DNA of 64,000 nt, from the NCBI RefSeq assembly GCF_025822765.1, contig NZ_JACKUK010000028.1, forward strand, positions 1-64,000, read 5' to 3'. The notes below the pieces were generated by a model that was given only the letters and a program-made list of their open reading frames with translations, was not told where the DNA came from and searched no databases. This DNA is from Mycobacterium barrassiae. GTDB taxonomy: Bacteria; Actinomycetota; Actinomycetes; Mycobacteriales; Mycobacteriaceae. Of this stretch, positions 1 to 64,000 are shown piece by piece. Positions within the stretch are counted from its first letter, which is position 1. Each line of letters starts with the position of its first letter. The translations under genes and the position numbers were made by a program.

Positions 1-110
1 ATTAGCGTGGACCATGAGGACCTCTCGGTAATCGATGTGCGTGTGGTAACCACACCGATACCGGAGGTCCTCACCTATTCGCGCTCACCACGCCGTTCAC
101 AACCTGTCAA
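1..110 (-). mobile_element. Probable 5' edge of an IS481-like insertion sequence
   Basis: On the minus strand, bases 15 to 1 read ATG GTC CAC GCT AAT, i.e. M-V-H-A-N. From memory this is how many mycobacterial IS481-family transposases begin; only five codons are inside the window. The upstream sequence contains a GTTCACAACCTGTCAA block (95-110), resembling the terminal region of such elements, after which ordinary sequence seems to start. The outer end of the inverted repeat is not obvious and may be truncated. The assignment rests on a very short match. Confidence 0.45.
15..73 (-). promoter_or_regulatory. Long hairpin directly before the transposase start
   Basis: GAGGACCTC at 16-24 pairs with GAGGTCCTC at 64-72. 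Pairing continues inward through CGGTA and TCG with small bulges to TGTG/CACA. The centre (41-55) is itself a near-perfect palindrome, GTGTGGT-A-ACCACAC. Read on the minus strand, the stem ends immediately before the ATG and contains the GAGAGG purine tract that would act as ribosome binding site, so it could limit transposase translation from read-through transcripts. That role is inferred. Confidence 0.5.
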
Positions 111-169
111 AGAGCTACAGCTAGCTACGCTTAGCCTCCTATATCCCGAGTTCATCGGGGGTTTGGGGC

Positions 170-2983
170 ATGGCGGGGCAACTACCTTCGGGCACGGTGA
201 CCTTTCTCCTCACCGACCTCGAAGGTTCCACGCGGCTCTGGGAGCAGAATCCCGACGCGATGAAAGCCGCGATGGTTCGTCATGACGAACTGTTGGAGAA
301 GACGATCTCGGCGCAGGGCGGTCACGTCTTCTCGCGCATGGGTGACGGCATGGCTGCCGCGTTTCCCACAGCGGGAGACGCGGTCGCTTCGGCTCTGATA
401 TTCAAACAAGCTCTCGCAGAAGAAGATTGGCGCACTGCGACACCACTGAAAGCGCGGATTGGGCTGCATACCGCGGAGGCAGTCATAGTCGACGACAGCA
501 GCTACGCGAGCCTGCCGATAAACCGCTGCGCCCGATTGATGTCGGCGGCGCATGGCGGGCAAGTCGTGATCTCCGGCGCCACGGAATCACTGATCCGTGA
601 TCAAGTGCCTGACGAAGCGCGGTTGGTCGATCTCGGCGAGCATCGGCTTCGCGACTTGGGACAACCCATCCGAATCTTCCAATTGAGCCCGGAGCACCGT
701 CGAGAAGAGTTTCCGCCCCTACGCACGCTGGACACATTCCCCGGCAATCTGCCGGGCCAAGCCAGCTCCTTCATCGGTCGCCGCACCGAACTGGCACGGG
801 TTGTCCGCGCGTTGGCGGAATCGCGCGTAGTGACGATCACCGGAGCCGGCGGCGTCGGCAAGACCCGACTCGCAATCCAGGTCGCCGCCGACCAGCTGCC
901 CCTCTACCGGGACGGGGCTTGGCTTGTTGAGCTCGCGACGGTCCGAGATCCTGCCGGTGTCGCTGAAGCGGTGGTCGAGGCGTTCCACCTCACCAACCGC
1001 GGCGGCCCTGCCATCGAGGACAATCTGGTCGACCTACTTGCGCAACGGCAACTGCTGCTCGTCCTCGACAACTGCGAGCACGTCCTGGGTGGAGTGGCCG
1101 CACTGGTGAGCCGAATCGAGCGGGCATGCCCGGGAGTCGTGGTACTCGCCACTAGCCGCGAGGGCATGGCCATCGAGGGCGAACAATTGATCGCGCTACC
1201 ACCGCTTGCCGTCGGACAACCCGGTGATGATGTCAATCAGCTGATGCACAGCGAGGCAGTGAGCCTGTTCGTCGAACGGGCCAGGCAGGTCAAAGCCGAC
1301 TTCGAAGTCTCGGGTACGAATGCGCAGGCGGTGGTAGAGATTTGTCGCCGCCTCGACGGCGTCCCGCTCGCGATTGAGCTCGCCGCAGCCCGGGTGATTG
1401 CCTTGAGCCCCTCGGAGCTCGCGCGCCGACTCGACCGCAGATTTCAATTGCTGGCCGGTGGTCGCCGCGGCGCGGTCGAACGCCATGCGACGCTGCGCGC
1501 CGCCATCGACTGGTCATATGAGCTGTTGAGCGAGGCCGAGCAGCGAGTGCTGAGCCGGTTGTCCGTATTTTCCGGTGGCTGCACACTCGATGCGATCGAA
1601 CAGGTCTGCAGTGGCGATCCAGTCCACCGTGATGCCGTGCTGGACCTCACCACCGGCCTAGTTGCACGGTCGTTGGTGCTCGCCGAAGACAGCGGGTTCG
1701 GCACGCGTTATCGCCTGCTCGAAACCATTCGGCAATACGGCGAGGAACGGCTCGCCGACGCGGGTGATACCAGTCGGCTGCAGACGGCACATGCCCGCTT
1801 CTATATCGACCTATGCGCACAAGCTGCTCAAAACTTCTACGGCACAGCACAACTCGAGTGGGCCAGGCGCCTCAATCTGGAACGGGACAACATCAAGGCG
1901 GCCTTGTCGACCGTGATCGACAACGGCGACGCAAAGTTGGCGGTACGGCTGGCCGCCGACCACCCCAACGGCCAGAGCCAAGACGTCAGCCATGTGGGCG
2001 AGCTGTTCACACTCGACGCGTCACGAGTCCTCGAGATGGATGGCGCCGCAGTTGAACCGGGGTACTGCCGCGTTCTCATGGTTGCGGCACATCAAGCGTT
2101 TCACCGAGGGGATCGTGTTCGCGCCGACGACCTGTGCCAGCAAGCCCTGGACGCCGAGCGGCGCCTCACGACACCATTGTCCGGGCCTAGAGCCGAGGTA
2201 GGAGTCTCAGCGTTACAAGCGGCCAACGCCCTGTGGGTCGGAACCTACGACGACGCTGTCACGGCCTATGCTCGGGCCGCGAACCTCGCTGTGGCCGATG
2301 GCTCTCCGGGCCTCGGCGCGATGTTTCTGGCATACAGCGTGAACAGCTCCCTACTCGGTGGCGGCCCAACCGACGAGGCGATCGCGAACGCGGAAGAATC
2401 GGTGGTGTTGGCTCGTCGCTCCGATATGCCTACTGCGATCTCGGTGAGCCTCAACGCCCTAGCACTGGCACTGGTAGACAGCGACCCCGAGCGAGCCAGA
2501 GCCGTGCTCGAAGTGAGTCTCCAGCAGAGCGTCACACCCGGTGAAGAGATGTCGACGGCGGTGATGACCGCGTCTCTGGTCGCCGGTCGACTTCGTGATT
2601 GGGAACTCACACTGAAGCTCGCCGTCCAGTCGTTGCGTCTGTGGCGCTGGGTCGATTCCCCTATGCAATCCGCACCCACACTGGCATTGTGCGCGCGTGC
2701 TCTGTCAGATCGCCGGCCCGAGGCAGCAGGCCTGATCCGCGGCGCTGCTTATGCCGCCTTCCACAGTGCAAGCCTCGATGACAGTGCAGTGCCGACGCGA
2801 CATGTATCCGGCTCCTCCGATGTCAACTTCATCCTCCGAGCGCTTCGGGAAGCCGGTGATCTGGTGGCGGCAGCACTCGGGGATGCCAAACGGCAGGAAC
2901 TCCGAAGGGCAGGCGCGGCGATGACTACTGATGAAGCGATCTCCTTCGCCCTGGCTACCGCTGAGCAGAAGACATTCGCCTAG
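170..2983 (+). CDS. Class III nucleotide cyclase domain fused to an AfsR/LuxR-type ATPase regulator, no HTH
   Basis: This 937-residue protein starts with a class III adenylate/guanylate cyclase domain (residues 10-170). Metal-binding aspartates are visible in TDLEGST (D16) and GDG (D59), and the transition-state pair in INRCARL (N118, R122). An STAND/NB-ARC-like ATPase follows, with Walker A GAGGVGKT (225-232) and a Walker B-like LLLVLDNCEH (D300). The rest is a helical TPR-like sensor region. Related mycobacterial proteins of the Rv0890c/Rv1358/Rv2488c group, named from memory, often end in a LuxR helix-turn-helix; here none is visible. It may therefore signal through cyclic nucleotide or partners rather than by binding DNA. 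It lies next to the IS end and only 9 bp before rraA. Confidence 0.8.
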   Translation: MAGQLPSGTVTFLLTDLEGSTRLWEQNPDAMKAAMVRHDELLEKTISAQGGHVFSRMGDGMAAAFPTAGDAVASALIFKQALAEEDWRTATPLKARIGLHTAEAVIVDDSSYASLPINRCARLMSAAHGGQVVISGATESLIRDQVPDEARLVDLGEHRLRDLGQPIRIFQLSPEHRREEFPPLRTLDTFPGNLPGQASSFIGRRTELARVVRALAESRVVTITGAGGVGKTRLAIQVAADQLPLYRDGAWLVELATVRDPAGVAEAVVEAFHLTNRGGPAIEDNLVDLLAQRQLLLVLDNCEHVLGGVAALVSRIERACPGVVVLATSREGMAIEGEQLIALPPLAVGQPGDDVNQLMHSEAVSLFVERARQVKADFEVSGTNAQAVVEICRRLDGVPLAIELAAARVIALSPSELARRLDRRFQLLAGGRRGAVERHATLRAAIDWSYELLSEAEQRVLSRLSVFSGGCTLDAIEQVCSGDPVHRDAVLDLTTGLVARSLVLAEDSGFGTRYRLLETIRQYGEERLADAGDTSRLQTAHARFYIDLCAQAAQNFYGTAQLEWARRLNLERDNIKAALSTVIDNGDAKLAVRLAADHPNGQSQDVSHVGELFTLDASRVLEMDGAAVEPGYCRVLMVAAHQAFHRGDRVRADDLCQQALDAERRLTTPLSGPRAEVGVSALQAANALWVGTYDDAVTAYARAANLAVADGSPGLGAMFLAYSVNSSLLGGGPTDEAIANAEESVVLARRSDMPTAISVSLNALALALVDSDPERARAVLEVSLQQSVTPGEEMSTAVMTASLVAGRLRDWELTLKLAVQSLRLWRWVDSPMQSAPTLALCARALSDRRPEAAGLIRGAAYAAFHSASLDDSAVPTRHVSGSSDVNFILRALREAGDLVAAALGDAKRQELRRAGAAMTTDEAISFALATAEQKTFA

Positions 2984-2986
2984 CAT
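2981..2986 (+). promoter_or_regulatory. Leaderless-type -10 box for rraA
   Basis: TAGCAT ends 6 bases before the GTG at 2993, the spacing expected when transcription starts on the first base of the start codon. It overlaps the stop codon of the upstream gene. It supports the GTG start and suggests rraA can be transcribed on its own. Confidence 0.5.
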
Positions 2987-2992
2987 CGACCG

Positions 2993-3472
2993 GTGACCGT
3001 CGAACCCCGCCCCACCGCTGACCTCGTCGACGAGATCGGACCCGACGTCCGCAGCTGTGATCTGCAACTGCGCCAGTTCGGCGGACGATCGCAGTTCGCC
3101 GGGCCCATCACGACGGTGCAGTGTTTCGAGGACAACGCGCTGCTGAAATCCGTGCTGTCCGAGCCGGGTCACGGCGGGGTCTTGGTCATCGACGGCGACG
3201 GCTCGGTGCACGCGGCGCTCGTCGGCGACGTGATCGCGGGTCTCGGCGTCGACAACGGATGGGCCGGGCTCATCATCAACGGCGCCGTGCGGGACTCCTC
3301 GACGCTTCGCACGCTCGACATCGGCATCAAGGCACTTGGCACCAATCCACGCAAGAGCACGAAAACCGGCGCGGGCGTGCGCGATGCGGCCGTCGAGTTC
3401 GGCGGTGTGGTGTTCGTCCCGGGCCACATCGCCTACAGCGACGACGACGGCATCGTCGTGGTCGCCCCATAG
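2993..3472 (+). CDS. rraA: RraA-family protein (regulator of ribonuclease activity A)
   Basis: This 159-residue protein belongs to the RraA/HMG aldolase fold family. In E. coli, RraA binds RNase E and inhibits mRNA decay; other members are aldolases or demethylmenaquinone-methyltransferase-like proteins misnamed menG. The core [20 protein letters not shown], followed by GAVRDS and the TKTGAG stretch, is characteristic. Length is normal for the family. The GTG start is 9 bp after the preceding stop and has a leaderless -10 box. A hairpin follows the stop. RNase E binding in this organism is inferred from family membership. Confidence 0.85.
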
Positions 3473-3475
3473 TGA

Positions 3476-3520
3476 TTTGTGTGCGTCTAGGAGCGCTGAC
3501 CGCTCTCGAACGCACACAAA
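3476..3520. terminator. Bidirectional hairpin between rraA and ethA
   Basis: A 20-base left arm (3476-3495) pairs with 3501-3520. The outer 11 pairs (TTTGTGTGCGT/ACGCACACAAA) and the inner 5 pairs (GAGCG/CGCTC) match, four internal positions do not, and the loop is 5 nt. It sits exactly between two convergent stop codons and has no long U-tract, as is usual in mycobacteria. Confidence 0.7.
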
Positions 3521-3523
3521 CCG

Positions 3524-4999
3524 CTAGGCCGAGGCCGTGGCCTTCGCGCGGTGCTTGCTGAAGTGCAACGCCTCGTCGTCGACCTTGCCGCGCCGGATCA
3601 GGCGCAGGTCCAGCAGGTAGTTCTGCTTGAGCCGCCACGGCGCGACGTGTCCGGCCTTGGGCAGGTAGTCCAAAGCGCGCAACACATAACCGGGAGTGAA
3701 GTCCATCAGCGGACGCTCGTCGACCTTGTTACCCGGATGCTGCGGCTCGACCGTGTCAAAGCCCTTGGCGTCCATGTAATTGATCACGCGGCAGAAGAAC
3801 TCGGAGACCAGGTCGGCCTTCAGCGTCCACGACGCATTGGTGTAGCCGATGGTGAACGCCATGTTCGGCATATGCGTCAGCATCATGCCCTTGTAGGCCA
3901 TGGTGTCGTTCAGCTTGATCGGCTCCCCGTTGCGGGAGATCTCTGCACCACCGAACAGCTGGAGGTTCAAACCCGTTGCAGTGACGATGATGTCGGCCGC
4001 CAGCTCCTCACCGGACGTCAGCTTGATGCCGGTCTTGGTGAACCGTTCGATGGTGTCGGTGACCACGTCGGCCTTGCCTTGGCGGATGGTCTTGAAGAGG
4101 TCGCCGTTGGGGGCGAGGCACAACCGCTCGTCCCAGGGGTTGTATCTCGGGCCGAAGTGCTTTTCGACGTCATAACCCTCGGGCAGGCGGCGCTGCGCCA
4201 TGGTCATCAGGGTCTTGCGCATGAACTTCGGGAACTGCCGGGAGATCCGGTACTGAAGGAACTGCATCACGATGCTCTTCCACCGGTTGAGGACATAGGC
4301 CGGCTTCTCCGGCAGCGCCTTGTTCGTCCGCACTGTGAAGGGGTCGACATCGGGAAGCGCGCCGATGTAGGTCGGTGAACGCTGCAGCATCGTCACGTGC
4401 CCGGCACCCGAATTCGCAAGGGCGGGAATGAGTGTCACTGCAGTGGCGCCACTGCCGATCACGACGATCTTCTTGCCGGTGTAGTCCAGATCCTCCGGCC
4501 AGTGCTGGGGATGGATGATCGTTCCCTCGAAGTCGTCGGCCCCAGCGAACTCCGGTGAGTAGCCCTCGTCGTAGTTGTAGTAGCCGCTGGCGGCGAACAG
4601 GAACGACGCCGTGATCTCGACTTCCTCGCCGCCGCGGTCGACGCGCACGGTCCAGCGGTTCTCGTCGTCGGACCAGTTCGCGGCGACGACCCGTTGGTTG
4701 TAGCGGATGTGCTTGTCGATGCCGAACTCGGCGACGGTCTCCTTGAGGTATGCCATGATCGACGGCCCGTCGGCGATGGCCTTCTCCGACGTCCACGGCT
4801 TGAACCGGAAGCCGAGGGTGAACATGTCGGAGTCCGAGCGGATACCCGGGTACTTGAACAGGTCCCAGGTGCCGCCGAGGTTCTCCCGGCGCTCCAGGAT
4901 CGCGTAGCTCTTGTTCGGGCAGCGGTCCTGCAGGTGCCAGGCGGCGCTGATGCCCGAAATCCCGGCGCCGACGATGACGACATCAAGGTGTTCGCTCAT
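3524..4999 (-). CDS. ethA: EthA-type FAD-containing Baeyer-Villiger monooxygenase
   Basis: This 491-residue flavoprotein resembles M. tuberculosis EthA (Rv3854c, 489 aa) throughout, from memory. EthA is a Baeyer-Villiger monooxygenase that oxidises ketones and also activates the prodrug ethionamide. The N-terminal FAD fold shows VIVGAGISG (residues 9-16). The family fingerprint FxGxxxHxxxWP appears as FEGTIIHPQHWP near residue 160, and a second Rossmann motif VIGSGATAVTL follows. The reading frame is open 76 codons further upstream, but the start at MSEHLDVV matches the family and leaves room for the EthR operator. It is divergent from ethR with 79 bp between. Confidence 0.95.
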   Translation of the reverse strand: MSEHLDVVIVGAGISGISAAWHLQDRCPNKSYAILERRENLGGTWDLFKYPGIRSDSDMFTLGFRFKPWTSEKAIADGPSIMAYLKETVAEFGIDKHIRYNQRVVAANWSDDENRWTVRVDRGGEEVEITASFLFAASGYYNYDEGYSPEFAGADDFEGTIIHPQHWPEDLDYTGKKIVVIGSGATAVTLIPALANSGAGHVTMLQRSPTYIGALPDVDPFTVRTNKALPEKPAYVLNRWKSIVMQFLQYRISRQFPKFMRKTLMTMAQRRLPEGYDVEKHFGPRYNPWDERLCLAPNGDLFKTIRQGKADVVTDTIERFTKTGIKLTSGEELAADIIVTATGLNLQLFGGAEISRNGEPIKLNDTMAYKGMMLTHMPNMAFTIGYTNASWTLKADLVSEFFCRVINYMDAKGFDTVEPQHPGNKVDERPLMDFTPGYVLRALDYLPKAGHVAPWRLKQNYLLDLRLIRRGKVDDEALHFSKHRAKATASA

Positions 5000-5021
5000 G
5001 GTCCCGGAGCGTACCAACAGC

Positions 5022-5058
5022 GTGTCGAGAGAGTCAACAGTGTGTTGAGAAACTCGAC
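5022..5058. promoter_or_regulatory. Tandem EthR-type operator
   Basis: Two 17-bp units repeat head to tail with a 20-bp period: GTGTCGAGAGAGTCAAC (5022-5038) and GTGTTGAGAAACTCGAC (5042-5058). Each unit is itself roughly palindromic (GTGTyGA...TCrAC). The M. tuberculosis EthR operator in the same ethA-ethR gap also binds several EthR dimers, from memory. Both divergent promoters must overlap this block. Confidence 0.8.
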
Positions 5059-5078
5059 GGGGTGTAAAGTCGGCAGGC

Positions 5079-5726
5079 GTGACCACCGCCAGCCAGTCCC
5101 GCGCGAGCCACGGTCGACGCTCCGCCCGGCCCTCGGGGGACGACCGTGAGCAGGCGATACTCGCGACCCTGGAGCGCCTGCTCGAAGATCGACCGCTGGC
5201 GGAGATATCGGTCGACGACCTGGCCAAGGGCGCAGGACTGTCACGGCCGACGTTCTACTTCTACTTCCCGTCGAAGGACGCGGTGCTCCTGACGCTGATG
5301 AGCCGCATCATCGCCGAAGCCGACGAACGCGCCGACGAAGCGCTCGGCCCGATGGACGCCGGGGTCGACCCCACAGGCTCCTGGCGCGCCATCAACGCAC
5401 TGTTCGAAACCTTCGGCGCACATCGCTCGGTCATGCTCGCAGGATGGGCCGCCAGGCCGACCAAACCTGAGATTCAGTCGATGTGGTCGCAATTCATGCA
5501 GAAATGGATCGACTACGTCACCGACTCGATCCAGGCCGAACGCGACCGCGGTGCCGCACCCGAGACCGTCCCCGCCAGGGACCTCGCGATCGCGCTCAAC
5601 CTGATGAACGAGCGCACGATGTTCGCGGCGTACGCGGCCGAGAAGGACTCGATCGCCTACGACCAGATCGTGAACACGCTGGCGCATATCTGGGTGACGA
5701 GCATCTACGGAACGACTCGCCACTAG
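5079..5726 (+). CDS. ethR: TetR-family repressor EthR
   Basis: This 215-residue TetR regulator carries the EthR helix-turn-helix (ISVDDLAKGAGLSRPTFYFY, residues 46-65) and the C-terminal signature LNLMNERTMFAAYA plus HIWVTSIYG. It is expected to bind the tandem operator in the 79-bp gap and repress ethA and itself; EthR's ligand pocket is a known target for ethionamide boosters. The GTG start at 5079 has TAAAGT 8 bases upstream, so the transcript is nearly leaderless. The length matches M. tuberculosis EthR (216 aa, from memory). Confidence 0.95.
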   Translation: MTTASQSRASHGRRSARPSGDDREQAILATLERLLEDRPLAEISVDDLAKGAGLSRPTFYFYFPSKDAVLLTLMSRIIAEADERADEALGPMDAGVDPTGSWRAINALFETFGAHRSVMLAGWAARPTKPEIQSMWSQFMQKWIDYVTDSIQAERDRGAAPETVPARDLAIALNLMNERTMFAAYAAEKDSIAYDQIVNTLAHIWVTSIYGTTRH

Positions 5727-5739
5727 TCACACCGTGATG

Positions 5740-5753
5740 CGAACATATGTTCG
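5740..5753. promoter_or_regulatory. SOS (LexA-type) box across the dinB3 start codon
   Basis: CGAACATATGTTCG is a perfect 14-bp palindrome matching the mycobacterial LexA core CGAAC-N4-GTTCG. The flanking bases are G and T instead of the consensus T and A. The ATG of dinB3 (5747-5749) lies inside it, so bound LexA would block the start of the gene. Confidence 0.6.
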
Positions 5754-6955
5754 TGTCACGCTCCGATGCGAGCATCCTGCACGCCGATCTCGACTCGTTC
5801 TACGCGTCGGTCGAGCAGCGCGACGATCCCGCGCTACGCGGCCGGCCGGTGATCGTCGGCGGCGGCGTCGTGCTCGCCGCCAGCTATGAGGCCAAGGCCT
5901 ACGGAGTGCGCACCGCAATGGGCGGCCGCCAAGCCCGCGCCCTGTGCCCGCATGCCATCGTCGTGCCACCGCGGATGTCGGCGTATTCGGAGGCCAGCCG
6001 CGCAGTGTTCGAAGTCTTCGACGACACCTCGCCCATCGTCGAGCCGCTGAGCGTGGACGAGGCCTTCCTCGACGTCTCCGGGCTGAGTCGGGTCTCCGGC
6101 ACACCTGTCGAGATCGCCACCGAATTGCGCTCGGCCGTCCGTGACCGGGTTGGTCTACCCATCACTGTCGGCATCGCCCGCACCAAGTTTTTGGCCAAGG
6201 TGGCCAGCCAGGAGGCCAAGCCCGACGGCCTGCTGCTGGTGCCGCCCGACCGTGAACTGGCCTTCCTGCATCCGCTGCCGGTGCGGCGACTGTGGGGTGT
6301 CGGCGTCAAGACCGCGGAGAAACTGCATGCGCACGGCATCGAGACGGTGGCCGACGTCGCCGAGTTGTCGGAGTCCACATTGGCCTCGCTCGTGGGTGGG
6401 GCGATGGGCTACCGGTTGTTTGCACTGTCTCGCAACATCGACCGACGCCGGGTGGTGACCGGTGTGCGCCGTCGTTCGGTCGGCGCGCAGCGGGCGCTCG
6501 GCAGACGCGGCAACACCATGTCCGCCGCGGAGATCGACGCGGTGGTGATCAACCTCGTCGACCGGATCACCCGTCGCATGCGCAGCGCGGGCCGCACCGG
6601 TCGAACGGTGGTGCTGCGCCTGCGATTCGACGACTTCAGCCGTGTCACAAGATCGCACACCATGGCACGGGCGACGGCCTCGACCGACATGATCCTCGAT
6701 ACCGCCCGGGCGCTCGTGGCCGGTGTTGCCCCGCTGATCGCCGAGCGCGGCCTGACGCTCGTCGGCTTCGCGGTGTCCAACATCGACCGTCAGGGCACGC
6801 AGCAGTTGGAGCTGCCCTTCGAGGCGGAGGCCGACAGGGTTGCGCTGGATGCCGCCGTCGATCAGGTGCGCAAGCGGTACGGCAACGCCGCGGTCACGCG
6901 TGGTGTGCTCCTAGGCCGCGATTCGGGCCTGGAAATGCCGCACCTCCCCGACTAG
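5747..6955 (+). CDS. dinB3: Y-family DNA polymerase IV (DinB3-like)
   Basis: This 402-residue translesion polymerase has the first metal-binding motif and steric-gate region in LHADLDSFYASVEQ (residues 11-24) and the catalytic acidic pair in SVDEAFLDVSG (near residue 105). A helix-hairpin-helix thumb and a little-finger domain follow, and ELPFEAE near the C terminus resembles a beta-clamp binding peptide. The position directly after ethR matches dinB3 (MSMEG_6443) of M. smegmatis, from memory. There is no ribosome binding site; the ATG lies in a LexA-type palindrome. The stop codon overlaps the convergent PHP gene by 4 bp. Confidence 0.88.
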   Translation: MFVSRSDASILHADLDSFYASVEQRDDPALRGRPVIVGGGVVLAASYEAKAYGVRTAMGGRQARALCPHAIVVPPRMSAYSEASRAVFEVFDDTSPIVEPLSVDEAFLDVSGLSRVSGTPVEIATELRSAVRDRVGLPITVGIARTKFLAKVASQEAKPDGLLLVPPDRELAFLHPLPVRRLWGVGVKTAEKLHAHGIETVADVAELSESTLASLVGGAMGYRLFALSRNIDRRRVVTGVRRRSVGAQRALGRRGNTMSAAEIDAVVINLVDRITRRMRSAGRTGRTVVLRLRFDDFSRVTRSHTMARATASTDMILDTARALVAGVAPLIAERGLTLVGFAVSNIDRQGTQQLELPFEAEADRVALDAAVDQVRKRYGNAAVTRGVLLGRDSGLEMPHLPD

Positions 6956-7956
6956 GAGGCCGCCCAGTCCAGCAGCTTGTCGGCCGGCCAGGTGTTCACG
7001 ATCCTGTCGGCGGGCACGCCGGCATCGAGCGCACGCTGGGCGCCGTAACCGAGGAACTCGAGTTGTCCGGGGGCATGCGAGTCGGTGTCGATCGAGAACA
7101 CGCAACCGATCTCGAGCGCGAGGTTCAGCAGGCGGGTCGGCGGGTCGCGGCGTTCCGGCCGCGAGTTGATCTCGACCGCGGTGCCGTTCTCGAGGCAGGC
7201 CGTAAACACCTTCTCCGCATCGAATTTCGACTCCGGCCGCATACCCCGTCCGCCGGTGACCAGCCGCCCCGTGCAGTGGCCGAGCACGTCGGTATGCGGG
7301 TTGGCGACGGCCTTGAGCATGCGACGGGTCATCGACGCCTCGTCCATGGCCAACTTGGAATGCACGCTGGCCACCACGACGTCGAGCCGCTCCAGCAGGT
7401 CATCCTCCTGATCAAGCGAACCGTCCTCGAGGATGTCGACCTCGATGCCGGTGAGGATGCGCATCGGGGCGACGACCTCGCGAATCTCGTCGATCACGTC
7501 GAGCTGTTGACGTAGTCGGTCTGGCGAGAGCCCGTTGGCGATCCGTAGCCGCGGCGAGTGGTCGGTCAGCGCGCAGTACTCGTGGCCCAAATCCCGGGCC
7601 GCCAGCATCATCTCCTCGATCGGCGCCGAACCGTCGGACCAGTTGGAGTGCACGTGCAGGTCGCCGCGCAGCGCACTGCGGATATCGCCACCGCCGAGAT
7701 CAGCTGCGGTCGAACGTAATTCGACGAGGACATCGGGTTCGCGGCCCGCCCACGCCTGCGCGATGACCTTCGCGGTTTTCGGCCCGATCCCGGACAACGA
7801 CTGCCAACTGTTCGCCGCGCCATGGCGCTCGCGCTCGGCATCCGACAGCGCCTCGACGACGTCGGCGGCGTTGCGGTAGGCCATCACGCGACGGGGATCC
7901 TCGCGCGCCCGGTCCTTGTAGTAGGCGATCTGGCGCAGGGCGGTGACCGGGTCCAT
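6952..7956 (-). CDS. PHP-domain phosphoesterase with N-terminal helix-hairpin-helix region (Rv3856c-like)
   Basis: This 334-residue protein has an N-terminal HhH-like region of the PolX type (residues 1-80, including LSGIGPKTAKVIAQAW). A C-terminal PHP domain carries the metal-binding motifs GDLHVHSNWSDG, ALTDHSP, VASVHSK and DSHAPGQL. PHP domains hydrolyse phosphoesters, for example histidinol phosphate or as the exonuclease domain of PolX; here no polymerase domain is present. The gene order ethR-dinB3-PHP resembles Rv3855-Rv3856c. The substrate is unknown; a role in DNA repair is inferred only from the HhH/PHP pairing and from its neighbour dinB3. Confidence 0.8.
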   Translation of the reverse strand: MDPVTALRQIAYYKDRAREDPRRVMAYRNAADVVEALSDAERERHGAANSWQSLSGIGPKTAKVIAQAWAGREPDVLVELRSTAADLGGGDIRSALRGDLHVHSNWSDGSAPIEEMMLAARDLGHEYCALTDHSPRLRIANGLSPDRLRQQLDVIDEIREVVAPMRILTGIEVDILEDGSLDQEDDLLERLDVVVASVHSKLAMDEASMTRRMLKAVANPHTDVLGHCTGRLVTGGRGMRPESKFDAEKVFTACLENGTAVEINSRPERRDPPTRLLNLALEIGCVFSIDTDSHAPGQLEFLGYGAQRALDAGVPADRIVNTWPADKLLDWAAS

Positions 7957-7999
7957 ACGTTCTAGTGTGCCCGGTCAGGCACTGCATCACGCAGGTCCC

Positions 8000-8082
8000 G
8001 ATTTGCAGGTTTGATTTGCAGGCCCGAGGTTGGACCCGCTACCGTGGATTGCGATTTTATTCAATCCATTAATTCATCAGGT
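8000..8082 (+). promoter_or_regulatory. Direct repeat and AT-rich control region before arsR
   Basis: GATTTGCAGG occurs twice with a 13-bp period (8000-8009, 8013-8022). Further on, bases 8052-8080 are strikingly AT-rich for this genome and contain ATTCA twice. The region lies between two divergent genes and just before the arsR start, where an ArsR-family repressor would normally bind. No clean 12-2-12 dyad is visible. Confidence 0.4.
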
Positions 8083-8088
8083 CGTCGT

Positions 8089-8466
8089 ATGCCGCAGCGT
8101 GTCCCGGGTAGCCCTGAGCAACCCCTCTATGAGATCAAGGCCAACCTCTTCAAGGCACTTGCTCACCCGGCGCGCATTCGTGTCCTCGAGATCCTGTCGG
8201 CCAACGACGGCGCTACGCCGGTCGGTGACATCCTCGCCGAAACCGGCCTGGAACCGACGCTCTTGTCGCAGCATCTGGCAGTTCTCAAGCGTCATCGGGT
8301 GGTCCAGGCGGAGCGCGTCGGCAACGCGGTGTACTACGAGCTAGCCCACCCGAAAATCTCGGAGCTGTTGGTCATCGCCAGAACGTTTCTCGCCGATGTC
8401 CTTGGTGCACAACGTGATCAATGGGAAGCGCTCAAGTCGCTCCCGCCGCTCGGGCGTGACAAGTGA
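8089..8466 (+). CDS. ArsR-family winged-helix regulator
   Basis: This 125-residue regulator contains the ArsR winged helix: NLFKALAHPARIRVLEIL, then a recognition helix ending LSQHLAVLKRHRVV. No CxC or other obvious cysteine metal site is present. The frame is open from a TTG at 8011, but the ATG at 8089 begins just before the conserved domain and leaves the AT-rich control region outside the coding sequence. Its stop overlaps the start of the SulP transporter by 4 bp (GTGA), so the two are translationally coupled and the regulator probably controls the transporter. The signal sensed is unknown. Confidence 0.85.
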   Translation: MPQRVPGSPEQPLYEIKANLFKALAHPARIRVLEILSANDGATPVGDILAETGLEPTLLSQHLAVLKRHRVVQAERVGNAVYYELAHPKISELLVIARTFLADVLGAQRDQWEALKSLPPLGRDK

Positions 8467-10109
8467 TCGCCACCGCCGCGAGCAATCTCGCTCGCCTGCT
8501 GCCGCACCGTTCCGACTACGCCGAACTACGGTCGTCGTGGCGGCGCGACATTCTCGCCGGGGTGACCGTCGGCGTGGTCGCACTCCCGCTGGCACTGGCC
8601 TTCGGCATCAGCTCCGGGGTCGGCGCGGCCGCGGGCCTGATCACCGCCGTCGTGGCCGGGCTGGTGGCCGCAGTCTTCGGTGGCTCGCACGTCCAGGTAT
8701 CCGGGCCGACGGGCGCGATGGCCGTCGTACTGGCGCCGGTCGTCGCGCAATATGGGCTGGCCAGCGTCGCGCTGGTGACGGTGATCGCCGGGCTGCTCGT
8801 GCTCGTCGCCGGTGTCACCGGTCTGGGCCGCGCAGTCACCTTCATCCCCTGGCCCGTCATCGAGGGATTCACGCTCGGCATCGCGGCGATCATCTTCCTT
8901 CAACAGGTACCCGCCGCGATGGGGCAGGGGACACATGCCGGCACCCGGACACTGCCCGCCGCGTGGACGGCCGTCACCCACGCCGAATTGCCTTCCGCCG
9001 CGAAAACCCTTGGTGTGGTGGCGCTTATCGCCGTGCTGATGGTGCTCCTGCCCCGCCTCCACCGCGGTATCCCGGAATCGCTCACCGCCGTGATCGTCGC
9101 CACCGTTGCCGTCGTGGTGTTGGGGATTTCGGTGGCCACCATCGGCGAACTGCCATCGCATCTACCCACACCCGTCCTGCCACACGCCGATCTAGGGGCC
9201 ATGCGCACGCTACTCGGCGCCGCGCTGGCGATCGCTGCGTTGGCGGCGATCGAATCGCTGTTATCCGCGCGGGTCGCCGCCACCATGGCGCCGACGGGCC
9301 CCTACGACCCCGACCGCGAGTTGGTCGGCCAGGGCCTCGCATCGATCGCATCGGCCACGTTCGGCGGCATGCCCGCGACCGGCGCCATCGCGCGCACCGC
9401 GGTCAACATCCGCTCCGGCGCCCGTACGCGCGTGTCGGCCATGGTGCATTCGCTGGTGCTGCTAGGTGTCGTCTATCTGGCGACCGGGCCCGTGTCGGCA
9501 ATCCCGTTGTCCGCCTTGGCCGGTGTGCTGATGGTGACGTCGTTCCGAATGATCTCGGCGGGCACCATCCGCAAGATCCTTCGCTCCACCCGGTCAGACG
9601 CGCTGACGTTCGTGATCACAGCGGTCATCACGGTGTGTTTCGACCTGATCGAGGCCGTCGAGATCGGCATCGTCGTCGCAGCGTTCTTCGCGTTGCGCGC
9701 CGTGGCTCGGCGCAGCAGCGTGGTTCGCGAAGACCTGCCGGCCCCCCATCAGCCCGGCGACGAACAGATCGCGCTCCTTCGACTTGATGGAGCGATGTTT
9801 TTCGGTGTGGCCGAACGCATCTCAAATGCCATCGTCGACGCCGACCATCCCCACACATCCGTGGTGGTCATTCGGATGTCTCAGCTCGGCATGCTCGATG
9901 CCACCGGCGCCCACACGCTCGCGCAGATCTGCACCGAGTTGGAAGCTCGCGGTATCACGGTGATCATCAAGGGTGTGCGGGACGAGCACATGGACCTGTT
10001 GACCAACGTCGGTGTCTTCGAGACGCTTCGCCACGAAAACCACCTGCTCGATTCGTTGGATGATGCGATCAGCCATGCCCGTACGCACGTGGCCCGTCAG
10101 CCGCACTGA
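8463..10109 (+). CDS. SulP-family anion transporter with STAS domain
   Basis: This 548-residue membrane protein is of the SLC26/SulP family. The N-terminal half contains about a dozen hydrophobic segments, starting with DILAGVTVGVVALPLALAFG and the conserved VSGPTGAMAVVLAPV. A cytoplasmic STAS domain occupies about residues 430-540 (RMSQLGMLDATGAHTL). Family substrates are sulfate, bicarbonate or other anions; none can be chosen from sequence. Unlike some mycobacterial SulP proteins, no carbonic anhydrase is fused. It is coupled to arsR by a 4-bp overlap. Confidence 0.88.
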   Translation: MIATAASNLARLLPHRSDYAELRSSWRRDILAGVTVGVVALPLALAFGISSGVGAAAGLITAVVAGLVAAVFGGSHVQVSGPTGAMAVVLAPVVAQYGLASVALVTVIAGLLVLVAGVTGLGRAVTFIPWPVIEGFTLGIAAIIFLQQVPAAMGQGTHAGTRTLPAAWTAVTHAELPSAAKTLGVVALIAVLMVLLPRLHRGIPESLTAVIVATVAVVVLGISVATIGELPSHLPTPVLPHADLGAMRTLLGAALAIAALAAIESLLSARVAATMAPTGPYDPDRELVGQGLASIASATFGGMPATGAIARTAVNIRSGARTRVSAMVHSLVLLGVVYLATGPVSAIPLSALAGVLMVTSFRMISAGTIRKILRSTRSDALTFVITAVITVCFDLIEAVEIGIVVAAFFALRAVARRSSVVREDLPAPHQPGDEQIALLRLDGAMFFGVAERISNAIVDADHPHTSVVVIRMSQLGMLDATGAHTLAQICTELEARGITVIIKGVRDEHMDLLTNVGVFETLRHENHLLDSLDDAISHARTHVARQPH

Positions 10110-10121
10110 CCAGAACCGCGC

Positions 10122-10700
10122 TCAGGGCACTGGCCACGCAGGGTGTCGACCAGTCATCGCCACGATCCGGTCCAGCACCGGGGCGTCGTCCGCGACCGGC
10201 ACCGCCCGCCCGAACAGACCCTCCACGGGCTCTTCAGCAGCGATCTGCTCGACGTGCGGTAGCACCGCCTCGGCGGTGGCCGCGTCGATGTCGTAGGGCT
10301 GACCGGTGGCCCGCGCCAGATCCCAGCCGTGCACCACCACCTCGGTGAGCGCGACCATGCCCGCCACCTCGCCGGGGAAGTCGACGCCCCCGGCCCGGCT
10401 CATGCCCTGCCATGCCGCCGGATCGCTGAACGCCGTCGCCAGCTCCGCCAGGCGCTGGGGGTAGGACGTGCGCCAGCCGTCGTCGAGGGTGCCGTCGAAG
10501 GTCGGTGGTGTGTCGGTCAGTGGACCGAAGTCCTTGCGTGCCGCGGCGGTGAACGCCAGCGCAAGACCGCCGACATGCGCGACCAGGTCATCGACGGGCA
10601 GCTTTTCGCACGGAGTGGGCGCGGTGAGCTGGTCGTCGGTCACGTTCGCCACCACCTGGGCTGTACGTCGGCAGGCTGAAGTCATATCGATCATGCACAT
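10122..10700 (-). CDS. TIGR03086-family (mycothiol-dependent DinB-like) protein
   Basis: This 192-residue protein has the four-helix DinB/MDMPI fold seen in mycothiol-dependent maleylpyruvate isomerases and their many actinobacterial relatives. The features are the N-terminal PTPCEKLPVDDLVAHVGG motif and the metal-site histidine in EVVVHGWDLARATG. Members bind a divalent metal and often act with mycothiol; the reaction here is unknown. Several starts are possible (ATG at 10700, 10694 or 10685) and none has a clear ribosome binding site. It lies 24 bp downstream of the RCK protein gene on the same strand, so the two are probably cotranscribed. Confidence 0.75.
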   Translation of the reverse strand: MCMIDMTSACRRTAQVVANVTDDQLTAPTPCEKLPVDDLVAHVGGLALAFTAAARKDFGPLTDTPPTFDGTLDDGWRTSYPQRLAELATAFSDPAAWQGMSRAGGVDFPGEVAGMVALTEVVVHGWDLARATGQPYDIDAATAEAVLPHVEQIAAEEPVEGLFGRAVPVADDAPVLDRIVAMTGRHPAWPVP

Positions 10701-10724
10701 ACTGACCGGCGCGGGGGCCGGAAG

Positions 10725-11402
10725 TCATCGGTCGCCGAGGAGTTCGGTTGCGCCCTCGACCAGCGCGGCCACTTGGCTCTTCGAACCACCGACGAAGAAC
10801 AACATCTCGTCGCCCGCCTCGAGCGCGTCGTCCGGCGCCGGGAACACGATCCCGCTCTCCCTGATCACGACCGCCAGTGCGGTGTTCTTCGGCAACGGCA
10901 GCTCCCGCATGCGCCGACCGACCAGCGGATCGCCTTCGGGCAGCGTCAGTTTCGCTAGGCTCACCTGCCCCTGACGCAGTTCCATCAACCGCACGACGTG
11001 GCCGATGTCGATCGCGCCCTCGATGGCCGCAACCAGCGCGGCGGGCGCCGAGACGGCGACGTCGACTCCCCACGCCTCTGTGAACAGCCAGGCGTTGCGC
11101 ATGTCATTCACGCGCGCCACTACACGGTCCACGCCGAACTCCGTCTTGGCCAACAGCGACGCGGTCAGGTTCGCTTTGTCATCGCCGGTCGCGGCGATCA
11201 CCACATCACAGGTCTGCAGCCCCGACTCCTCGAGCGACGTCAGCTCGCACGCGTCGGCCAGCAACCAGTCCGCTCCGGGCACGGTGTGCGGTTCGAAGTG
11301 GCGCACGCTGTGCTCGATCAACAGCACCTTGTGGCCGTAGCCCAGCAGTTCCTGGGCAACTGACCTGCCGATCGCACCGGCGCCGGCGATGCCGACGCGC
11401 AT
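10725..11402 (-). CDS. TrkA/RCK-type NAD-binding potassium regulatory protein
   Basis: This 225-residue protein has an RCK_N Rossmann domain (MRVGIAGAGAIGRSVAQELL, with an acidic residue in LLIEHS that favours NAD) followed by an RCK_C domain. The layout and size match M. tuberculosis CeoB/CeoC (about 220 aa). It would gate a potassium transporter in response to nucleotide or ligand. The frame is open 54 codons upstream, but the ATG at 11402 begins the conserved domain. It is divergent from a K+/H+ antiporter gene with 183 bp between, which suggests joint control of potassium level. Confidence 0.85.
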   Translation of the reverse strand: MRVGIAGAGAIGRSVAQELLGYGHKVLLIEHSVRHFEPHTVPGADWLLADACELTSLEESGLQTCDVVIAATGDDKANLTASLLAKTEFGVDRVVARVNDMRNAWLFTEAWGVDVAVSAPAALVAAIEGAIDIGHVVRLMELRQGQVSLAKLTLPEGDPLVGRRMRELPLPKNTALAVVIRESGIVFPAPDDALEAGDEMLFFVGGSKSQVAALVEGATELLGDR

Positions 11403-11585
11403 CTTCCGCCGCTCGTCGACATGCCCCGGCTCCTCGGTGCGTCGCCGCAACAGTCGGAACACGCGTTCATAGTGGCACCCCGCGACCGTGCGCCGCTCGC
11501 TACCGGTCGTCAGCACCGTGCCCTGCGGTCGTGGTAGGTGTTTACTGCACGTCACACGGCCCACCCGATCCCCGACGAGGATGCA

Positions 11586-13082
11586 ATGACTTTGCAGCAG
11601 CTCTACCTGGTGCTGCTGGCCGGCGGGCTGGTGTTGCTGGCCAGCATCGCCGTCACCCGGCTGGGCGCCAGGGTGGGGCTGCCCAGTCTGTTGCTGTTCC
11701 TCGGCGTCGGCGTCATCGTCGGCGAGGACGGGTTGGGCCTGCAGTTCGACAACTACCTACTCGCTGATCATCTGGGCACGGTGGCGTTGGCGGTCATCCT
11801 CGTCGAAGGCGGTCTGACGACCCGCTTCAACGACATCCGCAGGGTGCTGGCCCCGGCCGCGTCGCTGGCCACCGTCGGCGTCGGGGTGTGCATGGCGGTC
11901 ACCGCCGCCGGCGCACACCTGCTGCTCGGCATGGACTGGCAACTGGCACTGCTGCTCGGCGCCGTCCTGTCGGTGACCGACGCCGCCGCCGTCTTCTCGG
12001 TGCTGCGCGTCGTGCCGTTGCCGCGCCGGGTCGCAGGCCTACTCGAGGCCGAGTCGGGCTTCAACGACGCCCCAGCGGTCATCCTCGTGCTGATGTTCAG
12101 CATCGTGCCGCTGGAGCTGTCGGTCGGGCACGCGCTCGCCGAGTTGGCCTACGAGCTGATCGCAGGCGCCGCAATCGGTTTGGCGTGCGGATTCCTGGGT
12201 TCACTTGCGTTGCGCCGCATCGCACTTCCGGCTTCTGGCCTCTATCCCCTTGCGACCTTCGGACTTGGGATGGTCGCCTTCGCGGCGGGCGGCAGCGCCC
12301 ACGCCAGCGGCTTCCTCGCCGCGTATCTCGCGTCCGTCGTGCTCGCCAACTCCGGGCTTCCGCACCGGTCGGCCACCCGTTCGTTCGCGGAAGGACTCGG
12401 CTGGCTGGCCCAGATCGGCCTGTTCGTCATCCTCGGCCTCCTCGTCGATCCCAGCGATCTGGGCGGCGAGCTGGTGCCTGGCATCGTGATCGGGCTCGTG
12501 CTGCTCCTGATCTCAAGGCCGCTGTCCGTGGTGGTCGCCCTCCTCGGATTCAAAGTGCCGTGGCGCGAGCAGGTGTTCGTGTCCTGGGCCGGGCTGCGCG
12601 GTGCGGTCCCGATCGTGTTGGCGACGTTCCCGATCGTCGGCGGTGTACAGGACAGTGTCCGGCTGCTCAACATCGTGTTCATCCTCGTCGTGGTCTACAC
12701 GCTGGTGCAGGGCCCAACCCTGCGCCCACTCGCCCACCGGCTGGGGTTGATCCCCAAGGACGCGACGCGGGAGATCCAGGTGGAGTCGGCGCCGCTGGAC
12801 GTGTTGGAGGCCGAGCTGCTGACGATGACCGTGCAGGAGCCGTCGCGGCTGCACAACGTCACCGTGCTCGAGCTGCGCCTACCCGATCCCAGCGTGATCA
12901 CGCTGATCATCCGCGACGGCCATACCTTCGTCCCGCAGCCCGACACCCGCATCGCGATTGGTGACGAACTGTTGATCGTCACCACGACCAAAACCAGGGC
13001 AGCCGCCGAACGTCGCCTACGTGCGGTGAGCCGTCGCGGCCGGCTCGCGCACTGGTTCGACGAATACGGGGAGCCGGACTGA
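11586..13082 (+). CDS. CPA1-type potassium/proton antiporter with C-terminal RCK_C domain (NhaP2/CvrA-like)
   Basis: This 498-residue protein has about twelve membrane helices (residues 5-395). They include the CPA signature ESGFNDAPAVILVLM with the transport aspartates, and SWAGLRGAVPIVLA. A cytoplasmic RCK_C/TrkA_C domain follows (about 405-480). Such proteins exchange K+ or Na+ for H+ and help with pH and turgor. The ATG at 11586 has GAGGA six bases upstream; a longer frame from 11538 lacks support. It is divergent from a TrkA/RCK gene, an arrangement suggesting coordinated potassium export and import control. Confidence 0.88.
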   Translation: MTLQQLYLVLLAGGLVLLASIAVTRLGARVGLPSLLLFLGVGVIVGEDGLGLQFDNYLLADHLGTVALAVILVEGGLTTRFNDIRRVLAPAASLATVGVGVCMAVTAAGAHLLLGMDWQLALLLGAVLSVTDAAAVFSVLRVVPLPRRVAGLLEAESGFNDAPAVILVLMFSIVPLELSVGHALAELAYELIAGAAIGLACGFLGSLALRRIALPASGLYPLATFGLGMVAFAAGGSAHASGFLAAYLASVVLANSGLPHRSATRSFAEGLGWLAQIGLFVILGLLVDPSDLGGELVPGIVIGLVLLLISRPLSVVVALLGFKVPWREQVFVSWAGLRGAVPIVLATFPIVGGVQDSVRLLNIVFILVVVYTLVQGPTLRPLAHRLGLIPKDATREIQVESAPLDVLEAELLTMTVQEPSRLHNVTVLELRLPDPSVITLIIRDGHTFVPQPDTRIAIGDELLIVTTTKTRAAAERRLRAVSRRGRLAHWFDEYGEPD

Positions 13083-13120
13083 CGCCCGACGGTCACAGCA
13101 CGCACCCAGGAAAGCGGGAC

Positions 13121-13126
13121 TAGCCT
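13121..13126 (+). promoter_or_regulatory. Leaderless-type -10 box for the F420 oxidoreductase
   Basis: TAGCCT ends 7 bases before the GTG at 13134, which places the predicted transcription start on the start codon. It supports this GTG as the real start. Confidence 0.5.
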
Positions 13127-13133
13127 CGGTGTA

Positions 13134-13985
13134 GTGAGATTCGCCTTCAAGACTTCCCCGCAGAACACCACCTGGGCCGACATGCTGGCCGTCTGGCGTG
13201 CCGCCGACGACATCGAGGTTTTCGAGTCCGGCTGGACCTTCGACCACTTCTATCCGATCTTCTCGGACTCCACCGGTCCATGCCTGGAGGGCTGGATCAC
13301 GCTCACCGCGCTCGCCCAGGCGACCGAGCGGTTGCGGGTAGGGGTGCTCGTCACGGGCATTCACTACCGCCATCCCGCGGTGCTCGCCAATATGGCCTCC
13401 GCGCTGGACATCGTCTCCGGCGGCCGGCTGGAACTCGGGATCGGCGCCGGCTGGAACGAGGAGGAGTCCGGCGCCTACGGCATCGAGCTGGGGTCGATCA
13501 AGGAACGCTTCGACCGGTTCGAGGAAGCCTGCGAGGTGTTGACGAGCCTGCTGTCGAAGGATTCGACGACGTTCGACGGAAAGTTCTATCAGCTCAAGGA
13601 CGCTCGCAACGAGCCGAAGGGTCCGCAGCAACCGCACCCACCCATCTGCATCGGCGGCAGCGGCGAGAAGCGGACGCTGAAGATCACCGCGCGCTATGCC
13701 CAGCATTGGAACTTCGTCGGCGGACCGCCAGAGGAGTTCGCCCGCAAGCGCGATGTGCTCGCCGGGCACTGCGCGGACATCGGCCGCGATCCCGCCGAGA
13801 TCACGCTGTCGGCTCACGTTCGACTGGACCAGGAGCGCAACTACGGCAAGGTCGTCGAGGAGGCTGCGGCGCTGGGCAAGGAAGGCCTGGATCTGGCGAT
13901 CGTCTATCTGCCACCGCCGTACGACCCAGCCGTTCTCGAACCTCTCGCCAACGAGATCAGGGCATCCGGACTGCAGGACAGTTAA
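13134..13985 (+). CDS. LLM-class F420-dependent oxidoreductase
   Basis: This 283-residue luciferase-like monooxygenase is of the subgroup TIGR03560. It has a TIM-barrel with conserved ESGWTFDHFYPIF near the N terminus, the VTGIHYRHPAVLANMAS segment and the GGRLELGIGAGW motif typical of F420-binding family members. It presumably uses reduced F420 to reduce or oxidise a small substrate, unknown here. The length is standard. It starts 51 bp after the antiporter and has its own leaderless-type promoter. Confidence 0.85.
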   Translation: MRFAFKTSPQNTTWADMLAVWRAADDIEVFESGWTFDHFYPIFSDSTGPCLEGWITLTALAQATERLRVGVLVTGIHYRHPAVLANMASALDIVSGGRLELGIGAGWNEEESGAYGIELGSIKERFDRFEEACEVLTSLLSKDSTTFDGKFYQLKDARNEPKGPQQPHPPICIGGSGEKRTLKITARYAQHWNFVGGPPEEFARKRDVLAGHCADIGRDPAEITLSAHVRLDQERNYGKVVEEAAALGKEGLDLAIVYLPPPYDPAVLEPLANEIRASGLQDS

Positions 13986-14498
13986 TGCCGTTGACGGTCA
14001 CGAAAATATAACGATTTGGCAAAGTAGGGGAATACCCAGTCGCCGACGACAGGGCCGACGGTTGCGGAGTTCGCTAGACGCCGTACCGGAGAAGTTCGTC
14101 AGGCGTGATCAGGCGCTCGGCCTTGGCCGGGAATTCGCGACTCTTCAGGGGATGACGGAACAATGACCAGGCGATTCTGTTCACCCGAGACCGTGTTATC
14201 CGGTTGAGGTACACAGTAGTGACTCCTGCGTCGATACCGATTAGCTGCCCGGGGCCTTACCCTAGCGCAACGCCCCCTCTAAGTCATTAGATACCGAAGA
14301 GTTGGCAAACTGCCCAAGGCGCGCCGATAAATAATCTGCTGTTTCTGGTGATGCTGATGTTACTGAAGTGACTTCTATTCGTATCCTCCGGGGCGCAAAA
14401 GACGTCGTCGAGCGTGACTGTGCGAAGTTTCCGTGCGCGGATGATTTCGACCAGTTCTCTGTACACGTTCGTCACTGGCAAATGGTTCAGGACTGTCG
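13986..14498. other. Non-coding stretch, no gene supported
   Basis: About 510 bp of noticeably lower GC content. Short open frames exist on both strands (for example 14287-14481 minus), but none has a family motif, a ribosome binding site or mycobacterial codon bias. It may be decayed sequence or the 3' region of neighbouring transcripts. Nothing more can be supported. Confidence 0.5.
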
Positions 14499-14560
14499 CG
14501 CGAGCAGACGCAAACGGTCCCTATTGCGCGGCGTGTCGCGACCTTTTGCGTCTGTTCGCG
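14499..14560 (-). terminator. Hairpin terminator after gltBD
   Basis: CGCGAGCAGACGCAAA (14499-14514) pairs with TTTGCGTCTGTTCGCG (14545-14560), a 16-bp stem with one mismatch and a 30-nt loop. It begins one base past the gltD stop codon, so it most likely ends the gltBD transcript. Confidence 0.75.
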
Positions 14561-14561
14561 G

Positions 14562-16020
14562 TTATCGCTGCGGGACGGCCGTCGGTTTGATCGGTGCGGG
14601 CAGCGCGGTCTTGCCCATGAGGTAGCGGTCGACGCCTGCGGCGGCAGCGCGCCCCTCGGCGATGGCCCACACGATCAGCGATTGCCCGCGACCCATATCG
14701 CCGGCCACGAAGACACCGGGCACCGTCGTAGCGAAGTCCTTGTCGCGCGCGACGTTGCCGCGGTCGGTGAACTCGACGCCCAGATCGGTCAGCAGCCCTT
14801 CGCGCTGCGGGCCGACGAAGCCCATCGCCAACAGCACGAGGTCAGCCTCGAGCTCGAAGTCGGTGCCGTCGATCTTCTCGAACTTGCCCGCCTTCATCTC
14901 GACCTCGTGGCCGCGCAGATGCGTGACCTTGCCGTCGCTGCCGAGGAATTCCTCGGTGTTGACCGAATAGACGCGCTCGCCGCCCTCCTCGTGTGCCGAG
15001 GACACCCGGAACATCAGCGGGTAGACCGGCCACGGTGTCGAGTCGGCGCGCTCGTCCGGCGGGCGCGGCATGATCTCGAACTGGTGCACGCTTTCGGCGC
15101 CCTGCCGATGCGAGGTGCCCAGGCAGTCGGCGCCGGTGTCGCCGCCGCCGATGATGACCACCTTCTTACCGTTCGCGGTGATCGGCGGCTGACCGTTCTC
15201 GTCGACCACGTCATCGCCCTGCTGTACGCGGTTGGCCCACGGCAGGAACTCCATCGCCTGATGGATACCGTCGAGCTCACGCCCCGGGATGGAAAGGTCG
15301 CGCCAGGCGGTCGCACCGCCGGCGAGCACCACAGCGTCGAACTCGGAGCGCAACTGCTGGGCCGTGATGTCCACGCCGACGTTCACGCCGGGCCGGAACT
15401 CGGTGCCTTCCGCCTTCATCTGCTCGAGGCGCCGGTCGATATGGCGCTTCTCCATCTTGAATTCGGGGATGCCGTATCGCAGCAGACCGCCGATGCGGTC
15501 CTCCCGCTCGAACACCGTCACCGAATGTCCTGCGCGCGTGAGCTGTTGCGCCGCAGCCAGACCGGCGGGCCCGGAGCCGACGACGGCGACCTTCTTACCG
15601 GTCCGAACCTGCGGCGGCAGCGGGACGACCCAGCCCTGCTCGAAGGCGTTGTCGATGATCTCGACCTCGACCTGCTTGATGGTCACCGGATCCTGGTTGA
15701 TGCCGAGCACGCAGGACCCCTCGCACGGAGCGGGGCACAGCCGCCCGGTGAACTCGGGGAAGTTGTTGGTGGCGTGCAGCCGCTCGATCGCGTCGCGCCA
15801 GCGGTCGTTGCGCACCAGGTCGTTCCACTCGGGGATCAGGTTCCCCAGCGGGCATCCGTTGTGGCAGAACGGAATGCCGCAATCCATGCAGCGCGACGCC
15901 TGCACGCGCAGGGTGTCGTGGGAGAAGTCCTCGTAGACCTCTTTCCAGTCGAGCAGTCGCAGCGGGACCGGCCGTCGAGCGGGGGTCTCGCGCTTGGTGT
16001 GCTTCAGAAAGCCGCGGGGA

Positions 16021-16028
<8 letters not shown>
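14562..16028 (-). CDS. gltD: Glutamate synthase small subunit
   Basis: This 488-residue subunit delivers electrons from NADPH to GltB for conversion of glutamine plus 2-oxoglutarate to two glutamates. Two cysteine clusters near the N terminus bind Fe-S centres ([18 protein letters not shown] and [11 protein letters not shown]). FAD ([15 protein letters not shown]) and NADPH ([12 protein letters not shown]) Rossmann motifs follow, then the [16 protein letters not shown] motif. I place the start at GTG 16028 (V-P-D-P-R-G-F) because it gives 488 residues, the same as my memory of M. tuberculosis GltD; the frame is open ten codons further upstream. It overlaps gltB by 8 bp and is followed by a strong hairpin. 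Confidence 0.95.
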
Positions 16029-20622
<4,594 letters not shown>

Positions 20623-21030
20623 CTACCCTTTTCCGCACGCCTAACGAAGATTCCGCTGGCCAACCATCGACGACGGCCTTCTTGCCGTTCCGGCGAGGGC
20701 GGTTCCTTCGTGCAGCACTGAACGACGGCCCAAATTTCCACTCGCCACAAGTGGAGAAAACGATATGACAAACGGGGCGTGACATGCCAACTTAGGACGC
20801 CCTAACCGCGCGACTCCTGTTCGCGTGCGAGACCGCAGGAGCGGCTTGCACCACGCGCCGAAACACGGTGCTCCCGTTGGTAATTCGGCGGTACGCGCGA
20901 TAGGCATCCACATTGCGAAAACTGTCACACTTCGCGAAACCTCCCCTCACTTGTTTGCTGAGATACAAGCCCAAGGGTTTACCCAGGATCTACTGACCTA
21001 AACAAGTTTGCGCAAAGCCTAGCCAGATTC
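20623..21030 (-). promoter_or_regulatory. Long gltB upstream region with an inverted repeat
   Basis: About 400 bp without a convincing gene. On the minus strand a dyad TTAGG-GCGT-CCTAA (20792-20805) sits just ahead of a promoter-like pair, TTGGCA and CATATC 17 bp apart. This leaves a leader of roughly 130 nt before gltB. Farther up are CTCCTG/CAGGAG and GCACC/GGTGC pairs that could fold. A GlnR-type site was not recognised. Expression control of gltBD from here is inferred from position. Confidence 0.4.
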
Positions 21031-23073
21031 TTAGAGAACGGCCCGCACGCTCACCTCGGGGCGAAGGTCCAGCCTGCGCAGTAGTTGAGCGTTGGCCGCC
21101 ACCACCACGGTCGAGGCCGACATCAAGATCGCGCCGACCGACATCGGCATCACGAACCCGATCGGCGCCAGGACGCCCGCGGCGAGCGGCACCGAGATCA
21201 GGTTGTATCCCGCTGCCCACCAAAGGTTCTGCTTCATCTTGCGATAGGTCGCCTTGGACAGCGCGATGACCGAGAGCACCGACCGTGGGTCCGAACTGGC
21301 GAGGATCACACCGGCCGACGCGATCGCCACATCGGTGCCCGCGCCGATCGCGATGCCCACGTCAGCCTGAGCCAGCGCCGGCGCGTCGTTGACGCCGTCC
21401 CCGACGAAGGCCACCTTCAGCCCCTCCTGCTGGAGCTCGGCGACCTTCGCGGCCTTGTCTTCAGGCCGCACACCTGCGAACACGCGGTCGATGCCGAGGT
21501 CATTGGCCACCGATTGCGCCACCGATTCCGCGTCGCCTGTGATCATCACCACCTCGATGCCCAGCCGGTGCAACGCGTCGACGGCCTGGCGGGACTCCGG
21601 GCGCACCTCGTCGGCCAGCTTGAGCGCCCCGGCCACCTCTCCGTTGACTAGGACGTGCAGCACGATTGCGCCCTCGTCTCGCCACGGCAGCACGTCGGGA
21701 AGCTCGTCCTGCCCCGCCTCCTCGAGCAGACGCGGGCCGCCGACCCGCACCTGCTGCCCGTCCACCTCCGCCTCGACCCCGACCGCCGGCGACGAGCTGA
21801 ACCCCGACCACTGGGGAATCGCCAGCTCTCGCCTGCGGGCGGCGTCGACGATCGCACGTGCCAGCGGGTGCTCCGAATCGGCCTCCGCGGCCGCGGCCAG
21901 CGCCAGGACCTCGTCCTCAGCGCGGCCCGAGGCGGCGGCGATCGCGGTGACCGTGGGTTCGCCCTTGGTCAGCGTGCCGGTCTTGTCGAACAGCACCGCG
22001 CCGACGGTGCGCATACTCTCCAGGGCCAGCCGATCCTTGATCAGGACGCCGCCGCGGGCGGCGCGTTCGGTCGCGATGGACACCACCAACGGAATCGCCA
22101 GCCCCAGCGCGTGCGGGCAGGCGATCACCAGCACCGTGATCGTGCGCACCACGGCCTCCTGGGGCTGACCCAACAGGCCCCACGCGACGGCGGTGACGAG
22201 CGCGGAGCCCAGCGCGAACCAGAACAGCCAGCCCGCGGCGGTATCCGCGATCCGCTGCGCCCGCGACGAGGAGTTCTGTGCCTCGGTGACGAGCCGCTGG
22301 ATGCCCGCCAGCGCGGTGTCGTCGCCGACCGCGGTCACCCGCACGCGCAGCCCGGAGTCGGTGGCGACGGTGCCCGCGACCACGTGTTCGCCGACGCCTC
22401 GTCGCACCGGACGAGACTCGCCGGTCACCATCGACTCGTCGACGTCCGCTGATCCGTCCACGATCTCGCCGTCGGCGGGGACGCTTCCGCCTGGTCGCAC
22501 GACGACCACGTCGCCGACGCGCAGCTCCGGCGGCGCGACCGTCTCGGTGCTGTCGCCGACCACACGCTCGGCCTCGTCGGGCAGCAGCGCGGCAAGAGAG
22601 TCCAGCGCCGACGTGGTCTGCGCCAGCGACCGCATCTCGATCCAGTGGCCCAGCAGCATGATGACGATCAGCAGCGCCAACTCCCACCAGAAGTCCAGCT
22701 GGTGGTGCAGCACGCCGAGGCTGGCGCCCCACGACGATACGAACGCGACGGTGATGGCCAGCCCGATCAGCAGCATCATTCCCGGTGCACGAGAACGGAT
22801 CTCGCTGATGGCACCGGTGAGGAACGGTCGGCCACCCCACACGTACATCACCGTGCCGAGCACCGGAGAGACCCACTGCGCGCCGGGGAACTGCGGTGCC
22901 GGGTAGCCGAGGATCATCGCGAACATCGGCGACAGCGCCACCGTTGGCACGGCCAACACGAGCATCACCCAGAACAGCCGTCGGAACGCCGCAACGTGAT
23001 CGCCGTGACCCGCATGTTCGTGGCCCTCATGACCGGTAGACGTCTGATGCTGGGTGTGCTCAACCTCGGTCAT
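21031..23073 (-). CDS. Copper-type P1B-3 ATPase (CPH motif, CopB-like)
   Basis: This 680-residue heavy-metal ATPase has a short histidine-rich N terminus (about ten His in the first 26 residues) in place of a CxxC metal-binding domain. The intramembrane metal motif is CPH (C319-P320-H321) rather than CPC, which places it in the P1B-3 group described as exporting copper. The phosphorylated aspartate is D363 in DKTGTLTKG; TGES and the hinge GDGVNDAPAL are intact. About eight membrane helices are present. A CsoR-like palindrome begins 11 bp upstream of the ATG, suggesting copper-induced expression. No chaperone or csoR gene is adjacent. Confidence 0.88.
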   Translation of the reverse strand: MTEVEHTQHQTSTGHEGHEHAGHGDHVAAFRRLFWVMLVLAVPTVALSPMFAMILGYPAPQFPGAQWVSPVLGTVMYVWGGRPFLTGAISEIRSRAPGMMLLIGLAITVAFVSSWGASLGVLHHQLDFWWELALLIVIMLLGHWIEMRSLAQTTSALDSLAALLPDEAERVVGDSTETVAPPELRVGDVVVVRPGGSVPADGEIVDGSADVDESMVTGESRPVRRGVGEHVVAGTVATDSGLRVRVTAVGDDTALAGIQRLVTEAQNSSSRAQRIADTAAGWLFWFALGSALVTAVAWGLLGQPQEAVVRTITVLVIACPHALGLAIPLVVSIATERAARGGVLIKDRLALESMRTVGAVLFDKTGTLTKGEPTVTAIAAASGRAEDEVLALAAAAEADSEHPLARAIVDAARRRELAIPQWSGFSSSPAVGVEAEVDGQQVRVGGPRLLEEAGQDELPDVLPWRDEGAIVLHVLVNGEVAGALKLADEVRPESRQAVDALHRLGIEVVMITGDAESVAQSVANDLGIDRVFAGVRPEDKAAKVAELQQEGLKVAFVGDGVNDAPALAQADVGIAIGAGTDVAIASAGVILASSDPRSVLSVIALSKATYRKMKQNLWWAAGYNLISVPLAAGVLAPIGFVMPMSVGAILMSASTVVVAANAQLLRRLDLRPEVSVRAVL

Positions 23074-23083
23074 GTCGGCGATT

Positions 23084-23104
23084 ATATACCCCTAGGGGGT
23101 ATAT
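23084..23104. promoter_or_regulatory. CsoR-like copper operator
   Basis: ATATACCCC and GGGGGTATAT face each other around a central TA, a 21-bp near-perfect palindrome with G-tract arms like the sites of CsoR-family repressors. It lies between the copper ATPase start (10-bp gap) and the divergent thioesterase gene. Confidence 0.7.
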
Positions 23105-23136
23105 GGCCAGGGCTCGGCCCGTCACGCTGTATCGCG

Positions 23137-23940
23137 ATGTCACACCCGTTGAACACTCCGCTGGGCCGCTTCGGCATCGTGACGTCGCTGGACGGCCCCG
23201 ACGGTTGTGTCGCGTCGATCCCCGCGGGGCAGATGTTCAATCCGTTGACCGGCGCGCCGACGATCGCCCCGCTGGCGATGCTCGTCGACCATGCTGGCGG
23301 CCTGGTCAACCACCACCGCCGCGGCGACGGCGAGTGGACGGTCTCCAGCGAGCTGTCGCTCGAGGTCCGCCCGGACGCCGTCGACGTCATCGCCGAAGCC
23401 CCTGACGTACCCGTCGCGGCGACCTCGAAACCGTTCGGTGCGAAGAGCGATGTCGCCCTTGGGCTCTGTGAGTTCACCCATCGAGGCATCACGCTGGCCA
23501 CCGGAACCGTGCGGTCGTTCTACATCAGTGCGCCGGGAAACCTCGCCGAGTTTCCCGACGGCCCGACGGGTCCGTTGCCGCCCGGCACGCTGAGCGATCG
23601 CATGGCGGTCCGGGTCGCCGAGAGCGGCGGTGCGGCCAAGGTACTTCAGCAACTGCCGGACCCGGTGCTGAACAATAGCCTCGGCATCGTGCACGGCGGC
23701 GTGTCCGCCATGGCGCTCGAGTTGGTGGCCTCGGCCGCGATCAACGAAGGTCGGGAAGACAGGCCACTGCGGACCGCGTCACTGCGGGTCAACTTCATCC
23801 GCCAGTTCATCAGTGGTCCCGAATCGCGTTATGTCGGAACGGCTTTACGGGTGGGCCGCCGCAGCGGTATCGGCGAGGCGCAAGCCATCGGTCCCGATGG
23901 TAAGGCCGCCATCATCGCGCGACTCACCGCCTACGCCTGA
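23137..23940 (+). CDS. PaaI-type hotdog thioesterase family protein
   Basis: This 267-residue protein probably consists of two hotdog folds. The C-terminal one carries the PaaI-like LNNSLGIVHGGVSAMALELVAS segment, and the N-terminal one has a degenerate copy around PTIAPLAMLVDHAGG. Members hydrolyse acyl-CoA thioesters; the substrate is unknown. The frame is open far upstream, through the copper ATPase gene on the other strand, but the ATG at 23137 (MSHPLNT) is the first plausible start after the operator. A long hairpin follows the stop. Confidence 0.72.
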   Translation: MSHPLNTPLGRFGIVTSLDGPDGCVASIPAGQMFNPLTGAPTIAPLAMLVDHAGGLVNHHRRGDGEWTVSSELSLEVRPDAVDVIAEAPDVPVAATSKPFGAKSDVALGLCEFTHRGITLATGTVRSFYISAPGNLAEFPDGPTGPLPPGTLSDRMAVRVAESGGAAKVLQQLPDPVLNNSLGIVHGGVSAMALELVASAAINEGREDRPLRTASLRVNFIRQFISGPESRYVGTALRVGRRSGIGEAQAIGPDGKAAIIARLTAYA

Positions 23941-23943
23941 CCA

Positions 23944-24002
23944 TCGAAATCCACGTTTCGCAGGGAAAATTCGAGAAGAACTCTGCAGAACGTCGATTTC
24001 GA
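23944..24002. terminator. Hairpin after the thioesterase gene
   Basis: Bases 23944-23963 pair with 23983-24002 in a 20-position stem with three mismatches (TCGAAATC-ACGTT paired with AACGT-GATTTCGA, then GCAG/CTGC) and a 19-nt loop. It separates the thioesterase from the bicupin gene, ending 15 bp before the latter's start. Confidence 0.6.
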
Positions 24003-24016
24003 CGCAAGCATGTGGC

Positions 24017-25078
24017 ATGGCCTCAACATCAAGGACACCCGTCCTCCATGCCACCTCGTTGATCGACGGCGAGATCGTCGAGCAGAACGACCTCGGGTCC
24101 CTCACCCGCATCACTGCCGACACGCTGCCGATCCTGTCCGGTCTGTCGATCAAACGGGCCGTCATCAACCCCGGCGCGATGCGCACCCCGCACTGGCACG
24201 CCAACTGCAACGAGCTCACCTACTGCATCTCCGGCACCTCGCTGGTGTCGGTACTCGACAGCTACTCCAGGTTCTCCAGCTTCACGATCTCGGCCGGCGA
24301 GATGTTCCACGTCGACTCGGGATCGCTGCATCACATCGAGAACATCGGCGAAGAGCCGGCCGAGTTCATCCTCGCGTTCCGCAGCGAGCGTCCGGAAGAC
24401 TTCGGTCTGGCAGCGTCTTTCGGCGCCATGACCGACGCGGTGCTCGGTAACACCTACGACCTGCCTGCCGCCGATTTCGCCAAGATGCGACGTGACACCA
24501 CCGACCGTAAGTTCGCCGCGCGCGCAGGAGATCCCGAGGTTCCGTCAACCGCGCGCTTCGACGATCCGCACAAGTTCGCCGTCGAGGCGCAGAGCCCCGC
24601 GATCGGCGTCGCGGTCGGCTCGGCACGGTTGGCCCGCGCGCAGTACTGGCCGGCGCTGAAGGATCTGTCGATGTACTCGTTGCGGATCCGCGAGGACGGC
24701 ATGCGCGAACCGCACTGGCATCCGATCACGGCCGAAATGGGCTACGTCCACAAGGGATCTGGGCGCATGACCGTGATGGGTCCCGACGGTTCCCTCGACA
24801 CGTACTACCTCAAAGAGGGCGACGTCTACTTCATCCCGCGCGCCTACCCGCACCACATCGAGGTCGTCGAGGCACCGGACATCCACTTCGCGATCTTCTT
24901 CGATCAGCCGATGCCCGGCGACATCGGTTACCGCGCCTCGGCGAGCGCGTACTCGCGGGAGGTGCTGGCCGCGACGTTCAACATGCACATCGACGACCTG
25001 CCCGCCTTCCCGTTCACCAAGACCGACCCGTTGATCGTCAATCGGTGCAACCCGGTCGACCCGGTCGCGACGGGTTAG
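24017..25078 (+). CDS. Bicupin, oxalate decarboxylase-like
   Basis: This 353-residue protein has two cupin domains, each with a metal-binding HWH motif: TPHWHANCNELTYC (around residue 59) and EPHWHPITAEMGYV (around 235). Later histidines are in SLHHIEN and YPHHIEV. The architecture matches oxalate decarboxylase/oxidase-type bicupins, which bind manganese, but the activity cannot be confirmed. ATG 24017 gives a start just before the conserved region. Its stop codon directly abuts the stop codon of dps on the other strand. Confidence 0.78.
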   Translation: MASTSRTPVLHATSLIDGEIVEQNDLGSLTRITADTLPILSGLSIKRAVINPGAMRTPHWHANCNELTYCISGTSLVSVLDSYSRFSSFTISAGEMFHVDSGSLHHIENIGEEPAEFILAFRSERPEDFGLAASFGAMTDAVLGNTYDLPAADFAKMRRDTTDRKFAARAGDPEVPSTARFDDPHKFAVEAQSPAIGVAVGSARLARAQYWPALKDLSMYSLRIREDGMREPHWHPITAEMGYVHKGSGRMTVMGPDGSLDTYYLKEGDVYFIPRAYPHHIEVVEAPDIHFAIFFDQPMPGDIGYRASASAYSREVLAATFNMHIDDLPAFPFTKTDPLIVNRCNPVDPVATG

Positions 25079-25633
25079 CTACTTGGCCGACGACTTCTTC
25101 GCCCGGCCGGCGGCGGCCTTCTCCGTCTTGGCACCCGCATTGGCCAGCTGCCCGCCCGAGTTCTCGAGGTGCGCTCGGACGAACCACTGGAACTTCTCCA
25201 GTTCGCCCGCCTGGCTGATGAACAAGTCCTGGGACACCAGGTCGAGGTCCTCGAGGCGGTCGATGGCCTTGCGGGTGTCCTCGATGACGCCGGTGTACAC
25301 CAGGTCCAGCGCGGCAAGATGCGCTTGCACGGTGTCACGCTCGACCGAGTAGTCGTCCCAGGTGCGGTCGTTGATGATCGCACCCGGTGTGCCCTTGGGG
25401 GAGGCGCCGAGGGCCGCGATGCGTTCGGCGACGTCGTCGGCGTAACCGCGGACGAGCTCTACCTGGGGGTCGATCATTTCGTGCACACCGATGAAGTTCG
25501 GTCCCACGACGTTCCAGTGCACATGCTTGAGCGTCAGGTGAAGGTCGTTGTACCTGCTGAGCGCCTTCTGCAGGATCTCGGCGACCTCGGCGCCCTGCTT
25601 GTCTGAAAGTCCGGGAATGGTGAACGCAGTCAT
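25079..25633 (-). CDS. dps: Dps-family DNA-binding ferritin-like protein
   Basis: This 184-residue protein is very close to M. smegmatis Dps1 (MSMEG_6467, 183 aa, from memory). It forms a dodecamer that oxidises and stores iron and coats DNA in starvation. The ferroxidase residues lie in LKHVHWNVVGPNFIGVHEMI and the following DPQVELVRGYADDVAERI. The lysine-rich C-terminal tail (ending GRAKKSSAK) is the DNA-binding element. GAAGGAG lies 7 bases before the ATG, and a SigF-type promoter lies 39-63 bp upstream of the ATG. Confidence 0.95.
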   Translation of the reverse strand: MTAFTIPGLSDKQGAEVAEILQKALSRYNDLHLTLKHVHWNVVGPNFIGVHEMIDPQVELVRGYADDVAERIAALGASPKGTPGAIINDRTWDDYSVERDTVQAHLAALDLVYTGVIEDTRKAIDRLEDLDLVSQDLFISQAGELEKFQWFVRAHLENSGGQLANAGAKTEKAAAGRAKKSSAK

Positions 25634-25671
25634 CGAATGGCTCCTTCGCGTAATCGATCTCCCGCGACGTG

Positions 25672-25696
25672 TACCCGCCTACTTCGACCCAAAACC
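25672..25696 (-). promoter_or_regulatory. SigF-type promoter of dps
   Basis: On the minus strand GGTTT (25696-25692) and GGGTA (25676-25672) are separated by 15 bp, matching the mycobacterial SigF consensus. M. smegmatis dps is known to be expressed under stress sigma factors, which fits. Confidence 0.7.
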
Positions 25697-25712
25697 ACAG
25701 ACGAAAGGCACG

Positions 25713-26624
25713 TCACATATCGGCAAGTTTCGGAATGGCCTGCCTGGGGCCGAATCGCGGATTGACCGCGAGACCACTGACTTCCAGCAGCCGGACCGCG
25801 CGGTGGCGGTGCGGGCGCAGCGGTTCGAGAAGCTCGACCATCGCGGGGTCGTCGATCGGATGCCCGAGCAGGCTCCAGCCGATCATCTTGGCCAAGTGGT
25901 AGTCGCCGACCGACAGCGCATCAGCGTCTCCGAACGCGCGCTGGGCAATTTCGGCTGCGGTCCACTCTCCGACGCCGGGCAGCGACATCAGTGCCGCCCG
26001 CGCCTGCTCCGCCGGCCGATCGGCAAGCCGTTCCAACGAGTCGGCCCGCTGGGCGCAGCCCACGATCGTGCGGGCGCGGCCGGGGTCGACGTTGGCCAGG
26101 TGGAACTCCCATGAGGGGATGCGGCGCCACACTTCGGCAGGCGGCGGCACCCGCATGTGCGTGGGCGCGGGGCCGGGCGCAGGCGCACCGTATTTCGTGA
26201 CGAGCGACCGCCACGCCCGTCGGGCGTCCTTGCCGTAGACCCGCTGTTCGAGCACCGCGGGAACGAGCGCCTCCAGTACCCGGTGGGTGCGGCCCAGCCG
26301 CAGGTACGGGACCCGCCGATGCGCGGCGGCGATCGTCGGCTCAGCAGGAACAAAGCCCGCCGCGTCGTCGTCGTGTCCGAGTTGGCGGGGAAGCGATTCG
26401 GTGAATTCACTTGCGCCGCAGCCCCATGCCTCGCAGTCCACGGTGTCCGGCGCGGACTTGGTGATACGGGCGGTGACGGGCCCGCTGCGCATCAGACTGG
26501 TGCGCCAGATAGCGCCGTCGGCGGCGTCGTGGTAGCACGGATCGGCACGGCCACGGCGCAGCGGCGACAGCGTCAGGCCAGGGCTGGCCGGACCGGCGAA
26601 CACGACGCTGACCGAGCGGTACAC
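25713..26624 (-). CDS. AlkA-like HhH-GPD DNA glycosylase
   Basis: This 303-residue protein of the DNA-3-methyladenine glycosylase II superfamily has a helix-hairpin-helix (LMSLPGVGEWTAAEIAQRAF, about residues 215-234), followed by the catalytic aspartate region DADALSVGDYHLAKMIGW. It would remove alkylated bases in base excision repair. The GTG start gives a basic N-terminal domain. The gene lies 9 bp downstream of the DUF427 gene on the same strand, so the two are probably cotranscribed. The pairing resembles Rv0140/Rv0142 order from memory. Confidence 0.8.
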   Translation of the reverse strand: MYRSVSVVFAGPASPGLTLSPLRRGRADPCYHDAADGAIWRTSLMRSGPVTARITKSAPDTVDCEAWGCGASEFTESLPRQLGHDDDAAGFVPAEPTIAAAHRRVPYLRLGRTHRVLEALVPAVLEQRVYGKDARRAWRSLVTKYGAPAPGPAPTHMRVPPPAEVWRRIPSWEFHLANVDPGRARTIVGCAQRADSLERLADRPAEQARAALMSLPGVGEWTAAEIAQRAFGDADALSVGDYHLAKMIGWSLLGHPIDDPAMVELLEPLRPHRHRAVRLLEVSGLAVNPRFGPRQAIPKLADM

Positions 26625-26633
26625 CCGATCAGG

Positions 26634-27008
26634 CTATGCGACCGAGACGACAGCCTTGTCGGGGTAGAACGCCACGTGTCCGGCGATCGCGGCCACCGCC
26701 GGATAGGGCGCCTCGTATGTCCAGATCGCGTCCTCGACGGTGTCTCCGGCGTTGGTGACGACGTGGTAGTAGCTCGCCTCACCCTTGTACGGGCAGTACG
26801 TCTGCGTGTCGCTCTCGCGCAGTGAGGACTGCACGACATCGGCCTTCGGGATGTACTGCACAGCGGGATACGTCGACTCCTGCAGGGTCAGCGCGTTGTC
26901 GCTCTCGGCCACCACTTCACCGTTCACGCTGACGGTGACGTGCGCACCGGTCGGTTCGACGGTGATGGGGTGGGCCGAGGTGGGCTCAAGGACGGGTCGA
27001 TCGCTCAT
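26634..27008 (-). CDS. DUF427-domain protein (Rv0140-like)
   Basis: This 124-residue single-domain protein has the DUF427 signature: TYPAVQYIPKADV, then TYCPYKGEASYYHV, then AIWTYEAPYPAV. The fold is a small beta barrel; its function is not established. It precedes the glycosylase by 9 bp and is divergent from a polyketide cyclase-like gene. From memory, its M. tuberculosis counterpart Rv0140 sits beside Rv0138-Rv0139; here those two neighbours lie 9 kb away. Confidence 0.85.
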   Translation of the reverse strand: MSDRPVLEPTSAHPITVEPTGAHVTVSVNGEVVAESDNALTLQESTYPAVQYIPKADVVQSSLRESDTQTYCPYKGEASYYHVVTNAGDTVEDAIWTYEAPYPAVAAIAGHVAFYPDKAVVSVA

Positions 27009-27055
27009 GTGTAGACCAACGTGGCGGTACCGGTCAGGATTCCGGTGCCGCTGGC

Positions 27056-27061
27056 TACGAT
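27056..27061 (+). promoter_or_regulatory. Leaderless-type -10 box for the SRPBCC gene
   Basis: TACGAT ends 6 bases before the ATG at 27068, consistent with a transcript beginning on the start codon. Confidence 0.45.
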
Positions 27062-27067
27062 CGCCGC

Positions 27068-27538
27068 ATGAATGAACACGGTCCCGCGACCGCCGAGGCG
27101 TCGACGGATATCGCCGCCGACCCGACGACGGTATATGCGCTGATCACCGACCTGCCCACGCTCGCATCGCTGGCCGAGGAGGTCAACGCAATGGAGTGGC
27201 ACAAGGGCGACCGCGTCGCACCCGGCGCCGTCTTCAGAGGCCACAATCGGCAGGGCAGCAGGAAGTGGACGACCACGTGCACGGTGACCGAAGCCGAGCC
27301 GGGGCGGGCGTTCGCCTTCGACGTCAAGAGCTTCGTGCTCCCCGTCGCGCACTGGCGCTACGACATCACCGCCACCGAGGGCGGATGCACCGTCACCGAA
27401 CGCACCTGGGACAAGCGGCCCGGATGGTTCCGTACCCCGGCGGGCATCGCGACCGGCGTCCGCGACCGTGACACCGCCAACGCCAAACACATCGAGCTCA
27501 CGCTGCAACGGCTGAAGGAGCGCGCCGAGCGGGGGTGA
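27068..27538 (+). CDS. SRPBCC (polyketide cyclase/START-like) protein
   Basis: This 156-residue protein has the helix-grip fold: an N-terminal strand and helix with IAADPTTVYALITDLPTLAS, then alternating beta strands, and a long C-terminal helix (KHIELTLQRLKERAE). Such proteins bind hydrophobic ligands, and mycobacteria have many of unknown ligand. It has a leaderless-type promoter and ends 3 bp before the stop of the convergent flavoprotein gene. Confidence 0.75.
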   Translation: MNEHGPATAEASTDIAADPTTVYALITDLPTLASLAEEVNAMEWHKGDRVAPGAVFRGHNRQGSRKWTTTCTVTEAEPGRAFAFDVKSFVLPVAHWRYDITATEGGCTVTERTWDKRPGWFRTPAGIATGVRDRDTANAKHIELTLQRLKERAERG

Positions 27539-27541
27539 ACG

Positions 27542-28921
27542 TCAGGGCCGGCCGGCGATCTTGTCGGCGACCACGGCGATGGGCGACGTCCGTTTGATCC
27601 CGCGGGCCTCGTGCCAGTCGGCGGCCTTGTACGCCAGATACATGCCGCGTACGCCAAGCCATCGCAACGGCTCGGGTTCCCAGTCGCGCGATTGGTGGCC
27701 GACCCAGGGCAGTTCGAGGAGCCGTGTTTGACGCCCGAGCACCAGGTCGGTCAGGGTGCGCCCGGCCAGGTTGGTGGCGGTGACGCCATGCCCGACGTAG
27801 CCACCGGCCGCGCCCAAACCCGTTGCCTTGTCGAAGGTTACGCACGCCTCCCAGTCGCGCGGCACGGCGAGCACCCCGCACCATGCGTGCGCGATCGGGA
27901 TGTCGCGGGTCTGCGGCAGCGCGGCGTGCAGCACCGAGGTGAGGTGGGCGATCGTGCGTTCCGGCACTCGGCCGTCGATATCGGTACGGGAGCCGAAGCG
28001 GTAGGGCACGCTTCGGCCGCCGATCGCAATGCGGTCGTCCACGGTGCGTTGTGCGTAGAAGAAGCCGTGCGCGGTGTCGCCGAGCGTCTCACGGCCCTGC
28101 CAGCCGATCGTCTCCCAAATGTCCTGCGGTATGGGCGCTGTCGCGATCATCGAGCTGTTCATCGGGAGCCAGCGTCTGCGCAACCCCGGCAGCTTGGCGG
28201 TGAAGCCTTCGGTGGTGCGCAGCACGACGGGTGCGCGAACGGTGCCAAGCGCTGTCTTGATCCGGCCTGGACGGATCTCGATGACCGGCGTTCTCTCGTA
28301 GAGGTCGACGCCGAGCCGCTCGACGGTGTCGGCCAGGCCACGCACGAGGTGGGCCGGCTGTATCCGCGCGCAGTGTGGGTTGTGGTAGGCCGACACCACG
28401 CCGTCGATTCGAATACGTTGTGCCGACTCCTCTTTCGTGAGCTCGGCGATACCGTCGACTTTCCAGGACCGCTCTTCGGTGACTTCGGCCGCCAGCCGCG
28501 ACGCCTGGGCGCGGTTGCGGGCCACGTGCAGCGTTCCGCCCTTGACGATGCCGGCGTCGATGCCTTCGCGTTCGGTGACGTCGATGACCTCGTCCACCGC
28601 ATCGTTGAGGGCCTGCTGCCAGGCCAGTACGCTCTCCCGCCCGTACTGCTTCGCCATCCGGTGGCGATCGCCGGGCACCAACCCCGACAGCCACCCCCCG
28701 TTGCGGCCCGATGCGCCGAACCCGGCGAACCGCCCCTCCACCACGACGATGCGCAGCGACGGGTCGGCGCGCTTCAGGTAGTACGCCGTCCACAACCCGG
28801 TGTAGCCGGCGCCGACGATGCAGACGTCGGCATCCCGGTCACCCGGAAGCGCTGGACGCACGGCGGGAAGCTGCTCGTACCAGTGCGAGATGCGGCCGTT
28901 GACGGGGCTGGCTGTTGACAC
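27542..28921 (-). CDS. DAO-family FAD-dependent oxidoreductase
   Basis: This 459-residue flavoprotein has an N-terminal FAD motif (DVCIVGAGYTGLWTAYYL, about residues 32-49) and the DAO-type GFGASGRNGGWLSG. It ends with a C-terminal HGVTATNLAGRTLTDL segment that completes the FAD site. It resembles gamma-glutamylputrescine oxidase (PuuB) and other amine or amino-acid oxidases; the substrate is unknown. The start is GTG 28921. Length is typical. It stands alone on its strand, convergent with the SRPBCC gene. Confidence 0.82.
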   Translation of the reverse strand: MSTASPVNGRISHWYEQLPAVRPALPGDRDADVCIVGAGYTGLWTAYYLKRADPSLRIVVVEGRFAGFGASGRNGGWLSGLVPGDRHRMAKQYGRESVLAWQQALNDAVDEVIDVTEREGIDAGIVKGGTLHVARNRAQASRLAAEVTEERSWKVDGIAELTKEESAQRIRIDGVVSAYHNPHCARIQPAHLVRGLADTVERLGVDLYERTPVIEIRPGRIKTALGTVRAPVVLRTTEGFTAKLPGLRRRWLPMNSSMIATAPIPQDIWETIGWQGRETLGDTAHGFFYAQRTVDDRIAIGGRSVPYRFGSRTDIDGRVPERTIAHLTSVLHAALPQTRDIPIAHAWCGVLAVPRDWEACVTFDKATGLGAAGGYVGHGVTATNLAGRTLTDLVLGRQTRLLELPWVGHQSRDWEPEPLRWLGVRGMYLAYKAADWHEARGIKRTSPIAVVADKIAGRP

Positions 28922-29046
28922 CTTCCGATTCTGGCAGGGCGGGGAGGCGGTCGTAAAAGAGGCGTCCGGACCACACCGCTGACCATGCGCTGCTGGAATG
29001 TGCCGACACGAAGCAGGGGGCGACGTGATGAGGCAGTACCAACCGT

Positions 29047-29184
29047 GTGCAAGTTCACCGATATGCGCGCGCGGACCTTGGCCACGCTTGCTCTGTCGGG
29101 TGGGCCCTGCTCATCGTGTGGCGACTGCGACGGGAGCATCGTCCGATTCTGGCAGCACGCGTCAGTGGTGTAATCGGCAGATGA
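29047..29184 (+). CDS. Possible small membrane peptide coupled to the enoyl-CoA hydratase
   Basis: A 45-codon frame begins at GTG 29047 and ends with a TGA overlapping the ATG of the next gene (ATGA), a common coupling arrangement. It contains a hydrophobic run (GWALLIVW) followed by a basic segment (RLRREHR), as in a single-pass peptide. The ribosome binding site is weak and no family is recognised. It may be a remnant of a longer membrane gene. Confidence 0.25.
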   Translation: MQVHRYARADLGHACSVGWALLIVWRLRREHRPILAARVSGVIGR

Positions 29185-29837
29185 CGAGTCTCGACCGCAC
29201 AGGCGCGGTTTTCGTGTTGACGCTCGGGGACGACGAGAACCGCTTTCACCCGGATCGACTGACCGCTATCAACGCCGCGCTCGACGAGGTCGAGGCGGCC
29301 GACGGCGCCAAGGCGGTGGTCACGACGGGTTCCGGAAAGTTCTACTCGAACGGACTGGACCTGGATTTCATGGCCGCCAACCCGGACAGGGCCGAGGCGA
29401 ACCTGTCCGATGTCCACGCGTTGTTCGCGCGGGTGCTGGTGTTCCCCGCGCCGATCATCGCCGCGGTGCAGGGGCACGCGTTCGCCGCGGGCGCGATGCT
29501 GACGCTGGCACACGATCAGATCGTCATGCGGGCCGACCGCGGCTACTTCTGCCTGCCCGAGGTCGATCTGGGCATTCCGTTCACCGCGGGCATGAACGCG
29601 CTCATTCGCTCGCGGCTACCGATCGCGACGGCGCACGAGGCGATGACGACCGCACGCCGCTACGGCGGCGAGGACGCCCAGCGCGCCGGCATCGTCGCCG
29701 CAACGGCGGGCGAAGGAGAGGTGCTCGATGTCGCGGTGGCACGGGCCGAGGCGCTCGCCCCGAAGGCGGGGCCGGTGTTCGGGGCGATCAAGGCCCGGCT
29801 CTACGCCGAGGTCATCGCCGAGTTGACGGCCGGCTGA
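29181..29837 (+). CDS. Enoyl-CoA hydratase/isomerase family protein
   Basis: This 218-residue crotonase-fold protein is shorter than the usual 255-270 residues, lacking much of the C-terminal helical region. The oxyanion-hole glycine motifs are recognisable in SGKFYSNGLDLDFM and VQGHAFAAGAML. Glutamate at PEVDLGIPF matches one of the catalytic positions, as in the ECI2/delta-isomerase-like members. It probably acts on an acyl-CoA. The ATG at 29181 is used because the upstream part of the frame lacks family similarity. Its stop abuts the stop of the convergent methyltransferase gene. Confidence 0.75.
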   Translation: MTSLDRTGAVFVLTLGDDENRFHPDRLTAINAALDEVEAADGAKAVVTTGSGKFYSNGLDLDFMAANPDRAEANLSDVHALFARVLVFPAPIIAAVQGHAFAAGAMLTLAHDQIVMRADRGYFCLPEVDLGIPFTAGMNALIRSRLPIATAHEAMTTARRYGGEDAQRAGIVAATAGEGEVLDVAVARAEALAPKAGPVFGAIKARLYAEVIAELTAG

Positions 29838-30656
29838 TCAAAACGCGTAGCGGTGGTACTGCGCCATGTAGCGCAGTGCCGGCACCGGTGACATCACGGT
29901 GGCCATCGCGCGGTAGTACCAGGCGACCTGACGGAAGGACGCGGTGTCGAACGGCGACTGGAAAGCCAGCAGCCGCACACCGGGGACCGCGTCGACGATG
30001 TCGTCGGGTCCGTTGATCGCCCAGTAGAGCGTCGCCCCGGCCCGCCGGACCACCGCATTGAGCCACTGCGATCTGATGCCGAGCCGGTTGAACGCGTCGA
30101 ACTGCAGTTCCCCGGACGGGAAGGCATCGACGATGCGACGAAACAGGGCAATGCCGTCGGATTCGGTGAGGTACATGGTCAGCCCCTCGGCGATCATCAG
30201 CGTCGGCCTGTCCGAGCGCACCTCGGCCAGCCAAGCCGGATCGGTCACCGATGCGGCGACGACGTGGTAGTGGTCCCGACTCGGGAACAGTTGCCTGCGC
30301 AGTTCGGCGACGTCGGGATAGTCGACGTCGTACCACTCGACCCCCGGACCGGGATCGAGCCGGAACGCGCGCGCGTCGAGTCCGCAACCGAGGTGCACCA
30401 CGTTGGCTTCGGGGTTGATCGCCAGAAACTGCCTGGCCCAGTGGTCGAAGTGGGCGCTGCGGGTGGTCACCGACGGCGAATTCGCTTTGGTGATCGACGT
30501 CTTCGACCAGTCGTAGTCGATGCGGTCGACGATGTCCTTGGCCCACTGGTCGCCCAGTATCGGCTTCGGCAGGTCGGCGTCGAGGGCCTTGGCGTAGAAG
30601 GTGGCCAGCATGGTCTGCGGTGCACCCGACAGGTCGACGTGCAGTTTCTCGCCCAC
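29838..30656 (-). CDS. LCMT-type SAM-dependent methyltransferase (Rv0145/Rv0146 family)
   Basis: This 272-residue member of the leucine carboxyl methyltransferase-like family is of a type present in many copies in mycobacteria. Motif I is VVHLGCGLDARAFRL; WYDVDYPDV and the MIAEGLTMYL motif follow. Substrates of this mycobacterial group are mostly unknown. The frame is open much further upstream, but GTG 30656 has TAGCCT 8 bases before it and lies just ahead of the conserved region, so I use it. Divergent from the amidohydrolase gene. Confidence 0.8.
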   Translation of the reverse strand: MGEKLHVDLSGAPQTMLATFYAKALDADLPKPILGDQWAKDIVDRIDYDWSKTSITKANSPSVTTRSAHFDHWARQFLAINPEANVVHLGCGLDARAFRLDPGPGVEWYDVDYPDVAELRRQLFPSRDHYHVVAASVTDPAWLAEVRSDRPTLMIAEGLTMYLTESDGIALFRRIVDAFPSGELQFDAFNRLGIRSQWLNAVVRRAGATLYWAINGPDDIVDAVPGVRLLAFQSPFDTASFRQVAWYYRAMATVMSPVPALRYMAQYHRYAF

Positions 30657-30664
30657 AACTTCCG

Positions 30665-30735
30665 AGGCTAGACGCGGCGCGATCCAACCCGCCAGCGGCT
30701 GAACACTGTACGGCGTGGCGTTCAACGAATAGCGT
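30665..30735. promoter_or_regulatory. Divergent near-leaderless promoters
   Basis: On the minus strand TAGCCT (30670-30665) ends 8 bases before the methyltransferase GTG. On the plus strand TAGCGT (30730-30735) ends 8 bases before the amidohydrolase ATG. The two face away from each other in an 87-bp gap. Confidence 0.4.
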
Positions 30736-30743
30736 TGACATAC

Positions 30744-31682
30744 ATGCGGATCGACGTGCACGCCCACTATTGGACCGAGGCCTATCTCGACATGCTCGTC
30801 GGCCTCGGCAGGACCGACACCGCCACCCAGCGGGGGATCGGCGCGGGCGACGGTGACGAACTCGATGCGCGGCTGCGTTTGATGGACCGGGCAGGCGTCG
30901 ACCTGCAGGTGCTCTCGGCGGCGCCGCAGTTGCCGTACGGCGCCGACGCCGACCGGGCCGTCGCCGCAGCGCGGCGGGTCAACGACGAGTACGCCGCCCT
31001 GGTGTCCGCCCACCCCGACCGCTTCCGCGCGTTCGCCGCCACCCCGATGCCGCATATCGACGCATCGCTCGCCGAAATGGCCCGTGCCCTCGACGAATTG
31101 GGGATGGTCGGCGTCACGATGAACACCAGCGTGCTGGGCGACGCGATCACCGATGCGAACTTCGAGCCGATCTTCGCCGAGCTCGACGCCCGTAACGCGG
31201 TGCTGTACCTGCACCCGTCGGGCAACGGCGCGTGCTCACCGCTGGTCACCGACCACAACATCACGTGGATGGTCGGCGCGCCGTTCGAGGACACCATCGC
31301 GGCGATGCAGCTGATCACCTCCGGGCACCTGCAGAGATATCCCGGGGTCAAGATCATCTGCTCACATCTCGGCGGCGCTCTGCCGATGTTCACGCGGCGG
31401 GCCGACGACCACCTCGTATGGGAGGCGCCCGACACACCGGAGCCGCCGAGCCAGGCTGTGCACCGGCTGTGGTTCGACACCGTGAGCCATTGCCACGGGC
31501 CCGCTTTGCGTTGCGCCATAGACTCTTTCGGCGCCGACCGGATTCTGCTCGGCACCGACTTCCCCTACGAGGACGGCGACACGTTCGTGCGCGCAGTCGA
31601 CTACGTGACGGAGGTCGCCGACCCCGGCGAAGCGCATGCGATCCTCGATGCGAACGCCATGGCGCTGTTCCGGCTCACCTAG
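30744..31682 (+). CDS. Amidohydrolase family protein (ACMSD-like)
   Basis: This 312-residue TIM-barrel metal-dependent hydrolase/decarboxylase is related to 2-amino-3-carboxymuconate-6-semialdehyde decarboxylase. The metal site HxH is in MRIDVHAHYW, further ligands are in YLHPSGN and CSHLGGALP, and the catalytic aspartate is in LLGTDFPYEDGD. Members decarboxylate or hydrolyse aromatic or cyclic acids. The start ATG 30744 gives a protein that begins directly with the metal motif, as usual. Its last four bases overlap the stop of the convergent sigma-factor gene. Confidence 0.82.
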   Translation: MRIDVHAHYWTEAYLDMLVGLGRTDTATQRGIGAGDGDELDARLRLMDRAGVDLQVLSAAPQLPYGADADRAVAAARRVNDEYAALVSAHPDRFRAFAATPMPHIDASLAEMARALDELGMVGVTMNTSVLGDAITDANFEPIFAELDARNAVLYLHPSGNGACSPLVTDHNITWMVGAPFEDTIAAMQLITSGHLQRYPGVKIICSHLGGALPMFTRRADDHLVWEAPDTPEPPSQAVHRLWFDTVSHCHGPALRCAIDSFGADRILLGTDFPYEDGDTFVRAVDYVTEVADPGEAHAILDANAMALFRLT

Positions 31683-32296
31683 GCCGCCATCGCCAGATCC
31701 TCGGTGAACACCGTCTCCAGGGTGTTCAGGTCGCCCGACTGTGCGGCCGCGGTCAACGCCACCACCAGTCGTCTCTGGTCCGCGTCGCTGGGTTCGTCGC
31801 GCCGTTCTGCGGCAAGGTGTTTGCGTGCACGACTGACGAGTTGGCGTGCGTTCGCCTGGCTCACCTCGATGATGGCCGCGACCTCCGCGTACGAATAGTC
31901 GAAGGCCTCCCGCAGCACGTAAGCGGCGCGTTCCGGCGGTGACAGCCGCTGGAGCAGGGTGAGCGCGGCAAGTTCCAGCGCCTCGCACTGTTCGATGCAG
32001 AGCAGCGGGTCGGCGTCGTGGTCGACGGGGTCGGGCACCCAATGGGTGACGTGGGTTTCGTGTCGCGCGCGTGCCGACTGCGCCGAGTTGAGGGAGAGCC
32101 GCTTGGTGGTGGTGGTCAGGAAGGCGAGCGGGTCCAGCACGACGCTGCGATCGCACAACTGCCACCTCAGCCAGGCTTCCTGCACGATGTCCTCGGCCTC
32201 GGCGCCGTCATGCAGAATACGAAAGGCAATGCTGAACAGGCGATCTCGACAACCGAGGAACGTGACCGCAGCCTCCTCGAGCGTTTCGTTCGACAT
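31679..32296 (-). CDS. ECF sigma factor, SigJ-like, shortened C-terminal extension
   Basis: This 205-residue protein contains sigma region 2 (RLFSIAFRILHDGAEAEDIVQEAWLR) and region 4 (LSPPERAAYVLREAFDYSYAEVAAIIEVSQANARQLVSRARKHL). Full-length SigJ/ECF41-type factors carry a SnoaL-like C-terminal domain and reach about 290-310 residues. Here that domain stops after about 30 residues (LTAAAQSGDLNTLETVFTED). In such factors the extension controls activity, so the truncation may change regulation. No anti-sigma gene is seen. The gene lies 27 bp downstream of an SDR gene on the same strand, a pairing typical of these sigma factors. Confidence 0.82.
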   Translation of the reverse strand: MSNETLEEAAVTFLGCRDRLFSIAFRILHDGAEAEDIVQEAWLRWQLCDRSVVLDPLAFLTTTTKRLSLNSAQSARARHETHVTHWVPDPVDHDADPLLCIEQCEALELAALTLLQRLSPPERAAYVLREAFDYSYAEVAAIIEVSQANARQLVSRARKHLAAERRDEPSDADQRRLVVALTAAAQSGDLNTLETVFTEDLAMAA

Positions 32297-32323
32297 GTCA
32301 ATCCTTTTCGCTCAGAAGGGGCG

Positions 32324-33046
32324 TCAGACAGCCGAGCCGCCGCCGTCGACGTGCAAGGTGGAGCCGGTGATGAAGCTGGCTCGTGGTGAAGCGAGAAAAA
32401 GCACTGCCTCGGCGATTTCGGCGGCGTGCGCGGTCCGGCCAAGCGGAAGCGCGCGGCCGAGCTCTTCGTTGGTCTCGCCCCATTCGGCCGCCACACCTTC
32501 GGTGCGGGTCGGGCCCGGTGCGACGGTATTCACCCGCACCCCCTGCGTGCCGAACTCGGCGGCCCACGTGCGGGTCAGCGACTCCAGCGCAGCCTTCGAC
32601 GCGCTGTATCCGGATGCCCCTGCGACGCCCTTGGACGCGACCATGGACGTGACGTTGACGATGCTGCCGCGACCGCGTTCCAGCATGCCCGGCACCAGGC
32701 CGGCCACCAGGAAGTACGCCCCGCGGACGTTGGTGTCGAAGATCGACTCGAATACGGTGACGTCCTGTTCGACGGTGAGGGCGCCGGTGAAGTTCGCCGC
32801 GTTGTTCACGACGATGTCGACGTTGCCGGCCTGCTGCACGAGCGAGCGCACCGACTCCATGTCCGACAGGTCGGCCTGCACGAAGCGGGCGTTCTCGCCG
32901 AGTCGGGCGGCGGCCTGCTCACCGCGCTCGGGGTCGCGGCCGGAGATGATGACCGTTGCCCCTTCGCAGGCCATCAGCCGGGCCGATTCCCAGCCGATCC
33001 CCGCGGTTCCACCGGTGACCAATGCGACCTGATCTGCGAGTTCCAC
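32324..33046 (-). CDS. Short-chain dehydrogenase/reductase
   Basis: This 240-residue classical SDR has the cofactor motif TGGTAGIG (residues 11-18), NNAA at 85-88, and the catalytic YSASK preceded by the serine in VNVTSMVASKG. It ends VDGGGSAV, as is normal. It is likely an NAD(P)-dependent alcohol dehydrogenase or ketoreductase. It is cotranscribed with the ECF sigma gene 27 bp downstream and may be the metabolic partner of that sigma factor. Confidence 0.85.
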   Translation of the reverse strand: MELADQVALVTGGTAGIGWESARLMACEGATVIISGRDPERGEQAAARLGENARFVQADLSDMESVRSLVQQAGNVDIVVNNAANFTGALTVEQDVTVFESIFDTNVRGAYFLVAGLVPGMLERGRGSIVNVTSMVASKGVAGASGYSASKAALESLTRTWAAEFGTQGVRVNTVAPGPTRTEGVAAEWGETNEELGRALPLGRTAHAAEIAEAVLFLASPRASFITGSTLHVDGGGSAV

Positions 33047-33112
33047 AACTCCATCGTCGCGATCGCGGCGGCGTGGCGGACCCTTGAAAGTCCGTAGTTG
33101 AACCGTGGTCCG

Positions 33113-35887
33113 CTAGGTGACCTCGGCCCGCCCTCGCAGCTGCCTGCGGGACTTGATGCCGAGCTTGGCGAAGACCTTGCGCAGGTGCCATTCGACGGTG
33201 TGTGCGCTGATGAACAGCTGTGCGCCGATCTCCTGGTTGGTCAGCCCGGAGCCGGCGAGCTGCGCGATCTGCGCCTCCTGCGGCGTCAGCCCTTCGCCTG
33301 ATCCGACGGCCTGTTTACGTGTCTTCTCGCCGGTCACCAGGAGTTCGCGCCGCGCCCGCTCTGCGAACGCCTCGGCCCCCATGCGAACGAACATCTCGTG
33401 CGCGATCCCGAGCTGTTCGCGCGCGTCCACCCGCCGGTGCTCGCGGCGCAACCACTCGCCGTACACCAGATGCGAGCGTGCGAGATACACGCGCATTCGG
33501 GTCCTGCCGAGACGATCGATCGCTTCGCGGTAGTGCTCCTCCGCGGTCTGGTCGTCGGCGATCAGGGCACGGCAGCGCGCCAATGTGCCGAGCACCCAAT
33601 CGGTTCCGGCGGCCGCCTGCGTCTCCATGTTTGCGACCCCGTCGGCCGCCACCTCGGGTTCGCCGCACCGGGCCGCCGCCTCGATGAGCTCGGCCAGCGC
33701 CAGCCGGTAGGGACCGAGATCCTCGTGTTCGCACGCTTGCTGTGCGGCGCGCAACGCTTCCCCGTAATGGCCGAGACCGTTGTGGAGTATCGCGGTCATA
33801 CAGCCGACCAAGCCGGTGATCCTGCCCTCCCCCCGGGACGTCGCGAGTGCCGTCGTGCCCTCCAACAGCCGCCTCGCCTCGGCCTCGGCGCCGCGCCACA
33901 CCGTCAGCGATATCTCGTGGTACCGCACCGGTGCGTAGCCGGTTGCGGTGGAGATGGAGTTGGCCTCCTCGATCAGCGCGGCCGCCGCGTCGAGCTCTCC
34001 TGCGAACACGTGGCTGCCCGCACGTGTCGCCAGGGCGAGCGGAAGCATGGCGAGCGCCCCCGCTTCGCGCGCGAGCCGCACCGCCGTCGTTCCGACTTCA
34101 TGCCACAGCTCGTCGTCCCACAGCTCACCGGCCGCACACTCCTGCGCGATCGGAAAGCCCTGCCAGAACAAACGCATGACGTCACCGTCGGTGTGCCGGC
34201 CGGTCGCGAGAACCTGGGTCATCGCCGAGCGCAACGTCGGCAGGCTCGCCATGTGCCCGTCGGTGAACCGCAGCGCAAGCCCGTCCAGCAGAAGATCGTT
34301 CGGGCGCGGCGGTTGGGGTCCCTGCGGTGCGTGGCGGGCCGGTTCCGCCACCACGATCGGCCCACCGTGCGGGCACAGCCGGCCCGCGTACATTGCGGCC
34401 GCCAGGGCATCGAGGTATGTCTCCCTGGCAAGCGCATCGTCGAGCCCTTCCAGACCGCGAGCGGCATGGAGCAGTCCGAGCGCGGTGTCGGCGACCGGTG
34501 GGGCGCCGTCGCCTCCGCCCCGGCTCTGGACGAAGGCGATCCGGGCGCGCAAGCGTGCGACCTGCGCGCGCTGCAGGTCGTCCAACGGACTCATCTCCGC
34601 GATCGCCAGCAGGCCATAGGCCGCCTCCGACGACGTGGCCGCGAACTTCGCCTCCGCGGCGGCCAGTGCCCTGGCGCCGCGCCGCGCCGGATCGGCGGTG
34701 AGCTCCGTCGCCCGTTCCAGAAATGCCGCAGCGGCGGCCACACCGCCACGCGCCGCGGCCCGTTCCGCGGAACACTCGAGTTCGTCTGCCACCTCGTCGT
34801 CGGTGCCCAGGGTGGCGTTGGCGCCGTGCCATGCACGACGGTCCGGATCGGAGTGCGGGTCGGTCTCCTCGGCGAGCGCGCGGTGAGCCGCCCTGCGGTC
34901 GTCGACGTCCGCGGCGAGGTAGGCGGCCGAGCGCATGAGCGGATGGCGGAATCGCACCCGCGTATCGATCTCGATGAGTCCCTCGGCCTCGGCGTGGGCG
35001 GCGACGTCCGGCGTGATGCCCATCCGTCGTGCCGCCCGAATCAGGAGGGCCTTGTCGCCGACGGGTTCCGCCGCGGCCGTGAGCAACAGTTTCTGGGTGG
35101 GCATGGGAAGTGACTGGACACGTCGCACAAAGCTCTGCTCGATGTGACCCGACGGAGCACGCGCGTCGGGACGGCCGAAGCCACCCTCGGTCGCCGCGGG
35201 ATCGCGGGGCAACTCCAGCAGCGCGAGCGGATTGCCGCGCGCCTCGGCGATGATCCGTTCCCGCACGCGCTCATCCATGTGGCCGCGGATGACGGAGTCC
35301 AGCAGGGTTCGCGCATCGCCGTCAGACAACCCGCCAATCCTCAGCTCCGGCAAGCCTTTTAATTCGTCGTCGTGTCCGTCTCGGACGGTGAAGACCAGGG
35401 CGACGGGTTCGGCGAGCAGGCGGCGTGCAACGAACGCGAGGGTCTGCGCGGAGACGCGGTCGAGCCACTGTGCATCGTCGATGACACAGAGCAGCGGCTG
35501 GTCTGTGGTTGCCTCCGCCAACAGGCTCAGGACGGCGAGGCCGACGAGGAAGCGCTCGGGGGCGGGGCCTGCGCTCTGCCCGAATGCGATGGCCAGTGCG
35601 TCGCGCTGGGGAGCCGGCAGCCGATCGAGCTGGTCCAGCATCGGAGCGCACAGCTGGTGCAGTGCGGCGAACGCCAGGTCGAAGTCGGCCTCGACGCCGA
35701 CCGCCCGGGTGGTGCGGAAGCCGGTCGCCCGGTCGGCGACGTAGTCGAGCAGGGCGGTTTTGCCGACGCCGGACTCGCCGCGCAGTACCAGCACCTGGCT
35801 CTCGCCCGTGCGGGCAGCGTCGATCAAGCGGTCCAGCGCCTTGCACTCGTCGCTTCGTCCGAGCAGGCGCTGATCGTTGCCAGCCAT
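33113..35887 (-). CDS. Large ATP-binding LuxR-family (LAL) regulator
   Basis: This 924-residue protein starts with an AAA/STAND ATPase (Walker A RGESGVGKTALL, residues 36-47; Walker B-like LLCVIDDAQWL). A long TPR-like helical sensor region follows. It ends with a LuxR helix-turn-helix (LTPQEAQIAQLAGSGLTNQE, then SAHTVEWHLRKVFAKLGIKS, about residues 860-910). Such MalT-like regulators activate transcription when ligand and ATP bind. It lies between the epimerase (33 bp upstream) and the SDR/sigma pair (66 bp downstream), all on one strand. Its target is unknown. Confidence 0.88.
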   Translation of the reverse strand: MAGNDQRLLGRSDECKALDRLIDAARTGESQVLVLRGESGVGKTALLDYVADRATGFRTTRAVGVEADFDLAFAALHQLCAPMLDQLDRLPAPQRDALAIAFGQSAGPAPERFLVGLAVLSLLAEATTDQPLLCVIDDAQWLDRVSAQTLAFVARRLLAEPVALVFTVRDGHDDELKGLPELRIGGLSDGDARTLLDSVIRGHMDERVRERIIAEARGNPLALLELPRDPAATEGGFGRPDARAPSGHIEQSFVRRVQSLPMPTQKLLLTAAAEPVGDKALLIRAARRMGITPDVAAHAEAEGLIEIDTRVRFRHPLMRSAAYLAADVDDRRAAHRALAEETDPHSDPDRRAWHGANATLGTDDEVADELECSAERAAARGGVAAAAAFLERATELTADPARRGARALAAAEAKFAATSSEAAYGLLAIAEMSPLDDLQRAQVARLRARIAFVQSRGGGDGAPPVADTALGLLHAARGLEGLDDALARETYLDALAAAMYAGRLCPHGGPIVVAEPARHAPQGPQPPRPNDLLLDGLALRFTDGHMASLPTLRSAMTQVLATGRHTDGDVMRLFWQGFPIAQECAAGELWDDELWHEVGTTAVRLAREAGALAMLPLALATRAGSHVFAGELDAAAALIEEANSISTATGYAPVRYHEISLTVWRGAEAEARRLLEGTTALATSRGEGRITGLVGCMTAILHNGLGHYGEALRAAQQACEHEDLGPYRLALAELIEAAARCGEPEVAADGVANMETQAAAGTDWVLGTLARCRALIADDQTAEEHYREAIDRLGRTRMRVYLARSHLVYGEWLRREHRRVDAREQLGIAHEMFVRMGAEAFAERARRELLVTGEKTRKQAVGSGEGLTPQEAQIAQLAGSGLTNQEIGAQLFISAHTVEWHLRKVFAKLGIKSRRQLRGRAEVT

Positions 35888-35920
35888 TAGTACCGCCCGA
35901 TCTTGATGCCCGGATTCAGG

Positions 35921-36949
35921 CTAGCCGGTGGCGCTCTCCGGGGCAGAGGTGTCTTTGCGCCGGGCCCTGCGCAGGCCGACCCAGAATCGGGCGGCCTCAC
36001 GGATCGACTCTTCGACGGGCCTCGGCTCCCAGCCCAGTTCCCTCTTGGCCTTGGAGCAGTCGACGGGCGCTTCGGCGCGCATGAGGCGCAGGGACCCCAG
36101 CGACAGTTGTTCATCGGTGCCGCGCACGGTGGCTTTCACAGTGCCGAGCGCCGCCAGCGTGTACGCGAGGGGCAACGGGATCGATTTGGTGGGCGCGGGC
36201 ACACCGGCCGCCTCGGCGGCGATCCGCACGACCTCGGCGTTGCTGATCATCTTCTCCGAGATCAGATAGCGCTCGCCTACCCGGCCGCGTTCGGCCGCCA
36301 GCAGCAAGGCGCGCGCCGCATCGTCGATGCCGACCGCCTCGAGCTCGATCTTGTCCATCACGAACGGCAGCTTGCCGAACGCCGCGCCTGCGATGATCGC
36401 ACCGTGCGGCGTGCGGCCCCAGTCACCCGCGCCGTACGTCGTCGACACACACATGGCCACGGCAGGCAGGCCGTGCTCGCGTGCGTAGGACAGCACGAGT
36501 TCCTCGGCCTGCACCCGAGACCGCACGTAGGGCGTCAGTCCCTTGCCGCCGTCGGCGATGATGTCGTCCTCGGTGGCGACGTGGCCGCGCTTGCGGCCGA
36601 CGGTCACATAGCTGCTGGTGAAGATGAAGCGGTGCAGCCCAGCATCTTTCGCGATCTCCAGCACGTTGCGGGTGCCCTCGACGTTCGTGTGGAAGAGGGG
36701 CGCGGGATCGCGCAGCCAGCCGCGGGTGTCGACGACGCAGTAGTAGACGTCGCCGACTCCGCCCATCGCCGCGCGTAGGGTGTCGTTGTCCCAGATGTCG
36801 CCGACGAACCGTGTGACGTCGAGGTCGTCGATGCCGATGGTGTTGGCGGACTCGCGCACCATGACGCGTACGTCCTGGCCGCTCTCCGCGAGCTGGCGGG
36901 TGACGTGGCTGCCGAGGTATCCGTTGGCGCCGATGACAAGGGCGGTCAC
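35921..36949 (-). CDS. NAD-dependent epimerase/dehydratase, 3beta-HSD-like (Rv0139-like)
   Basis: This 342-residue extended SDR has the N-terminal motif VIGANGYLGSHV (residues 5-16). The usual YxxxK is YVRSRVQAEE, a variant in which R replaces K three positions after the Tyr-containing turn. Related proteins oxidise hydroxysteroids or reduce flavonols. The GTG start overlaps the NTF2 gene by 4 bp, and both are downstream of a KstR-type box. This suggests a role in steroid or cholesterol-derived metabolism, which is inference. Confidence 0.8.
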   Translation of the reverse strand: MTALVIGANGYLGSHVTRQLAESGQDVRVMVRESANTIGIDDLDVTRFVGDIWDNDTLRAAMGGVGDVYYCVVDTRGWLRDPAPLFHTNVEGTRNVLEIAKDAGLHRFIFTSSYVTVGRKRGHVATEDDIIADGGKGLTPYVRSRVQAEELVLSYAREHGLPAVAMCVSTTYGAGDWGRTPHGAIIAGAAFGKLPFVMDKIELEAVGIDDAARALLLAAERGRVGERYLISEKMISNAEVVRIAAEAAGVPAPTKSIPLPLAYTLAALGTVKATVRGTDEQLSLGSLRLMRAEAPVDCSKAKRELGWEPRPVEESIREAARFWVGLRRARRKDTSAPESATG

Positions 36950-37452
36950 GCCTGACCTCCGTACTTCTTCAGCCAGTCGGCCGCCTCATCTGGCAAGCTG
37001 CCCAGCTCCTCGGCCTTGCGGCACCACTTCACCGCCGCCTTCACGAAACGCAGCGGGTTGTAGACGTCCTCCTGGCGGCACCAAAGGCCGTCGCCCGCGT
37101 AGGTGATGATCGAGATGTTGGTGGCGCTGATGATCGTGCCGTCGCCGGGGTCGCGCATCGGATTGTCGAGTTCGCAGATCACTCGGCCGGTCGCTTCGTC
37201 GAAAACCTTCCACAGCGCCGGAAACGACGTCATGTAGCTGCCGGGGAAGGACTCCATCGTCGCCCAGATCCAGGGCCGCACCTCCTCGCGGCCCCGCATG
37301 GTGCCCGCGGCGTGTTCGACATAGGTCACGTCGGGTGTGTACTGCTCAACCCATGGATCCCAGTCCCGGGTCTGAGCGGCGCGGTCTACCGTCGCCTCGA
37401 ACTTTTCGAACGCCGCGGCCAGCTCGTCGCGGCTGAAGGTTGGGCTCGTCAC
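36946..37452 (-). CDS. NTF2/SnoaL-like protein (Rv0138-like)
   Basis: This 168-residue alpha+beta barrel protein belongs to the family that includes ketosteroid isomerase. Recognisable segments are [19 protein letters not shown] and [16 protein letters not shown]. The frame extends 18 codons further upstream to 37506, but that would place the KstR-type palindrome inside the gene. The GTG at 37452, 9 bp downstream of the palindrome, is therefore preferred. It overlaps the epimerase gene by 4 bp; the two form one unit, as in Rv0138-Rv0139. Confidence 0.78.
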
Positions 37453-37461
37453 ATTCAGAAC

Positions 37462-37475
37462 TAGAACACGTTCTA
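37462..37475. promoter_or_regulatory. KstR-type operator
   Basis: TAGAACACGTTCTA matches the KstR consensus TNNAAC-NN-GTTNNA completely, with arms TAGAAC and GTTCTA. It stands 9 bp before the NTF2 gene start and 87 bp before the divergent msrB start. KstR is the cholesterol-catabolism repressor of mycobacteria and responds to a sterol-derived CoA ester. Confidence 0.75.
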
Positions 37476-37562
37476 CTGCTGTTTGTCGAGCATCGGGCGG
37501 CATCACAGTTTCGTAATCTCTGCGCGGAACACCGACGTCGCGCCGGCGGTTATGCAGGCACT

Positions 37563-38027
37563 ATGACGCAGCAATACAACAGGAATCCCGCCGCGGTGGC
37601 GGCCTTGTCGCCCGAGCAGTACCACGTCACCCAGGAGAACGGCACCGAGCGGCCGTTCACCGGTGAGTACTGGGACAACCATGAACCCGGCATCTACGTC
37701 GACGTGGTGTCCGGCGAGCCGCTGTTCGCGTCGGTCGACAAGTTCGAAAGCGGAACGGGTTGGCCCAGCTTCACTCGACCGCTTGACGCGGCCAACGTGG
37801 TGGAGAAGCGCGACTTCTCCCACCTGATGATCCGCACCGAGGTCCGGTCGGCGCAGGGCGACAGCCATCTCGGTCACGTGTTCAAGGACGGCCCGCGATC
37901 CGAGGGTGGGTTGCGCTACTGCATCAACTCGGCTTCGCTGAAGTTCATCCACCTCGACGATCTGGACGACGCGGGGTATGGCGAGTACAAGAAGCTCTTC
38001 ACAACACAGCGGGAGGCACAGGCATGA
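37563..38027 (+). CDS. msrB: Peptide-methionine (R)-S-oxide reductase, single-cysteine form
   Basis: This 154-residue MsrB reduces methionine-R-sulfoxide in proteins. The family motifs [14 protein letters not shown] and [11 protein letters not shown] are present, with the catalytic cysteine in RYCINS. It is the only cysteine in the protein: both zinc CxxC pairs and a resolving cysteine are absent. Regeneration must therefore involve an external thiol such as mycothiol/mycoredoxin, which is inferred. ATG 37563 is used; the longer frame has no support. msrA overlaps by 4 bp. Confidence 0.92.
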
Positions 38028-38533
38028 GTGAGTACAAGAGGGCGATTCTGGCCGGCGGCTGCTTCTGGGGCATGCAGGACCTGATCCGCAAGCAGCCCGG
38101 CGTCGTCGGCACCCGGGTCGGGTACACCGGTGGCGAGAACGACCACCCCACCTACCGCAACCACCCCGGCCATGCCGAGGCAATCGAGATCGTCTACGAC
38201 ACCGCGCAGACCGACTACCGTGCGCTGCTCGAGTTCTTCTTCCAGATTCACGATCCGACGACCAAGAACCGGCAGGGTAACGATGTCGGCACCAGCTACC
38301 GGTCGGCGATCTTCTATCTCGACGACGAGCAGAAGCGCATCGCTGACGACACCATCGCCGACGTCGACGCGTCGGGACTGTGGCCGGGCAAGGTCGTCAC
38401 GGAAGTGACTCCCGCAAGCGAGTTCTGGGAGGCCGAGCCCGAGCATCAGGATTACCTGGAGCGCTATCCGAGCGGTTACACCTGCCACTTCCCGCGGGCC
38501 GGCTGGAAGCTGCCCAAGCGGGAGACCGTCTGA
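38024..38533 (+). CDS. msrA: Peptide-methionine (S)-S-oxide reductase
   Basis: This 169-residue MsrA has the catalytic motif GGCFWGMQ (C13) near the N terminus and a second cysteine in GYTCHF that may serve as resolving residue. Conserved TRVGYTGG and GHAEAIEI segments are intact. It is translationally coupled to msrB (ATGA overlap), so both methionine sulfoxide stereoisomers are handled by one operon. It lies between the NTF2/epimerase pair and cyp138, the neighbourhood of M. tuberculosis Rv0137c. Confidence 0.95.
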
Positions 38534-38980
38534 CTATTTCCCGTGGGCGCGTAACTGATAGAGCCCATGGGTGACGGCCACGGTCTGGCCGGCTTCGTCA
38601 CGGACCACGGCGTCCAGCGCGAAGTCGGCCTTTCCGTTTTCTTCGGCTTGGGTTTCGACGCGGCGTAATTCGTCTTCGGCCAGCGACGCTTCGGCCCGCA
38701 GATCCGAACGAGCCATTCCGGTGAACTCGATGTCGACCTTCTTCACCAGCGGGTAGTACTTGGCGGGATCGAAGCTGGCGATCGCGATGATCCCGCCGAG
38801 GATCTCGGCGACAGCGAACTGGACGCCGGCGTACACGACGCCGAAATGGTTGCCGTTGTCCTGCAACGGGACGGTGGCGGCGGCGAACCCGCGGCGCGCC
38901 TCGGCGGCTTTGATACCCAGCTTGTGCGCCGCGGGGATGGTCGTCGCCATCCCGTCGTTCATCATGTCGACGAGATTCAT
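38534..38980 (-). CDS. DUF4442/hotdog thioesterase-like protein
   Basis: This 148-residue single hotdog domain is of the DUF4442 (YiiD C-terminal) type: NGNHFGVVYAGVQFAVAEILGG on the central helix, then KKVDIEFTGMARSDL. It is likely an acyl-CoA thioesterase of unknown substrate. Its stop codon directly abuts that of msrA. It lies 23 bp downstream of cyp138 on the same strand and is probably cotranscribed with it. Confidence 0.75.
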   Translation of the reverse strand: MNLVDMMNDGMATTIPAAHKLGIKAAEARRGFAAATVPLQDNGNHFGVVYAGVQFAVAEILGGIIAIASFDPAKYYPLVKKVDIEFTGMARSDLRAEASLAEDELRRVETQAEENGKADFALDAVVRDEAGQTVAVTHGLYQLRAHGK

Positions 38981-39003
38981 ACGACGAAACTAGCCGAGGG
39001 ACC

Positions 39004-40332
39004 TCAGCGTCGGCGCAGGGTGACCAGCCCGCCGGCTTTCGGGGTGAAGGCGATTCCGCGGAAGTGAACCTTCTCGTCGGGGGCGTTGTCGGTCTCGATC
39101 ACGAAGTGCCGCAAGATCGTTCGCAATACGACATCGAGTTCGACATTTGCGAACGCCGCCCCGATGCACCTGCGCGTGCCGCCGCCGAACGGTACCCACG
39201 CCGTCGGTGTCCTGGTGTTCAGGAACCGGTTCGGGTCGAGGCGTTCGGGATCGGGGAACACGTCGGGATTGCCGTGCACGGTGGCGAGCGCGACCATCAC
39301 GGTGTAGCCGTGCGGAATCCGCCATTCGCCGAGGTCGAAATGCGGTGCCAGTACGTGGCGTCCGGAGAAGTCGATCACCGTGCGGTTGCGTTGCAACTCC
39401 TGGATGAAGGCCTGACGGTACTCATTGCCGCCCGCGTCGTTCTCCTCGACCAGCTTGGCGAGGATGTCCGGGTGGCGGCGCAGCCGCTCGAACGCCCAGC
39501 CCAAGGTCGACGCGGTGGTTTCGTGGCCCGCACCCAGCAGCGTCAGCAGCTCGTCGGAGACGTCCTGATCGGACATCGGCGTGCCGTCCTCATAGGTGCT
39601 GCGTAACAGCAGCGCGAGGATGTCGGTGCGTTCCTCGAACCGCGGATCGGACTTCGCCTTGGCGATCAGCGCGAAGACGGTCCGGTCGAAGTTGCGGCGG
39701 AACTCGGTGAGCCGGCCCCACGGGCTGTAGCGGGTCGTCTTGAACGGCGGCTCCGGCAGCGTGGCCATCCGCGAACCGAGTTCTGCCCACGGCGGGATGA
39801 TCTCGCGCAGATAGTCCAATTCGGCTCCGTCTGCGCCGAATACGGTCCGCAGGATCACGTTGAGCGTGATCCGGTTCATCGCCTCGAGGGTGCGAAACTC
39901 CTTGCCCTCCGGCCAGTTCGCGCTCTCGCGCAGAGTCTCCTCTTCGATGATCTTCTCGTAGTTCTTGATGCTCTGGCCGTGGAACGGCGGCGCGAGCAGC
40001 TTGCGGCGCGCGCGGTGCTCCTTGCCGTCCAGCGCGAAGACCGAGCCCGGTCCGAAGATCCTGCTGAGGTTCGGCTGGACATTGATCAGGTCGTCGGTGC
40101 TGGCCAGAAACACCTGCCGCACCAGCTTCGGATCTGATACGACCACGCTGCGGCCGAAGAACGGCACATTGATGGCGAACACGGAGCCGTAACGCTTGTG
40201 CGCGTAGCCCAAAAATCGTCGGCGGAAGCCTGCCATGAGGACCATCTGGACCGGCTTGGGCAGGCGGACGACGGGCGGATGCTTCCCCGGGGCCGTAGCG
40301 GCCTCGGTGTCGATCGTCGCTGCGTCAGTCAT
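39004..40332 (-). CDS. cyp138: Cytochrome P450 (CYP138-like)
   Basis: This 442-residue P450 has the I-helix oxygen-activation motif LGAGHETTAS (about residue 270), the ExxR pair and the heme-binding loop FGGGTRRCIGAAFA with its cysteine ligand. The neighbourhood (divergent TetR, nearby msrA and Rv0138/Rv0139-like genes) matches M. tuberculosis cyp138 (Rv0136), from memory. The natural substrate of CYP138 is not known to me. The divergent TetR and a double palindrome suggest induction by a small molecule. The thioesterase-like gene follows in the same direction. Confidence 0.88.
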   Translation of the reverse strand: MTDAATIDTEAATAPGKHPPVVRLPKPVQMVLMAGFRRRFLGYAHKRYGSVFAINVPFFGRSVVVSDPKLVRQVFLASTDDLINVQPNLSRIFGPGSVFALDGKEHRARRKLLAPPFHGQSIKNYEKIIEEETLRESANWPEGKEFRTLEAMNRITLNVILRTVFGADGAELDYLREIIPPWAELGSRMATLPEPPFKTTRYSPWGRLTEFRRNFDRTVFALIAKAKSDPRFEERTDILALLLRSTYEDGTPMSDQDVSDELLTLLGAGHETTASTLGWAFERLRRHPDILAKLVEENDAGGNEYRQAFIQELQRNRTVIDFSGRHVLAPHFDLGEWRIPHGYTVMVALATVHGNPDVFPDPERLDPNRFLNTRTPTAWVPFGGGTRRCIGAAFANVELDVVLRTILRHFVIETDNAPDEKVHFRGIAFTPKAGGLVTLRRR

Positions 40333-40380
40333 CGCTTCTCCTTAGCCCCCGCGGGTCTCGCTCTCCCGACGGGACTATCT

Positions 40381-40429
40381 GGTACTACGCTGTACCGTAG
40401 GTTTGTGTAGTACGGTACCGGTTAGTACC
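40381..40429. promoter_or_regulatory. Double TetR operator between cyp138 and its regulator
   Basis: Two copies of GGTAC-N6-GTACC (40381-40396 and 40414-40429) are themselves arranged as a larger inverted repeat: GGTACTA-N4-GTACCGTA versus TACGGTAC-N4-TAGTACC. The symmetry of the whole 49-bp block strongly suggests two regulator dimers bound on the two divergent promoters. Confidence 0.75.
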
Positions 40430-40460
40430 ACCCCTTCGCAAGGGGTGCGATGGAGGCGAA

Positions 40461-41078
40461 ATGACGACTGCGCTCAACCAGGGTGTGCGTGCTTCGCATT
40501 CCGGTGACACCCCTGATCCGTTCCGTGACCGGCTACTCGACGGCATGGCCGCATCGATCATCGAACGCGGTTTCCGCGACACCACCGTCGCCGATATCGT
40601 CCGGCACGCCCGCACCTCCAAGCGCACCTTCTACGAGCGGTTCGCCAGCAAGGAAGAGTGCCTGATCGAGCTGCTTCGCCGGAACAACGAGATCCTGATC
40701 GCCAACATCCGCAACGCCGTCGATCCCGAGGCGGACTGGGACGAGCAGATCCGCCAGGCCGTCGACGCCTACGTCGGCCACATCGAAGCGCGGCCCGAGG
40801 TGACGCTGAGCTGGATCCGTGAGCTTCCCGCGCTGGGGGCCGTGGCGCAGCCGCTGCATCGGCAGGCCATGGAGCACCTGACCGACATGCTGGTCGCACT
40901 CAGCGACAGCCCCGGTTTCCGGCGCGCGCAGATCGCACCGCTGTCGCGCCCCCTGGCGCTGATCGTGCTTGGCGGTCTGCGCGAACTGACCGCCTTGTTC
41001 GTCGAGGACGGACGCGATGTGCGCGGCATCACCGACCACGCGATCACCGCGGCAACGGCCATCCTCGGACCGCGCTAG
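40461..41078 (+). CDS. TetR-family regulator of cyp138 (Rv0135c-like)
   Basis: This 205-residue TetR protein has a helix-turn-helix with FRDTTVADIVRHARTSKRTF followed by YERFASKEECLIELL. The C-terminal ligand domain resembles no class I can name. GGAGG lies 4 bases before the ATG. Divergent from cyp138 across the double palindrome at 40381-40429, which it very likely binds. It is convergent with a second TetR gene and separated from it by a hairpin. Confidence 0.88.
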   Translation: MTTALNQGVRASHSGDTPDPFRDRLLDGMAASIIERGFRDTTVADIVRHARTSKRTFYERFASKEECLIELLRRNNEILIANIRNAVDPEADWDEQIRQAVDAYVGHIEARPEVTLSWIRELPALGAVAQPLHRQAMEHLTDMLVALSDSPGFRRAQIAPLSRPLALIVLGGLRELTALFVEDGRDVRGITDHAITAATAILGPR

Positions 41079-41102
41079 CCGTTCTGTTCTGTGCCCTGTG
41101 CC

Positions 41103-41149
41103 TTAACGGGTTGATCGCACGCACCTGACGCTCGCAATCAACCCGCTAA
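41103..41149. terminator. Bidirectional hairpin between two TetR genes
   Basis: TTAACGGGTTGATCGC (41103-41118) pairs with GCAATCAACCCGCTAA (41134-41149), 14 of 16 positions, with a 15-nt loop. It lies between convergent stop codons. Confidence 0.65.
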
Positions 41150-41156
41150 GCACCTC

Positions 41157-42451
<1,295 letters not shown>

Positions 42452-42463
42452 CGCGCTAGTCCG

Positions 42464-44044
42464 TCACTGCGGAACCCGCGACGCCATGCAGTCGGTCATC
42501 ATCTCCCGCACGCGGTAGCGCTTCAGTTTCCCAGTCGCGGTCTTGGGTAATTCGGTGGCGAATTCAACGACCCGCGGCAGCTTGAACGCGGCAAGTTCGG
42601 CACGACACCATTCGATCAGTTCGACGGGGTCGACGTCATGGCCTGGTGCGGGCACCACCATCGCCACCGGTTTGTCGATTCCGTCGTCCCCTGGTGCGCC
42701 GACGACGGCGGCTTCGACAACCGACGGATGTTCGAGAAGGCGTCCCTCGACTTCGCTGGGCGACACCCAGATGCCGCCGGCCTTCAGCAGGTCGTTGGAC
42801 CGCCCCAGACAGTGGTAGTAGCCGGACCCGTCGATCAGATAGGTATCACCGGTTCGAAGCCAGCCATCTTGGAAGACAGCCTGATTGGCCTCAGGGCGTT
42901 GCCAGTAGCCGGCGGCGATCGACTCGCCGTACACGTACAGGTCGCCGGGTGTTCCCGGCGCGGCGGTGCGTCCCTGGGCGTCTCGGATCTCAATCCGGTA
43001 GCCAGGCACCGGCTTTCCCGTGGTGCCTGTGCGGATGTCGCCGGGTCGGTTGGACAGGAAAATGTGCAGGGCTTCGGTCGAACCGATGCCGTCGACGATA
43101 TCGACCCCGAAGCGACTCTGGAACTGACTGTGTAGCGCGACCGGTAGCACCTCGCCCGCCGAAACGCACAGACGCACCGATTCGAAAGAGTCGTCCGGCA
43201 ATTCGGACTGCACCAGGCTGGAGTAGAACGTAGGCACCGCGAAAAACAGGGTGGGCGCGGTTGCCGCCAACCGCTCGCGCATCGACTCGGGCGTTGGCCG
43301 CAACGGTTGCAGAACTGAGGTCGCGCCTGCCGCGAGCGGGAAGAACAAGCTGTTTCCGATGCCATAGGCGAAGAACATCTTCGCCACCGACAGACACCGG
43401 TCCTCCTGCCGGATGTCGAGGGTTAGACGTCCGTAGGTTTCATAGACATGGCGGATGTTGGCATGTCTATGCATGGCTGCCTTCGGTTTACCGGTGGTAC
43501 CGGAGGTGTAGAGCCATAGCGCGCTGGAGTCAGCATCAGTGATGGCGGGTGCCTGCGGGTCACCGAGCAGGCCCGTCCAGGAGTGGACTTGCATATTGGC
43601 ACGACTCGGAGTGGGTAGCCGGTCGCTGGAAGAGGCGGCAATGAGATGTTCGACGTCACTACAGAATTCGAGGCTCGACAGCACGGCGCCGACGTAGTCC
43701 TCGGTAGCGACCACCACACGTGCGCCCGAGTCACGGATTATCTGCTCGAGCTCTCTGCTGGTCAGCATCGTCGACGTCGGCATGGCCACGAATCCGGCGT
43801 GGAAGGCGGCCAGGATGGTTTCGGCCATCTCGATGTCGTCGCTCATCACCATCGCGACCCGGTCCCTGGGCTGCAACCCGAGTGCCCGCAGTCCGCCGGC
43901 CAGGCGTGCCACGTCGTCCGAGAGCTGGCTATAGGTCCGCGTGTGAGAGCCGATCAGCGCGACCTTGTCACCGATGCCCCCGCGCACCTGGCGGTGGACC
44001 AGGAAGTCGGCGGCATTGAAGAAGTCCAGGTCCATCGCGTTCAC
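42464..44044 (-). CDS. bclA: Benzoate-CoA ligase-type acyl-CoA synthetase
   Basis: This 526-residue adenylate-forming enzyme has the AMP-binding loop YTSGTTGKPKAAMH (about residues 180-193), GSTEALHIF for the adenine site, WLRTGDTYLID, and a C-terminal lysine in KTATGKLKRYRVRE. Within the superfamily it looks most like benzoate-CoA ligases (BclA/BadA). The fusion of its operon to boxC and boxB supports benzoate or a substituted benzoate as substrate, giving benzoyl-CoA. The GTG start overlaps the boxC stop (GTGA). Confidence 0.82.
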   Translation of the reverse strand: MNAMDLDFFNAADFLVHRQVRGGIGDKVALIGSHTRTYSQLSDDVARLAGGLRALGLQPRDRVAMVMSDDIEMAETILAAFHAGFVAMPTSTMLTSRELEQIIRDSGARVVVATEDYVGAVLSSLEFCSDVEHLIAASSSDRLPTPSRANMQVHSWTGLLGDPQAPAITDADSSALWLYTSGTTGKPKAAMHRHANIRHVYETYGRLTLDIRQEDRCLSVAKMFFAYGIGNSLFFPLAAGATSVLQPLRPTPESMRERLAATAPTLFFAVPTFYSSLVQSELPDDSFESVRLCVSAGEVLPVALHSQFQSRFGVDIVDGIGSTEALHIFLSNRPGDIRTGTTGKPVPGYRIEIRDAQGRTAAPGTPGDLYVYGESIAAGYWQRPEANQAVFQDGWLRTGDTYLIDGSGYYHCLGRSNDLLKAGGIWVSPSEVEGRLLEHPSVVEAAVVGAPGDDGIDKPVAMVVPAPGHDVDPVELIEWCRAELAAFKLPRVVEFATELPKTATGKLKRYRVREMMTDCMASRVPQ

Positions 44045-45741
44045 ACCCGTTCGTGGTCGAAGCTTGCACGCGCGCCCGTGCCGTATCGTCGCAACGCGCC
44101 CTCCGGCCCGGCGGCGTTGGGCCGCACGAAGATCCAGTTCTGCCAGGCCGTCAGACGCCCGAAAATCTTCGACTCTTGGGTTTCCGGGCCGACGAACCGA
44201 TGGTTGGCTTCCATTCCCGTCAATGCGTCCGGTGATAGTGCCGCCCGTTCCTCGAGGACGATACGGAGTTCGTCGGCGAAATCGATGTCATCCAGCGCCG
44301 ACGTGACCAACCCGAGTTCGCCCGCGGCCTCCGCGATCAAAGGTTCATTGATTCGATTGGCGACCGCGGTGAGAAGCTCGGGATGGCCGTAGAAGCGGGA
44401 CTCCAGCCGCGTCAAGCCATTACCCATGGGGAACGCGCCGAAGTTCGACTCAGTCACCTCGACCGCGGCCGGACATGCGTCGGGCTCCGCATCTTCGTAA
44501 ACTCCCTCGAGCATGTACTGGCGATCACAGGCCAGTGCCAACTCCAGCAGGAAGCCGACGTACGCACTGCCCGGTTCGATCACCGCGAAAAGGCTGCGAC
44601 TGGTCACATCGAGACGCTTGAGTGTCCGCTTGTAGTAGTGGATCACCTCGTTGACGAACCAGTCGTGGGCGAGTTCGCGGAGCTGCTTGTCATACGCCCG
44701 GGCGTTGTCTTGATTCCCGAGCACCCGGAAAACCCATGTCCCTAGGTCGATCTCATTGGTTCGAAGGTGCAAGATCAGGTCGTCCAGCTCGCGGGTGAGC
44801 GCGAGCGGGTAGTAGTCGTCCCCCTGCGAGAGGACGGCAGCGGCATCGGCTGGCGGAACCGATTCCGGTGCCGACACCTCGATGTCGACGCGACGTCCCG
44901 TCCGGTCCAACGTGGCACGAACATGCCGGTAGATGATCTCATCGTCGTCGTTCCGCCGCGACAGTCGTGTCAGGGTGACGCCGTTGGGGCTGTCAGGCCG
45001 GGTTGACCGGTTGGCCGCCTGCTCGGCCAGCGCGTGAACCCGCGCATCAAATTGTGCGGGTGCCACCGTCTCGTCTATGAGGCCCCACTCGACCGCGGTA
45101 TGCCCTCGAACCCCTTCGGATTTCGTCGCAAATACGTCTGCTCGGTCCTTTCGGACCTTGCGTTTGTCGACAACGCGTGTCAGGCCACCGGTCCCCGGAA
45201 GCACGCCCAACAACGGCACCTCTGGCAAGGACACCGCCGAGGAACCGTCGTCGACCAGGACTATCTGCTCGCACGCCAGCGCCAACTCGTATCCGCCACC
45301 CGCGGCGGTGCCGTTGAGCGCGGCTATGTACGTCTGGCCGGAGTGCTGCGTGGCATCCTCGATCCCGTTGCGCGTCTCGTTGGTGAACTTGCAAAAGTTC
45401 ACCTTCCACGTGTGCGGTGACTGAGCCAACATCCGGATGTTGGCACCGGCACAGAACATTCGATCCATTCCGCCGCTTACGACAACGGCCTTGACCTCAG
45501 GGTGTTCGAAGCGCAGACGCTGTACCGCGTCGTACAGTTCGATGTCCACACCCAGGTCGTAGGAGTTCATCTTGAGCTCGTATCCGGGGACGATCCCGGC
45601 GTGCGGATCGACGCTGAGCGTGAGGGTCGCGACCGGCCCGTCGGTCTCCAGCCGCCAATGTCGATACTCGGCGGGTTCGGTCACAAACGAAACAATCGTG
45701 GCATCGGGCGCGATCGGCGGTGCCGTCGTGGCAGCGGTCAT
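44041..45741 (-). CDS. boxC: Benzoyl-CoA-dihydrodiol lyase / 2,3-epoxybenzoyl-CoA dihydrolase
   Basis: This 566-residue protein of the crotonase superfamily has two crotonase-like halves, as in BoxC. It opens 2,3-epoxybenzoyl-CoA by double hydration to 3,4-dehydroadipyl-CoA semialdehyde plus formate. The first half carries FCAGANIRMLAQSPHTWKVN and LNGTAAGGGYELALACEQIV, the second YVGFLLELALACDRQYM. The WQNWIFVRPNAAGPEGALRRYGTG tail (in two parts, WQNWIFVRPNAAG and EGALRRYGTG) is typical of BoxC. GAGGAGG lies 5 bases upstream of the ATG. It is 10 bp downstream of boxB and overlaps the ligase gene. Confidence 0.92.
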   Translation of the reverse strand: MTAATTAPPIAPDATIVSFVTEPAEYRHWRLETDGPVATLTLSVDPHAGIVPGYELKMNSYDLGVDIELYDAVQRLRFEHPEVKAVVVSGGMDRMFCAGANIRMLAQSPHTWKVNFCKFTNETRNGIEDATQHSGQTYIAALNGTAAGGGYELALACEQIVLVDDGSSAVSLPEVPLLGVLPGTGGLTRVVDKRKVRKDRADVFATKSEGVRGHTAVEWGLIDETVAPAQFDARVHALAEQAANRSTRPDSPNGVTLTRLSRRNDDDEIIYRHVRATLDRTGRRVDIEVSAPESVPPADAAAVLSQGDDYYPLALTRELDDLILHLRTNEIDLGTWVFRVLGNQDNARAYDKQLRELAHDWFVNEVIHYYKRTLKRLDVTSRSLFAVIEPGSAYVGFLLELALACDRQYMLEGVYEDAEPDACPAAVEVTESNFGAFPMGNGLTRLESRFYGHPELLTAVANRINEPLIAEAAGELGLVTSALDDIDFADELRIVLEERAALSPDALTGMEANHRFVGPETQESKIFGRLTAWQNWIFVRPNAAGPEGALRRYGTGARASFDHERV

Positions 45742-45751
45742 GACAGCCTCC

Positions 45752-47233
45752 TCAGGTCAACGCTTCTTCGCGAAGATGTACGTAATCGAATTCGACTGGC
45801 TGCTCGTTGATTCCGGTCTTCGGAGGCGCGATCCAGCCGGCGAATTCACCGGGCTGGTAGTGGGGCACCATCAGTGCGGCCACGCGCGAGCGGTCTTCAT
45901 CGGTCGGCAGCCAGTCGTCTGCGCGACGATGCCAATCCTCGGCGGTCATCACGTCACCGTCCGGCGAGATGAAGTGACCGCCGTAGTTGCCGATCTTTCG
46001 GTTGAAGCCCTCATGCGGGAGCGTGAGCCGCTGATCGAGCCCCGCGTTCTCCAACGCCCGATTCCACTTCCGGACGCCTTTTCGGCAATCGGCAACGTAT
46101 TCGTCGCGGAGATCGAGGTTGAGCGCGGTGAGGTACGGTACCGATTCCTCGACGATGCGACCGTCAGCCACCATGCGCACCGGGTAGATCGCCTCAGTGA
46201 GGAGGTGATCGTCGTTGCGGCGGGTTTCCAACCAGCGCCCCTTGAGCCCACCCGTGTAGTAAGCGGCGGCGTTGGTTGACTGCTCAGAACCGAAAAGGTC
46301 CAACGACACCGAGAATTGGGCATTCAGATACTTCTGGATGACCGACAGCGGGATGCCACCGTATTCGAAGATGTCGTCGGTGTTGTGCGCAGCCATCAAC
46401 TCCGCTGTGCGCTCGACCGTACGTTCCACCCCGGTGGTCCCGACAAACATGTGGTGAGCTTCTTCCTTGAGCATGAACTCACAGGTCCGCGCCAAGGGAT
46501 CGAATGCCGACTCCTTCAATGTTCCCAGCTGATACTTGCCGTCGCGGTCGGTGAAGTAGGTGAACATGAAGAACTGCAACCAGTCGGTGGTCTTCTCGTT
46601 GAACGCACCGAGGATTCGCGGCGTGTTGACATCGCCGGAGTTTCGCTTCAGCAGCTGTTCGGCCTCGTCTCTGCCGTCACGACCGAAGTATGCGTGCAGT
46701 AGATACACCATCGCCCAGAGGTGGCGTCCCTCTTCGACATTGACCTGGAACAGGTTCCGGAGATCGTAGATGCTCGGTGCGGTGCGGCCCAGAATCCGCT
46801 GTTGCTCAACGGATGCCGGCTCGGTGTCGCCCTGCACGATGATCAGGCGCATCAGCTCCGCCCGGTATTCGCCGGGCACCTCTTGCCACGCCGGCTCGCC
46901 CTTGTGTTGTCCGAAACCGATCCTTCGATCGCCGTCGCGCTCGGCTAGGAAGATGCCCCAGCGGTATTCGTTCATCGGCACATGTTCGAAGTGCGCCCAG
47001 CCGTCGCGTCCGACGGCGACCGCTGTCCGCAGATAGACGTCCTTTGTCGGCAGCTCAGGTCCTAGCGACTGCCACCAGTCCCGGAACTTCGGCTGCCAAC
47101 CCTCGAGTGCCCGCTGCAGCCGACGGTCCTGTGACAGGTTGACGTTGTTTGGGATCCGCTGGCTGTAGTCGATCCTGCTCAGCGGCCCGGTCGGAACCGG
47201 TGCCGTGCCTGTTTGCGCCCGCTCGACTGCCAT
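45752..47233 (-). CDS. boxB: Benzoyl-CoA 2,3-epoxidase oxygenase subunit
   Basis: This 493-residue class I diiron oxygenase adds one oxygen atom to benzoyl-CoA, giving the 2,3-epoxide, with electrons from BoxA. Iron ligands are recognisable in NVEEGRHLWAMVYLL and LKEEAHHMFVGTTGVER. The N-terminal WWQSLGPELPTKDVYLRTA and central DRDGKYQLGTLKESAFDPL are conserved in BoxB. GGAGG lies 4 bases before the ATG. It is the first gene of the operon boxB-boxC-ligase and is divergent from the PaaX-type gene. No boxA reductase gene is found in the window. Confidence 0.93.
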   Translation of the reverse strand: MAVERAQTGTAPVPTGPLSRIDYSQRIPNNVNLSQDRRLQRALEGWQPKFRDWWQSLGPELPTKDVYLRTAVAVGRDGWAHFEHVPMNEYRWGIFLAERDGDRRIGFGQHKGEPAWQEVPGEYRAELMRLIIVQGDTEPASVEQQRILGRTAPSIYDLRNLFQVNVEEGRHLWAMVYLLHAYFGRDGRDEAEQLLKRNSGDVNTPRILGAFNEKTTDWLQFFMFTYFTDRDGKYQLGTLKESAFDPLARTCEFMLKEEAHHMFVGTTGVERTVERTAELMAAHNTDDIFEYGGIPLSVIQKYLNAQFSVSLDLFGSEQSTNAAAYYTGGLKGRWLETRRNDDHLLTEAIYPVRMVADGRIVEESVPYLTALNLDLRDEYVADCRKGVRKWNRALENAGLDQRLTLPHEGFNRKIGNYGGHFISPDGDVMTAEDWHRRADDWLPTDEDRSRVAALMVPHYQPGEFAGWIAPPKTGINEQPVEFDYVHLREEALT

Positions 47234-47288
47234 GTTGCCTCCAACGTCGGTGCGTCAATATTCTACGTTCAGTCTGCGGTTCGCAATA

Positions 47289-47315
47289 GTCATGTAGCAG
47301 ATTCTTGATCATGAC
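47289..47315. promoter_or_regulatory. Candidate operator between boxB and the PaaX-type gene
   Basis: GTCATG and CATGAC face each other 15 bp apart within the 183-bp divergent gap, with AGATTCTTGAT between. It is the clearest dyad in the gap. The gap is AT-richer than its surroundings. Binding by the adjacent PaaX-type repressor is inferred from position. Confidence 0.4.
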
Positions 47316-47416
47316 ACCCGGTAACGGCCCGCTTGGTTCTACGCAGATCCGTGATCCGCTGTATGAACGTCACACTTGTCGAAGGAATCGCGCGTTGAGT
47401 ACGAAAGGATGGGCTC

Positions 47417-48247
47417 ATGGGTCCGGAGCCTCGCGAGTTGGGGTCGAGCGCGCGAAGCCTGTTGCTCACCATCCTGGGTGAGTTCGTGCGCCCTCGCGGC
47501 GTCCCGGTGTGGACGGCAACCTTGGTGGCGGGACTCGCAGCGCTCGGCGTCGAGGAAAAAGCCGCCCGCCAGGCGATCGCACGGTCGGCAGCCCACGGGG
47601 TGCTGGAGTCGCGGAAGTCCGGGCGCCGGGTGTCGTGGCAGATGACTACGGCTGGAACTCGGCTGCTGACGGACGGCGCTCGACGGATCTACGGCTTCCT
47701 GATAGACACATCGGCCTGGGACGGAGAGTGGCTCGTCCTCTCGGTCGGTATTCCGGAGTCGCAGCGGCAGCTGCGCCAGCAGTTGCGCACCCGGCTCACG
47801 TGGTTGGGAATGGGCTCACCCACCCCGGGAATCTGGATTCTTCCCGACGTGACCAAAGTCGGCGAGGTGGCGACGATCATCGACGACCTCGGCCTCGCGG
47901 GGCACGCTTTCGCCTGGACCGGCAAGCTCGCCTCCATCGGCAAAACCGATTCACTGATCGGAGACGCATGGAATCTGAGCGCAGTCGAAGACCGCTACGC
48001 AGACTTCCTCAGTACATTCGGCAAGCTGCGGGCCACCACACCGGCCGAGGCGTACGTAGCCCAGGTCCGCCTGGTTCATGCCTGGCGACGATTTCCATTC
48101 CTGGATCCCGCGCTTCCACGTGAACTGCTCGATCACGATTGGCCGGGCCCTCAGGCGGCGGCGCTCTTCCACCGTCGCCACGACGAATGGCACAGCCAAG
48201 CCCAGACATACTGGACCGAATTGGAGGCGCTAACCGGGAGACGCTAG
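47417..48247 (+). CDS. PaaX-family transcriptional repressor
   Basis: This 276-residue protein has an N-terminal winged helix (RSLLLTILGEFVRPRGVPVW to GVEEKAARQAIARSAAHGVL), a central TIGR02277/PaaX domain (SAWDGEWLVLSVGIPESQR) and a C-terminal ligand domain (LVHAWRRFPFLDPALPRELL). PaaX proteins bind phenylacetyl-CoA and release the paa operon. Here the position opposite boxBC suggests benzoyl-CoA as effector, which would differ from the BoxR/MarR-type control known elsewhere. AAAGGA lies before the ATG. The stop overlaps the convergent toroid gene by 4 bp. Confidence 0.88.
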   Translation: MGPEPRELGSSARSLLLTILGEFVRPRGVPVWTATLVAGLAALGVEEKAARQAIARSAAHGVLESRKSGRRVSWQMTTAGTRLLTDGARRIYGFLIDTSAWDGEWLVLSVGIPESQRQLRQQLRTRLTWLGMGSPTPGIWILPDVTKVGEVATIIDDLGLAGHAFAWTGKLASIGKTDSLIGDAWNLSAVEDRYADFLSTFGKLRATTPAEAYVAQVRLVHAWRRFPFLDPALPRELLDHDWPGPQAAALFHRRHDEWHSQAQTYWTELEALTGRR

Positions 48248-49314
48248 CGATCGCTGGTCGCGCACTCGCAGTCGTACTCGCCCTCGAGGCCGCGGGGCAG
48301 GTCCGCGCCGCGGAAGATGCCGCTGGCCGCCGTCGTGCGCGATAACGCATCGGCCGCGAGGATCATCGCCGCACCGGTCCACGTGGTGCGCTCGACGGGC
48401 CACCGCTTGCCATCGGCATAGACCAAACCGGTCCAGTACGACCCGTCCTCTTCGCGCAGATGATGCATCGAGGCGAACTGCTCATGTGCACGGACTGTAT
48501 CGCCGATGGCGTCCAATGCCATTACCAGCTCGCAGGTTTCGGCTCCGGTCACCCACGGCCGGTCGTCGACGCAGCGGATGCCGAGGCCGGGCACGACGAA
48601 GTCGTCCCATCGTTCGTCGATGCGTGACCGGGCGGGCGCACCACGCAAGGCGCCGCCAAGCACCGGGTAGTACCACTCCATCGACCAACGGTCCTTGGTG
48701 ACGAAGGCGTCCGGGTGCTCGGCGATCACGTGACCGAGCCGGCCGGCCGCGAGCTCCCATTCCGGCTGCGGATCGTCGAAGTAGTCTGCGAGCGCAAGCG
48801 CACACCGGAGGCTGTGATAGATGCTCGCGCAACCGGTGAGCAGTGCTTCCGGTTCCAGCCCCGACGGGCTTCTTGCCCAAGCGATTTCACCACCGCTGAG
48901 CTGCATGTCGAGTACGAAGTCGACGGCCTTTGTGACGACCGGCCACATCGTCTCGGCGAATCGACGGTCGCGGGTGATCAGCACGTGGTGCCAGACGCCG
49001 GTCGCGATGTAGGCGCAGAAGTTGCTGTCGCTGTTGGCATCCTCGATGACGCCGTTGCGCACCTGGATCGGCCATGAGCCGTCGGGCCGCTGCATATTGC
49101 GACACCACTCGAACGCGCCGCGCGCGGGCTCGAGAAGTCCGGCCGCCGTCAGCGCCATCGCGTTCTCGACGTGGTCCCAGGGATCGGTGTGGCCGCCCTC
49201 GAACCACGGAATAGCTCCAGAGGACTCCTGCGTGTCGGCGATCGATCGAGCGGTCTGGCGGCATTGCGCCGGCGTCAGAACACCGGGCACGCCGGGCACG
49301 TTAGGAGACAGCAA
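48244..49314 (-). CDS. Alpha/alpha-toroid protein, usually annotated 'prenyltransferase'
   Basis: This 356-residue protein is rich in paired helices with QW-like turns (MQRPDGSWPIQ, REEDGSYWTG) and many conserved tryptophans. These are signs of an alpha/alpha-barrel as in squalene cyclases, six-hairpin glycosidases or prenyltransferases. No DxDD or prenyltransferase zinc site is evident, so the common label is doubtful. A carbohydrate-active role fits its position as third gene after a glycosyltransferase and a methyltransferase. It overlaps the methyltransferase gene by 14 bp. Confidence 0.65.
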   Translation of the reverse strand: MLSPNVPGVPGVLTPAQCRQTARSIADTQESSGAIPWFEGGHTDPWDHVENAMALTAAGLLEPARGAFEWCRNMQRPDGSWPIQVRNGVIEDANSDSNFCAYIATGVWHHVLITRDRRFAETMWPVVTKAVDFVLDMQLSGGEIAWARSPSGLEPEALLTGCASIYHSLRCALALADYFDDPQPEWELAAGRLGHVIAEHPDAFVTKDRWSMEWYYPVLGGALRGAPARSRIDERWDDFVVPGLGIRCVDDRPWVTGAETCELVMALDAIGDTVRAHEQFASMHHLREEDGSYWTGLVYADGKRWPVERTTWTGAAMILAADALSRTTAASGIFRGADLPRGLEGEYDCECATSDR

Positions 49315-50032
49315 CAGGTACCACCGGCTTCTTGAAATACATGGCGACGCTCTTGCCGATCAGCGGGTTCAGCACTGACTCCGCCGTCCGCGTGAGCCAG
49401 GGTCGGCTCATCATGTCCCACACCAGCAGCTTGTGATATGCCGTCACCGCTGGGTGATCCGACTTCTCCGTTCCGACAGCGCATTTCAGCCACCAATAGG
49501 GAGCGTGCAGCGCATGCGCATGGTGGGTGCCGGTGAGTGTCAGGCCGTGCGCGAGCACCTTGTCCCGCAGCGCGTCGCCCTTGTAGATCCTGATGTGCCC
49601 GCCCTCATTGGCGTGGTACTCGTCGGACAAAATCCAGCACACCTTCTCGGGCAGCCAGCGGGGAACCGTGATCGCCAGGGCGCCACCGGGTTTGAGGACT
49701 CGAACGAGTTCTGCGATCGCTCGGTCGTCCTCGGGTACGTGCTCGAGGATTTCCGACGCGATGACGCAGTCGAAGGTGCCGTCGCCGTACGGCAGGCCCA
49801 GCGCGTCGCCCTTGACCACCTCGGCCTTCGCCGACGCCGGCACCTCGCCCTTGTCCTTCATCGCCTTCAGGATCTCGTCGACGTTGTTGAGATCCTCGAC
49901 GTTCTGATCGAAGCCGATGACGTCGGCGCCTCGCCGGTAGGCCTCGAAAGTGTGCCTGCCTGCGCCGCAGCCGACGTCGATCACCTTCGTGCCTGCGCCG
50001 ACACCGAGCCGGTCATAGTCGACGGTCAGCAT
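49301..50032 (-). CDS. Class I SAM-dependent methyltransferase
   Basis: This 243-residue Methyltransf_11-type protein has motif I VIDVGCGAGRHTFEAY and a second-strand acidic turn (FDQN). CVIASEILEHVPEDD forms the post-I region, and VRVLKPGGALAITVPRWLPE follows. The C-terminal part is hydrophobic and basic, possibly membrane-associated. It is the second gene of the operon, overlapping the glycosyltransferase by 7 bp. It probably methylates the sugar product made by that enzyme; this is inference. It resembles Rv0224c from memory. Confidence 0.8.
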   Translation of the reverse strand: MLTVDYDRLGVGAGTKVIDVGCGAGRHTFEAYRRGADVIGFDQNVEDLNNVDEILKAMKDKGEVPASAKAEVVKGDALGLPYGDGTFDCVIASEILEHVPEDDRAIAELVRVLKPGGALAITVPRWLPEKVCWILSDEYHANEGGHIRIYKGDALRDKVLAHGLTLTGTHHAHALHAPYWWLKCAVGTEKSDHPAVTAYHKLLVWDMMSRPWLTRTAESVLNPLIGKSVAMYFKKPVVPVAVS

Positions 50033-51261
50033 TTCGCGACCCGCTCACACGCCTGCTCGTACACCGCAACCGTCTGTGCCGCAACGGATTCCCAGCTGAA
50101 CACATCCAGTGCACGCTGTCGGCCGTTCGCACCGAGCCGGCGTAGTTCCAGCGGCGAGTCGAGGAGTTCGCCGAGCACCCTGGTCAACTCATCGACGTCG
50201 GCCGGGGTCACCAACCGCGCGCATTCACCGTCGGCGCCGACCACCTCGGGCAGCGCTCCCGCCCGACTGGCGACGATCGGCGTGCCACTGGCCATCGCCT
50301 CCACCGCAGGCAGCGAGAAGCCCTCGTAAAGCGAAGGGATGCAGGCGACTTCGGCCGACGCCAGCAGGTCGGCGAGCTCTGCATCGGTCAGCCCGCTCGA
50401 GCTGTGCACGATGTCGGAGATGCCCAACTCCGCGATCAGCTTCTCGGTCGGGCCATTGGGTTCGAGCTTGGCGACGAGCTGCAACTCGAGGTCGCGTTCG
50501 ACGCGCAGCCGCGCGACGGCGTTCAGCAGATGCGCGACGCCCTTCAGCGGCACGTCGGCACTTGCGATCGCGATGATGCGGTTACGCACCCGACGTTCGG
50601 CGGGCTTGAACAGTTCGGTGTCGACGCCCAGCGGTACGACGTGCAGCTGGTTCGGCGTCACGCCGAAGTCCTCGGCGATGTCGGCGGCCGACGTCGATGA
50701 GACCGTGAGCAGTTCGGGGATCCGTCGCGCGACATCCTTCTGCATCTCGGCGAAGCCGTACCAGCGGCGCACCAACGGCTTACGCCACCACGGTGCCGCC
50801 GCAACGTCGAGCACGCGATCGCGAGTGATCGGATGGTGCACGGTCGCCACCACCGGCAAGCCGATGTCCGCGATTTTCAGCAGCCCGGAGCCCAGGCACT
50901 GGTTGTCGTGCACCACGTCGAAGTCGTCCCGCCGCTCGGCCAGCACGCGCGCAGCACGCAGGCTGAACGTCTTCGGCTCCGGGAAACCCGCGGTCCACGT
51001 CGTCAGCAGCTCGCGAAGGTCGATCGTCGTCTTGATCTCGTTGGGCCACGGAATGCGGAACGGGTCCGGCTCGCGGTAGAGGTCGAGGCTCGGCACCTTG
51101 GTCAGGCGCACCCGCGGATCGAGGCCCTCGGGGTACGGCTGGCCGGAGAACACCTCGACGTCATGGCCCAGCTCGACGAGTCCCCTGGACAGGTGGCGGA
51201 CGTAGACCCCCTGCCCGCCGCAATGGGTCTTACTCCGGTACGACAACAAAGCGATGCGCAT
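50026..51261 (-). CDS. GT4-family glycosyltransferase
   Basis: This 411-residue GT-B glycosyltransferase has the N-terminal acceptor-side loop KTHCGGQGVYVRHLSRGL. The donor-site motif EVACIPSLYEGFSLPAVEAMASGTP (split as EVACIPSLYEGFSLP and AVEAMASGTP) carries the EX7E glutamates of family GT4. It transfers a sugar from an NDP or GDP donor; donor and acceptor are unknown. ATG 51261 begins the conserved MRIALLSY; the upstream extension lacks similarity. It is the first gene of a three-gene operon with its promoter and a palindrome at 51348-51392. Confidence 0.85.
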   Translation of the reverse strand: MRIALLSYRSKTHCGGQGVYVRHLSRGLVELGHDVEVFSGQPYPEGLDPRVRLTKVPSLDLYREPDPFRIPWPNEIKTTIDLRELLTTWTAGFPEPKTFSLRAARVLAERRDDFDVVHDNQCLGSGLLKIADIGLPVVATVHHPITRDRVLDVAAAPWWRKPLVRRWYGFAEMQKDVARRIPELLTVSSTSAADIAEDFGVTPNQLHVVPLGVDTELFKPAERRVRNRIIAIASADVPLKGVAHLLNAVARLRVERDLELQLVAKLEPNGPTEKLIAELGISDIVHSSSGLTDAELADLLASAEVACIPSLYEGFSLPAVEAMASGTPIVASRAGALPEVVGADGECARLVTPADVDELTRVLGELLDSPLELRRLGANGRQRALDVFSWESVAAQTVAVYEQACERVAKC

Positions 51262-51347
51262 GCTCAACTCACGGCAATGCGCGCTTGCGGACACGTCCAG
51301 GCCCGGTGAGCAGGACAAATCACATCACTCAAAGACCCCGAACCTTT

Positions 51348-51363
51348 CTGGACATGTGTCCAG
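51348..51363. promoter_or_regulatory. Palindrome downstream of the glycosyltransferase promoter
   Basis: CTGGACATGTGTCCAG has arms CTGGACA and TGTCCAG. The core GGACATGTGTCC equals that at the TetR start (41720-41733). It lies immediately after the -10 box on the minus strand, where a repressor would block initiation. Confidence 0.65.
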
Positions 51364-51392
51364 ACTATAGTTTGACTAGCTATCGGACGCAA
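51364..51392 (-). promoter_or_regulatory. Promoter of the glycosyltransferase operon
   Basis: On the minus strand TTGCGT (51392-51387) and TATAGT (51369-51364) are 17 bp apart, a good SigA-type promoter. The leader before the ATG would be about 95 nt. Confidence 0.55.
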
Positions 51393-51470
51393 CGCGTCCC
51401 TACTGCTCTGACTACCACATACGGTGCGGGGCGCGCTCTCCGACCTCTCTCCGCCGACCGCCTCGCAAGC

Positions 51471-51938
51471 TCACGGCTCCTGCTGCTCCGGCGGGAATCC
51501 CCCGGTGGCGACCGGACCCCAGCGCGTGGGTGTGACGCGGATCAGACACTTGCCCTGATCGACCATCGCCTGCCGGTACTCATCCCAGTCGGGATGCTCG
51601 CCGGAGATGGCACGGAAGTAGTCCACGAGCGGTTCGACGGCATCGGGGAGGTCGATTACCTCGGCAACGCCGTCGACCTGCACGTAGGCTCCGTTGAACT
51701 CGTCGGACAGCACGGTGACGCTCGCGCGCGGCGTGCGCCGGATGTTGGCGGACTTGGCCCGCTGCGGATAGCTCGCGATCACAATGCGGCCTTGATCGTC
51801 GACGCCGCCCGTCACCGGCGAACTCTGCAAGGAGCCGTCGGATCGAAATGTGGTGAGGACCATACGATGTCGTGGTCTGACAAAGTCCAGCAGCTGAGGC
51901 AGATCGACAGCGTCGGCGGTCGCGTACTTTCTGGCCAT
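51471..51938 (-). CDS. PPOX-class F420-dependent oxidoreductase
   Basis: This 155-residue split-barrel protein of the FDOR-B/TIGR03618-like group has RPRHRMVLTTFRSDGSLQSSP at the N terminus (first strand pair), RAKSANIRRTPRASVTVLSD in the centre and GKCLIRVTPTRWGP near the end. It is likely to bind F420 or FMN. The substrate is unknown. It is divergent from a flavin reductase-like gene with 26 bp between the starts. Confidence 0.8.
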   Translation of the reverse strand: MARKYATADAVDLPQLLDFVRPRHRMVLTTFRSDGSLQSSPVTGGVDDQGRIVIASYPQRAKSANIRRTPRASVTVLSDEFNGAYVQVDGVAEVIDLPDAVEPLVDYFRAISGEHPDWDEYRQAMVDQGKCLIRVTPTRWGPVATGGFPPEQQEP

Positions 51939-51964
51939 GACCCAACACTAGTGACGGGATAGCG

Positions 51965-52447
51965 ATGGAAGCCTTCGAGAAGCTCGTCTCCATGCTCGAC
52001 TATCCGATGTATGTCGTCACCACCCGCGCCGGCGACGAACGCTCCGGATGTCTGGTCGGGTTCACCAGCCAGGTGAGCATCGGACCGCCGCGGTTCCTGG
52101 TCGGCCTGTCGAACAAGAACCACACCTACCGGGTCGCGCGCGACGCGACGCATCTGGCCGTCCATCTCCTGCCGCGACGACACCGCGAATTGGCCCGGCT
52201 GTTCGGCAGCGAGACCACCGATCATGTGGACAAGTTCAGCCGGTGCGGGTGGCGCGAAGGCCCGCACGAGATGCCGATCCTCGACGACGCGGCGGGCTGG
52301 TTCGTCGGTGAGGTGCTCAACCGCTACGACCTCGGGGACCACGTCGGCTTTCTGTTGGAACCCGTCACCGGCGACGCCCCTGACTCGTTCGAGCAGCTGG
52401 TGACCTTTTCCGATGTCCGAGACCTGGAGCCCGGACACGAGGCGTGA
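51965..52447 (+). CDS. Flavin reductase-like (FMN-binding split barrel) protein
   Basis: This 160-residue protein of the flavin_reduct family has VVTTRAGDERSGCLVGFTSQVSIGPPRFLVG, split here as VVTTRAGDERSGCLVG and FTSQVSIGPPRFLVG, the FMN-binding segment. Such proteins reduce flavin for a partner monooxygenase. GGGATAG lies ahead of the ATG. It is divergent from the F420-type gene, with only 26 bp in between to hold both promoters. A hairpin follows. Confidence 0.8.
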   Translation: MEAFEKLVSMLDYPMYVVTTRAGDERSGCLVGFTSQVSIGPPRFLVGLSNKNHTYRVARDATHLAVHLLPRRHRELARLFGSETTDHVDKFSRCGWREGPHEMPILDDAAGWFVGEVLNRYDLGDHVGFLLEPVTGDAPDSFEQLVTFSDVRDLEPGHEA

Positions 52448-52490
52448 CTGCTCGACGGTCCGCGGATCCGTCGCCCACTCCGCACCGAGC

Positions 52491-52536
52491 GTGCGTCCAC
52501 TGCGAAATTCCGGCCAGCTTTTCGCGGTGACCGCAC
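52491..52536. terminator. Hairpin after the flavin reductase-like gene
   Basis: GTGCGTCCACTGCGAAA (52491-52507) pairs with TTTCGCGGTGACCGCAC (52520-52536): 14 Watson-Crick pairs, one G-U pair, two mismatches and a 12-nt loop. It lies 43 bp after the stop codon. Confidence 0.6.
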
Positions 52537-52582
52537 ATTCGGCGGTCGCGGAGAACTTTCGTCACGTGTCATAAGACGGCGC

Positions 52583-52588
52583 TATGCT
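52583..52588 (+). promoter_or_regulatory. Leaderless-type -10 box for the small gene
   Basis: TATGCT ends 6 bases before the ATG at 52595. This is the main reason to take that short frame as a real gene. Confidence 0.5.
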
Positions 52589-52594
52589 TCGAAC

Positions 52595-52816
52595 ATGCGT
52601 TCGGATAAAGAGATGCTCGTCGAAGCACTGGATGCCATCGAAGCGGGCTGCCGAGCTGTTGGGGTGTTTCCGTTGGAGACGTTGTCACGTTCCGACGGGC
52701 AGGCCCTGCTGGCGCGGCTCGACCAGTTGGACCAGAAGATCGTCGCCGTGCACCGCCGACTCCAGGGCCGGCTGATCACTACGGCGCGCGGGGTCACGGG
52801 TCGGACTTGCGCTTGA
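52595..52816 (+). CDS. Small hypothetical protein
   Basis: This 73-residue, mostly helical protein (SDKEMLVEALDAIEAG, then GQALLARLDQLDQKIVAVHR) ends in a basic tail. I do not recognise a family; the leucine-rich second half could form a short coiled coil, somewhat like the start of DUF222/HNH proteins. The promoter spacing indicates a leaderless transcript. Its last 23 bases overlap the end of the convergent gene. Confidence 0.5.
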   Translation: MRSDKEMLVEALDAIEAGCRAVGVFPLETLSRSDGQALLARLDQLDQKIVAVHRRLQGRLITTARGVTGRTCA

Positions 52817-53105
52817 GCGTCCATGCCGGGATCCAATGCGTCACCGCTTTGCGGCGGGCACCGTAGGCGATCTCGTAGGTGACCAGGCCCCACCAGTAGC
52901 CCTGTTCGCAAGTGCCCCAACACGTCAGCTTGCCCTCGACGATCGAGTGCAGTTGCAGTCCGGCGGGGTTGTAGCCACCGGTTCGATGTGGCTCGCGCGG
53001 GAACACCGCCGCGAGGTCGACGAGCACCGTGACAGGTGGGTCGACCCGGCGGAACGCCGGCGCTACCGGCTGCCCGTTGTAGCCGATGGATTGAAGCTCA
53101 CCCAC
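52794..53105 (-). CDS. Conserved hypothetical protein
   Basis: This 103-residue protein has no recognised domain. It contains many aromatic residues and a CWGTCEQGYWWGLVTYEI segment with two cysteines three residues apart, which may bind a metal or form a disulfide. No signal peptide or membrane segment is visible. It lies 7 bp downstream of the C39-like gene and is probably cotranscribed with it. Confidence 0.6.
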   Translation of the reverse strand: MGELQSIGYNGQPVAPAFRRVDPPVTVLVDLAAVFPREPHRTGGYNPAGLQLHSIVEGKLTCWGTCEQGYWWGLVTYEIAYGARRKAVTHWIPAWTLKRKSDP

Positions 53106-53112
53106 CGTTCGA

Positions 53113-53655
53113 TCATACGTTCGAATACGGCAGTACGAACGCGACCGGTTGCGGGAAGCCCAGCCCGACCAACCGCGACTCGCGCACTGCCGCGACGTCC
53201 ACCGAACGGACCTCCCCGGACGACGGTTCGTAGCAGCTCAACCTCTGGTCGTCGGCATCGACGATCAGCACCCAGTGCCGAGGGATCACCCGCCCGACGA
53301 GCATCGCGACCGGCCGACCCCTCCCAGCGGCGGCGACCACATCACCCAGGCTGTCGCGACGGCCCCAGCGACGGCCCCGGAAGAGACGCCAGCGGTACCA
53401 GACCCCTGCCGTCGCACCCTCGGCAGTGAGTGCGCGCGCCATGCCCCACGGCGTCGTGCCGAGCCGACGCGGCCAGATCCGGTTCACGTCGGCATGCACG
53501 CGTAGTTGTTCGGCATCGAACAGAGCGGCACCGGACACCGGGTCTGCGAACGCGGCGCGACGACGCGGGTCGAGCATTGCGCCCGCCATCAACGCGGCCG
53601 ACGGACCACACGTCACCCCGTCGCGTTGGCGCAGCCGCAGACCCTCGAGCTTCAT
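53113..53655 (-). CDS. C39/papain-like putative cysteine peptidase domain protein
   Basis: This 180-residue protein has a cysteine in RQRDGVTCGPSAALMAGA (C18) at the start of a helix. A histidine follows in VIPRHWVLIVDADDQRLSCYEP, as Cys and His are spaced in C39-like peptidases, with an acidic residue (D) downstream. No signal sequence is visible, which is unusual for a C39 peptidase; it may be inactive or act on cytosolic peptides. ATG 53655 begins the conserved part; the frame is open 30 codons further upstream. It forms a pair with the next small gene. Confidence 0.6.
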   Translation of the reverse strand: MKLEGLRLRQRDGVTCGPSAALMAGAMLDPRRRAAFADPVSGAALFDAEQLRVHADVNRIWPRRLGTTPWGMARALTAEGATAGVWYRWRLFRGRRWGRRDSLGDVVAAAGRGRPVAMLVGRVIPRHWVLIVDADDQRLSCYEPSSGEVRSVDVAAVRESRLVGLGFPQPVAFVLPYSNV

Positions 53656-53732
53656 CGGCTCAAGTGTGGCATCGGCCGGTCCAATTCCATTCGGTGATTG
53701 TGGGCCATTCGCTGTTCCCACAGCGCAATTCC

Positions 53733-53744
53733 TGCCAATTGGCA
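53733..53744. promoter_or_regulatory. Palindrome upstream of the small secreted protein
   Basis: TGCCAATTGGCA is a perfect 12-bp palindrome within an AT-rich stretch, 124 bp before the secreted protein gene and 77 bp before the divergent C39-like start. A second dyad, TGTGGG and CCCACA 12 bp apart, lies at 53699-53722. Regulator unknown. Confidence 0.35.
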
Positions 53745-53867
53745 ATCAATTACTGCCATCGGAATTAAATCCCTGACCTCCTGGTTTACAAGATCAGCTG
53801 CAGCGCGAACCGCGACATATGCCACGGCTCGAAATACGAAGAGGGAAGAAAGAAGAAGGCTCCAAAA

Positions 53868-54167
53868 ATGAAGAAGTTTGGATTCGCCACCGTCGCCGCG
53901 AGTGCACTGACCGCCGCCTTCCTCGGACTGGCCGCTCCGGCGCTGGCCGCACCGTCAGGACCCGGGAACGCTCAAGACACGATCAGCGATCTCCAGGCGC
54001 AGGGCTACACCGTCATCGTCAACCGCATCGGTAACGCTCCGCTCGACAAGGCGACCGTTGTCGCAGTGCGGCCCGGGCATAGCTACACCCGAACCGACAG
54101 CAGCCAACCAGGTGAAGATCGCATCACCACGCTGCTGAGCAAGACGGTCTACGTCGACGTGAAGTAG
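53868..54167 (+). CDS. Small secreted protein with signal peptide
   Basis: This 99-residue protein has a classical Sec signal peptide (MKKFGFATVAASALTAAFLG, cleavage after the following AAPALA at about residue 27). The mature 70 residues have DTISDLQAQGYTVIVNRIG, a segment common to a family of small mycobacterial exported proteins of unknown function. GAAGAAGG lies before the ATG. Two hairpins follow the stop codon, which suits a strongly expressed single gene. Confidence 0.8.
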   Translation: MKKFGFATVAASALTAAFLGLAAPALAAPSGPGNAQDTISDLQAQGYTVIVNRIGNAPLDKATVVAVRPGHSYTRTDSSQPGEDRITTLLSKTVYVDVK

Positions 54168-54169
54168 CG

Positions 54170-54236
54170 CGAGGTGAATTAGCCCCTCACCTCGACAAGC
54201 CTCCCGATGCCTCCCCCCGGGCGTCGGGAGGCTTGT
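54170..54236 (+). terminator. Tandem hairpins after the secreted protein gene
   Basis: The first hairpin is CGAGGTGA/TCACCTCG (54170-54177, 54187-54194; loop 9). The second is ACAAGCCTCCCGA/TCGGGAGGCTTGT (54195-54207, 54224-54236), a perfect 13-bp stem with a 16-nt loop. The two stems are adjacent with no bases between. Confidence 0.8.
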
Positions 54237-54290
54237 CCGTTTCCGTGAACAAGTGTTTCGGATCGCCGGCGGGCGGTTAATCGAGACCCA

Positions 54291-55685
54291 ATGGGCTTCG
54301 ACATCACCCCGACCGCTGCGCAGCACGACCTGGCACGCCGCACACACGAATTCGCCGAGAACGTGGTGCGGCCGGTGGCAGCCGACTACGACCAGCGCCA
54401 GGAGTTCCCATGGCCGGTCCTCGAGGAGGCGGCGACTCAGGGCTTCTACAGTCCGCTGTTCTACCGCGACCTCATCGGCGATCCCACCGGCCTCTCCCTG
54501 CCGATGTTCATGGAGGAGCTGTTCTGGGGCTGCGCCGGCATCGGGCTGGCCGTCGTGATGCCCGCGCTCGCGCTCTCGGCCATCGGCCAGGCGGCCTCAC
54601 CGGAACAGATGCTCCAGTGGGCACCTGAATGCTTCGGCACGCCAGGCGATCTCAAACTCGCCGCCCTGGCAATCTCCGAACCCGAGGGCGGCAGCGACGT
54701 CCGCAACCTGCGGACCACCGCCCGCCGTGACGGTTCGGGGCCGGACGCCGACTGGATCATCAACGGCCACAAGATGTGGATCGGCAACGGCGGCATCGCC
54801 AACGTCCACGTGGTCAACGCCGTCGACGACCAGGAGCTGGGGCACAAAGGACAGGCGCTGTTCATCGTGCCCGGCGGAACCCCCGGGTTGGAGCTGGTCC
54901 GCAAGCTCGACAAGCTCGGCTGCCGCGCCTCGCACACCGCCGAGCTCAAGTTCAACGACGTCCGGGTCCCTGCCGCCAACCTGCTCGGCGGGCAGGACAG
55001 GCTCGACCACAAACTCGCCAAGGCGCGCGAGGCGATCGAAGGCGGCGCACGTTCCGGCTCCGCCACCCTCGGCACCTTCGAGCAGACGCGACCGATGGTG
55101 GCGGCGCAGGCCCTCGGAATCGCGCGGGCCGCACTGGAATACGCCACCGAGTACGCCAACGGGCGTGAGGCGTTCGGCGCGCCGATCATCGACAACCAGG
55201 GCATCGCCTTTCCGCTTGCCGATCTCGCCACCGGCATCGACGCCGCACGGTTGCTCACCTGGCGGGCATCCTGGATGGCGGCGAGCGGTATCCCGTTCGA
55301 GCGTGGTGAGGGATCGATGTCCAAGCTCGCGGCGAGCGAGGTGGCCGTGCGGACCACCGAGCGCGGCATCCAGACCATGGGTGGCTGGGGCTACGTCAAG
55401 GACCATCCTGTCGAGAAGTGGTACCGGGATGCCAAGCTGTACACCATCTTCGAGGGCACCAGCGAGATCCAGCGCATCGTCATCTCCAACGCCCTCGGCG
55501 CCGCCGCAGGTAAGCCGCCGCTGCACGTCGACCTCGAACCCACCGGCGGTCCGTTCAACCGGATGTTCGGTCGCGGTACACCGGCACGCACCCAGGCCGG
55601 CAGCGCCGCACTCGCGGTGAAGGACCGCATTCCCGCCCCGGTCATGAGGCTGGCGATGAAGGTGTTGCAGCCACCGCGCAAATGA
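54291..55685 (+). CDS. Acyl-CoA dehydrogenase family protein
   Basis: This 464-residue flavoenzyme is about 80 residues longer than a minimal acyl-CoA dehydrogenase, mostly through loops and a C-terminal extension. The FAD/substrate loop LAISEPEGGSDVRNLRTTAR and the C-terminal catalytic segment YTIFEGTSEIQRIVISNAL are present, with the probable catalytic glutamate in IFEG. It oxidises an acyl-CoA and passes electrons to ETF. The substrate cannot be told. Its stop is 1 bp from the end of the convergent membrane protein gene. Confidence 0.85.
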   Translation: MGFDITPTAAQHDLARRTHEFAENVVRPVAADYDQRQEFPWPVLEEAATQGFYSPLFYRDLIGDPTGLSLPMFMEELFWGCAGIGLAVVMPALALSAIGQAASPEQMLQWAPECFGTPGDLKLAALAISEPEGGSDVRNLRTTARRDGSGPDADWIINGHKMWIGNGGIANVHVVNAVDDQELGHKGQALFIVPGGTPGLELVRKLDKLGCRASHTAELKFNDVRVPAANLLGGQDRLDHKLAKAREAIEGGARSGSATLGTFEQTRPMVAAQALGIARAALEYATEYANGREAFGAPIIDNQGIAFPLADLATGIDAARLLTWRASWMAASGIPFERGEGSMSKLAASEVAVRTTERGIQTMGGWGYVKDHPVEKWYRDAKLYTIFEGTSEIQRIVISNALGAAAGKPPLHVDLEPTGGPFNRMFGRGTPARTQAGSAALAVKDRIPAPVMRLAMKVLQPPRK

Positions 55686-55686
55686 C

Positions 55687-58041
55687 CTACAGCACCTGCT
55701 CGGACGGCGGTGACGCTGCGCTCGTGTCCATCTCGGTGCCCGCGGGTGTCATCTCCGCCTCCAATGCCGCTACTGCGGAGTCGAATTCGGGCCGTACCCA
55801 GAATCCGGAATGCCCGCAGACTGGCGGATAGGTGCCGTCGGGCCGCACGGTGAGCGCCTCCACGTCGAGCAGGCGGAAGTCGATATCGACCAGAGCCTCG
55901 GCCATGGCGCGGTTCGCCTTGTCACTCACCCACGAACCGATCGGATCGGACAGCGCCCACAGGTTGATCCACCGAGATCGTTGTCGCACAGCGAGTCTCG
56001 GCAGCGCGCCGGTCCCGAAGTACGCCGGGAAGTTACGCGCGTACAGCCGGCGCAGCGGTGAACCGAAGGTCAGCAGCGCCACCCGTGCCCTGCTGTCGTC
56101 GTCGTACTGCAACAAGGTCGCCGCTGCAATGACGGTGCCCTGACTGTGGGCCGCGATCACCACCCGGGTGTCCGGCTCGGCGGACAGCACCCTGAGCCGG
56201 TCCAGCAGTTCCGGCACGGTCCGCTCGGCGTAACACGGCGGCGTGAGCGGATGGTTGGCGCGCGGCCAGAACGTGATGACGTCCCACAGCACGGCCACCA
56301 CCCGGCGCATCTGGCGGTCCCGATATGCCTGCACCGCAACGACAACCAGCCCAACCGCCAGGGACAGTGTGATGATCACGCTCGCCCTGGTGATCGTCGG
56401 TGAATAGCCCGGCAGCGCCTCGAACCCACCTCGTTCGGACACATACCAGGCCGTCAGCGCCGCGATCACCACGACGGCCACCAACGCCACACCACCGATC
56501 AACGTGACGCCCAAGTCGGTCAGCCCCGCGACCGCCCGCGACCGAGCGACCTGCCTCGCGCGCGCGTCGTTCTCGGCGGTACCCGGATAGTCGGCGAGCA
56601 CCGCGGGCAGTTCGGCCCTCGTCCTGCTTGGAAGAACCACCCACCACACCGCAAGGACCACCGCGATGATCACCACGATCATCACCCCGATCGTGACGGC
56701 CGCCCAGAGGTACGGCGGCGGGACGATCAAAGGGGATTCGGCGTTCAGCGCCTCGACCCTGTCCGCGAACGCCGCGGCGGTGTTCCCCAGCGTCGTCGCC
56801 CGCTTTCCGAGTGCGGCGTTGGCGGCCGCGGTGGAGATCACCGCGTCGCCGAGGACCTGCGCGGTCAACAAGCCGATACCGACGCTGAACGCACCGCCCA
56901 TGAGCCAGGCGATCAGCGCGACGAACGGCGCCGTCAGTCCGCGCAGCGTCGGGCGCCACGCGGGGTCGGCCGCCTTCGGTTGCCCACGCATCGACCATGC
57001 GGTGAACGCGAACAGCAGGACCAGCAGCGCCACGTGGACACCGAGCAGAACGTAGATCGCCCCGCGCAACCCCGGGAAGTGGGTGGGCGCTTTCGGATAC
57101 TCGACGTCGGCGATCGCCACCCACACCAGCGTTACGATCAACAGCCCCAACGAGATCCAGCGCAACAGCAGAAGCGGGCGCGTCAGCCTGTCGGCGCCGC
57201 TGCCGCCGCGGGCGGTCGCCCGGTTCCAGGCCGTGGCCAGCACCGCGATCGCGAGGATGAGGCCGTTGGCGACCAGCAGTGCCGTCCCGACCCCGGCAGG
57301 GGTCGTGCTCAGCGGCGCCGCGAGGGTCAGCGCGGCGACCCCGGCCGTCCACGCCATCACATGGCAGGCACGCAACCGCAGCACCGACGGATCGATGCAC
57401 CAGAACGTGTCCGATTCCAGCGGCACCTCGTCGGCCGACACCGCCGGATTCGGCGGCCTGCCAACCTCTCTCGTGTTTTCCTTACCGAGCCGCCACAACG
57501 CGATGATCACCAGGACCAGCGGCACCGCGCTCAGCGCCACCTGCGTCCCGCGCGGCATCGTCGCGAGCCACGAAATCGGGCCCCACTGCGCCGCGCACTG
57601 CGGTAGGGCGACGCACTGCCACACCGTCACGTCCATGACCGCGACGGCGGTCGCCAGCATCAACGTCAGGGTGAACGACAGCGCGATCAACCTCAGCAGC
57701 GCCACCGCGATCGACGCGGCGCGGCGCTGCCCGGCGACGGGCGGCAGCATCCAATGCGCGAGGTTGATGAAGATGAACGGCAGGAACAGCAGCCACACCG
57801 CTCGGCTCGCCCGTCCGGAGGTCAGTCCGCCCCACGAATACGCCTCGACCACGCGGTGCCATGCCGATCCGCCCTCGGTGCGCTGGGCGTCGTCGATCCA
57901 CGGCTGTCTGCGGTAGAACCCGGCCGACTTGTCGCCGGCCCGCTGGTCGAGGAATTCGGCGGGGCAGCCCAGCAGGGCCTCCGGCGGTGTTCCGGATACG
58001 CCGTGCACCCGGAGTTCGACGACGGTGCCGCCCTCGGCCAT
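55687..58041 (-). CDS. Large membrane protein resembling an alpha/beta hydrolase interrupted by a transmembrane block
   Basis: This 784-residue protein opens with VVELRVHGVSGTPPEALLG, reminiscent of the first strand and oxyanion HG turn of an alpha/beta hydrolase. About ten hydrophobic helices follow (residues 80-580). The nucleophile-elbow-like VVIAAHSQGTVIAAATLL then appears near residue 645, followed by an acidic/His region (ICGHSGFWVR). No homologous family name is known to me. It is presumably an envelope lipase/esterase-like enzyme or a lipid-handling membrane protein. It is divergent from the zinc dehydrogenase gene. Confidence 0.7.
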   Translation of the reverse strand: MAEGGTVVELRVHGVSGTPPEALLGCPAEFLDQRAGDKSAGFYRRQPWIDDAQRTEGGSAWHRVVEAYSWGGLTSGRASRAVWLLFLPFIFINLAHWMLPPVAGQRRAASIAVALLRLIALSFTLTLMLATAVAVMDVTVWQCVALPQCAAQWGPISWLATMPRGTQVALSAVPLVLVIIALWRLGKENTREVGRPPNPAVSADEVPLESDTFWCIDPSVLRLRACHVMAWTAGVAALTLAAPLSTTPAGVGTALLVANGLILAIAVLATAWNRATARGGSGADRLTRPLLLLRWISLGLLIVTLVWVAIADVEYPKAPTHFPGLRGAIYVLLGVHVALLVLLFAFTAWSMRGQPKAADPAWRPTLRGLTAPFVALIAWLMGGAFSVGIGLLTAQVLGDAVISTAAANAALGKRATTLGNTAAAFADRVEALNAESPLIVPPPYLWAAVTIGVMIVVIIAVVLAVWWVVLPSRTRAELPAVLADYPGTAENDARARQVARSRAVAGLTDLGVTLIGGVALVAVVVIAALTAWYVSERGGFEALPGYSPTITRASVIITLSLAVGLVVVAVQAYRDRQMRRVVAVLWDVITFWPRANHPLTPPCYAERTVPELLDRLRVLSAEPDTRVVIAAHSQGTVIAAATLLQYDDDSRARVALLTFGSPLRRLYARNFPAYFGTGALPRLAVRQRSRWINLWALSDPIGSWVSDKANRAMAEALVDIDFRLLDVEALTVRPDGTYPPVCGHSGFWVRPEFDSAVAALEAEMTPAGTEMDTSAASPPSEQVL

Positions 58042-58120
58042 CTCTCAATGGTGGCGCGAGGTTTGGCAGATGTTCCAGCGGGCACGCCACAGGAGGCTCA
58101 TCAATCTCCAGGAGGATGCG

Positions 58121-59299
58121 ATGCGAGCAGTTACGTGGCAGGGGCGGCGGAAGGTTTCCGTCGACACTGTGCCCGATCCGGTGATCAAGGAACCCAACGA
58201 CGCGATCATCCGGGTGACGAGCACGAACATCTGCGGGTCCGATCTGCACCTCTACGAGGTGCTCGGCGCGTTCATGAATCCCGGCGACATCCTCGGACAC
58301 GAGGCGATGGGCGTGGTCGAAGAAGTCGGCCGCGACGTCGACAACCTCGCCGTCGGCGACCGCATCGTGATCCCGTTCAACATCAGCTGCGGGCAGTGCT
58401 TCATGTGCGATCACGGCCTACAGAGCCAGTGCGAGACGACTCAGAATCGCGACCAGGGCACGGGTGCGGCACTGTTCGGGTATTCGAAGCTCTACGGCGA
58501 GGTCGCCGGCGGGCAGGCCGAATACCTGCGAGTGCCGCAAGCGCAGTACACCCACATCAAGGTGCCCGACGACGCACCCGACGAACGCTATGTCTATCTC
58601 TCCGATGTGCTGCCCACCGCGTGGCAGGCGGTCGAGTACGCCGACGTGCCCGACGGCGGCACGCTCGTGGTGCTCGGCCTGGGTCCGATCGGTGCGATGG
58701 CCTGCCGCATCGCGGCGCACCGCAAGAAGGCGACGGTGATCGGTGTCGATCTGGTCCCCGAGCGGTTGGACCGCGTCCGCCAGTACTGCTCGGAGGTCGT
58801 CGACCTCCGCCGCGAGGACGCCGAAGAGGTGGTGCAGAGCTACACCGAGGGCCGTGGTGCCGACGCGGTCATCGACGCCGTCGGCATGGAGGCGCACGGC
58901 TCGCCGGTGGCCGAGGCCGCGCAGACCGCCAGCGGTTTTCTGCCGTCGCCGGTGGGTCGCGTCGTGATGAAGCACGCCGGGGTGGATCGCCTCGCCGCGT
59001 TCAACATGGCGATCGCGCTGGTGCGCCGGGGCGGCACCATCTCGCTGTCCGGGGTTTACGGCGGCGCCGCAAGCCCGGTCAACCTGATGACGTTGTTCGA
59101 CAAGCAGATTCAGCTGCGCATGGGACAGGCCAATGTCAAGAAGTGGATCCCGGACATCATGCCGCTGCTCACCGACGACGATCCGCTCGGCGTTGAGCAG
59201 TTCGCCACGCACCGGCTTCCGCTCTCGGCCGCGCCCGACGCCTACGAGACATTCCAGAAGAAGGAGGACGGCATGGTCAAGGTGGTCCTGACACCCTGA
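58121..59299 (+). CDS. Zinc-dependent alcohol dehydrogenase (formaldehyde-dehydrogenase-like)
   Basis: This 392-residue MDR-family dehydrogenase has its catalytic zinc residues in TNICGSDLHLYE and GHEAMGVVEEVG. The structural zinc is bound by C-x2-C-x2-C-x7-C (CGQCFMCDHGLQSQC). The NAD fold is LVVLGLGPIGAMACRIA. The long insertion before the C terminus is like that of glutathione-independent formaldehyde dehydrogenases. GGAGGATGCG lies before ATG 58121. The next gene starts on the last base of its stop codon, so both products are coupled. Confidence 0.85.
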   Translation: MRAVTWQGRRKVSVDTVPDPVIKEPNDAIIRVTSTNICGSDLHLYEVLGAFMNPGDILGHEAMGVVEEVGRDVDNLAVGDRIVIPFNISCGQCFMCDHGLQSQCETTQNRDQGTGAALFGYSKLYGEVAGGQAEYLRVPQAQYTHIKVPDDAPDERYVYLSDVLPTAWQAVEYADVPDGGTLVVLGLGPIGAMACRIAAHRKKATVIGVDLVPERLDRVRQYCSEVVDLRREDAEEVVQSYTEGRGADAVIDAVGMEAHGSPVAEAAQTASGFLPSPVGRVVMKHAGVDRLAAFNMAIALVRRGGTISLSGVYGGAASPVNLMTLFDKQIQLRMGQANVKKWIPDIMPLLTDDDPLGVEQFATHRLPLSAAPDAYETFQKKEDGMVKVVLTP

Positions 59300-60759
59300 T
59301 GGACCAATCCGAGGCGCCGATACTGGACGGCCTGGTCGACTATCGGCGAAGCAACCGCTACGGATACACGCCACCCGGCCACCGGCAGGGACGCGGTGTT
59401 GATGACCGCGTGCTGGCTGTCCTCGGCGACCAGCCGTTCGCCAACGATGTCTTGGTCAGCGGCGGTCTCGACGACCGCCGGATGCGCAACGAGTACCTCA
59501 AGCGCGCGGAGGCTCTGATGGCGGAGGCCGTCGGCGCAGACATCGCGTGGTTCTCCACCTGCGGCAGTTCACTTTCTGTGAAGGCCGCAATGATGGCAGT
59601 CGCCGGCGGGGATGGCGGATTGCTCGTTCCGCGCGACAGCCACAAGTCGATCGTGGCCGGGCTGATCTTCTCCGGCGTTCAGCCGTATTGGGTCACACCT
59701 CGCTGGGACGCCGAGCGGCACTTCTCCCATCCGCCGTCGGCCCAGGATTTCGCGGACGCGTGGGACCGCCACCCGGACGCGGCAGGGGCGCTGGTTGTCA
59801 GTCCGAGTCCGTACGGCACCTGCACCGACCTGGAAGGCATCGCGCAGGTATGCCACGACCGCGACAAACGACTCATCGTCGACGAGGCGTGGGGCGCCCA
59901 TCTGCCCTTCCATGAGGACCTGCCTACGTGGGCGATGGACGCTGGTGCCGACGTCTGCGTCGTCAGCGTGCACAAAATGGGCGCCGGATTCGAACAGGGG
60001 TCGGTCTTCCACCTGCAGGGCGACCTGGTCGACAAGGACCGCCTGTCAGCATGTGCCGACCTGCTGATGACGACGAGTCCGAATGCGATGGTGTACGCCG
60101 GGATCGACGGATGGCGCCGCCACATGGTCGACAGCGGCCGCGAATTACTCGGGGCTGCACTGGAACTCGTCCATGGATTACGCGCCGACATCGAGTTGAT
60201 CCCCGATATCGAGGTGCTCGACGACGAGCTGCTCGGGGTCGAGGCCTCCCACGACCTCGACCGATTGCAGATCCTGATGGACGTCTCGGCCACCGGGGTG
60301 TCGGGCTATCAGACGGCCGACTGGTTGCGGCAGAACCGGCACATCGACCTCGGGATGAGCGACCACCGCCGCGTGCTGGCGACCATGTCGTTCGCCGATG
60401 ACAAGGCCACCGCGGAGCGGTTGCTCGACTCCTTGTGGGCGTGGCGGAAGGCCGCCAACGAATTCGAACCGTCTGCGCCGATCCGGCTGCCGTCGCCGTC
60501 GGAGATTCAGCTGGAGACCGTGCAGTCTCCGCGCGACGCCTTCTTCGGACGTGTCGAGGAGGTCCCGGCCGCCGAGGCGTGCGGTCGCATCTCGGCCGAG
60601 CAGATCACCCCGTATCCGCCGGGCATACCGGCCGTCGTCCCCGGTGAGCGCCTCAACGACGCGGTGATCGACTACCTGCGCGACGGGCTGAAAGCCGGGA
60701 TGAACGTCCCCGACGCGGCCGATACCTCACTGCAGACTTTTCGCGTCTCCGGTAGGTGA
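59299..60759 (+). CDS. Orn/Lys/Arg decarboxylase-family PLP enzyme
   Basis: This 486-residue fold-type I PLP enzyme has FSTCGSSLSVKAAMMAVAGG for the phosphate-binding region and LIVDEAWGAHLPFHEDLP with the PLP-ring aspartate. The Schiff-base lysine is in VSVHKMGAGFEQGS. A C-terminal QITPYPPGIPAVVPGERL is typical of the Orn/Lys/Arg decarboxylase C domain. It decarboxylates a basic amino acid or carries out a related reaction. It is fused translationally (1-bp overlap) to the zinc dehydrogenase, suggesting sequential use of an amine or aldehyde; this is inference. Confidence 0.8.
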   Translation: MDQSEAPILDGLVDYRRSNRYGYTPPGHRQGRGVDDRVLAVLGDQPFANDVLVSGGLDDRRMRNEYLKRAEALMAEAVGADIAWFSTCGSSLSVKAAMMAVAGGDGGLLVPRDSHKSIVAGLIFSGVQPYWVTPRWDAERHFSHPPSAQDFADAWDRHPDAAGALVVSPSPYGTCTDLEGIAQVCHDRDKRLIVDEAWGAHLPFHEDLPTWAMDAGADVCVVSVHKMGAGFEQGSVFHLQGDLVDKDRLSACADLLMTTSPNAMVYAGIDGWRRHMVDSGRELLGAALELVHGLRADIELIPDIEVLDDELLGVEASHDLDRLQILMDVSATGVSGYQTADWLRQNRHIDLGMSDHRRVLATMSFADDKATAERLLDSLWAWRKAANEFEPSAPIRLPSPSEIQLETVQSPRDAFFGRVEEVPAAEACGRISAEQITPYPPGIPAVVPGERLNDAVIDYLRDGLKAGMNVPDAADTSLQTFRVSGR

Positions 60760-60781
60760 TACCCCTGGTTTCAGTACACGG

Positions 60782-60807
60782 AGTTTTGGCAACATTACCG
60801 ACGGGTA
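60782..60807 (+). promoter_or_regulatory. SigF-like promoter before the cupredoxin/membrane operon
   Basis: AGTTT (60782-60786) and GGGTA (60803-60807) are 16 bp apart, one mismatch from the SigF consensus GGTTT-N15-17-GGGTA. It lies 31 bp before the first gene of the four-gene operon. Confidence 0.4.
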
Positions 60808-60838
60808 AGTTCCTTTCGGCTGGCACTCGACGGGTGGG

Positions 60839-62671
60839 ATGACAATGGAGTTCCTTGCTCAGGGCGACGAGGGCGGTGGCGCCGCACTCAACGAGATCAT
60901 CGGTTTGACGGTCGCCGCCGGGATCGTCGCGGCGATTCTGCTGTGGGTGGGCTGGATGCACCGCAATCACAAGATTTCGTGGCTGGCGGGCCTGGCCGAG
61001 TGGTCGGGACGAAGGTTCAAACGGCCGTCGTGGGTGGCGCTGCCGATCGCACTGTTCATCGCGTCCATCATCTGCGCACTGTTCGGCTTCATCTGGGACG
61101 TCAGCCTGCACATCGGCAACGGCCGCGACGACGGCGCGCTAGCCAACCCGGCGCACTACTTCATCCTCATCGGTCTGTTCGGCATCTTCGTGGCCGGGTG
61201 CACGGCCGTGGTCCTGCCCAGAGGCGAGGCCGAACGGCCCGGTCCGGCAGCCGTCCGCATCACCGACGACTGGTACGCACCGGTCGGCGGCCTCGTGATG
61301 GCCGGCTGCGGCCTGTACGCGCTCATGGGCTTTCCGCTTGACGACGTGTGGCATCGCATCTTCGGTCAGGACGTCACGCTGTGGGGTCCGACCCACTTGA
61401 TGATGATCGGCGGTGCCGGCTTCTCCACGCTCGCCGCGCTGTACCTCGAATACGAGGGCCGCAAGGTCAGGACCGACGACACCCCGCCGGATGGCATCGG
61501 CCTCAAGTTCGTCCAGTACCTCGCATTCGCCGGCGTGCTGATCGGCGCTTCGGTGTATCAGATCGAATTCGACTTCGGCGTGCCGCAGTTCCGGCAGGTG
61601 TTCGAGCCGATGCTGATCGCCGCGGCGGCCGCGCTGGCCCTCGTCGCAGCGCGGATCTTCATGGGCCGCGGCGCGGCACTCATCGCCGCGGTGGTGGCCA
61701 TCGGTCTGCGGGGGATCGTCGCATTCCTCGTCGCTCCCGTACTGGACGCGCCGGTCAACTGGTTCCCCCTCTACCTCGGACCCGCCATCGTCGTCGAGTT
61801 GGTGGCGCTGACTCCACTGCTGAAGCGCCCCATCGTTTTTGGGCTGGTCGCCGGCCTCGGAGTCGGCACCGTGGGAGTGTGGCTGGAGTCGTTGTGGATC
61901 GACGCCGTCTACCACCTACCATGGCCGACGAGCATCTGGCCGGAAGCACTGGCTATGTCGGCTCCGGTTGCGACGCTCACCGGCGCATGCGGCGCGATGA
62001 TCGGGATGGTGCTGACGGCGCAGCGCTTGCCCAGCCGTGCCATCGGCGTCGGCCTTGTCGCGCTGACGGTGTTGGCGATCGGCGCGGCGGCCGCCAACGG
62101 CCTGCGCTACGAGGTTCCCGAAAGTGCCACGGCCACCATCACTCTCACCGATGTACCCAGCAGCGACGGTCAACGTCACGCGACAGCCGATGTGCAGATC
62201 ACTCCGGCCAACCTGATCAGCGACGATCCGAATTGGGTGGCGGTGCTCGGCTGGCAGGGTGGCCTGCAATATGAACGCGGGATCTTCATCGACCGCCTCG
62301 AAAACGTGGGCCCGGGACACTTCCGGTCGACCGAGCCGATGCCGGTGTCCGGTACGTGGAAGACGCTGCTGCGGGTGCACGACGGCAAAACTCTGGCCGC
62401 GGTGCCGATCTATCTGGCCGGCGATCCCGGCATCGGCGCAGAGGAGGTGCCTGCCGAGGCATCGACAACCCGCCCGTTCGTCGCGGAGATCACCATCCTT
62501 CAGCGTGAGCGCAGCCCCGACATCCCGGCGTCGCTGTGGCTCATCGGCTGTCTGGTGGTGCTGGTCTGCAGCCTGCTGATGATCGGCGGAATCACTTGGG
62601 GAGCGGGGCGTATCAACAACAGTGAGCCGCACGCCAGCGACGCCAAGCTGGAACCGACCGCGCAGGCATGA
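60839..62671 (+). CDS. Polytopic membrane protein with repeated His/Asp motif and C-terminal extracytoplasmic domain
   Basis: This 610-residue protein has about eleven hydrophobic helices, then a globular part (about residues 425-560) and a final helix. A motif recurs: IWDVSLHIGNGRDD with NPAHYFILIG, and LDDVWHRIFGQDV with GPTHLMMIGG. Both have D, H, then G-D, then P-x-H inside the next helix, as expected of an internal duplication that builds a metal- or heme-binding site. The start may be ATG 60839 or 60845. No family name is known to me. It is the first gene of an operon with a cupredoxin-like lipoprotein; copper or heme handling is inferred. Confidence 0.7.
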   Translation: MTMEFLAQGDEGGGAALNEIIGLTVAAGIVAAILLWVGWMHRNHKISWLAGLAEWSGRRFKRPSWVALPIALFIASIICALFGFIWDVSLHIGNGRDDGALANPAHYFILIGLFGIFVAGCTAVVLPRGEAERPGPAAVRITDDWYAPVGGLVMAGCGLYALMGFPLDDVWHRIFGQDVTLWGPTHLMMIGGAGFSTLAALYLEYEGRKVRTDDTPPDGIGLKFVQYLAFAGVLIGASVYQIEFDFGVPQFRQVFEPMLIAAAAALALVAARIFMGRGAALIAAVVAIGLRGIVAFLVAPVLDAPVNWFPLYLGPAIVVELVALTPLLKRPIVFGLVAGLGVGTVGVWLESLWIDAVYHLPWPTSIWPEALAMSAPVATLTGACGAMIGMVLTAQRLPSRAIGVGLVALTVLAIGAAAANGLRYEVPESATATITLTDVPSSDGQRHATADVQITPANLISDDPNWVAVLGWQGGLQYERGIFIDRLENVGPGHFRSTEPMPVSGTWKTLLRVHDGKTLAAVPIYLAGDPGIGAEEVPAEASTTRPFVAEITILQRERSPDIPASLWLIGCLVVLVCSLLMIGGITWGAGRINNSEPHASDAKLEPTAQA

Positions 62672-62850
62672 CAACCGAACCGAGCGTCGTCATCCTCGCC
62701 GATCACTCGGTGTGGATCGCTGTGCCGGCCTTCGCCCCCGCCTTCGTCGTCGCCGGTGTCGTCATCTACATCGCGCTACGGAACCGGCGGAAGGGTGACA
62801 CACCTCGCGGCGACGGGACGGCCGCGGCAAGCGAAGATGGTGCACCGTGA
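62668..62850 (+). CDS. Small single-pass membrane protein
   Basis: This 60-residue protein has one hydrophobic helix (VWIAVPAFAPAFVVAGVVIY) followed by a basic turn (RNRRKG) and an acidic tail. It overlaps both neighbours by 4 bp and so belongs to the four-gene operon. It could be an assembly or stabilising subunit for the large membrane protein. No family is recognised. Confidence 0.7.
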   Translation: MTTEPSVVILADHSVWIAVPAFAPAFVVAGVVIYIALRNRRKGDTPRGDGTAAASEDGAP

Positions 62851-63263
62851 GGAAGACAACGATTCTCCCCGTGCTGATGACCGCCACGCTGCTCACCGCC
62901 GGCTGCGGCGGTAACGAGGGCCAGGAGTCCACGGAGGCCGGTCCGTCGGCGACGGCGGTCAACCCGTCGGAGATGGCCGATCAGCAGGCACCGCCCGCCC
63001 GCGTCGTCGTCAACGTGATGATCGAGGGCGGCAACGTGACTCCGGTCAACGAGCAGCTGGAGGCCTCGGTCGATCAGCCGATCATCCTCCGCGTCAACAG
63101 CGACGTCGCCGATGAGCTGCATGTGCACTCGAACCCCGAGCACACATTCAAGAACGAGCCGAAGCCGGGCCAGTCGTTCCAGTTCAGCGTGAACGTGCCC
63201 GGAAAGGTCGACGTGGAGTTGCACCAGCTGAAGAAAACGATCGCAACCATCACTGTGCAGTGA
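62847..63263 (+). CDS. Cupredoxin-like lipoprotein
   Basis: This 138-residue protein has a lipoprotein signal peptide with lipobox LTAGC (C20) and a Thr/Ser-rich linker. The beta-sandwich domain resembles the cupredoxin-like EfeO/NosZ-type fold (PIILRVNSDVADELHVHSN, then GQSFQFSVNVPGKVDVELHQ). Four histidines (HVH, PEH, LHQ) could bind a metal, but no cysteine or methionine ligand pair is present, so it is not a classical blue copper protein. It is coupled by 4-bp overlaps to both neighbours. Confidence 0.78.
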   Translation: MRKTTILPVLMTATLLTAGCGGNEGQESTEAGPSATAVNPSEMADQQAPPARVVVNVMIEGGNVTPVNEQLEASVDQPIILRVNSDVADELHVHSNPEHTFKNEPKPGQSFQFSVNVPGKVDVELHQLKKTIATITVQ

Positions 63264-64000
63264 ACGCGGACCGGTCGATCGCCGTACTCGCCCATGGCCT
63301 GGGCGGCTCGACCGACCTTCCGATCCCGTTTACATACGCGCTGATCGGCGCCGCCTGGGCACTCACGTTCACATTCGCCGTCGTCGCGCTGGCCTGGCGC
63401 ACACCGAAATTCGATCAGGACAAGCCCGGCCACGAACTGCCCGCCTCGGTGACCACGGTGGTCGACGCCCCCGCCACCCGCTGGACCGTCGGCCTCCTTG
63501 GCCTTGCTCTCGCGGTGTGGGTGGGTCTGGCCGCGTTCTTCGGCCCGCAGAACGCCGACAATCCGCTGCCCGGCGTGTTCTACGTGCTGCTGTGGGTCGG
63601 CCTGGTGGCAGCGTCGCTGCTGCTGGGACCGGTGTGGCGCGTCGTGTCGCCGGTGCGCACGGTGCACCGGCTGCTCGGCGGCAAGTCGCTGCGCGGCTAC
63701 CCGGAAGCGCTGGGTTACTGGCCCGCAGCCCTGGGCCTGTTCGCGTTCGTGTGGCTCGAGCTCGCCAGCCCCGATCCGGGATCGCTTGCCGCGATACGGC
63801 TTTGGCTGCTGATCTATCTGGCAGTCACCCTCGCGGGAGCGCTGTGCTGCGGTACACGGTGGTGCGCCCGCGCCGATCCGTTCGAGGTGTACAGCATCGT
63901 GGTGTCACGGCTGTCGGCGCTGCGGCGCAACCGCGACGGTCGAATCGCGATCGGCAATCCGTTCGACCATCTGCCGTCGCTGCCGGTGCGCCCAGGCGTC
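63260..64000 (+). CDS. Membrane protein, cut by the window end
   Basis: The frame is open from GTG 63260 to the last base (247 codons seen, no stop). It has about six hydrophobic helices. A short luminal cysteine pair is in AGALCCGTRWCARADPFEVY (three cysteines), and DPFEVYSIVVSRLS follows, before a soluble segment. It overlaps the lipoprotein gene by 4 bp and is the fourth member of the operon. The C-terminal part lies outside the window. No family name is known to me. Confidence 0.65.
   Translation, partial: MNADRSIAVLAHGLGGSTDLPIPFTYALIGAAWALTFTFAVVALAWRTPKFDQDKPGHELPASVTTVVDAPATRWTVGLLGLALAVWVGLAAFFGPQNADNPLPGVFYVLLWVGLVAASLLLGPVWRVVSPVRTVHRLLGGKSLRGYPEALGYWPAALGLFAFVWLELASPDPGSLAAIRLWLLIYLAVTLAGALCCGTRWCARADPFEVYSIVVSRLSALRRNRDGRIAIGNPFDHLPSLPVRPGV

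Follow-up and report, generated by a model that had tools for sequence, protein, structure and literature searches.

The classical aerobic benzoyl-CoA (box) pathway is that of Azoarcus/Aromatoleum and Burkholderiales, for which plasmid pBRH01 of Mycetohabitans rhizoxinica (L106) was taken as the reference. Besides a benzoate-CoA ligase, the diiron epoxidase BoxB and BoxC, it includes BoxA, an NADPH-dependent reductase with two [4Fe-4S] clusters (PMC4498308). BoxD is likewise assigned to the pathway (PMC4498308), although the reference stretch on pBRH01 has no annotated BoxD. The regulator of the classical system is the XRE-family protein BoxR (PMC10803450). BoxB is reported to need just minor amounts of BoxA, and the contact between the two proteins is apparently transient (PMC4498308), which makes a change of electron donor plausible. 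The phenylacetyl-CoA (paa) pathway follows the same CoA-epoxide logic (PMC4498308) and shares a PaaX-family regulator with the locus described here. However, its epoxidase is PaaABCE, whereas the locus encodes a BoxB (TIGR03225), with ring opening by BoxC.

Surveys that require BoxA set BoxA-less clusters aside. An example is PMC10803450, where a BoxA-less context is classed as incomplete; the terms actinobacteri, actinomycet, streptomyces and rhodococcus are absent from its main text. The boxBC genes are mentioned for UBA5794 actinobacteria in a paper whose main text does not name boxA (PMC12008989). Neither a box operon in mycobacteria nor a BoxB linked to a ferredoxin was found described in the portions of open-access full text covered (including PMC4498308, PMC10803450, PMC11438761, PMC12008989, PMC13186573, PMC7946887, and PMC11309472); most of the subscription literature lies outside this scope, and priority cannot be claimed. 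The locus in Mycobacterium barrassiae is a real and rare operon of a known pathway that was probably acquired, and it represents an actinobacterial variant without BoxA that, in this genome, is also missing the likely substitute for BoxA.

The operon is located at positions 42464-47233, on the reverse strand, of the window, i.e., the whole stretch of 64,000 nucleotides that was analyzed, and the products of all three genes score above the respective NCBIfam cut-offs. The boxB gene (45752-47233, reverse strand) encodes a predicted benzoyl-CoA 2,3-epoxidase, a diiron oxygenase of 493 amino acids (TIGR03225, 757 bits, cut-off 499), of which residues 21-487 align with the solved BoxB of Azoarcus (PDB 3per, 637 bits). 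Residues E138, E168, H171, D229, E258, and H261 correspond in this alignment to the diiron ligands of 3per, all six of which are conserved. The boxC gene (44041-45741, reverse strand) scores 850.5 bits with TIGR03222 (cut-off 712), and residues 17-566 of its product match PDB 2w3p with 675 bits. The ligase gene (42464-44044, reverse strand) encodes a benzoate-CoA ligase family protein of 526 amino acids (TIGR02262, 526 bits, cut-off 375). The boxC and ligase genes overlap by four bases and only 10 bases separate boxB from boxC, which fits the coupled operon of these three genes proposed in a preliminary description of this DNA. Thus, a BoxB with a diiron site, a BoxC, and a benzoate-CoA ligase are encoded in one cluster, as in the classical pathway, and judged by these families the cluster would belong to aerobic benzoyl-CoA metabolism.

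Divergent from boxB lies a repressor-like gene (47417-48247, forward strand), whose product contains PF07848, PF20803, and PF08223. The regulator facing the operon had been described as PaaX-type. It has all three PaaX Pfam domains; however, since its score with the PaaX equivalog TIGR02277 (169.5 bits) is below the cut-off of 264.55, the protein is, by its domain scores, of the PaaX family rather than PaaX proper. It probably represses the divergent promoter until it is released when aryl-CoA accumulates. The region between the two genes (47234-47416) measures 183 bases, and a boxB-proximal part of it, which looks promoter-like by eye, aligns in short conserved blocks with the corresponding regions of Mycobacterium neglectum (L115) and of a metagenome-assembled genome (MAG; L116). 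A search for a shared operator of the PaaX-family gene, which compared the DNA upstream of it in 71 loci for 5+5 dyads and 8-10-mers, yielded no clear common site: the top dyads, which are G+C-rich, occurred in six of the 71 regions, against 2-3 in ten letter shuffles.

Box clusters resembling this one are present in Nocardia, Gordonia, Nonomuraea, Planosporangium, and Geodermatophilaceae. They have BoxB, BoxC, the ligase, and usually a PaaX-family gene in common with the window, and, like the window, they lack BoxA. The search for such clusters retained the best 80 of 363 relatives, so that clusters unlike that of the window are under-sampled. BoxA did not score above the cut-off in any of the 60 actinobacterial box genomes searched, including that of M. 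barrassiae, where the best match is partial and reaches 82 bits against a cut-off of 459; as a control, the Mycetohabitans record scores 682 bits. In total, 88 loci were compared, including one labeled Melainabacteria (L068). BoxB, BoxC, and the ligase were found together in 63 of them, the other 25 including some cut by contig ends. Three of the 63 extend less than 3 kb beyond the ligase, and the 60 with at least 3 kb were considered comparable; these include neither L068 nor the window itself. Among these 60 loci, a ferredoxin gene and a gene for a thioredoxin reductase (TrxR)-like ferredoxin reductase are present near the ligase gene in 46, a ferredoxin gene in 54, neither in six, a PaaX-family gene in 52, and BoxA in none. 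The box ferredoxin of M. neglectum belongs to FdxA_Actino (146 bits, cut-off 125), presumably a 7Fe ferredoxin. Its box reductase is a TrxR-like flavoprotein without a CxxC motif; the best PDB matches are 2zbw (270 bits), which is named thioredoxin reductase, and 3lzw (256 bits), a ferredoxin-NADP reductase 2. Linkage to the ligase gene does not prove that the pair feeds BoxB, since eight of the 60 loci were scored as ferredoxin-only (in one of them, L035, a reductase gene follows boxC), and two loci outside the genus (L058 and L074) have neither gene. Two further genes were noticed in actinobacterial box clusters. One encodes an amidohydrolase (PF04909; L117:14232-15113) without an NCBIfam match at 1e-20 and occurs in 44 of 90 compared sequences; the other, found in 24 of the 90, encodes a PaaY/gamma-carbonic-anhydrase-like hexapeptide protein (L034:18335-18862) that scores below both NCBIfam cut-offs and, by analogy with PaaY, is perhaps a thioesterase.

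The window has neither the ferredoxin nor the reductase gene near the ligase gene. In M. neglectum and the MAG, the island occupies the same chromosomal site and contains the same four genes, with a BoxB 88% identical to that of the window, and the redox genes fill 1.3 kb between the ligase gene and the left flank. In the window, just 12 bases (42452-42463) remain at this junction, as judged from the alignment and the gene positions. The best match to the box reductase elsewhere in the genome has only 30% identity (77 bits). As all four other members of the BoxB/BoxC clade of the window (L107, L115, L116, and L117) have both genes, their loss in the lineage of the window is the simplest reading. 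This loss, together with the failure to find BoxD in the genome, could mean that the operon is a decaying relic, no longer working without its redox partners, and the PaaX-family gene has indeed evolved somewhat faster in the window (dN to L107 of 0.092 vs. 0.060). Yet, all four open reading frames are intact, the three enzymes score above their family cut-offs, and the genes are under purifying selection, with a dN/dS of 0.08-0.20 relative to L115, L116, and L107, which points to working genes. Moreover, the distances of BoxB, BoxC, and the ligase to L107 are no larger than those of M. neglectum, which keeps the redox genes; the low dN/dS and these ordinary rates together argue against decay. 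A close reductase is also missing in four mycobacteria of another lineage, i.e., in five of the 12 in all. A relic is, therefore, improbable.

We consider it probable instead that this is an active benzoyl-CoA epoxidase operon in a small island of the actinobacterial box type (approximately 42452-48247), which obtains its electrons from housekeeping ferredoxins. The ligase would activate benzoate to benzoyl-CoA, BoxB would use O2 and two electrons to epoxidize the ring, and BoxC would hydrolyze the epoxide to an open-chain semialdehyde and formate. In the actinobacterial version of the pathway, the electrons probably come from the small FdxA-type ferredoxin and the TrxR-like NADPH:ferredoxin reductase, which would replace BoxA. 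Because the lineage of the window appears to have lost both, its BoxB most likely draws on housekeeping ferredoxins. Candidates are two FdxA-type ferredoxins, encoded on contigs C27 and C23 and both above the cut-off, of which the latter shares 61% identity with the box ferredoxin of M. neglectum, and a ferredoxin/reductase fusion, here called FprB-like, for which even the highest NCBIfam scores stay far under the respective cut-offs. The fusion gene was noticed on contig C25 (L188:1495-3180), where it begins seven bases after a gene for an AurF-family diiron oxygenase (L188:462-1487, 390 bits), i.e., beside another diiron enzyme. For actinobacteria in general, we give even chances to the proposal that BoxB is a diiron epoxidase that works without BoxA and receives its electrons through a small ferredoxin and a TrxR-like ferredoxin reductase, and that several mycobacteria, including M. 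barrassiae, no longer have this pair, so that their epoxidase relies on the common pool of ferredoxins (FdxA-type and/or the FprB-like fusion) under the control of a PaaX-family aryl-CoA sensor. If BoxB does run on ferredoxins, aerobic benzoyl-CoA catabolism would be more widespread than is apparent from BoxA-based surveys, and the way in which a single diiron enzyme changes its redox partner (BoxA, ferredoxin with reductase, ferredoxin alone, or none) could be studied among relatives.

For BoxD, the semialdehyde dehydrogenase, the query was a BoxD-like protein from L117 that scores above the NF008868 cut-off, and the best match in the genome has 31% identity (88 bits); BoxD is missing in six more mycobacteria as well, i.e., in seven of the 12 in all. 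Presumably, a generic aldehyde dehydrogenase acts in place of BoxD. No thiolase in the genome scores above the PcaF cut-off, which none of the 14 control genomes passes either. With neither BoxD nor such a thiolase found, the lower pathway is assumed here. The missing BoxD would also be consistent with an operon that acts on another aryl-CoA, or whose role is to detoxify aryl-CoA and not to support growth on benzoate. Substrates may vary, since the ligases of the other mycobacterial lineage share just 50-53% identity with that of the window, and an anthranilate-CoA ligase is also among the PDB matches of the ligase. However, the latter match is weaker (347 vs. 415 bits), the closest ligases with structures are the benzoate-CoA ligases 4rm3, 4rlf, and 4eat, followed by 2v7b, and phenylacetyl-CoA is reported not to be taken by BoxB (PMC4498308). 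Such a different role is, thus, rather unlikely, and benzoate is the substrate we favor. In the genome, the best match to BenA reaches 270 bits against a cut-off of 781 and CatA has no match; the CatA model is named for proteobacteria, and in 14 control genomes it found matches in four, including Corynebacterium glutamicum, none of them above the cut-off. With no BenA above the cut-off and no CatA match, the box operon would be the sole benzoate route recognized in this genome. For mycobacteria, the operon suggests a way of using benzoate that does not depend on catechol. The catechol route had been put forward as the mycobacterial norm, a contrast that needs care: no such route was recognized in M. 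barrassiae itself, and BenA exceeds the cut-off in just two of 24 compared genomes, one of which (G213) also carries the island.

The island is inserted between a methyltransferase-domain gene of the old chromosome (41753-42451, forward strand; PF13578) and a gene conserved in relatives, with a weak oligosaccharide-amylase-like match (48244-49314, reverse strand; 47 bits, cut-off 821). The latter is present in 35 of the 61 genomes searched, including that of M. barrassiae, and 16 island-free (BoxB-less) regions were chosen from the 34 others. In 14 of these 16, the orthologues of the two flanking genes are less than 200 bases apart, and in the remaining two, L152 (8.7-9.9 kb) and L156 (9.6-11.6 kb), unrelated stretches of 1.2 and 2.0 kb lie between them, and the site may, therefore, be a repeated landing place. 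Mobility signatures were looked for at the island ends by an ORF domain scan and searches for tRNA genes and repeats, and none were found: there is no tRNA gene in the window, no long flanking repeat within 41500-49500, and none of the 10 ORFs covered by the domain scan (39004-51318) encodes an integrase. The GC content of the box genes is 0.614-0.658, compared to a mean of 0.673, and their GC3 is 0.767-0.773 vs. 0.838 ± 0.047 in 32 other genes, called heuristically and no shorter than 600 bases (p = 0.003 in a Mann-Whitney test). The lower GC noted by eye in the preliminary description was, thus, confirmed, although it is modest, and composition alone was rejected as proof of transfer because three of the 32 other gene calls have a still lower GC3. 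Elsewhere in the window, a gene with a low GC3 (0.70) at 170-2983 encodes 937 amino acids, which match a STAND NTPase model weakly, with 26 bits against a cut-off of 27.1.

Within the genus, BoxB was found in only 12 of 396 genomes and, above the cut-off, in four of 396 genomes of a phylum sample, M. barrassiae being included in both counts. Both its rarity in mycobacteria and its horizontal acquisition, as originally suspected, hold up: the latter is well supported by the scarcity of BoxB in the genus and by the empty insertion site of 14 of the 16 island-free relatives. A first BoxB+BoxC tree omitted 11 of 90 sequences that were short of BoxC, leaving 79 rows for a quick tree. A more careful tree, made with a mixture model, was thinned to 47 of these rows, with one proteobacterial row as the outgroup; L026-L028 were removed as duplicates of L115, L116, and L117. 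In the 47-row tree, the window and four further mycobacterial copies (L107, L115, L116, and L117) fall together inside a Nocardia/Gordonia/Antrihabitans clade (100/100), and the other seven mycobacterial copies sit apart. A single clade of all twelve was rejected on this tree (AU p = 0.003) but not on the 79-row quick tree (p = 0.079), so that the two separate mycobacterial lineages suggested by the former are not significant on the larger tree.

The preliminary description had recognized the core of the pathway of Azoarcus and Burkholderia, which implies that the textbook proteobacterial pathway moved in from such bacteria. The core gene families are indeed the same. The affiliation, however, is contradicted by the gene content, i.e., no BoxA, no BoxD, and a PaaX-family regulator, and by the tree, in which the clade mentioned above, rooted with its one proteobacterial row, holds the window; the nearest relatives outside the genus, among the best 80 of 363, are Nocardia, Gordonia, and Antrihabitans. 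Likewise, BoxB is 60.5-61.6% identical to seven long Mycetohabitans matches, against 88% to the nearest mycobacterial protein and 82% to those of Nocardia vinacea and Gordonia otitidis. A proteobacterial transfer is, thus, highly improbable; as judged from the tree and these identities, the source of the island is on the Nocardia/Gordonia side.

Within the clade, the careful tree places the window weakly with L107 (86/35). Its grouping with M. neglectum and the MAG, which share its insertion site, was neither demonstrated nor rejected, with an AU p of 0.36 on that tree and of 0.76 on the quick tree, where the constrained tree was better than the free one. The synonymous distances between the window and these two are 0.59-0.98 for the island and 0.35-0.70 for the flanks. 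Between M. neglectum and the MAG, the island genes are at 0.19-0.29 and three flanking genes at 0.41-0.62, roughly twice as far, which suggests an exchange of the island between these two species; the island may, thus, have been passed between species after its first arrival.
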